Source: a virus
Reading direction: 5' to 3' (one strand)
Length of the DNA stretch: 27,478 nt
IMG/VR virus record: IMGVR_UViG_3300032293_000269
Span: 1-27,478 of that record
This document shows positions 1 through 27,478 of the stretch, in pieces (the first letter of the stretch is position 1; every line of letters starts with the position of its first letter). The notes beneath the pieces were generated by a model. The model saw only the letters and a program-made list of their open reading frames with translations. It was not told the DNA's origin and made no database searches. The position numbers were made by a program, and so were the translations under genes.

Positions 1-10
1 CTACGATAAT

Positions 11-253
11 ATGCTTTTAGAAAAGAAGAAATATGATGCTATGTTATCAGAATGTGAAAAGCATTTAGATATTCCTATTTATGTTAATTCTACTCCAAGG
101 GGTGTTTACTTTTGGAATTTACTAATGGTAAAACCTGACTGGGAAACTAACAACAAAAACCCTGCTTCTACACACTTTAGTTTACGATACAAAGTAGCAA
201 AAGAAGTAACTTATTTAAAAATACAACCTGAAAACATTTTAAAAGAAATATGA
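11..253 (+). CDS. Hypothetical protein, possibly truncated at the window edge
   Basis: An 80-residue protein that I do not recognise. The frame stays open back to base 2, so the true start may lie outside the window. It is soluble looking, with no membrane segment or clear motif. Its stop overlaps the next start as ATGA at 250-253, so it is the upstream part of a translationally coupled early operon leading to the DUF3310 gene. No function can be given. Confidence 0.6.
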   Translation: MLLEKKKYDAMLSECEKHLDIPIYVNSTPRGVYFWNLLMVKPDWETNNKNPASTHFSLRYKVAKEVTYLKIQPENILKEI

Positions 254-600
254 ATATAATACAACTAGAATATTTAAAGTCAATTATCTTAGGTCAACTA
301 CTTTTAGAAGCTAACGATAATTTAAAAACAACTACACAATACAGACAAAGTTTAAAGAATAGAATTAACTCTTTAAATAAAGACCTGGAGCATATTGTAA
401 GCGAAGAATATGTTAAAATGCACAAATCAGAACCTGAAATGCTTTTAAACATAGAAAGAAAAATAGAAAGTTTAGTACACAAATTAGCAACTAAAACTAT
501 TGATGAATTAGTAATGTTAGAAGCTATTATAGAAAAGTACGAAACTAACAAAGAATGGTTTTTAGAATACGCTGAATCTGAATTTTTAAGAATAGAATAA
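250..600 (+). CDS. Hypothetical helical protein
   Basis: A 116-residue charged protein, almost entirely predicted helix, with heptad-like leucine and isoleucine spacing over residues 30-105, consistent with a coiled coil. It starts in an ATGA overlap with the preceding gene and ends in a TAATG overlap (598-602) with the DUF3310 gene. The antisense frame here is also open, but the tight coupling on the plus strand argues that this frame is the real gene. Function unknown. Confidence 0.65.
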   Translation: MNIIQLEYLKSIILGQLLLEANDNLKTTTQYRQSLKNRINSLNKDLEHIVSEEYVKMHKSEPEMLLNIERKIESLVHKLATKTIDELVMLEAIIEKYETNKEWFLEYAESEFLRIE

Positions 601-842
601 TGGGACAAGTAGATATGAGAGCAACACAGTTACATTACGAAAATAACAAAGGTTATGATGTAATAGATTTTATTAAAGATTATAACTTAAATTTCAATAG
701 AGGTAATATAATTAAATACCTAGCTAGAGCTGGTAAGAAAGATAATGAACTACAGGATCTAAGAAAAGCATTAGATTACTTAGAAAGAGAAATAGACCAC
801 TACGAAAGATTACAAGCTGAATGGATTGAAAACAATAAATAA
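600..842 (+). CDS. DUF3310 family protein (nucleotide kinase-like phage protein)
   Basis: An 80-residue protein matching the DUF3310 pattern: HY near residue 13, then YDVIDF (19-24), LNFNRGNIIKYLARAGKK (about 30-47) and a terminal helix with LRKALDYLEREI. The family is common in phage early regions, and the phage T7 gene 1.7 product, a nucleotide kinase, carries a related domain. This copy is little more than the domain itself, so enzymatic activity is uncertain. It is the third member of the coupled run 11-842. The family call is strong and the biochemical role is inference. Confidence 0.85.
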   Translation: MGQVDMRATQLHYENNKGYDVIDFIKDYNLNFNRGNIIKYLARAGKKDNELQDLRKALDYLEREIDHYERLQAEWIENNK

Positions 843-850
843 TTTATACT

Positions 851-994
851 ATGCCAATACCAACACCACAACCAGAAGAAAAAGAAAAAGAGTTTATACA
901 AAGATGTATGATTGATGATATAATGGTAGAAGAATACCCAGATAAAGATCAAAGATACAGTATTTGTATAGCACAAATTAAGGGAAGCAAATAG
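851..994 (+). CDS. Small conserved-type phage protein, 47 aa
   Basis: A short frame beginning MPIPTPQPEEKEKEF and containing FIQRCM and EYPDKDQRYSIC. This Pro/Glu-rich start followed by two spaced cysteines resembles small proteins I associate with phage structural or replication modules, but I cannot name a function. It begins 8 bases after the DUF3310 stop and its stop codon lies in the loop and stem of the following terminator, so it is the last gene of the first operon. Confidence 0.65.
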   Translation: MPIPTPQPEEKEKEFIQRCMIDDIMVEEYPDKDQRYSICIAQIKGSK

Positions 995-1007
995 CTTCCT
1001 TTTTTTT
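983..1007 (+). terminator. Rho-independent terminator
   Basis: Stem GGAAGC (983-988), loop AAATA, GCTTCC (994-999), then eight T residues. It overlaps the stop codon of the 47-residue gene and closes the first early operon. Confidence 0.85.
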
Positions 1008-1027
1008 GTTAAATATTTGTTAAAAAG

Positions 1028-1058
1028 TTTTGTAGTTAAAATAGAAGTTTTATATTTG
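1028..1058 (+). promoter_or_regulatory. Bacteroidota-type promoter for the early operon 1082-4083
   Basis: TTTTG at 1028-1032 (-33 element), 18 bases, TATATTTG at 1051-1058 (perfect TAnnTTTG -7 element). It is followed by the leader ATAATTTAAAAACAAACACT just before the ATG at 1082. The same leader occurs at two other early units (5806 and 25663). Confidence 0.8.
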
Positions 1059-1081
1059 TATATAATTTAAAAACAAACACT

Positions 1082-1291
1082 ATGAACAAGCAAGAAATTA
1101 TTACAAAACTAGAAAAGTTATTAGCTTTATCAGAAGCTAGAGAAGATGTTTACTTAGTAGCTAATTTAATGGATATTATAGCTGCTTTAAGCAAAGAATT
1201 TGATTTAAGTGATATGTATGCACAAGAAATTAGAAACGCTTTGCAAATGGACGAAACAGAACAATTATTAAATAACATTAAAATAAGATAA
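1082..1291 (+). CDS. Hypothetical protein, first gene of early operon
   Basis: A 69-residue acidic, mostly helical protein (LEKLLALSEA near the N terminus). It is the first gene behind a strong host-type promoter and has the early start context ACTATG. It is followed after one base by the nuclease gene. I do not recognise a family. Confidence 0.65.
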   Translation: MNKQEIITKLEKLLALSEAREDVYLVANLMDIIAALSKEFDLSDMYAQEIRNALQMDETEQLLNNIKIR

Positions 1292-1292
1292 T

Positions 1293-2057
1293 ATGATAAC
1301 TACATTTGATGGTAAAGTTTGGGATAAAGAAGAAATATTAGATAATATGTATGATGATAGTTTTTACTATGGTTACTTAGGACAAAATGCTTTAAGTAGT
1401 TCAAGTATTAAAACTTTGTTATCTTCACCTAAAACTTATTACTTTACAACTAAATATGGCTCAGGTGAAACACAAGCTTTAAGAGATGGTAAACTATTTC
1501 ATACAATGGTATTAGAACCAAACAAATTAGATGATATGGTTTTCGTAGAAGCTGCTACAAAAGCAAGTAAAGAATATAAACTAGCAAAAGAAACAGGAAA
1601 AGAAGTTTACACCAATAGCGAACTAAAAGCAGCAGAAAGATTAACAGACGCTTTGTTTAGAAATGAAGCAGTAAAAGAATACTTAACAAAAGCAGAATTT
1701 GAAGTACCACAAATAGCTATGATAGATGGTATTCCAATTAGAGCAAAAGCAGATATACTAAAAGGCAATACTATTATAGATTTAAAAACTACTACAGGTA
1801 TAAAAGATTTTAGATACTCAGCAGATAAATATAGTTATGATTTACAAGCTTGGTTGTATAGAGAAATGTTTGGAGTTGATAACTTTGTATTTATTGCAAT
1901 AGATAAAGGTAGTTTAGATATAGCTATATTTGAATGTAGTGATGAATTCTATGCTAAAGGAGAAGAAAAGTTTAAGCAAGGTATTAGTAACTATAAATAC
2001 TTCTTTCAAACCGAAGGAGTAGACCTGGACCAATATGTACTAAGAGGAATATTATAA
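1293..2057 (+). CDS. RecE-like PD-(D/E)XK exonuclease (DUF3799 type)
   Basis: A 254-residue protein of the size and pattern of the phage putative exodeoxyribonuclease VIII PDDEXK-like family. LSSSSIKTLLSSPK (34-47) is the usual opening. GKLFH (66-70) carries the conserved histidine, AKAD (151-154) and IIDLKT (161-166) give D154, D163 and K165 as likely metal and catalytic residues, and QAWLY (185-189) matches the Q..Y motif of RecB-type nucleases. The expected role is 5'-3' resection of linear DNA, feeding a single-strand annealing protein. The window has such a partner, the ERF gene at 25858, but it is not adjacent in this linear view. The stop overlaps the next start (TAATG). Confidence 0.85.
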   Translation: MITTFDGKVWDKEEILDNMYDDSFYYGYLGQNALSSSSIKTLLSSPKTYYFTTKYGSGETQALRDGKLFHTMVLEPNKLDDMVFVEAATKASKEYKLAKETGKEVYTNSELKAAERLTDALFRNEAVKEYLTKAEFEVPQIAMIDGIPIRAKADILKGNTIIDLKTTTGIKDFRYSADKYSYDLQAWLYREMFGVDNFVFIAIDKGSLDIAIFECSDEFYAKGEEKFKQGISNYKYFFQTEGVDLDQYVLRGIL

Positions 2058-2281
2058 TGGATAAAGAAAGAATAGAAGAACACTTTAAAATAGCTTTGTA
2101 TGAACTTGAAAACGGATCTACAATAGATGAACTAAGAGAAATTATTACAGAGTATGAGGCTGTAGAAGATTACGAAGTTTGTGCTGGTATTTACAGAGCT
2201 ATTGAAATGGTGTCTTTTATAACTTTAACTGTATTTGCAAAACAATTAGGAAGTAAAATAAGATTAAGATTTAAGAAATGA
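2057..2281 (+). CDS. Hypothetical protein
   Basis: A 74-residue protein: an acidic first part (LRELIITEY-like helix near residues 25-35) and a hydrophobic, then basic end. It overlaps the nuclease gene by one base and the DnaA-like gene by four (2278-2281), so it is translated as part of the same chain. No family recognised. Confidence 0.6.
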   Translation: MDKERIEEHFKIALYELENGSTIDELREIITEYEAVEDYEVCAGIYRAIEMVSFITLTVFAKQLGSKIRLRFKK

Positions 2282-2709
2282 TTAAAGAAGAAATAAAAAC
2301 TAAGATATTAAATACAATACAAAAAGTAACAGGAGTAGATATAACAACTAAAACACGAAAGTATGAGTTTATAGAAGCTAGAATGATTTACTATAAACTA
2401 TTAAGAGATAGAGGTTATTCATTACAGGAAATAGGAGATACACTAGATAAAAACCACGCTACAGTATTACACGGAATAAATGTATTTAACGATATTAAAG
2501 ATTATGATAAAGATTTAATGGAAAAGTATAGTGCGGCAATACAATTACTAGCAGGAGAAAAGATAAGCAAGTATATTACACCTGATGAATATGCTGTAGA
2601 GTTTGCATACTGGTTACTAAAAGATAGCGACCTAGTTATTATTGATGTAAAAGATTTATTAAAAGAATTTAAAAAAGAAGTAGGATATGAATGTACTAAG
2701 CTTGTTTAA
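2278..2709 (+). CDS. DnaA domain IV-like DNA-binding protein
   Basis: A 143-residue protein. Residues 15-75 resemble the C-terminal helix-turn-helix of the replication initiator DnaA: a helix with EARMIYYKLLRDRGYS, then LQEIGDTLDKNHATVLHGI (49-67). KNHATVLHG corresponds to the DnaA signature D-H-[TS]-T-V-L. There is no AAA+ ATPase domain, so it cannot act as a complete initiator. It may bind DnaA-box-like sites in the phage origin, recruit or compete with host DnaA, or act as a regulator. Residues 85-143 are an acidic helical extension that I do not recognise. It overlaps the methyltransferase gene by 23 bases. Confidence 0.75.
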   Translation: MIKEEIKTKILNTIQKVTGVDITTKTRKYEFIEARMIYYKLLRDRGYSLQEIGDTLDKNHATVLHGINVFNDIKDYDKDLMEKYSAAIQLLAGEKISKYITPDEYAVEFAYWLLKDSDLVIIDVKDLLKEFKKEVGYECTKLV

Positions 2710-3535
2710 TGGAATGAACACAGGTCGCCAAGCATTAGAGAATGTAGGTATCAAAGTAAATAAGTATTACTCAAGTGAAATTAAACCTTATGCAATAGAA
2801 TTAACACAGCATCACTTCCCTGATACTATTCAGGTAGGAGATGTTACTAAATGGAAAGAGTGGGATATAGATTGGAGTAGTATTGATTTAGTATTAAGTG
2901 GATCACCTTGCCAAGATTTAAGTGCTGCAGGTAAAAGAGCAGGAATTAACGGAAAGAAGTCAAGTTTATTCTTTACATTTGTAGAAATATTAGAACACAT
3001 AAAACAATTAAACCCTAAAGTATTATTCTTACAAGAAAATGTAGGTAGTGCAAGAAAAGAAGATGTAGGTATTATGAGTAGAGCTTTAGGAGTTTACCCT
3101 GTTAGAATTAATAGTAGTTTAGTAACTGCACAATTAAGAGATAGGTATTATTGGAGTAATATAAGAACTAGACAAGATGGAATGTTTGGAGATATTATAA
3201 CTGATATACCACAGCCAAAAGATAGAGGTATAATGTTTAAAGATATTATAACAAGTGGTGAAGTTGAAAGAGATAAATCTTTAGCATTATTAGAAAGCGA
3301 AAGTAGAGTTTGTACAAGCCAGGAAAGTATTAAGAAAAGAGCAAAAAGGCAATTTATTAATATAATTTATGATGGAAATTTAGTAAGAACAGTAAACAAA
3401 ATAGAAATGTGTAGATTGCAAGGTTTTCCTGATAATTATTGTGATATACTTACAACTGCAAAAGCAGGTAGCTTACTAGGTGATGGATGGACTTTACCAA
3501 TAATAGAACATATATTTTCATTTATAAAAAACTAA
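2687..3535 (+). CDS. DNA (cytosine-5) methyltransferase, orphan
   Basis: A 282-residue enzyme that would transfer a methyl group from S-adenosylmethionine to C5 of cytosine. All core motifs are visible: SLFNGMNTGR (5-14, cofactor loop, motif I), GSPCQDLSAAG (72-82) with catalytic C75, QENV (116-119, motif VI), QLRDRYYW (149-156, motif VIII), RLQGFP (243-248, motif IX) and GSLLGDGW (261-268, motif X). The target recognition region between VIII and IX is short (about 85 residues), typical of compact phage enzymes. No restriction enzyme is encoded nearby, so protection of phage DNA from host restriction, or regulation, is the likely role. The start overlaps the upstream gene, and an intact motif I right at the N terminus supports it. 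Confidence 0.93.
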   Translation: MNVLSLFNGMNTGRQALENVGIKVNKYYSSEIKPYAIELTQHHFPDTIQVGDVTKWKEWDIDWSSIDLVLSGSPCQDLSAAGKRAGINGKKSSLFFTFVEILEHIKQLNPKVLFLQENVGSARKEDVGIMSRALGVYPVRINSSLVTAQLRDRYYWSNIRTRQDGMFGDIITDIPQPKDRGIMFKDIITSGEVERDKSLALLESESRVCTSQESIKKRAKRQFINIIYDGNLVRTVNKIEMCRLQGFPDNYCDILTTAKAGSLLGDGWTLPIIEHIFSFIKN

Positions 3536-3538
3536 GAT

Positions 3539-3847
3539 ATGAATAAACAAAATATTTACGATGTAATAGATATACTATATAAACAACCTAAGTGCTACCT
3601 TTGGGATAAACAATACAACCAATGGGAAGAAGATGACTTTAAATGCTTACAAACTATAGTAGATAATACTTACGATGGTAAGATAAAAACTAAGAAAAGA
3701 AAAACAATTACAATACTATCACCAGATAAAGAATTCTATACCTTTACTACCTATAAAGAAGCAGCTACCTTTTTAAAAGTTAAACTACCTGTAATATCTA
3801 TAGCAGTAAAGAAAGGATATAATATTAACGGACACAAAATAGTTTAA
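3539..3847 (+). CDS. Hypothetical protein with NUMOD1-like C-terminal helix-turn-helix
   Basis: A 102-residue protein. The C-terminal 45 residues (ILSPDKEFYTFTTYKEAATF, then a V..I..A.KKGY..NGHKI pattern) resemble the NUMOD1/NSR DNA-binding repeat found at the ends of homing endonucleases. A nuclease domain is absent. It may be a stand-alone DNA-binding protein or the remnant of a mobile endonuclease. The N-terminal half is tryptophan and aspartate rich and unfamiliar. It starts 3 bases after the methyltransferase stop. Confidence 0.6.
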   Translation: MNKQNIYDVIDILYKQPKCYLWDKQYNQWEEDDFKCLQTIVDNTYDGKIKTKKRKTITILSPDKEFYTFTTYKEAATFLKVKLPVISIAVKKGYNINGHKIV

Positions 3848-3850
3848 GAT

Positions 3851-3943
3851 ATGAATAAAAAACAAGAAAGAATAATAATAGAAATTAGTGCTTGGTTAAT
3901 AATAGCATCTATAATAGGTTTAATAATATACAATACAATATGA
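3851..3943 (+). CDS. Single-pass membrane microprotein, 30 aa
   Basis: A frame of 30 residues: a basic head (MNKKQERIIIE) followed by one hydrophobic stretch, residues 12-28. It starts three bases after the preceding stop (both genes are preceded by AAGAT) and ends in an ATGA overlap with the next start. Position in a tightly packed operon and clean topology support a real gene. Function unknown. Confidence 0.5.
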   Translation: MNKKQERIIIEISAWLIIASIIGLIIYNTI

Positions 3944-4083
3944 CAGCAAAAGAAAAACAAAAGCAATCAGATCTACAAAGAATTAAAAGAGTAATGAACT
4001 TCTACTATAATAGAGGTTGTAATAAAGAATCAGTAAACGATTTATATAGAAAGATACTTGCTTCTAAATTTAACAATAAATAA
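3940..4083 (+). CDS. Hypothetical basic protein, 47 aa
   Basis: I place the start at the ATG at 3940, in an ATGA overlap with the membrane microprotein, rather than at the earlier in-frame start at 3892. The product begins MTAKEKQKQSDLQRIKRVMN and is basic and helical. It is the last gene of the operon that begins at 1082. It may bind nucleic acid by charge alone; no family recognised. Confidence 0.55.
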   Translation: MTAKEKQKQSDLQRIKRVMNFYYNRGCNKESVNDLYRKILASKFNNK

Positions 4084-4104
4084 AACTTATTATTTTTAAA
4101 TAAA
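4071..4104 (+). promoter_or_regulatory. Candidate late promoter motif before terminase genes
   Basis: TAACAA at 4071-4076, exactly 16 bases, then TTTTTAAATAAA at 4093-4104. It lies 21 bases before the terminase small subunit start. It is one of five copies of this two-part motif, all before virion genes. The 5' half overlaps the end of the upstream gene. The promoter role is inference. Confidence 0.5.
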
Positions 4105-4125
4105 CAATAGTTGATTTTTATTGAT

Positions 4126-4422
4126 ATGGAAAAGATAGATAAAAGAAAGTTCAATGGTGGTAACAGTACCAAGTCAAATGGAGCTGATAAAAGAAAGAAC
4201 GAATATCGTAGTGCATTAGAACAAGCTGCAACTGTAGAAGATGTAATATCAGTTATTAAAATGGTACATACTAAAGCAGTAAGTAAACAAGATATAAAAG
4301 CAGCACAATTATTTTTAGAATACTATTTAGGAAAACCAAATCAAAGTATTGATATTAATTCTAGCGAAGGATTTAATATTGACTTTAGAAATCTATTCAC
4401 ATTTAATGATTCAAATAAATAA
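4126..4422 (+). CDS. Terminase small subunit (putative)
   Basis: A 98-residue protein from the ATG at 4126 (MEKIDKRKFNGG); the alternative ATG at 4111 would add five residues. The C-terminal part, with DIKAAQLFLEYYLGKP followed by a short linker, matches the small terminase or packaging regulator found directly upstream of the large subunit in Bacteroidota phages. The role is recognition of the phage DNA end and control of the packaging motor. It overlaps the large subunit by 17 bases. Assignment rests on this pattern and position. Confidence 0.7.
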   Translation: MEKIDKRKFNGGNSTKSNGADKRKNEYRSALEQAATVEDVISVIKMVHTKAVSKQDIKAAQLFLEYYLGKPNQSIDINSSEGFNIDFRNLFTFNDSNK

Positions 4423-5614
4423 CAAGTATCGAGTTATCGGTGAAGCTGATAGTAGATATTTTGTAGTTACAGGTGGTAGAGGATCTGGTAAATCTTACTC
4501 AGTGAATCTACTACTAACTATGCTTACTTATGAAGCAGGACACACAATACTATTTACAAGGTACACTTTAACATCTGCTTATATTTCTATTATACCAGAG
4601 TTTATAGATAAGATAGAAACGCTAGGGTTACATAACGACTTTCATATAACAAAAGAAGAAATAGTAAATCTAAGAACTGGTAGCAAGATATTATTTAAAG
4701 GAATTAAAACAAGTAGTGGAGATCAAACAGCAAACCTTAAATCTTTACAAGGTGTTACTACTTGGGTACTAGATGAAGCAGAAGAACTAGTAGATGAAGA
4801 TACTTTCGATAAAATAGATTTGTCTATTAGAAGTAAAGACAAACAGAATAGAGTTATCTTAATACTTAATCCAACCACAAAAGAACATTGGATATATAAA
4901 CGCTTCTTTGAAAGTAAAGGAGTGCAAGAAGGTAGCAATACAACTAAACTAGATACTACTTATATACACACAACTTACTTAGATAACTTAGATAACCTTT
5001 CTGAATCTTTTATAACTCAAATAGAAGATATAAAGAAACGTAGACCTGAAAAGTTTAAACATCAAATCGAGGGTGGATGGTTACAAAAAGCAGATGGAGT
5101 TATCTTTAATAATTGGAGTATTGGAAAATACGAACACGTAGGCACAACTATATACGGACAAGATTTTGGTTTTAGTAATGATCCAACAACTTTAGTAGAA
5201 TGCAATATAGACGTTTCTAACAAACGAATTTATATTAATGAATGCTTTTACTTACCTAATCTTACAACATCGCAGATATTCAATTTAAACAGGCAATACG
5301 TTAATGATGGTTTAATAATAGCAGATAGTGCAGAGCCAAGATTAATAACTGAGTTAGCTCAATCGGGTTTAAATATTACTCCTGCAATTAAAGGACCAGG
5401 ATCTGTTACTTACGGAATAAGTTTGCTGCAAGATTACGATTTAATAATAACACCTGAATCAGTTAACTTAATTAAAGAATTAAATAACTATGTTTGGTTA
5501 GAAAAGAAATCAAACACTCCTATCGATAATCACAATCACTTACTTGATGCTTTAAGATATGCTGTTAGCTATCAGTTAGAGAATAAGCACAAAGGTAACT
5601 ATTACGTTTATTAA
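4406..5614 (+). CDS. terL: Terminase large subunit (PBSX-like, Terminase_3 type)
   Basis: A packaging ATPase and nuclease of 402 residues when started at the ATG at 4406. The longer frame from 4349 would add an unlikely 19 residues inside the small subunit gene. Walker A is GGRGSGKS (23-30), Walker B is WVLDEAEE (120-127), and the RNase H-like nuclease domain shows D253 (GQDFGFSNDP), D307 (IIADSAEPR) and D381 (HLLDALRYA) as metal ligands. Length and motifs agree with the PBSX/SPP1 group. It docks on the portal and translocates DNA into proheads. The portal is about 14 kb downstream, which is unusual. Confidence 0.95.
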   Translation: MIQINNKYRVIGEADSRYFVVTGGRGSGKSYSVNLLLTMLTYEAGHTILFTRYTLTSAYISIIPEFIDKIETLGLHNDFHITKEEIVNLRTGSKILFKGIKTSSGDQTANLKSLQGVTTWVLDEAEELVDEDTFDKIDLSIRSKDKQNRVILILNPTTKEHWIYKRFFESKGVQEGSNTTKLDTTYIHTTYLDNLDNLSESFITQIEDIKKRRPEKFKHQIEGGWLQKADGVIFNNWSIGKYEHVGTTIYGQDFGFSNDPTTLVECNIDVSNKRIYINECFYLPNLTTSQIFNLNRQYVNDGLIIADSAEPRLITELAQSGLNITPAIKGPGSVTYGISLLQDYDLIITPESVNLIKELNNYVWLEKKSNTPIDNHNHLLDALRYAVSYQLENKHKGNYYVY

Positions 5615-5766
5615 TGACTTACGGAGAAATAATAGCAGTGATACAATGCTACATACATCATAGTACTGGAGAAGAAGTACAAATCAATTTACCTAGAACT
5701 GTAGGTGAGATTAAGAAGATGAAAGCTATGTATCAGGTAGCTATTCAAATGTTAAAGTTTTGTTAA
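5614..5766 (+). CDS. Hypothetical protein, 50 aa
   Basis: A short frame starting in a TAATG overlap with the terminase stop and beginning MTYGEIIAVIQCYIHHS. It ends LKFC. The -33 element of the next promoter lies in its last codons. No family recognised; the overlapped start is the main support. Confidence 0.55.
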   Translation: MTYGEIIAVIQCYIHHSTGEEVQINLPRTVGEIKKMKAMYQVAIQMLKFC

Positions 5767-5793
5767 AGTTTTTTTAGTTTAAAATATTGTTTG
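5758..5793 (+). promoter_or_regulatory. Host-type promoter of a small early cassette
   Basis: TTTTG at 5758-5762 and TATTGTTTG at 5785-5793, an imperfect -7 element with one extra base. It is followed by the shared early leader ATAATTAAAAACACAAACT and the ATG at 5825. The leader match makes the call more convincing than the boxes alone. Confidence 0.6.
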
Positions 5794-5824
5794 TAGTTTT
5801 ACACCATAATTAAAAACACAAACT

Positions 5825-5926
5825 ATGAAAACATTTATTAAATTCTTTTTACAAAACAAAAGACCACAACTTACATTTGCTTATTTAGTTTTAATCTATG
5901 TAATAATTCAAATAGCTAGAATATGA
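5825..5926 (+). CDS. Single-pass membrane microprotein, 33 aa
   Basis: A product of 33 residues beginning MKTFIKFFLQNKRPQ, then a hydrophobic segment at about residues 16-32 (LTFAYLVLIYVIIQIA). It is the first gene after a promoter, has the early start context ACTATG, and its stop overlaps the next start as ATGA (5923-5926). Small membrane proteins in such cassettes can act on the host, but no function is known here. Confidence 0.6.
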   Translation: MKTFIKFFLQNKRPQLTFAYLVLIYVIIQIARI

Positions 5927-6165
5927 TAACATTTTATAGAGATCCTACAGAAGAACACGAAATGATTTACGATCCAAGCAAAGAAGATGCATTTTGGAAT
6001 AACCAAGATAACGAATCAGACGCAGCTAAGTATTATGTTAAAGAACTAGAAGCTAAAATATCTAGCACTAGAAAAGAATTAACTAAGCTTAGAGATTATT
6101 TTAAAACAACCGATCAAATACTATTGACAAATGAAATTGAGGGAATACTTAAAGGACTACGATAA
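5923..6165 (+). CDS. Hypothetical protein, 80 aa
   Basis: An acidic N-terminal half (ITFYRDPTEEHEM) and a C-terminal helix of about 40 residues with heptad-like spacing, probably a coiled coil. It is coupled to the microprotein upstream and overlaps the following frame by 35 bases. No family recognised. Confidence 0.6.
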   Translation: MITFYRDPTEEHEMIYDPSKEDAFWNNQDNESDAAKYYVKELEAKISSTRKELTKLRDYFKTTDQILLTNEIEGILKGLR

Positions 6166-6388
6166 AAGAATGGAAGCTTTTAAATGGTGTGTAGAAAATG
6201 GTATTACAATATACCCTATCTGCTTACAGGAATTTTATATGGAAGGCAAAAGAAAGATTAACAAAGTAAAGATAGAAATAAATATAAACGGAAGTAAGAT
6301 ACAAGGTAAACAAATATATAAACAAGACCAAGAGTTAAACGATAAAATAAGCGAACTATATTTACATTATAAAGAAAGAGTTTCATAA
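6131..6388 (+). CDS. Hypothetical protein, 85 aa
   Basis: From the ATG at 6131 it begins MKLREYLKDYDKRMEAFKWC. An internal ATG at 6170, five bases after the upstream stop, is an alternative start that removes 13 residues and the overlap. The central region with WCVENGITIYP and a lysine-rich strand pattern suggests a small alpha/beta fold, and the first residues look like a continuous helix, so I prefer the longer form. It is the last gene before a terminator. Confidence 0.55.
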   Translation: MKLREYLKDYDKRMEAFKWCVENGITIYPICLQEFYMEGKRKINKVKIEININGSKIQGKQIYKQDQELNDKISELYLHYKERVS

Positions 6389-6416
6389 TTAGTTAGATTA
6401 ATTTTTTTTTGGTTAG

Positions 6417-6442
6417 GGTAGTCAGAAATGGCTACCTTTTTT
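6417..6442 (+). terminator. Rho-independent terminator, GGTAG/CTACC type
   Basis: Stem GGTAGTC (6417-6423) with GGCTACC (6430-6436), loop AGAAAT, then six T residues. It separates the small early cassette from the tail module. Confidence 0.85.
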
Positions 6443-6447
6443 GCTTT

Positions 6448-6482
6448 ATACAAATAGCTTAAATAGTTATTTTTAAAATAAA
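6448..6482 (+). promoter_or_regulatory. Candidate late promoter motif before tail chaperone
   Basis: ATACAA ending at 6453, exactly 16 bases, then TTTTTAAAATAAA at 6470-6482, two bases before the ATG at 6485. It comes immediately after a terminator, as expected for a promoter. TATTTTTA at 6468-6475 could be a variant -7 element, which would give a leader of only a few bases. Confidence 0.5.
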
Positions 6483-6484
6483 AT

Positions 6485-7171
6485 ATGCAGGTTAAAATAA
6501 CTATACCTACTTCTTTAAACGAAATTACCTTAGAACAATATCAAAGGTTTGTATCTATTATGGAGAACAACCCAGAAAGTAATTTTGTGCAGCAGAAAAT
6601 GATAGAGATATTTTGTAATGTACCTTTAAAGTTAGTTGACTTAATGCCTTTAAAAGACGTTAACGAAATTATAGAAACTTTAGATAAAATGTTTAGCGTA
6701 GATTACAAACTTAAACCTATCTTTAAATTGGGTGATACTAACTTCGGTTTTATTCCTAACTTAGATGATATTACTTTAGGTGAGTTTAGCGATTTAGATA
6801 ACTACTTTGGTAAGTGGGATAAAATGCACAATGCAATGGCTGTACTATACAGACCAATAACAGATAAAAGTGGTGATAAGTATTTAATACAAGATTACAA
6901 CGGAAGTATTACTTACTGTGATGTAATGAAGCAAATGCCTTTAGATGTAGTTTTAGGTGCTATGGTTTTTTTTTACAATTTAAGCAACGAATTATTGATT
7001 TCTTCCCTGAATTATTTGGAGATGAATCCACAGGTACAAGCTATGATAGACAAACACAATTCGGATCTAAATGGGGATGGTATAGCTCTTTCTATGCTCT
7101 CGCTAAAGGAGATGCTGGAAGATTTGATGAAGTATCGAAACTTCGGCTTACAGCTGCACTTACATTCCTAA
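6485..7171 (+). CDS. Tail assembly chaperone, zero-frame product (gpG-like)
   Basis: A 228-residue product. The N-terminal half (LNEITLEQYQRF at residues 11-22, then FCNVPLKLVDLMPLKDV) matches the tail assembly chaperone of Bacteroidota siphophages by pattern. Such proteins coat the tape measure before tube assembly. At codons 161-163 there is a run of nine T (6966-6974). From there the -1 frame is also open for 85 codons. The zero-frame tail of 65 codons has 32 with G or C in the third position against 14 of 66 in the -1 frame (hand count), so genome-typical codon use passes to the -1 frame. This mirrors the G/GT pair of lambda-like phages. Confidence 0.75.
   Translation: MQVKITIPTSLNEITLEQYQRFVSIMENNPESNFVQQKMIEIFCNVPLKLVDLMPLKDVNEIIETLDKMFSVDYKLKPIFKLGDTNFGFIPNLDDITLGEFSDLDNYFGKWDKMHNAMAVLYRPITDKSGDKYLIQDYNGSITYCDVMKQMPLDVVLGAMVFFYNLSNELLISSLNYLEMNPQVQAMIDKHNSDLNGDGIALSMLSLKEMLEDLMKYRNFGLQLHLHS
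6966..6974 (+). other. Probable -1 ribosomal slippery site
   Basis: Nine consecutive T residues read as GTT TTT TTT TAC. T TTT TTT (6967-6973) fits the X XXY YYZ heptamer, allowing both the P- and A-site tRNAs to re-pair one base back. The -1 frame then continues TTA CAA TTT AAG. Confidence 0.6.
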
Positions 7172-7230
7172 CATTTGAAAAAGAAAAACAAGAAATAGAA
7201 TCACAAATGCTAAAAAAATATGATATATAA
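6973..7230 (+). CDS. -1 frame extension of the tail chaperone (gpGT-like T domain)
   Basis: It has no independent start that I would trust; it would be made by a -1 shift on the T run, giving 163 residues of the zero frame plus 85 new ones (248 in total). The extension contains IIDFFPELFG, KWGWYSSFYALAKGDAG and a helix ending in FEKEKQEIE. The W.WY..FYALA.GD pattern looks like a real, conserved-type domain, and its codons have the A/T-rich third positions of the rest of the genome. It ends 11 bases inside the next gene. In known systems the T domain binds the tape measure or tail tube protein. A one-base homopolymer sequencing error is the main alternative. Confidence 0.65.
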   Translation, partial: LQFKQRIIDFFPELFGDESTGTSYDRQTQFGSKWGWYSSFYALAKGDAGRFDEVSKLRLTAALTFLTFEKEKQEIESQMLKKYDI

Positions 7231-7936
7231 TTTAATACAAACAATTAAGGATGCTTTATTAGCAGAACCTTTTTGCAATACAGTAACCGAAGGAGATATA
7301 TTCGAAGTTGATTTAAACAAACGAACTATATTCCCTTTAACGCATATAATGATTAATTCATCTACACACCAAGGTAATGTTATTTCTTTTAATGTTACTA
7401 TGCTTTGTATGGATGTTATTAATCAAAAAGAAAACGATAATAAAGTAGATATTTGGAATACTCAACATTTATTAGCTACAAGGGTTTTAGATTTACTTAA
7501 TAGAGGTGATTTAAGAGATGGCAACTATGAATTATCAGGCAATCCAAGTTATGAACCATTTACTGAAAGATTTGAAAATGATTTAGCAGGATGGGCTGTT
7601 ACATTTGATATAGTACTTGCAAACGATATGACTATTTGTGGTGATACAATTCCTGTTTATAGTCAAGTGGTAAGTTTTGCAACTCCAATGAATTCTATAG
7701 TTTATAGATGTGATGGTGATTTCTTAGCTGCATCTTATGGTAACAACGAAAACAACCTAACAGATTTAATAGATATGTTTAATTCAGATCCACCTGTAGC
7801 AAATAACGCAACCTTTTTAGAGTATGGTGTTTGTTATGATAATGGTGATGGTAGGGTAAGAATGGAGATGACACAAGAAGCTTATAATGCACTTTCTTGT
7901 AATGGAAGTTTAACCCTTGATGTTATCTACGATTAA
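7220..7936 (+). CDS. Putative tail terminator or tail completion protein
   Basis: A 238-residue protein. Residues 1-150 show a mixed alpha/beta pattern (MIYNLIQTIKDALLAEPF, then IMINSSTHQGNVISFNVTML, then RFENDLAGWAVTFDIVLAND) like small phage proteins that cap the head-proximal end of the tail tube. The position directly after the chaperone pair agrees. The last 85 residues, from IPVYSQVVS onward, form an extra beta-rich region that may be a decoration or second domain. It ends in a TAATG overlap. The tail terminator call is inference. Confidence 0.5.
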   Translation: MIYNLIQTIKDALLAEPFCNTVTEGDIFEVDLNKRTIFPLTHIMINSSTHQGNVISFNVTMLCMDVINQKENDNKVDIWNTQHLLATRVLDLLNRGDLRDGNYELSGNPSYEPFTERFENDLAGWAVTFDIVLANDMTICGDTIPVYSQVVSFATPMNSIVYRCDGDFLAASYGNNENNLTDLIDMFNSDPPVANNATFLEYGVCYDNGDGRVRMEMTQEAYNALSCNGSLTLDVIYD

Positions 7937-8442
7937 TGCAAAACCAAAAAGAAACATATAAGTATTTAAACAACTTTGCTAAGTATGTAATACAGCAATC
8001 TAGGAGTAACTTAACTAGGTTAGGTAAGAATGTAGATAAAAAACTTTATGATAGTTTAGGAAGCGAGGTAGAGGTAGGACCAAACAGCTTTAGGTTAGCT
8101 TTTACAATGGAAGATTACGGAGTATTCCAAGATAAAGGAGTTAGTGGTACTCAAAAGAAATATAACACTCCATTTAGTTATAAATCTAAAATGCCACCTG
8201 CAAAACCTATCACTGATTGGGTAACTAGAAAAGGGTTTCAGTTTAGAAAACCAGATGGTAAGTTTATGAGCTATAAGCAAACTAGTTATTTAGTTAGAAG
8301 TGCTATTTTTAAGAATGGTATTAAACCAAGTTTGTTTTTTACTAAACCATTTGAAGCAGCATTTAAAAACCTACCAGGCGAATTAATAGAAAAGTTTGGT
8401 TTGGATGTAGAAAATTTAATGAATGATACACTAAAAGATTAA
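7936..8442 (+). CDS. HK97 gp10-like head-tail joining or tail completion protein
   Basis: A 168-residue basic protein: an N-terminal helix with FAKYVIQQSRSNL (15-27), GVFQDKGVSGTQKKY in the middle and a C-terminal helix. The Y.VFQDKGVSG stretch and helix-strand order resemble HK97 gp10-type proteins (neck or tail completion), which contain a Y..YVE.G.. motif. The neighbours, a terminator-like protein upstream and tail-tip proteins downstream, fit. The start overlaps the upstream stop by one base. Confidence 0.55.
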   Translation: MQNQKETYKYLNNFAKYVIQQSRSNLTRLGKNVDKKLYDSLGSEVEVGPNSFRLAFTMEDYGVFQDKGVSGTQKKYNTPFSYKSKMPPAKPITDWVTRKGFQFRKPDGKFMSYKQTSYLVRSAIFKNGIKPSLFFTKPFEAAFKNLPGELIEKFGLDVENLMNDTLKD

Positions 8443-8448
8443 GATAAA

Positions 8449-9582
8449 ATGAAAGTATTTAATTGTAGAAGTCCGTATATTATTAGCATAGATAATGGTA
8501 ATACACAAATAGCAACTAAATTAGAAATTAAAATTTGGAGAATAGGTAATGCAGAAAACACTGCTATAACTAAATCTATACAAAAAACTAAATTTGGACC
8601 AGATCAATATATAAATCATTATAATATAAGTCCTTTTGTTTATGACTTAATAGATACATTTAAAAATAATGTTTTATCATTTGCATATAATGTTAAAGTA
8701 ACTAAATATTCTGATACTGGAGAAGGTTTTGAAGATATAGGAAACGAATCTTTAGTATCTGTTAATGGTTATAATGATTACGAAAACCCTAATTATAATT
8801 ATACTGATTCTATAGCTATTTTAAATACAAATGGTACAACCTATAACGCTACAGGTTATGATGTTAATTATTACTATGATACAAACACAATACCTGAAAT
8901 AGATTTAATTATTGACTTTACAAGTACAACAAGTGATTATAGAATTAAATATAGTACCACTGCTTTTGTAGACGATCATTACGAAACTTATAATAGTTTT
9001 GTTAATTATGATAATGATGATTCTATTTTCCAAGATAGACAACCAATGGTAGTAGCTCCTAATGATGGTGTAATAGTTAGTACAGTTTTTTCAATAGAAG
9101 AAATTATACCAGAATTTCCAAGAGCTACAATTTATAGTTGTAAATTAATTGCAAACTGCGAACAAAAATATAATCCATTTGCTTTAGAGTATGTAAATAG
9201 ATTAGGCGGTAAACAAACTATGACTTTATTTAAAAATAGTACACAAACTATTAATACAAAAGCTACTGATTATAATACAAATAATTTCACAAACAATTAT
9301 CCTACATATAATAGATATCTAGGTCAAAAAAGAATATTTAATAAAAACGGAAATAAAACTATTAAATGTAATACTGGTTGGCTAAATGAAAATGATAATA
9401 TAAATATACAAGATATATATTTAAGTGAAATGCTTTATTTAACTTCTGCTGATGGTACTATTGATGCAGCAGTTATTTTAAAAAATAGTTCACAACAAAT
9501 TAAAACGCATTTAAACGAAAAAGTAATTAATTACGAATTAGAATTTGAAATTGCAAGTTCATTAATAAATAATGTAGTATAA
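8449..9582 (+). CDS. Virion tail protein, possibly distal tail-like
   Basis: A 377-residue protein rich in Asn, Tyr, Thr and Asp and almost entirely beta strand. It opens with MKVFNCRSPYIISIDNGNTQ and has YNISPFVYDLID near residue 58, a pattern I associate with tail proteins of Bacteroidota phages. The position between the gp10-like gene and the large tail-tip gene suggests a distal tail or tail-tip scaffold. It ends in a TAATG overlap with the next gene. No catalytic motif seen. Confidence 0.55.
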   Translation: MKVFNCRSPYIISIDNGNTQIATKLEIKIWRIGNAENTAITKSIQKTKFGPDQYINHYNISPFVYDLIDTFKNNVLSFAYNVKVTKYSDTGEGFEDIGNESLVSVNGYNDYENPNYNYTDSIAILNTNGTTYNATGYDVNYYYDTNTIPEIDLIIDFTSTTSDYRIKYSTTAFVDDHYETYNSFVNYDNDDSIFQDRQPMVVAPNDGVIVSTVFSIEEIIPEFPRATIYSCKLIANCEQKYNPFALEYVNRLGGKQTMTLFKNSTQTINTKATDYNTNNFTNNYPTYNRYLGQKRIFNKNGNKTIKCNTGWLNENDNINIQDIYLSEMLYLTSADGTIDAAVILKNSSQQIKTHLNEKVINYELEFEIASSLINNVV

Positions 9583-12041
9583 TGGTAAGTGTAGAAATAT
9601 ATGTTAAAACTCCAGTTAATATTGTTAATACTGTTGCTTTTACTGCCGATACAACTATTTACACAGCAGATAGTGGTATTATTACAGCAGATAAAACTAT
9701 AGAGGTTACAAATATTAATGGTGATTATTATACTAGGTTAGATTTATTTAAAGATGAAAAGATTAGTTTAAATTCATCTATACAAAATGTAAATGATTTG
9801 AGTAAAGTATTTACTGATTACACTCAAAGTTTTACTGTACCTGCTTCTAAAAATAATAATCAAATATTTAACTACTGGAATGAAAGCGGAGTTAACGATG
9901 GTTTCGATCAACGTATTAGATATGATGCTATTATAGAAATAAATTCAATACCATTTAAAAAAGGGCAGATACAAATAGAAAAAGCAAATGAGAAAAACAA
10001 TAGAGTTGAAAGTTTTTCAATTACTTTTTATGGTAAAGTAAAACAAATTAAGGACTTATTTAAAGAAGATAAGTTAGATATTTTTAATTATAGTAGTTTA
10101 AATCATCCTTATACTTTTGATGAGATTAGAAAAAGAATTGATGGTACTATAGTAGACAATGTTAGTTATCCTTTAGTAGGAAATAAAAATAAATACGAAT
10201 ATTTAACAGGTGGGACAAACGATGTTTCTGTAGGTGGTAGTATAGCTAAGTCAATAGTTTATACTGACTTATTTCCTGCAATTCCTGTAAGTAAAATATT
10301 TGATTTTATGCAATCTCATTATGATATAACTTTTACAAGTACATTATTTGACACTTCTTATTGGAAAGATTTATATTTATATGGTAAAAGAAAAGAGCAA
10401 CAATCTGTTTATACTGCACCTGTTAAAATAAATTATAATACAAAAACATTTGATACTTTTCCATTAACTGCTTTCGATGGTTTTAATTTGTCAACTGATA
10501 ATGTTACTATAAAAAAGTTATTGTTAAACCCATATTTTCCTACATATACAAATCAACAATATGTACCAAAATCACTTGAATCATATCAAATATTAATAAA
10601 TGTTAGTAATAACACTATCCCATATAGATTAAAAGTTAAAAATACAAATGGAACTTTAATGCAGGTTTTTAACAACTTATTAGGTAACACAACCAATGAT
10701 ATTTATGCAGATTTTAATTTAAATAATAACCAAAGTTTTTATTTTGAAATAGAAAGTGAATCACCTTTAACATTTTCGTCTGAACTTCGTATTTTTACTA
10801 CAATGTATGGACCACATTTAAATGCTTTTGGAATGTGGGTTAATACTGGTTATTGGACCGCAAATCATTTTTATACTTCTCCTAATCAATCTACTACAGA
10901 AACAATAAATATAGGTGATTATATCCCTGATATGAAAATAGTAGATTTCTTTAATGGAATTATAAAGTTATTTAATTTAACTATAACTGCTACAAGTGAA
11001 ACAGAATTTAATTTAGAGCCATTAGAATTTTATTACGCTTATGGTAACTATATTGATATTAATGATTATGTAATTAATGATAGTGTAGATTTAGAAAGAA
11101 CTAAGTTATTTAAAAAGTTATCTTTTAGCCACGAAAAATCAGATAATATATTAAACAACTTTTTTAGAAATACATTTCTAAGAAAATACGATTATGGTGA
11201 TTTAATTTATGAAGATGATTTAAGTAATGAAAGTACAACTTATGAAATAAAATCTCCTTTTGAAAATGTTATGTGGGAAAGATCTACAGCAGGTAATTTT
11301 CAAACTACTTCTATAATTGATAAAGATTTAAACCCTTATAAGCCGAAACCTATATTAATGTATAAAAATAATTTACAAAGTTTAAGCACTAGCATTAAAT
11401 TATATACAGGTTCTACTTATTATAATTTAAGTACATATCAAAGATTTTCAAATGAACTATTTATAAATAATGATATAGCTAGTTTAAATTTTGGAGAAGA
11501 AATATCTACTTGGCAAACATCATTACCAGCTTCAAATTCTTTATTTGAATTATGGTATAAAAACTATATTAGTGGTTTGTATGATATTCGCTGTAGGTTA
11601 GTTAAATTAAAAGCTATTATACCTATAACTAAATTAGTTGATATTAAATTAAACGATAAAATAATATATAAAGACAAAAAATATATTATAAATCAATTTA
11701 CAACTGATTTAACTACAGGTGAAGTTGATTTAGAATTAATAACTGATTTTAGAACTGTAATTAATTCCGCGGTTGGTGCTGGTAAATTTGCTTTAAAACA
11801 ACTATTTACAATAGATAACACAGCACAAGATTTAGAAGTTACTATTTTAAAATTAAATAGTGAGGAGTACGATGTAGAATATAACCCTACAGCGTTTGCT
11901 AATAGAGGTAATACTGCAGATGGTACTTTTATAGTACCTATTGATGCTAATACTACAGGTGATGTAGCTTATAAACAAATAGAAATTACATATCATAACC
12001 CTGATTCAAAACAATATATAGATATTATACAATATGCTTAA
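9582..12041 (+). CDS. Large tail-tip (tail-associated) protein
   Basis: The largest protein in the window, 819 residues. Residues 48-175 (RLDLFKDEKISLNSSIQNVN, FTDYTQSFTVPASKNNNQIF, GFDQRIRYDA, SFSITFYGKVKQIKDLF) form a recognisable N-terminal domain of Bacteroidota phage tail proteins that resemble baseplate hub or Tal proteins. The middle is beta-rich, and around residue 680-720 a K..DI.LNDKI.Y..K.Y.I.Q pattern resembles a small beta barrel of hub proteins. It probably forms the tail tip and contacts the cell surface; no lytic domain is visible. Its stop overlaps the following small gene by 8 bases. Confidence 0.65.
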   Translation: MVSVEIYVKTPVNIVNTVAFTADTTIYTADSGIITADKTIEVTNINGDYYTRLDLFKDEKISLNSSIQNVNDLSKVFTDYTQSFTVPASKNNNQIFNYWNESGVNDGFDQRIRYDAIIEINSIPFKKGQIQIEKANEKNNRVESFSITFYGKVKQIKDLFKEDKLDIFNYSSLNHPYTFDEIRKRIDGTIVDNVSYPLVGNKNKYEYLTGGTNDVSVGGSIAKSIVYTDLFPAIPVSKIFDFMQSHYDITFTSTLFDTSYWKDLYLYGKRKEQQSVYTAPVKINYNTKTFDTFPLTAFDGFNLSTDNVTIKKLLLNPYFPTYTNQQYVPKSLESYQILINVSNNTIPYRLKVKNTNGTLMQVFNNLLGNTTNDIYADFNLNNNQSFYFEIESESPLTFSSELRIFTTMYGPHLNAFGMWVNTGYWTANHFYTSPNQSTTETINIGDYIPDMKIVDFFNGIIKLFNLTITATSETEFNLEPLEFYYAYGNYIDINDYVINDSVDLERTKLFKKLSFSHEKSDNILNNFFRNTFLRKYDYGDLIYEDDLSNESTTYEIKSPFENVMWERSTAGNFQTTSIIDKDLNPYKPKPILMYKNNLQSLSTSIKLYTGSTYYNLSTYQRFSNELFINNDIASLNFGEEISTWQTSLPASNSLFELWYKNYISGLYDIRCRLVKLKAIIPITKLVDIKLNDKIIYKDKKYIINQFTTDLTTGEVDLELITDFRTVINSAVGAGKFALKQLFTIDNTAQDLEVTILKLNSEEYDVEYNPTAFANRGNTADGTFIVPIDANTTGDVAYKQIEITYHNPDSKQYIDIIQYA

Positions 12042-12192
12042 AAATATAATTCAATTATTGCAACTGCAAGACCATTATGGAGTTAGCGAAAATATAGAAA
12101 TTGCAAAAGGTAAAAACGAATTACCTAGTACATTCAAACAAGGATATAGACAAATCAAAAGAAAATTAAAATGGCAATCGAAAAACAAATAA
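12034..12192 (+). CDS. Small basic protein overlapping both neighbours, 52 aa
   Basis: It begins MLKNIIQLLQLQDHYGVSEN, continues IEIAKGKNELPSTFKQGYRQ and ends with a lysine-rich helix. It overlaps the stop of the tail-tip gene (ATGCTTAA, 12034-12041) and runs 22 bases into the tape measure gene. This double overlap fills an otherwise empty 129-base gap, which is good evidence for a real coupled gene. It may be a tail accessory factor; no family is recognised. Confidence 0.65.
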   Translation: MLKNIIQLLQLQDHYGVSENIEIAKGKNELPSTFKQGYRQIKRKLKWQSKNK

Positions 12193-13865
12193 ATCTAAAT
12201 GTAAATAGTAATATTGAAGGTTCTATTTCTGAGTTAAGGTCTTTAAAAAGAGAATTAAAGAACACAGCAGCAGGAAGTGAGGACTTTAAAAAGCTTTATA
12301 ACCAAATAGACGACTTAGAAGATAAAATTAAATCTGCTAAAAATACTTCATCTGATTGGGTTGATAGTTTAGAACAAGTTGGTGGACCATTAGGATCTTT
12401 AGGTGCAGGAATTAACAAAGTTAAAGTTTCTACACAATCTTTTGGTGCTGCTTTAAAAGCTACAGGAATTGGTTTAATAGTTGCTGCTGTTGCTGGGTTA
12501 GCCGCTGCATTTTCTCAGAATGAAGATGCTATGAAGAAGTTAAAACCTTTAACAGAAGCTTTTGAAAAAATACTTGGTGGAATATTTAGAGCATTAGAAC
12601 CTTTAATAGATTCTTTTATGGATCTAGCGATGAAAGCTTTACCATATATTACACAAGGTATTGGTTTGTTTTATTCTGGGCTTGTTGGTTTATTTACTTA
12701 TGTAAAAGAAGCAGGTGGTGGTTATATTAAAATGATGAAAGGTATTGTTACCTTAGATTTTGATGCAGCTAAAGAAGGGTTTAACCAAATGAAAGATAGT
12801 TTTAAAAATGCTGTAAAAGGTGGAGAAGAAGCTTACAAAAGATTTCAATCAGGTAGTAAAGAACAAACTAAAGCTGAAAAAGAAGAATTAACTAAACGTA
12901 GAGAAGAACAACAAAAGCACCAAGAAGAATTAGCTAAGAAACAACAAGAAGCTGCACAAAAAGCAGCAGAAGAAAGAAAAAGAAAAGCAGAAGAAGCTAG
13001 AAAAGCAGAAGAAGATAGAAAGAAAGCTGAATTAGATTTAGAGCAAAAGTATTTAGATGAATTACTAAATATGAATGCTAAAACTGAGCAAGAAAAATTA
13101 GATTTACAAGCTCAAAGAGATTTAGAAGAAATAAATAGAATAGCTAAAACTGAAAATGAGAAAGCTAATTTAATGGCTTTATACAATGAAAAGTATGCTA
13201 CTTTAAACCAAGAATTAAAAGACAAAGCGGATGCTGAAGCTGCTGAAAAACAAAAGACAAAAGATGAAGCGGAAAAAGCTGCTAAAGATAAAAAGGCACA
13301 AGAAGATATTGATAGAGAAAAAGGAGTAGCAGAAGCCAAAAAAAATATTCAACAAAGTCAATTACAAGCTGCCGAAGGTTTTATAGGTTTAATTAAATCT
13401 ATGGGTGAAAATAATAAAGGTTTACAAAAAGCTGCTTTAATTGCTGAAAGTGCTATTGGTATTTCTAAAATTATAATTAATACTCAAGCTGCTAATGCTG
13501 CTGCTAGATTGAAATATGCTTTACTTCCAGGAGGTGCTGCTTTAGCTGCTACTGAAATAGTAATGAACAAAATAAACGCAGGTATTGGAATTGCTGCAAA
13601 TATTGCTGGTACTGCTAAAGGTTTAGCTGCTCTTGGTGGTGGCGGTGGTGGTGCTGGAGGTGCTGATGTAGGCGGTGGCGGTGGCGGTGGAAGCGCTCCT
13701 GCTGCTCCAAGTTTTAATGTAGTTGGTGCTGGTGGTGCAAATCAAATAGCACAAGTAATGAGTGATCAAGGTGCTGCACCTGTACAAGCTTATGTAGTTG
13801 CTAGTAATGTAACATCTGCACAAAGTTTAAATAGAAACATAGTAAACAACGCTACATTAGGATAA
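12171..13865 (+). CDS. Tape measure protein
   Basis: A 564-residue protein with the usual architecture. The N-terminal helix carries IEGSISELRSLKRELKNTA. A hydrophobic stretch lies at residues 92-115 (LKATGIGLIVAAVAGLAAAF) with further apolar helices to about 180, then a long Lys/Glu/Ala coiled coil at about 228-400, a second apolar helix region and a glycine-rich linker (about 485-512). The conserved-looking end is AYVVASNVTSAQSLNRNIV. It sets tail length and is ejected into the cell with the DNA. At roughly 0.15 nm per residue the tail would be about 85 nm (rule-of-thumb estimate). The glycine-rich DNA near 13635-13695 is simple sequence. Confidence 0.88.
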   Translation: MAIEKQINLNVNSNIEGSISELRSLKRELKNTAAGSEDFKKLYNQIDDLEDKIKSAKNTSSDWVDSLEQVGGPLGSLGAGINKVKVSTQSFGAALKATGIGLIVAAVAGLAAAFSQNEDAMKKLKPLTEAFEKILGGIFRALEPLIDSFMDLAMKALPYITQGIGLFYSGLVGLFTYVKEAGGGYIKMMKGIVTLDFDAAKEGFNQMKDSFKNAVKGGEEAYKRFQSGSKEQTKAEKEELTKRREEQQKHQEELAKKQQEAAQKAAEERKRKAEEARKAEEDRKKAELDLEQKYLDELLNMNAKTEQEKLDLQAQRDLEEINRIAKTENEKANLMALYNEKYATLNQELKDKADAEAAEKQKTKDEAEKAAKDKKAQEDIDREKGVAEAKKNIQQSQLQAAEGFIGLIKSMGENNKGLQKAALIAESAIGISKIIINTQAANAAARLKYALLPGGAALAATEIVMNKINAGIGIAANIAGTAKGLAALGGGGGGAGGADVGGGGGGGSAPAAPSFNVVGAGGANQIAQVMSDQGAAPVQAYVVASNVTSAQSLNRNIVNNATLG

Positions 13866-13866
13866 A

Positions 13867-13900
13867 TAACAATTTAATATAATATTAATTTTTAAATAAA
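13867..13900 (+). promoter_or_regulatory. Candidate late promoter motif before protease gene
   Basis: TAACAA at 13867-13872, exactly 16 bases, then TTTTTAAATAAA at 13889-13900, six bases before the ATG at 13907. It lies in the 41-base gap after the tape measure gene. No host-type -33/-7 pair is visible here. Confidence 0.5.
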
Positions 13901-13906
13901 AAGTAA

Positions 13907-14500
13907 ATGAACTTAATAGAATTAATTATAGACGATAACGAAGAATTGCAAGGTGTAGAAGCTATTAGCGTAGTAGAATCACCTGCAATAGAATCGGACT
14001 TTGTAGCTTTAAAAGCAGAAGAAGTTAAACTTGCTGAGGTATCTAAAGAAAAGCGTATCTTAATGGGTGCTGTATTAATACCAGAAAAACCTATTTATAG
14101 AAAGAGTGGAGATACTGAATATTATATTTATTTTTCAAAAGACACTGTAGTAAAAGCTTCACAATTATTTTTAAAGAAAGGCAATCAATCTAATAGCACT
14201 TTAGAACATCAAAAAGCTATTGAGGGTTTAACAGTTGTTGAATCTTGGATAGTAGAAGATTTAACCAAAGACAAATCTGCATTATATAATTTAAGCGTTC
14301 CTGTAGGTACTTGGATGGCTTCTATAAAAGTTGATAATGATGAAATTTGGAATGACTTTGTAAAAACAGGTAAAGTTAAAGGGTTTTCACTTGAAGGATA
14401 TTTTGCTGATAAATTAGAATCTAAAAAAGAGTTAAGCAAAGAACTAACAGAAGAAGAAACTTTAATAGAACAAATTAAACAAGTTTTAAGAAACGTATAA
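13907..14500 (+). CDS. XkdF-like prohead serine protease
   Basis: A 197-residue protein with the pattern of the putative phage serine protease XkdF family. Opening ISVVESPAIESDF (20-32), IYRKSGDTEYYIYFSKDTV (63-81), STLEHQ with H101 as likely catalytic histidine, VESWIVED (111-118), GTWMASIKV (134-142) and GFSLEGYF (159-166) with S161 as likely nucleophile. It would cleave scaffold and capsid precursors during prohead maturation. Related proteins can be longer, with a cysteine/histidine C-terminal domain; here a domain of that kind is at the end of the portal instead. The stop overlaps the next start (TAATG). Confidence 0.8.
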   Translation: MNLIELIIDDNEELQGVEAISVVESPAIESDFVALKAEEVKLAEVSKEKRILMGAVLIPEKPIYRKSGDTEYYIYFSKDTVVKASQLFLKKGNQSNSTLEHQKAIEGLTVVESWIVEDLTKDKSALYNLSVPVGTWMASIKVDNDEIWNDFVKTGKVKGFSLEGYFADKLESKKELSKELTEEETLIEQIKQVLRNV

Positions 14501-15129
14501 TGGCTACAACTATAAACACAGCATACAAAGTTCACGTACAAGAAGCAACTCAAACGGAAGTAGATAGTGTAAACATCGAACAAGGTGCTATGTTAGTTAC
14601 TGATGAAGCTTTATTTATGGGTTTCAATGGTGAGCAAGTAATAGTATATCCACCACAATCTGATAAAATGGGTTTAGGTTGGGCTAGATACGATGATACA
14701 CAATATACTTCTGCTTCACCTTATTCGTTTAATACAACTGCTTTTACCGTGCCTAATAATTCAGGTAATGTAATTAATACACATATTCACTCCGATACTG
14801 CATTTTATTCTAATAATAAATTAAGAGCTGAGTTTGAAAACGATGTATATATTATTACAATATCATTTAAAGCTAAAATAAGCAATTCAAACGGACACGT
14901 AGAATTATATTTACAAGATGGTGGAAATACACCTTATGATAAAATTAGGGATATTATTACTTTTCCTAAAGGAAATAACGTAGAGCATAGCTATACTAAA
15001 ATTTTTCAATATTATGCAGATGCAGATTTTGTTGCTAATGGTTTAAATGTAAAAATGTTAGCTAATCATTCTGGTAGTATATACGATGTAATTTATTTTA
15101 TTCAAAGAACACAAAACCATAAATATTAA
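14500..15129 (+). CDS. Probable virion decoration or fibre protein
   Basis: A 209-residue protein. The N-terminal part (AYKVHVQEATQTEVDSVNIE, then GAMLVTDEALFMGFNGEQV) resembles phage head-fibre-type anchors, in which a short domain attaches to the capsid. Residues 60-209 are a beta-sandwich-like domain rich in Asn, Tyr and Thr that could bind surfaces. The position between protease and capsid genes supports a head-associated role. No enzyme motif. Confidence 0.45.
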   Translation: MATTINTAYKVHVQEATQTEVDSVNIEQGAMLVTDEALFMGFNGEQVIVYPPQSDKMGLGWARYDDTQYTSASPYSFNTTAFTVPNNSGNVINTHIHSDTAFYSNNKLRAEFENDVYIITISFKAKISNSNGHVELYLQDGGNTPYDKIRDIITFPKGNNVEHSYTKIFQYYADADFVANGLNVKMLANHSGSIYDVIYFIQRTQNHKY

Positions 15130-15132
15130 ACA

Positions 15133-15324
15133 ATGAAAAAAACAAAAAGCAAAACAAGTCCAGAGAATGGAAGAAAAGGTTGTCTATGTGATGACGGAAC
15201 TTATAAATCAGAATGCTGTAATGGTGATCTATTAAATCAAGGTGTAGGTACTTTAGTAAGTCAAGGTGTAAGTGAAGTAACTAATACAAATGAAGCTAGA
15301 GTAATAAGTAACTCAAGAGGATAA
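15133..15324 (+). CDS. Small cysteine-containing phage protein, 63 aa
   Basis: A lysine-rich start followed by GCLCDDGTYKSECCNGDLL, giving C17, C19, C28 and C29, then a Gly/Val/Ser tail with LLNQGVGTLVSQGV. The four cysteines could form disulfides or bind a metal. I associate the C.C.DG.Y..ECC pattern with small proteins of flavobacterial phages next to capsid genes, but the role is unknown. It starts three bases after the upstream stop. Confidence 0.6.
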   Translation: MKKTKSKTSPENGRKGCLCDDGTYKSECCNGDLLNQGVGTLVSQGVSEVTNTNEARVISNSRG

Positions 15325-15348
15325 TTAACAAATAAAAATTAATATAAA

Positions 15349-15783
15349 ATGAACACATTAAAAAATGTAACTAACAAGTTATTTAAAACAGAATTAGAAT
15401 CTCACAAAGTAGAATTAGCTTTAGTAGATGATTTATCAAAATTTGTTTCTTTAAATCCAAATTATGTAGATAGAGCAACAAGAATAAATGATAATGTTGA
15501 AAGTTTATTTAAAGTTCTTAATAATATTATGGATGATATTGATAATATGAAAACTCAATTAAGTAATATTGATGGAGCTAAAAATGCACTTGGAGCTAAC
15601 GCACAAGATATTAATAATGTAATAAATAAAATTCAGGTACAAGCTAAAGATTTAGGTTTAGATGTTAAAAGCATTAAGGGATACAATGAAGCATTAGTTA
15701 TTATTAAAGAAAATAATTCTTTAATGAATGCTTTAGAGCAGTCAAGAAAAGTTGCAAATAATGTTTTAGGACAACTAAAATAA
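15349..15783 (+). CDS. Hypothetical coiled-coil protein
   Basis: A 144-residue, almost wholly helical protein with long stretches of heptad-like I/L/V spacing (residues 45-75 and 105-140) and no membrane segment. It closes the protease-led run and ends just before a two-way terminator facing the minus-strand cassette. It could be a virion accessory or internal protein; no family is recognised. Confidence 0.6.
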   Translation: MNTLKNVTNKLFKTELESHKVELALVDDLSKFVSLNPNYVDRATRINDNVESLFKVLNNIMDDIDNMKTQLSNIDGAKNALGANAQDINNVINKIQVQAKDLGLDVKSIKGYNEALVIIKENNSLMNALEQSRKVANNVLGQLK

Positions 15784-15827
15784 TAATACACTATTTATGC
15801 TTTAATGCACACTTAAATAGTTTTTTC

Positions 15828-15858
15828 AAAAAAGGGTAACTTAATTGCTACCCTTTTC
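15828..15858. terminator. Bidirectional terminator between convergent units
   Basis: Stem GGGTA (15834-15838) and TACCC (15849-15853) with AAAAAA before and TTTT after, so it can act in both directions. On the minus strand it overlaps the stop codon of the gene ending at 15841. The stem is related to the GGGTAG/CTACCC stems elsewhere in the window. Confidence 0.75.
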
Positions 15859-16035
15859 TTTTTGTAATTCTTCTAAAACTAAACGTAAATTAGTTATTTC
15901 ATTTTTAAGATTAGATATAATATTTTCTGAAGCTTTTAATTTATTTTCTGAACTAAATTTGTAATTAGATAATGATTTATTTTCTATTTTTAAATCAACT
16001 ATTTCTTCTATTAAATTTTGTATTACTTTATTCAT
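15841..16035 (-). CDS. Small coiled-coil protein, 64 aa
   Basis: It begins MNKVIQNLIEEIVDLKIENK and is a single continuous coiled coil through to the basic end. It is the last of four minus-strand genes and overlaps the upstream gene by 8 bases. Such short coils occur as small cytoplasmic or adaptor proteins; the function is unknown. Confidence 0.6.
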   Translation of the reverse strand: MNKVIQNLIEEIVDLKIENKSLSNYKFSSENKLKASENIISNLKNEITNLRLVLEELQKEKGSN

Positions 16036-16252
16036 AATTGTATTTTATTAAGTTTTTAATTTTAATTATATCATAAGTATTATCTTCGCTTTTTTTACCT
16101 AATTTATATAAATTTATAGTGAAATCATCTTTTATTGATATTTCTAAGGAAACAAATCTATATCTTATTGTAGCTGATAAACAATAATTATATCTTATTA
16201 GTATTTTATTTATTGGAATAAATAAATAATTTAATATTTTTAATGTTTTCAT
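16028..16252 (-). CDS. Hypothetical protein, 74 aa
   Basis: It begins MKTLKILNYLFIPINKILIR and is rich in Ile, Tyr and Lys. The first 20 residues are apolar and basic and could be a membrane-anchoring helix; the rest alternates like beta strands. Third gene of the minus-strand cassette. No family recognised. Confidence 0.5.
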   Translation of the reverse strand: MKTLKILNYLFIPINKILIRYNYCLSATIRYRFVSLEISIKDDFTINLYKLGKKSEDNTYDIIKIKNLIKYNYE

Positions 16253-16255
16253 AAT

Positions 16256-16408
16256 TTATTTATTTTTTAAAAAATTTAAAGTATTAATACTAAAAACATA
16301 TTTAGCACCATCTTTAAACTCAAATAGTCCATATTTTTTATTATCACTTATTTCAATTAAAGTTCCTGTTTGACCGTTAGAGAATTTATATTTAGTTCCT
16401 ATTTCCAT
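16256..16408 (-). CDS. Small hypothetical protein, 50 aa
   Basis: Read on the minus strand from the ATG at 16408 to the TAA at 16256: it begins MEIGTKYKFSNGQTGTLIEI, has YGLFEFKDGAKYVF in the middle and ends FLKNK. The alternating pattern with G.T.....G suggests a small five-stranded beta barrel, SH3-like. It fits exactly between its neighbours (3-base gaps on both sides), which is strong support. Function unknown. Confidence 0.65.
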   Translation of the reverse strand: MEIGTKYKFSNGQTGTLIEISDNKKYGLFEFKDGAKYVFSINTLNFLKNK

Positions 16409-16411
16409 AAT

Positions 16412-16600
16412 TTATTTATTTTCTATTTCTTGTTTTACTTCTTCCCAATATTCTAACCTATCATAATAACCATCTGTATAATAAGCTTCTTCAATTAATT
16501 CATTAACTGATATTAATGAACATTGTTTTGCATCATATTTATTAGTTGATTGCATATATATTGAATTAAATAACTGTTCTGCTTTTTCTTTCGGTGTCAT
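16412..16600 (-). CDS. Conserved-type small phage protein, 62 aa
   Basis: It begins MTPKEKAEQLFNSIYMQSTN, has AKQCSLISVNELIEE in the middle and ends YWEEVKQEIENK. This helix pattern (PKEKA..L...., A..CA.I.VDEI..., YW..VK.EI) is one I associate with many Bacteroidota phages and prophages, always without known function. It is the first gene of the minus-strand cassette, behind a TATATTTG promoter element. Confidence 0.7.
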   Translation of the reverse strand: MTPKEKAEQLFNSIYMQSTNKYDAKQCSLISVNELIEEAYYTDGYYDRLEYWEEVKQEIENK

Positions 16601-16620
16601 ATTTTTTTTAATTATTTCTA

Positions 16621-16628
16621 CAAATATA
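16621..16628 (-). promoter_or_regulatory. Host-type -7 element of the minus-strand cassette
   Basis: CAAATATA on the plus strand is TATATTTG on the minus strand, a perfect TAnnTTTG, 20 bases before the start at 16600. I see no good TTTG -33 element at the usual spacing, so strength is uncertain. Confidence 0.6.
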
Positions 16629-16683
16629 CAAACTTATTTTATATAAAAAACATTTTAACATAACATTAACATTTATAAAAATA

Positions 16684-16719
16684 TAACAAACTATAATAAC
16701 TTTTATTTTAAAATAAAGT
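16684..16719 (+). promoter_or_regulatory. Candidate late promoter motif before scaffold and capsid, with palindrome
   Basis: TAACAA at 16684-16689, exactly 16 bases, then TTTTAAAATAAA at 16706-16717. The second half lies inside a near-perfect palindrome from 16699 to 16719 (ACTTT-T-ATTTT / AAAAT-AAAGT), which might be an operator or just AT-rich symmetry. It lies 25 bases before the scaffold gene start, in the intergenic region shared with the minus-strand cassette. Confidence 0.5.
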
Positions 16720-16742
16720 ATTTAACTAAATTAAATATAAAT

Positions 16743-17327
16743 ATGTCAAATGTAATTAATCAAATCAAAACCATTTTGGGTATGGAAGTAAAATTAGCCC
16801 AAATGAAGTTAGATAACGGAACGGTTTTAGAAGCTGAGGCTTTTGAAGCTGGTATGCCTGTTTTTATCGTTAACGAAGAAGATCGTATCGCTTTACCAGT
16901 TGGTGAGTACAAATTAGAAGATGGTACAATCTTAAAAGTTGATGAAGAAGGTATTATTGCTGCTATCGAAATGCCAGAAGAAGAAATGCCAGCTGCTGAA
17001 GAAGAAGTTGCATCTCCTGCTGAAGGTAATGAAGAAATGGCTGCTGAGGTTTCAACACCTAAAAAAGTTATCGAATCTACAATTAAAGAATCTCACTTTT
17101 CTAAAGAAGATGTAGATGCTTTAAAAGCAGAAATTGAAACTTTAAAAACTGAATTAGCTTCTTTAAAAGAAGTAAAAGAAGAAGAAGGTGTAGAATTATC
17201 TGCACAACCTTTAGTACACAACCCAGAAGCAACTTCTGAGGTTAAATTAAATCTATACTCACAAAGCAGAACTAGAAATACTTTTGATACTGTATTGAGT
17301 AAAATTGCAAACATTAATAATAACTAA
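16743..17327 (+). CDS. Putative scaffold or capsid assembly protein
   Basis: A 194-residue, strongly acidic protein directly before the major capsid gene. Residues 15-75 hold two related beta segments (MKLDNGTVLEAEAFEAGMPV and KLEDGTILKVDEEGII), then a Glu/Ala/Pro-rich linker (76-105) and a coiled coil at about 118-146 (VDALKAEIETLKTELASLKE). The C-terminal 40 residues contain basic positions (SQSRTRNTF) that may bind the capsid. Acidity, coil and position fit a scaffold, a likely substrate of the XkdF-like protease. Codons ending in C are more frequent here than in neighbours, suggesting high expression. Confidence 0.65.
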   Translation: MSNVINQIKTILGMEVKLAQMKLDNGTVLEAEAFEAGMPVFIVNEEDRIALPVGEYKLEDGTILKVDEEGIIAAIEMPEEEMPAAEEEVASPAEGNEEMAAEVSTPKKVIESTIKESHFSKEDVDALKAEIETLKTELASLKEVKEEEGVELSAQPLVHNPEATSEVKLNLYSQSRTRNTFDTVLSKIANINNN

Positions 17328-17344
17328 AATTAAACACTAAAAAA

Positions 17345-18298
17345 ATGGCTACTACAACGTCAATTACAACTACTTATGCTGGTGAATTTGCAGGTAAATA
17401 TATCTCTGCTGCATTATTATCAGCTTCTACTATCGAAAATGGTGGTATCGAAGTAAAACCAAACGTTAAATACAAAGAAGTAATTAAAAAACTTGCTACT
17501 GATGCAATCGTTAAAGATGCAACTTGTGATTTTGATGCTACTTCTACTGTAACTTTAACTGAAAGAATTTTACAACCAGAAGAGTTTCAAGTAAACTTAC
17601 AACTTTGTAAAAAAGATTTCAAATCTGATTGGGAAGCAGTACAAATGGGATATTCTGCATTTGACTCTATGCCACCAAGCTTTGCTGATTACATTTTATC
17701 TCACGTAGCTGCTAAAGTTGCTGAGAAAACAGAACAAAACATTTGGAGAGGTGTTAACGCTAACGCTGGAGAATTTGCAGGTTTCGCTACTTTGTTAGCT
17801 GCTGATGCTGCTTTACCTACTGCACAAGAAGTTGCTGGTACTACAGTTACTGCTGCAAACGTAATCACTGAATTAGGAAAAATCGTTGATGCACTTCCTG
17901 CTGCACTTTACGGGAAAGAAGATTTACATATCTATGTATCTCAAAATATTGCTAAAGCTTATGTAAGAGCATTAGGTGGTTTTGGAGCTTCTGGTTTAGG
18001 TGCTAATGGTACTAACTCTATGGGTACTCAATGGTGGAATAACGGATCACTTTCTTTTGATGGTGTAAAAATATTCGTTTGTAATGGTATGGCTGCTAAC
18101 ACTGCAATCGCTACTTTGAAATCTAACTTATATTTCGGTACAGGTTTATTAAACGACCTAAATACTGTTAAATTAATTGATATGGCAGATTTGGACGGAT
18201 CTGAGAACGTTAGAGTAGTAGCTAGATTTACTGCTGGTGTACAATACGGAAACGTACAAGATATCGTAACTTACGGAATCACTAACTCTGCTAACTAA
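17345..18298 (+). CDS. Major capsid protein (HK97 fold, putative)
   Basis: A 317-residue protein just after the scaffold. Visible pattern: VKPNVKYKEVIKKLATDAIV (38-57, E-loop-like region), LTERILQPEEFQVNLQLCKK (71-90), IWRGVNANAGEFAGFATLL, a helix with ITELGKIVDALPAALYGKED (spine-like), IYVSQNIAKAYVRALGG and the end VARFTAGVQYGNVQDIVTYG. Length, order and operon position fit a major capsid protein. Codon choice (ATC, AAC, TTC, GCT) is clearly biased compared with the rest of the window, as expected for the most abundant virion protein. A strong terminator follows. Confidence 0.88.
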   Translation: MATTTSITTTYAGEFAGKYISAALLSASTIENGGIEVKPNVKYKEVIKKLATDAIVKDATCDFDATSTVTLTERILQPEEFQVNLQLCKKDFKSDWEAVQMGYSAFDSMPPSFADYILSHVAAKVAEKTEQNIWRGVNANAGEFAGFATLLAADAALPTAQEVAGTTVTAANVITELGKIVDALPAALYGKEDLHIYVSQNIAKAYVRALGGFGASGLGANGTNSMGTQWWNNGSLSFDGVKIFVCNGMAANTAIATLKSNLYFGTGLLNDLNTVKLIDMADLDGSENVRVVARFTAGVQYGNVQDIVTYGITNSAN

Positions 18299-18320
18299 TA
18301 ATTAGTAAGATTAAACTTAA

Positions 18321-18354
18321 AAGGGTGGTGGAATAAACACCATCCTTTTTTTTT
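18321..18354 (+). terminator. Strong rho-independent terminator after capsid gene
   Basis: A 10-pair stem, AAGGGTGGTG (18321-18330) with CACCATCCTT (18338-18347, one G-T pair), loop GAATAAA, followed by a T run to 18354. It would limit the abundant capsid transcript. Confidence 0.9.
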
Positions 18355-18380
18355 ATTAATAACTTTAAAAAAACATATAT

Positions 18381-18908
18381 ATGGCTTGTGATATTTCATT
18401 AGGTAGAATTGAACCTTGTAAGGATTCAGTAGGTGGATTGAAAGCTGTTTATTTCGTAAATTATGGTGATGCTACAGGTTACACTTACAATGGCACTAAT
18501 ACAGATGTTATTGATGATGTAGCTGGTACTCCTACAGCTTATAAATACGATTTAAAAGGTGCTTCTACATTTACACAAAATATAAATAGTTCTAGGGAAA
18601 ATGGAACTACTTTCTTTGAGCAAGTATTAGCTCTTACATTTAAAAAATTATCTATTGTAGATAACAAACAACTTAAATTGATGGCTTATGGCCGTCCACA
18701 AGTTATTGTTGAAGATAACAATGGTAATTTCTTTTATGCAGGATTAAAACACGGAATGGATGTAACAGGTGGTACTATTGTAACAGGTGGTGCTATGGGA
18801 GATCTTTCTGGGTATACTTTAACTTTAACAGGTATGGAACCAGTACCAGCTAACTTTATCGGAGATACTTTAGCAGGTGCAGGGTTTACTGTTGTTGTTG
18901 GATCTTAA
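18381..18908 (+). CDS. Putative major tail tube protein
   Basis: A 175-residue protein. GRIEPCKDSVGGLKAVYFVN (8-27), YKYDLKGASTFTQNINSSRE and NGTTFFEQVLALTFKKL, then MAYGRPQVIVEDNNGN, GMDVTGGTIVTGGAMGDLSG and YTLTLTGMEPVPANF. The strand-helix-strand pattern and size suit a tail tube subunit; I associate these motifs with abundant virion proteins of Bacteroidota siphophages. It sits alone between two terminators, consistent with separate high-level expression. The tube role is inferred from size, pattern and absence of a better candidate. Confidence 0.65.
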   Translation: MACDISLGRIEPCKDSVGGLKAVYFVNYGDATGYTYNGTNTDVIDDVAGTPTAYKYDLKGASTFTQNINSSRENGTTFFEQVLALTFKKLSIVDNKQLKLMAYGRPQVIVEDNNGNFFYAGLKHGMDVTGGTIVTGGAMGDLSGYTLTLTGMEPVPANFIGDTLAGAGFTVVVGS

Positions 18909-18931
18909 TATTTAATTATATTACTTTTAAA

Positions 18932-18957
18932 GGGTGGCTTTTTGCTACCCTTTTTTT
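18932..18957 (+). terminator. Rho-independent terminator, GGGTGGC/GCTACCC
   Basis: Stem GGGTGGC (18932-18938) and GCTACCC (18944-18950), loop TTTTT, then seven T residues. Confidence 0.88.
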
Positions 18958-18961
18958 GTTA

Positions 18962-18996
18962 TAACAAATTTGTAGTTTTTTAATTTTTAAAATAAA
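18962..18996 (+). promoter_or_regulatory. Candidate late promoter motif before portal unit
   Basis: TAACAA at 18962-18967, exactly 16 bases, then TTTTTAAAATAAA at 18984-18996, three bases before the ATG at 19000. It starts right after a terminator. TTTG is present at 18969-18972 but is not placed as a standard -33 or -7 element. Confidence 0.5.
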
Positions 18997-18999
18997 ACA

Positions 19000-19329
19000 A
19001 TGATAATACTAAAAGAACAAGTAGGAGTACAAACATTACGATTTATTGTAAATGGTACTACTGCTACTTCTATAGTTTTGATTGATGAAGAAACTGATGT
19101 AGAAACAGAAGTTAATTGTACGTTTACTGCTTCTAAATACTATATTCAAACTAGCGTAGCTTTAGATGTTTTAGAAAATAAATACTATACTATTAAAGTT
19201 AAAAATAATTCTAATGTAGTTTATACAGGTTTAGCTTTTTGCACTAACCAAACTATAGCAGATTATACTATAAATAAAGATGCTTATGTAGAGCATACTA
19301 CAGATAACGAATTTATAATTTATGAATAA
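19000..19329 (+). CDS. Hypothetical virion-associated protein, 109 aa
   Basis: A beta-rich protein resembling an immunoglobulin-like domain: LRFIVNGTTATSIVLIDEET, then TASKYYIQTSVALDVLENKY and YTIKVKNNSNVVYTGLAF. It begins the portal unit and overlaps the portal gene by 8 bases. Possible small structural or decoration protein; family not recognised. Confidence 0.55.
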   Translation: MIILKEQVGVQTLRFIVNGTTATSIVLIDEETDVETEVNCTFTASKYYIQTSVALDVLENKYYTIKVKNNSNVVYTGLAFCTNQTIADYTINKDAYVEHTTDNEFIIYE

Positions 19330-21112
19330 CATACACATTTTAAATTTAAGTGCTTATACATCTCCTATAATAGAAGAAAGCAAAAATAAAGATTTTGTAC
19401 AATACGGAACTGATAACAATTACTTTCAGTACTTAATTGATAGATATCTTTATTCTAATACTAACCACGCTATTATTACTGGTGTTACCAATATGATATA
19501 TGGTAAAGGTATTTCTGCAACTGATTCGAATAGAAAACCTGATCAGTATGCACAAATGATGTCTATTATAAAAGGAGATTGCTTAAAGAAAGTAGCTTTA
19601 GAAAGAAAATTATTAGGTATGGCTTCTATGCAAGTTATTTACTCAAAAGGTAAAGTAACTAGAATAGATCATTTTCCTATGAATACTTTAAGAGCTGAAA
19701 AATGTAACGATAAAGGAGAAGTTGAAGCTTGGTACTATCACCACGATTGGACTAAATACAGAAATGGAGATGTTTTAAAACGTATTCCTGCTTTTGGTTT
19801 TGGTAATGGTAATGAAGTAGAAATTTATGTTATTAAACCTTATGTATCAGGGTATCATTATTACACTCCTATAGATTATAGTGGTGCTTTACCTTATGCT
19901 AAATTAGAAGAAGAGATTGCAGATTATTTGATTAATGATGTAATGAATGGTTTTAGTGGTACTAAAGTAATTAATTTCAATAACAATATACCACCAGAAG
20001 AAAAAAGACAAGAAATTGCAAATGATGTTAAGCGTAAATTAACAGGTGCTAAAGGAGATAAAGTAATTGTATCTTTTAATGCTTCACAAGAAAACAAAAC
20101 TACTGTAGATGATATTCCTTTAAACGATGCACCTGCACACTACGAATACCTTTCTACTGAATGTTTTGAAAAGTTAATTGTAGGCCATAGAGTAACAAGC
20201 CCTATGTTATTAGGAATTAGAGATACAGGTGGTGGTTTAAGTAATAATGCAGATGAAATTGAAACTGCAACTAGATTATTTGATAATATTGTTATCAGAC
20301 CATACCAAATAGAAATAATAGATGCCTTAGATGTTATTTTAGCAGTTAATGGTATATCATTAAACTTATATTTTAAAACTATACAACCTTTAGATTTTAT
20401 TGATGTTAATACTGCTAATGCTACAACTAACGAGGAAGAAACTGGTATCAAAATGTCTAAATTATGCTGTGCAAGTGATAAGGATACTTCTGTGGATATA
20501 GCAGATAGTTTAATTAGCAAAGGTGAAACTTTAGGTGCAGAATGGGTACTAATTGACGAAAGCGAAGTAGACCAAGATTTAGAAGATGAATTAGATGCTG
20601 AAATAGATTTTTTAAATCAAAAAAGTAAAAAAGATAAAAATTTACTTTCTAAAATGTTAGATTTAGCTTCTACTATTATTGCAAGACCTAACTCAAAATC
20701 TTCACAAGATAAAAATATTGACGGAATTAAATTCATTACACGCTACAAATATAGTGGTGATTTAGTAGGGGAAAGAGAATTTTGCAATAGAATGTTAAAA
20801 GCTGATAAACTTTATAGAAAAGAAGATATCAAACAAACTTCTTCTAATGAAGTGAATCCAGGTCAAGGACACAATGGTAATAATTACGATTTATTCCTTT
20901 ACAAAGGTGGAGTTAATTGTAAGCACAAATGGTTAAGACAAACTTATGTTTCTTTTGAGAATGTAAATATAGATGTAACTAACCCTAATGCTACAACTAT
21001 TTCTACTAATAAAGCTGAAAAATATGGATATAGAGTAAGAAACCCAAAAGAAGTATCTATGAAACCTTACGATATGCCAAATAACGGACACCACCCAAAT
21101 TATAAAAAATAG
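19322..21112 (+). CDS. Portal protein with extra C-terminal domain
   Basis: A 596-residue protein. Residues 1-430 show the portal pattern: FVQYGTDNNYFQYLIDRYLY (25-44), a conserved-looking core with LLGMASMQVIYSKGKVTRID, VIVSFNASQENKTTVDDIPL, VGHRVTSPMLLGIRD (287-301) and RLFDNIVIRPYQIEIIDALD (318-337). It forms the ring at the capsid vertex through which DNA passes. Residues 468-596 are an additional domain: FITRYKYSG, REFCNRML, YRKEDI, YDLFLYKGGVNCKHKWLRQT with C533, H535 and W537. This type of domain can also occur at the end of phage protease or head morphogenesis proteins. A linker with many Asp/Glu and Lys lies between. Confidence 0.88.
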   Translation: MNNIHILNLSAYTSPIIEESKNKDFVQYGTDNNYFQYLIDRYLYSNTNHAIITGVTNMIYGKGISATDSNRKPDQYAQMMSIIKGDCLKKVALERKLLGMASMQVIYSKGKVTRIDHFPMNTLRAEKCNDKGEVEAWYYHHDWTKYRNGDVLKRIPAFGFGNGNEVEIYVIKPYVSGYHYYTPIDYSGALPYAKLEEEIADYLINDVMNGFSGTKVINFNNNIPPEEKRQEIANDVKRKLTGAKGDKVIVSFNASQENKTTVDDIPLNDAPAHYEYLSTECFEKLIVGHRVTSPMLLGIRDTGGGLSNNADEIETATRLFDNIVIRPYQIEIIDALDVILAVNGISLNLYFKTIQPLDFIDVNTANATTNEEETGIKMSKLCCASDKDTSVDIADSLISKGETLGAEWVLIDESEVDQDLEDELDAEIDFLNQKSKKDKNLLSKMLDLASTIIARPNSKSSQDKNIDGIKFITRYKYSGDLVGEREFCNRMLKADKLYRKEDIKQTSSNEVNPGQGHNGNNYDLFLYKGGVNCKHKWLRQTYVSFENVNIDVTNPNATTISTNKAEKYGYRVRNPKEVSMKPYDMPNNGHHPNYKK

Positions 21113-21114
21113 AT

Positions 21115-21627
21115 ATGGCTTACGCACTATTAATAAGTACAGAGGATGTAAAAAAGTTTACTATACTAAATGGCAATTTAGATGTAGACGATTTTATTCA
21201 ATATATAAAGATAGCACAGGATATTACTATACAAAATTATTTAGGAACTGATTTATATAATAAGTTTCAAACTTTAATTATTGATGGTGATATTAACGAT
21301 GCAGAGTTTTTAAAGTATAAAACGCTTTTAACTACCTATATTAAACCAATGTTAATACACTGGAGTATGGTTCACTATTTACCTTTTGCAGCTTATACAA
21401 TAGCTAATAAAGGTGTTTACAAACATAACTCGGAAAACTCTACTAATGTAGAAAAAAACGAAATAGATTATTTAGTAGAAAAAGAGAGAGATATAGCAGA
21501 ACACTATACACAACGCTTTATTGATTATATGTGTTTTCAGCAATCAGAGTTCCCAGAATATAATTCTAATTCAAATGATGATATGAACCCTGATACTAAT
21601 AATTTTTATGGATCTTGGGTTTTGTAA
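21115..21627 (+). CDS. Head-tail connector (DUF6712-like)
   Basis: A 170-residue helical protein directly after the portal: LLISTEDVKKFTILNGNLD (5-23), FIQYIKIAQDITIQNYLGTD (27-46), KPMLIHWSMVHYLPFAAYTI, ANKGVYKHNSENS and a C-terminal helix with YTQRFIDYM. This agrees with a connector (adaptor) family common in Bacteroidota phages, similar in role to gp6/gp15 adaptors that bind under the portal ring. Confidence 0.75.
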   Translation: MAYALLISTEDVKKFTILNGNLDVDDFIQYIKIAQDITIQNYLGTDLYNKFQTLIIDGDINDAEFLKYKTLLTTYIKPMLIHWSMVHYLPFAAYTIANKGVYKHNSENSTNVEKNEIDYLVEKERDIAEHYTQRFIDYMCFQQSEFPEYNSNSNDDMNPDTNNFYGSWVL

Positions 21628-21726
21628 ATGGAGAAAAAAAGAAAAAAAGTAGGTAACTATAAACCTAAAGAAGAAAACAAGCAAAAGCTAGAATTATTTT
21701 TAAAAAAAATACAAAATAACAAATAA
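21628..21726 (+). CDS. Very small lysine-rich protein, 32 aa
   Basis: It begins MEKKRKKVGNYKPKEENKQK directly after the connector stop and ends in a TAATG overlap with the fibre gene. Very basic, single helix likely. The precise fit between two genes supports translation. It might bind DNA at the head vertex; function unknown. Confidence 0.5.
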   Translation: MEKKRKKVGNYKPKEENKQKLELFLKKIQNNK

Positions 21727-23429
21727 TGGCAACAATATTACCAATAGGAATAGGGTTTATACCAAATGATGGAGCTGGAGATACAATAAGAGATGCGTTT
21801 GATAAATGTAATCAAAATTTCAATGCGTTAAATGTAAATTCGGAAAATATAATGACACAAGAAGTAAAAGCAGCTGTTGCTTTAACTAAAGGTCAAGCTG
21901 TTTATATAAGTGGTGCTTCTAGTGGAACTGCTTTAGTGAATAAAGCTTCAAATGTATCTGATGCACTTTCGAATAAAACATTAGGTCTTATTACTACAAA
22001 TTTATCAATAAATGATGTTGGAACAGTAATTACAGAGGGTATTCTTTCTGGTTTAAATACTTCTAGTGCAACTGCTGGAGATCCTGTATGGTTAGGTGTC
22101 AATGGTGCTTTGCTTTATGGTATTGCAAATAAACCATTATCACCAAATAATTTAGTTCTTATTGGTTATGTATTAAGAGTAAATGCAAGTACTGGTAGTA
22201 TTTATGTAAAGGTTAAAGTTGGTTTTGAATTAGAAGAACTTGATAATGTATTAATAACAAGTCCTATATCGGATCAATCTATTTTTTATAATTATGGTAC
22301 TGGATTATGGACAAATAAAGATTTAGCAACTATAAATGGAAATTCAATAGTTGGTGGTGGAGATATTGCTACTGGTACTGTTACTAGTGGTGGAAGTGGT
22401 GGTTATATAGCTAAATTTGATACTTCTGATAATATTGTTGATAGTCCTTTGTATGTAGATACTCCAAATATTGGGTTAGGAACTAATTTTATGACTGCTA
22501 AATTTGATGTTTTAGGTGATGGTAGTTCTGGAGATAGTTTAATGGCATTAAGAAATAACGATAGCTTTGATTTATTTAGAGTTACAACAGATTTTGATTC
22601 ACAAAATTTTGAAGTTAAATTTGGCGAAGTAGGTCAACAATTTAATTTACCATATTTTAAAATGGATCAAACTACAAGTTATTTTGATAAAACTTATTTA
22701 GGTATTGGTCAAACTAATCCTAGTTGTGCGCTTGATGTAGCTGGAGATATAAAATCTAATTCAGTAATTTATGATGGATATGGTGGAAATTCTAATATTT
22801 GGAATGCAAAACAAGATGCTTTAGTTAGTGGAAGTAATATTAAAACAGTTAATGGTCTTTCACTTTTAGGATCTGGTGGTATTAATATAAGTGTACCGAT
22901 CAAAGGAACACACGGGTTTGTTCTAGTACCTACTGGCAGTGGTATGTCTTATAGTCAAAGTTTAAATGGCGGTGGTTTTAGTGTTCTTGCTGGAGTAGCA
23001 AATAGAATGCATTTAGCACCTATAATTTTTAATACTACTATTACTACAATTTCATTATCTATACAAGTTACCTCAGCTGTTGCAAGTGCAGTAATTAGGC
23101 TTTTGCTTTATAGTAATGTAAATGGAAGACCAAGTGCAAAACTTTGGGAAAGTGCCAATTTAGATTGTGGATCAAATGGTGTTAAAACTGCAACACTTAG
23201 TACTACTTTAATTGAAGGTGTAACTTATTGGATAGGAGTACATCATTCAAGTACTGCTCAAACTTATGCTTTACAAACAACTCAATTATTGCCTTTATAT
23301 AATGTTCAAGGGGCTCAAACTATAAGTTCATATCACTTAACAGCAGCTATTGGATCTGCACCAGCTACAATTACAAGTGGTTTAACTGGGTTTACTGGAT
23401 CAATTCCTATGGCAGTTATTAATGTATAA
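21726..23429 (+). CDS. Tail fibre or receptor-binding protein
   Basis: A 567-residue protein. It starts with IPNDGAGDTIRDAFDKCNQN (12-31), a common virion-attachment opening of fibre proteins. Residues 46-176 match a beta domain frequent in phage fibres (VALTKGQAVYISGASSG, VITEGILSGLNTS, GDPVWLGVNGALLYGIAN). The pattern INGNSIVGGGDI occurs at 203-214 and a relative, VNGLSLLGSGGI, at 375-386. LGIGQTNPSCALDVAGDIKS (325-344) is typical of trimeric fibre shafts. The end (about 390-567) is a beta-sandwich-like head, the probable receptor-binding part. It is followed by a short gap and the lysis cassette. Confidence 0.78.
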   Translation: MATILPIGIGFIPNDGAGDTIRDAFDKCNQNFNALNVNSENIMTQEVKAAVALTKGQAVYISGASSGTALVNKASNVSDALSNKTLGLITTNLSINDVGTVITEGILSGLNTSSATAGDPVWLGVNGALLYGIANKPLSPNNLVLIGYVLRVNASTGSIYVKVKVGFELEELDNVLITSPISDQSIFYNYGTGLWTNKDLATINGNSIVGGGDIATGTVTSGGSGGYIAKFDTSDNIVDSPLYVDTPNIGLGTNFMTAKFDVLGDGSSGDSLMALRNNDSFDLFRVTTDFDSQNFEVKFGEVGQQFNLPYFKMDQTTSYFDKTYLGIGQTNPSCALDVAGDIKSNSVIYDGYGGNSNIWNAKQDALVSGSNIKTVNGLSLLGSGGINISVPIKGTHGFVLVPTGSGMSYSQSLNGGGFSVLAGVANRMHLAPIIFNTTITTISLSIQVTSAVASAVIRLLLYSNVNGRPSAKLWESANLDCGSNGVKTATLSTTLIEGVTYWIGVHHSSTAQTYALQTTQLLPLYNVQGAQTISSYHLTAAIGSAPATITSGLTGFTGSIPMAVINV

Positions 23430-23445
23430 TATTAAATAAATAAAA

Positions 23446-23610
23446 ATGGCAAAAGTAAGACACGAAATTTATGACGATAATGGACTTGTTGAAGTTCAAT
23501 ATATAGAAGTAGAAGATACTCCTGTAGAAGATACTTTAAAGCAAAAAGAAGCTGAGTTATTAGCTATCTATGAAGAAATAAAAAAATTAAAAGGTGAAAT
23601 CATATCTTAG
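23446..23610 (+). CDS. Small acidic protein, 54 aa
   Basis: It begins MAKVRHEIYDDNGLVEVQYI, then an acidic stretch and a C-terminal helix with KQKEAELLAIYEEIKKLKGE. It overlaps the holin gene by 17 bases. Small proteins of this kind, a strand-rich head and a short coil, are often found between fibre and lysis genes; the function is unknown. It could be a fibre accessory protein. Confidence 0.6.
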   Translation: MAKVRHEIYDDNGLVEVQYIEVEDTPVEDTLKQKEAELLAIYEEIKKLKGEIIS

Positions 23611-24028
23611 TTATTTTCTTACTGGTTTAGTATTATTTTTTGCTCCTATTCAAGGACTTTTAATTGCTGTGGCATTTGGGATAATGTTAGATACATTTAC
23701 TGGTATCTTTAAGAGTATAAAGTTAAACGGATTGCAATCTATTCGCAGCCGTAAACTTTCTAATGTTATTTCTAAAATGTTACTTTACCAAGTATCTATT
23801 ATTAGTTTATACACTATTGATAAATACCTTTTAAATGAATTAGTAAACCTACACTTTAGCACTCAGTTTTTATTTACAAAGTTAATAGCTATTATTTTAG
23901 TGTTTATTGAATTAGTTTCAATTAAAGAAAATATAGAAGAAGCTTTAAATGTAGATATTTGGAAGTTACTTAAAAACTTAATGAAAAGAGCTAAAGAAGT
24001 TAAAACTGATATAGATAGTTTAAAATGA
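23594..24028 (+). CDS. Phage holin (holin 4 family-like)
   Basis: A 144-residue membrane protein with apolar stretches at about 5-30 (YFLTGLVLFFAPIQGLLIAV), 61-80 (VSIISLYTID region) and 93-108 (FTKLIAIILVFIELVSI). It also has the pattern DTFTGIFKS..L.GL.S..SRKL (33-54), which resembles the DxxTG..K......S....G(L/I).K region of toxin-secretion/lysis holins. It would form the membrane lesion that releases the endolysin. The start is GTG at 23594 and the only near ATG would delete the first membrane segment. It is coupled by ATGA to the endolysin. Confidence 0.78.
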   Translation: MKSYLSYFLTGLVLFFAPIQGLLIAVAFGIMLDTFTGIFKSIKLNGLQSIRSRKLSNVISKMLLYQVSIISLYTIDKYLLNELVNLHFSTQFLFTKLIAIILVFIELVSIKENIEEALNVDIWKLLKNLMKRAKEVKTDIDSLK

Positions 24029-24477
24029 TAATTACTAAAAATTTAACATTACAGGAATTAATAAATTCTAATACTGCAAAAGCTAAAGGAATTGATAATA
24101 GCCCTACTAATGAGCATTTAAGAAATTTAATTGAAATAGCTAATAATATATTTCAACCTTTAAGAGATGGTATAGGTAAGCCAATTACAATTTCAAGTGG
24201 TTATAGAAGTGAAAAGTTAAATAAAGCTGTAGGTGGATCTAAAACATCACAGCATAATAAAGGTCAAGCTTTAGATTTAGTAGCTACTACAGGTTTTACT
24301 AATAAAGATATATTTGATTATATTAAAAAGAACTTAGAGTTTGATCAAATGATTTGGGAGTTTGGTACAGATAAGAATCCTGATTGGGTACACGTTTCTT
24401 ATAATAAAGGTAAAAACAGAAAGCAAGTACTTAAAGCAATAAAAAAAGATGGTAAAACTTTATATATTAATTATTAG
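24025..24477 (+). CDS. Endolysin, peptidase M15 family
   Basis: A 150-residue zinc peptidase that would cut peptide cross-links of the cell wall. Motifs: ITISSGYRSEKLNKAVGGSK (54-73), TSQHNKGQALDL with zinc ligands H77 and D84, and PDWVHVSY with zinc ligand H123. E112 (MIWEFG) is a possible catalytic acid. No signal peptide is visible, so export depends on the holin. The length matches the compact M15_3 phage lysins. It lies between the holin (4-base overlap) and the spanin (29-base overlap). Confidence 0.9.
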   Translation: MIITKNLTLQELINSNTAKAKGIDNSPTNEHLRNLIEIANNIFQPLRDGIGKPITISSGYRSEKLNKAVGGSKTSQHNKGQALDLVATTGFTNKDIFDYIKKNLEFDQMIWEFGTDKNPDWVHVSYNKGKNRKQVLKAIKKDGKTLYINY

Positions 24478-24910
24478 TTTATTTTTATTTAGTTGTGGTA
24501 GCAGAAAAGCTATTGTAAATAAAGCAGAAACTAAACAAGAAACTTCAAAAGAAACTACTACAACTTTAACTGATAGTAGTAATGTTACTATTAAATACGA
24601 TATAACTACAGATTTACTTACTGTATTCGCTAAAGATACTTTAAAATCATTCACTTATAATGGTAATACCTATTTTAATGCTGTTTTAAGACACGAAAAG
24701 AAAAAAAATAACACTTTATATACTAAACAAAATAATGTTAAATATAAGCAAGTAATTAAGTATGTAACTAAAACTATTACTGTAACTAAAACTAAAGAAG
24801 TAATTAAGAAAGAAAGTTATTTTAAATATTTGTTATTACTACTAGTTATTATTGTTTGTTATTTAATATACAGATTTAGAAAGGTAATTGCACCCACCTT
24901 TAGATTTTAG
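24449..24910 (+). CDS. Unimolecular spanin (u-spanin), putative
   Basis: A 153-residue protein. Residues 1-16 form a lipoprotein signal with lipobox LFSC (13-16), so C16 would be lipidated and placed in the outer membrane. Residues 20-120 are a Thr/Lys-rich periplasmic part with beta-like repeats (VIKYVTKTITVTKTKEV). Residues 125-141 (FKYLLLLLVIIVCYLIY) form a C-terminal membrane segment followed by the basic tail RFRK. A lipid anchor at one end and an inner-membrane anchor at the other is the plan of single-gene spanins such as T1 gp11, which fuse inner and outer membranes at lysis. It starts inside the endolysin gene. Confidence 0.78.
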   Translation: MVKLYILIISLFLFSCGSRKAIVNKAETKQETSKETTTTLTDSSNVTIKYDITTDLLTVFAKDTLKSFTYNGNTYFNAVLRHEKKKNNTLYTKQNNVKYKQVIKYVTKTITVTKTKEVIKKESYFKYLLLLLVIIVCYLIYRFRKVIAPTFRF

Positions 24911-25145
24911 TGATTTTTGTTAATGCTGGTAAGTTTGAATGATTGCAGGGTGCAGTCGAAATCTAAAAAGGAAACAATCGCAATTTCTTAACAGGCTTAC
25001 TTTAGCTGATCCAAACAGCTTCCATTTTTATTAGGTTCTGCAAGTCTTGGACGCATCCGTTTTATAATTATACGACAAATATATAAAAAAGTTACAAAAA
25101 CTAGATAACTATTTTTATTTTTTTTTAAGTATAAACAAATTTGCT
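24911..25145. other. Gene-free structured region, candidate non-coding RNA or site
   Basis: About 235 bases without a convincing gene, visibly less AT-rich than its surroundings. Symmetries: AAAGGT (24880-24885) with ACCTTT (24896-24901), whose loop contains GCACCC (24890-24895), complementary to GGGTGC (24948-24953). CCTTTAGATTT (24897-24907) pairs with AAATCTAAAAAGG (24959-24971) with a two-base bulge. AGCTG (25004-25008) pairs with CAGCT (25016-25020). The GCACCC/GGGTGC and AGATTT/AAATCT pairs interleave like a pseudoknot. On the minus strand TATATTTG lies at 25083-25076. Candidates are a small RNA, an attachment site or a replication site; the sequence alone does not decide. Confidence 0.4.
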
Positions 25146-25153
25146 TACATTTG
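25146..25153 (+). promoter_or_regulatory. Promoter -7 element of the NinG gene
   Basis: TACATTTG, a perfect TAnnTTTG, only four bases (TACT) before the ATG at 25158. The transcript would be leaderless or nearly so. No clear TTTG -33 element is seen; the upstream sequence is a long T run. Confidence 0.55.
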
Positions 25154-25157
25154 TACT

Positions 25158-25535
25158 ATGAAAGCTAAAACAAAATCACAACTAGTAAAAGATTTAGATG
25201 CAGTATTTAGCAAGTATATTAGATACTCTAATTCTAAAAATGGATATTGCACCTGTATTACTTGTGATAGAGAATATGAAGTTAAAAAAATACACTGTGG
25301 GCATTTTATGAGTAGGCAATATATGAGTACCAGGTGGGATGAAAGAAATGTAGCTCCACAATGTTATGGATGTAATGTAATGCAACAGGGTAAACAATTC
25401 GAGTTTAGCTTAAAAATAGGAAAAGAACTATCAGAAGAACTATACTTATTAACTAAACAAACTAAAAAATGGAGTTTAGATGAAATAAAAGATATGATAG
25501 AACAATATAAAGACAAATTAAAAGAATTTTCTTAG
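25158..25535 (+). CDS. ninG: NinG/Rap-like recombination endonuclease
   Basis: A 125-residue protein with the hallmark of the lambda NinG family: a CTCITC zinc knuckle (31-36), KIHCGHFMSRQYMSTRWDER (44-63) and NVAPQCYGCNVMQQGK (64-79) with the second cysteine pair. The family (lambda Rap) cuts branched recombination intermediates such as D-loops and Holliday junctions. It is shorter than lambda NinG and consists mainly of this domain. It forms its own small unit between a promoter and a terminator, next to the ERF annealing gene with which it would cooperate. Confidence 0.88.
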   Translation: MKAKTKSQLVKDLDAVFSKYIRYSNSKNGYCTCITCDREYEVKKIHCGHFMSRQYMSTRWDERNVAPQCYGCNVMQQGKQFEFSLKIGKELSEELYLLTKQTKKWSLDEIKDMIEQYKDKLKEFS

Positions 25536-25562
25536 TTTTCATAGTAATTTTTGTTTGAAATT

Positions 25563-25590
25563 GGGTAGCGTAACAGCTGCCCTTTTTTTT
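25563..25590 (+). terminator. Rho-independent terminator, GGGTAGC/GCTGCCC
   Basis: Stem GGGTAGC (25563-25569) and GCTGCCC (25576-25582, one G-T pair), loop GTAACA, then eight T residues. Closes the NinG unit. Confidence 0.88.
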
Positions 25591-25628
25591 GCAATATGTT
25601 AAAATTTTGTTAAAGTATTAATAGTTAG

Positions 25629-25658
25629 TTTGGTATTAAAAAAATACTTGTATATTTG
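25629..25658 (+). promoter_or_regulatory. Bacteroidota-type promoter for the ERF operon
   Basis: TTTG at 25629-25632, 18 bases, TATATTTG at 25651-25658. Both boxes and spacing are the same as at 1028-1058. Followed by the shared leader ATAATTAAAAACAAATACT and the ATG at 25682. Confidence 0.85.
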
Positions 25659-25681
25659 CTTCATAATTAAAAACAAATACT

Positions 25682-25858
25682 ATGAAAGATTTAATCGATT
25701 ACCAAAGATTCCAGGTAGAAGCTTTACAAAAGCGTATCTGTGAATTAGAGAAAAACCTTAACGAAGTAAAAACTTATGTATTCGAACTTTGTGAAGATAA
25801 TTGCCCTGAAGAATACAAAACTATTATTAAACAACAAATTTATAATTTAGAAAAGTAA
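25682..25858 (+). CDS. Hypothetical coiled-coil protein, 58 aa
   Basis: It begins MKDLIDYQRFQVEALQKRIC and continues as one coil with ELEKNLNEVK, then three cysteines in total (C20, C37, C41) around LCEDNCPEEY and a last helix. It is the first gene of the operon and its stop overlaps the ERF start (TAATG). It could be a small partner of the annealing protein; no family recognised. Confidence 0.65.
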   Translation: MKDLIDYQRFQVEALQKRICELEKNLNEVKTYVFELCEDNCPEEYKTIIKQQIYNLEK

Positions 25859-26427
25859 TGAAATTATTACACGAAAAACTAAGTAAAATCCAAGTAGAAT
25901 TTAAATCGAACAAAAGTAAATTTAATTCATTTGGTAAGTACAATTTTAGAAGTGCAGAAGATATCTTAGAAGCACTTAAACCATTTAATGAAAAGTATGG
26001 TGTATATTTTACTATAACTGAGGAATGTTTATTTTATGGTGATATACCAACTATTTCTTCAGCAGCAACAATACACGATATTGATGGTGTACAGGAAATT
26101 AAAGCTACTGCAATAGTAGGAGTTGATTTAGCACAAAAAGGTATGCAGATTCCACAAGCTTTTGGATCAGCCTCTAGTTATGGTAAAAAGTATGCTTTAG
26201 GTAACTTATTACTTATTGACGATACACAAGATGCAGATGCAACTAATACACACGGAAAAGAAATTAAACCAGAAGTTAAAGAAAAAGAGTTATCTTGGCT
26301 AAATAAAAATACACCTGAATTTACACAAGCTATTGAATATTTAAAAAAAGGTGGTAAATTAGCAACAATAGAAACTAAATACAAATTATCAAAATCAGTA
26401 AAAGACGAACTATTAAAAATTAAATAA
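25858..26427 (+). CDS. ERF family single-strand annealing protein
   Basis: A 189-residue recombinase. It opens with LHEKLSKIQVEFKSNKSKFN, then YNFRSAEDILEALKPFNEKY (23-42 approximately), a conserved-type core strand region and GSASSYGKKYALGNLLLIDD, the ERF signature corresponding to the A.SY..RYAL..L..I pattern, then acidic DTQDADATN. The family anneals complementary single strands and promotes phage circularisation and recombination. The C-terminal 55 residues are helical and basic. It likely works with the RecE-like nuclease at 1293 and the SSB-like protein just downstream. Confidence 0.87.
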   Translation: MKLLHEKLSKIQVEFKSNKSKFNSFGKYNFRSAEDILEALKPFNEKYGVYFTITEECLFYGDIPTISSAATIHDIDGVQEIKATAIVGVDLAQKGMQIPQAFGSASSYGKKYALGNLLLIDDTQDADATNTHGKEIKPEVKEKELSWLNKNTPEFTQAIEYLKKGGKLATIETKYKLSKSVKDELLKIK

Positions 26428-26444
26428 CAATTAAATTAAATATT

Positions 26445-26738
26445 ATGAGTACATTATTAAACATTGGAATTAAACAACAAGATGGAAGTTATAAAAACTA
26501 TACTTTATCTTTAAATGACGAAACTAACGGATACGGACAAAATGTATCAGTATGGGAATCACAAACTAAAGAACAACAAGCTGCAAAAGAACAAAGAAAC
26601 TTTGTAGGTAACGGAAAAGTAGTTTGGACTGATGGTAATGTTAAAGTAGCTGATAAAGTAGTTACTAATACAGAACACAACAACGCTAGAAACATTAAAG
26701 TAAATGGTGCTGAGGTAGTTGCTGATTTACCATTTTAA
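26445..26738 (+). CDS. Putative single-stranded DNA-binding protein
   Basis: A 97-residue beta-rich protein: LLNIGIKQQDGSYKNYTLSL (4-23), NGYGQNVSVWESQTKEQQAA, FVGNGKVVWTDGNVKVADK. It ends in ADLPF, like the acidic aromatic tip (D-D-[IL]-P-F) of bacterial SSB through which partners are recruited. I cannot show an OB fold from the sequence with certainty; size, strands, tip and the place right after the ERF gene make it the best SSB candidate. Confidence 0.55.
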   Translation: MSTLLNIGIKQQDGSYKNYTLSLNDETNGYGQNVSVWESQTKEQQAAKEQRNFVGNGKVVWTDGNVKVADKVVTNTEHNNARNIKVNGAEVVADLPF

Positions 26739-26746
26739 TTTATCAA

Positions 26747-26775
26747 GGGTAGTGTAAAAGCTACCCTTTTTTTTT
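26747..26775 (+). terminator. Rho-independent terminator, GGGTAG/CTACCC
   Basis: Stem GGGTAG (26747-26752) and CTACCC (26761-26766), loop TGTAAAAG, then nine T residues. It lies between the SSB-like gene and the helicase gene; I see no clear promoter in the 17 bases that follow, so the helicase may depend on read-through. Confidence 0.85.
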
Positions 26776-26792
26776 AAACAAACAAAAAAACT

Positions 26793-27478
26793 ATGTTAGC
26801 GAATTTATTAGATATACAAAAAAACATTTTAGATGTTAAATATGGTAGAGTTAAAGAAGGACTTAAAATTAACATACCAGAGTTTGACGAACACATTAGA
26901 TTTAAACCTGCAAACTTTAACGTTATTATAGGACACGCAAACGTAGGAAAAACTACAGTTATTCTTTACTTAATGACTATGTACACTATAAAGCATAATA
27001 TTAAGTGGTTAATTTTTTCTTCAGAAAACACCTCAACTTCAGTAGCTAGAAAAATACTAGAATTTGCTAGAAATAAAGCAATTCAGCAAATGACTGATGA
27101 TGAAATAGAATTTGGTTTAAACTGGGTATTACAGCACTTTAAAATAATTGATGTAGATAAACTATATACTTACAAAGATTTGCTTAAAGAAGCTAAAGAA
27201 ATACACGATGAATGGCACTATGATGCTTTACTTATTGATCCTTACAACTCACTTGCAAAAGATAGAGATTTAATGAAAAATGTAGGTAGCCACGAATACG
27301 ATTATCAAGTAAGTAGTGAAATGCGTTTATTTTGTAAAGAAAATCAAATATCTATTTGGTTAAACACCCACGCTGTTACAGAAGCTTTAAGAAGAACACA
27401 CCCAAAAGAACACGAATATAATGGTTTACCTGTGCCACCTAATATGGCAGATGTAGAAGGTGGTGGTAAATGGGGTAA
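26793..27478 (+). CDS. DnaB/RecA-like replicative helicase ATPase, cut by window end
   Basis: 228 codons are present with no stop. Start ATG at 26793 in the early context ACTATG. RecA-type core: INIPEFDEHIRFKPANFNVI, Walker A GHANVGKT (47-54), LIFSSENTSTSVARKI (73-88, with E78 as likely catalytic glutamate), Walker B ALLIDPYN (145-152) and ISIWLNTHAVTEALRR (186-201). This agrees with DnaB-like hexameric helicases of phages, which unwind DNA at the replication fork. No primase or zinc domain precedes the core, so any further domain must be downstream outside the window. Confidence 0.82.
   Translation, partial: MLANLLDIQKNILDVKYGRVKEGLKINIPEFDEHIRFKPANFNVIIGHANVGKTTVILYLMTMYTIKHNIKWLIFSSENTSTSVARKILEFARNKAIQQMTDDEIEFGLNWVLQHFKIIDVDKLYTYKDLLKEAKEIHDEWHYDALLIDPYNSLAKDRDLMKNVGSHEYDYQVSSEMRLFCKENQISIWLNTHAVTEALRRTHPKEHEYNGLPVPPNMADVEGGGKWG

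What the first reader, a model, noticed from the sequence alone, without database searches (positions are those of the whole stretch)
6966..7230. Programmed -1 frameshift in the tail chaperone with a long dual-coding region
A run of nine T (GTT TTT TTT TAC) is followed by two open frames: 65 more codons in frame 0 and 85 in frame -1. The -1 frame encodes a domain-like sequence (KWGWYSSFYALAKGD, FEKEKQEIE) and has genome-typical A/T third positions (14 of 66 G/C against 32 of 65 in frame 0, counted by hand). The arrangement equals the G/GT chaperone pair of lambda-like phages, but the overlap of about 200 bases is longer than the usual short one and would force two proteins to share the same DNA.
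Basis: partly seen in the sequence, partly recalled or inferred. Interest (0 to 1): 0.75.

Follow-up and report, generated by a model that had tools for sequence, protein, structure and literature searches.

The report
Phage slippage gene with two tails
A gene in an uncultured phage, probably of Bacteroidota, makes two proteins by slipping at a run of nine T, and for about 60 codons after the slip the same DNA encodes both protein ends; relatives across a large phage group keep the run and, in nearly all cases, both ends.

Summary
All 181 homologous loci with both frames complete carry the run at the same codons: nine T in 177, ten in 4. In 177 of 181 the frame-0 reading stays open for at least 48 codons while frame -1 runs about 80-93 codons into a conserved KWGWY...GD domain. 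In 35 divergent representatives, frame 0 past the slip has no stop where about 96 are expected. Half of the 40 testable frame -1-synonymous columns there are base-constrained, against 1 of 86 upstream. So the overlap is genuinely dual-coding. Known lambda-type sites sit a few codons before the first stop (lambda 5, P2 6; published mean 26 nt); here the distance is about 190 nt. The two products are therefore nearly equal in length (228 and 248 aa) with alternative helical C-termini. The G/GT-like tail chaperone role is plausible, but no homology to lambda or HK97 chaperones was found. Which machine slips is open: no RNA stimulator, a pure T9 run, and sharp avoidance of A>=9 runs in these phages' genes fit RNA polymerase slippage at least as well as ribosomal -1 frameshifting. 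New variant of a known kind.

The parts
6485..7171 (+). Frame-0 ORF, 228 aa, with stop TAA 7169-7171; first product (G-like)
   Evidence: homologues; phrog_32199 (unknown function) E 2.5e-22
6485..6973 (+). Shared N-terminal part of both products (163 codons), the phrog_32199-like domain
   Evidence: structure model
6966..6974 (+). Run of nine T (slip site)
   Evidence: T9 in 177 and T10 in 4 of 181 loci; never shorter
6967..6973 (+). In-phase heptamer T_TTT_TTT (two Phe codons), the candidate ribosomal slip site
   Evidence: phase; Phe-Phe invariant in 41 aligned members
6974..7168 (+). Frame-0 tail, 65 codons, dual-coded with frame -1; predicted helical
   Evidence: no stops vs 96 expected in 35 representatives; 20 of 40 frame -1-synonymous columns constrained; helices
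6973..7227 (+). Frame -1 extension, 85 codons (T-like domain, KWGWY...GD, FEKEKQEIE); stop TAA 7228-7230
   Evidence: more than 590 IMG/VR stretches encode relatives
7220..7936 (+). Next gene (238 aa, phrog_30964, unknown function); its ATG overlaps the frame -1 end by 11 bases; conserved neighbour
12171..13865 (+). Probable tape measure protein, 564 aa, downstream in the same module
   Evidence: phrog_1535 tape measure E 3.2e-4; synteny

Best explanation
One gene makes two proteins with the same 163 first residues and different ends. Unslipped expression gives a 228-residue protein with a 65-residue helical tail read in frame 0. Slippage at the T9 run moves reading into frame -1 and gives a 248-residue protein with an 85-residue tail that carries the WGWY domain. 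For about 65 codons the same DNA encodes both tails, and both are under selection. The frame -1 domain has the more genome-typical codon use, so it is probably the older one and the frame-0 tail was overprinted on it. Shown here by comparison: the conserved slip site, both frames, and selection on both. Inferred: that both proteins are made, and that they act in tail assembly like lambda G and GT, with the shared part binding the tape measure protein and the minor WGWY form recruiting tail tube protein. Also inferred: what slips. I lean slightly to RNA polymerase slippage adding one U on T9 (about 50%) over a ribosomal -1 slip on T_TTT_TTT (about 45%). The protein made would be identical. The confidence given is for the two-product, dual-coding core, not for the slipping machine.
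For: Site: T9 or T10 at the same codons in all 181 loci; across 55 representatives the A-site Phe codon is always TTT although TTC would be synonymous in both frames in all but one of them (P about 1e-6 from phage codon use). The frame -1 domain cannot start on its own: 50 of 55 representatives have no ATG in that frame before the domain and 29 have no ATG/GTG/TTG at all. Frame 0: openness P 0 to about 0.05 in most loci against synonymous resampling of frame -1. In 35 representatives under 72% identical, 0 stops vs 96 expected and similarity well above a no-stop null (z 20), while the upstream control shows 657 stops vs 660 and z 1-2. Fourfold sites of frame -1 diverge 0.36 inside the overlap, 0.54 after the frame-0 stop and 0.67 upstream. 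20 of 40 fourfold columns in the overlap are base-constrained (p<1e-3), many favouring Leu or Glu/Asp in frame 0, vs 1 of 86 upstream. Older frame: frame -1 has better codon fit in 31 of 33. RNA polymerase lean: no conserved stem-loop (mean z about 0); A>=9 runs 4 vs 30.5 expected in coding while A5-A8 are at 0.8-0.9, and T7 avoidance does not depend on phase; runs of 9 A or T are where bacterial transcription slips, and U_UUU_UUU is a poorer ribosomal site than A_AAA_AAG in E. coli (PMC5009743).
Against: No RNA or protein data exist here. The two T beyond the heptamer can be explained by the residues they encode (V/L/I/F before, Y/W/F after), so T9 need not mean RNA polymerase. Avoidance of long A runs may come from indel mutation rather than slippage. 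The known lambda-type cases are ribosomal. The third frame also shows raised similarity in the overlap (z 15), so part of the signal is general nucleotide constraint, and substitutions at frame -1 fourfold sites are not conservative in frame 0 on average. The column tests treat representatives as independent, with the upstream region as the only guard against shared ancestry. In the Nonlabens phage lineage and L090/L091 the frame-0 tail is short (16-39 codons), so the tail is not essential everywhere.
Confidence: 0.8

Rival explanations
1. The slip is ribosomal: -1 frameshifting on T_TTT_TTT, as in lambda G/GT, with T9 a by-product of the encoded residues.
For: The heptamer is in the correct phase in every homologue, also in L089 where the T run lies in a shifted register. 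Documented phage tail chaperone cases are ribosomal. A low yield would need no stimulator.
Against: No stimulatory RNA structure. The A-site codon is never TTC. U_UUU_UUU is weak in E. coli (PMC5009743). T7 avoidance in these genes is no stronger in the slip phase than in the others.
Confidence: 0.45
2. The frame-0 tail has no function as protein. Frame 0 is only kept open so that most ribosomes end close to the next gene's start (coupling, protection of mRNA).
For: The frame-0 stop lies about 50 bases before the next ATG in the window and in most relatives near the end of frame -1. Substitutions at frame -1-synonymous sites are not conservative in frame 0.
Against: Beyond stop avoidance, specific columns are fixed: Leu 30/30 and 45/49, Glu 36/44 in frame 0, at sites free in frame -1. 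The neighbouring Ala codon two positions away has near-neutral base use. Similarity exceeds the no-stop null by z 20.
Confidence: 0.12
3. The gene is not a tail assembly chaperone but another two-product phage protein.
For: No homology to lambda G, HK97 gp13/gp14, no PDB fold match, families all of unknown function. It sits next to terminase rather than between tail tube and tape measure genes.
Against: A slip-made N-domain plus extension upstream of the tape measure gene in a conserved module is the hallmark of G/GT genes; weak match to phrog_166 'tail protein' (best E 0.0075).
Confidence: 0.25
4. Sequencing error in the homopolymer: the true run is T10 and one fused frame is read.
For: Homopolymers are error-prone in principle.
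Against: T9 in 177 of 181 loci from many projects, including cultured Nonlabens phages and a Flagellimonas isolate; frame 0 beyond the run is under selection.
Confidence: 0.01
5. The frame -1 domain is a separate gene with its own start codon.
For: Nonlabens phage P12024S is annotated that way.
Against: No ATG in frame -1 before the domain in 50 of 55 representatives; in several loci a frame -1 stop lies 3 codons before the slip; the FF-L-x-F segment joining the two parts is conserved.
Confidence: 0.03

Closest known systems
Lambda gpG/gpGT tail assembly chaperone pair (also P2 E/E+E', HK97 gp13/gp14)
   Same: Shared N-terminal part, slip into frame -1, C-terminal extension only in the slipped product, gene in the tail module upstream of the tape measure gene.
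   Different: Zero-frame codons after the slip: lambda 5, P2 6, HK97 about 5 against 65 here and a median of 61 in the group. Published mean distance from site to stop is 26 nt in actinobacteriophage genes (PMC10885494). No sequence homology. Site is a pure T9. Products are of similar length with alternative ends.
Nonlabens phages P12024S/P12024L genes 38/39 (phrog_32199 and phrog_38404)
   Same: True homologue: same T9 site (CTT TTT TTT TAT), same neighbours, frame -1 WSWY domain.
   Different: Frame-0 tail only 25 codons; annotated as two separate hypothetical genes without a slip.
Transcriptional slippage at A9/T9, e.g. Thermus thermophilus dnaX, Shigella type III secretion genes
   Same: Long pure A or T run, product made by standard translation of slipped mRNA (PMC5009743).
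   Different: Here the slipped frame opens a conserved 85-codon domain and the unslipped frame also has a conserved tail; slippage itself not shown.
Long dual-coding frameshift overlaps of RNA viruses (influenza PA-X, cardiovirus 2B*)
   Same: A shift opens a long overlapping frame under selection in both frames.
   Different: Different machinery and hosts; listed by analogy from general knowledge and the reference list of PMC5009743.

Membership tests
Lambda-type G/GT tail assembly chaperone | Two products sharing the N-terminus through a programmed -1 shift | tested here: met
   At sequence level: slip site and both frames conserved in all loci, no independent start. Products not observed.
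Lambda-type G/GT tail assembly chaperone | Slip site close to the end of the first ORF (short overlap) | tested here: not met
   65 codons here, median 61 in 55 representatives, vs 5-6 in lambda and P2
Lambda-type G/GT tail assembly chaperone | Gene lies directly between major tail protein and tape measure genes | tested here: not met
   It lies between terminase and the 7220 gene; the probable tape measure gene is several genes downstream; candidate tail tube gene at 18381 is assigned only by inference
Lambda-type G/GT tail assembly chaperone | Sequence or fold homology to known G/GT chaperones | tested here: not met
   hhalign probability 0.1-0.2% vs lambda G and HK97 gp13/14; no Foldseek PDB match. 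Such proteins are known to have low sequence similarity, so this weighs little.
Lambda-type G/GT tail assembly chaperone | Product ratio near 30:1; binding of tape measure and tail tube proteins | not testable with these tools
   needs proteins
-1 ribosomal frameshift site (X_XXY_YYZ) | In-phase slippery heptamer | tested here: met
   T_TTT_TTT in phase in every representative
-1 ribosomal frameshift site (X_XXY_YYZ) | Stimulatory RNA element (optional) | tested here: not met
   mean folding z about 0 upstream and downstream; no consensus structure
Transcriptional slippage site | Uninterrupted A or T run of 9 or more | tested here: met
   T9 177, T10 4 of 181; never shorter, never broken by TTC
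Transcriptional slippage site | mRNA population with extra or missing bases | not testable with these tools
   needs RNA sequencing
Dual-coding (overprinted) region | Selection on both reading frames | tested here: met

The most novel reading that the evidence does not exclude
A phage group makes a tail-chaperone-like pair with alternative, dual-coded C-terminal domains by RNA polymerase slippage at an invariant T9 instead of ribosomal frameshifting, with the frame-0 tail overprinted on the older frame -1 domain.
Probability: 0.45. Interest if true: 0.75.

Novelty: new variant of a known kind. Interest (0 to 1): 0.62.

Why it matters
Tail chaperone frameshifts are textbook cases, with a zero-frame product that stops soon after the slip. 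Here a whole phage group keeps some 60 codons that encode two protein ends at once, which turns a length-control trick into a switch between two C-terminal domains and gives a clear case of overprinting in DNA phages with over a hundred natural variants. The invariant T9 makes a sharp question testable: can a structural phage gene set its product ratio through RNA polymerase slippage? Gene callers split these genes, as in the Nonlabens phages, so the frame -1 domain is missed or misnamed.

Tried and rejected
Sequencing error or simple fused frame: rejected by the comparison. Independent start for frame -1: rejected. Stimulatory stem-loop or pseudoknot: not found by windowed folding z-scores or RNAalifold; the one consensus helix pairs the T run with a conserved coding stretch at only -0.86 kcal/mol (pseudoknots not modelled). 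Function from families: Pfam and NCBIfam give nothing, PHROGs only unknown families and one weak tail hit. Foldseek of the frame-0 model against the PDB: no match. Profile comparison with lambda G and HK97: nothing. Conservative-substitution test in frame 0 at frame -1 fourfold sites: no signal (t -0.57); the column-fixation test on the same sites was strongly positive. A query with a divergent fused protein found only itself. The tree could not say whether the short frame-0 tail of the Nonlabens lineage is ancestral: it sits on a very long branch; in L090/L091 the short tail is nested and so probably secondary.

Full report
What is there. In the window a 228-codon frame-0 ORF (6485-7171) contains GTT TTT TTT TAC with nine T at 6966-6974. 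Beyond it frame 0 stays open 65 codons (TAA 7169-7171) and frame -1 stays open 85 codons (6973-7227, TAA 7228-7230). The next gene starts at ATG 7220, overlapping the frame -1 end. The window is a virus record of 27,478 bases with 28% G+C.

Relatives. Searches of IMG/VR with the frame-0 protein, with the Nonlabens phage homologue and with a frame -1 alignment, and of genome contigs with a fused alignment, gave well over 200 loci. Of the 181 analysed with both frames complete, 177 have T9 and 4 have T10, none shorter. L089 has lost the T after the run and has TTT before it, so that nine remain. Frame -1 always continues, mostly 80-93 codons, with the KWGWY...GD and FEK.K..LE motifs. The zero-frame tail is at least 48 codons in 177 of 181, and only 16-39 in the Nonlabens phage lineage and in L090/L091. 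The only named relatives in the phage collection are Nonlabens phages P12024S and P12024L, annotated as two separate hypothetical genes.

Is frame 0 real? Four lines of evidence say yes. (1) Synonymous resampling of frame -1 with each phage's codon use rarely leaves frame 0 open as long as observed: 0 of 4000 for the window, P mostly under 0.05 elsewhere. (2) In 35 representatives under 72% identical, the overlap has no frame-0 stop where 96 are expected and its frame-0 similarity exceeds a null already freed of stops (z 20). The upstream single-coding part behaves as the null (657 vs 660 stops, z 1-2). The third frame in the overlap is not stop-depleted (238 vs 226) though its similarity is raised, as expected when nucleotides are doubly constrained. 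(3) Fourfold sites of frame -1 diverge 0.36 in the overlap, 0.54 after the frame-0 stop and 0.67 upstream in distant pairs. (4) In 55 representatives, 20 of 40 fourfold columns of frame -1 in the overlap depart from neutral base use at p<1e-3, against 1 of 86 upstream. Many of the fixed bases give Leu or Glu/Asp in frame 0: Leu 30/30 and 45/49, Glu 36/44. An Ala codon two positions before the Leu-fixed one is near neutral. One test was negative: the substitutions that do occur at these sites are not conservative in frame 0. AlphaFold2 predicts helices in the frame-0 protein that run across the slip and into the tail (residues 153-180, 182-194, 199-216) at moderate confidence, and an all-helical frame -1 domain.

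Which frame is older? Frame -1 has near-native codon use and frame 0 has not, in 31 of 33 representatives, so the frame-0 tail looks overprinted on frame -1. The tree does not decide whether the short tail of the Nonlabens lineage is ancestral.

How is frame -1 reached? Not by its own start codon: 50 of 55 representatives have no ATG there before the domain, and in some loci a frame -1 stop lies three codons before the slip. So something slips on the T run. The heptamer T_TTT_TTT is in the right phase for a ribosomal -1 slip. Against a purely ribosomal reading stand four points. There is no conserved stimulatory structure. The second Phe codon is never TTC although that is silent in both frames in nearly all of them (P about 1e-6). 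Coding A runs of nine or more are strongly avoided in these phages (4 vs 30.5 expected) while A5-A8 are only slightly so, and T7 avoidance does not depend on phase. Bacterial RNA polymerase slips on runs of nine A or T, whereas U_UUU_UUU is a poorer ribosomal site than A_AAA_AAG in E. coli (PMC5009743). Against the polymerase reading: the two T outside the heptamer may be imposed by the residues encoded, and run avoidance may reflect mutation. Both routes give the same protein. I put RNA polymerase at about 50%, ribosome at about 45%.

What does it do? The order terminase - this gene - 7220 - 7936 - 8449 - 9582 - probable tape measure gene is conserved in relatives. A slip-made extension in the tail module upstream of the tape measure gene is the mark of G/GT chaperones. 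But there is no homology to lambda G or HK97 gp13/14, no PDB fold match, families are of unknown function, and the gene is not adjacent to tail tube or tape measure genes. So 'works like G/GT' is likely (about 70-75%), 'is a G/GT family member' is unproven.

What is different. In lambda and P2 the zero-frame product ends 5 and 6 codons after the slip, in HK97 about 5, and the published mean for actinobacteriophage chaperones is 26 nt (PMC10885494). Here it is about 190 nt, so the two products are almost equally long and differ by alternative ends. I found no report of this in the held literature, which lacks most subscription journals.

Noticed in passing
L083 (JQ823122.1) 3001-3695: Nonlabens phage P12024S genes 38 and 39 are one slip gene (CTT TTT TTT TAT) annotated as two hypothetical proteins; PHROGs likewise holds them as phrog_32199 and phrog_38404.
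   Followed up: partly
coding genes of 55 related loci: Coding A runs of nine or more are about eightfold rarer than synonymous shuffles predict while A5-A8 are near expectation; long T runs are avoided from seven up, in every phase.
   Followed up: partly
window 6395-6440, 18346-18354, 25583-25590, 26767-26775: Several intergenic T8-T9 runs follow CCC/TCC or lie near GG-rich short inverted repeats and may be intrinsic terminators.
   Followed up: no
L090, L091: Phage contigs binned in 'Euryarchaeota' and 'Pseudooceanicola' MAGs carry this gene with the same neighbours; the bins are probably contaminated by phage contigs.
   Followed up: no
L087 6001-6750: A Flagellimonas onchidii isolate contig carries the gene (T9, 70-codon overlap) with the usual downstream genes but no match to this terminase; a possible cultured prophage for experiments.
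   Followed up: partly
window 12171-13865: Probable tape measure protein of only 564 aa.
   Followed up: no
window 2687-3535: ORF that looks like a C5 cytosine DNA methyltransferase among the early genes (from sequence motifs, not tested).
   Followed up: no
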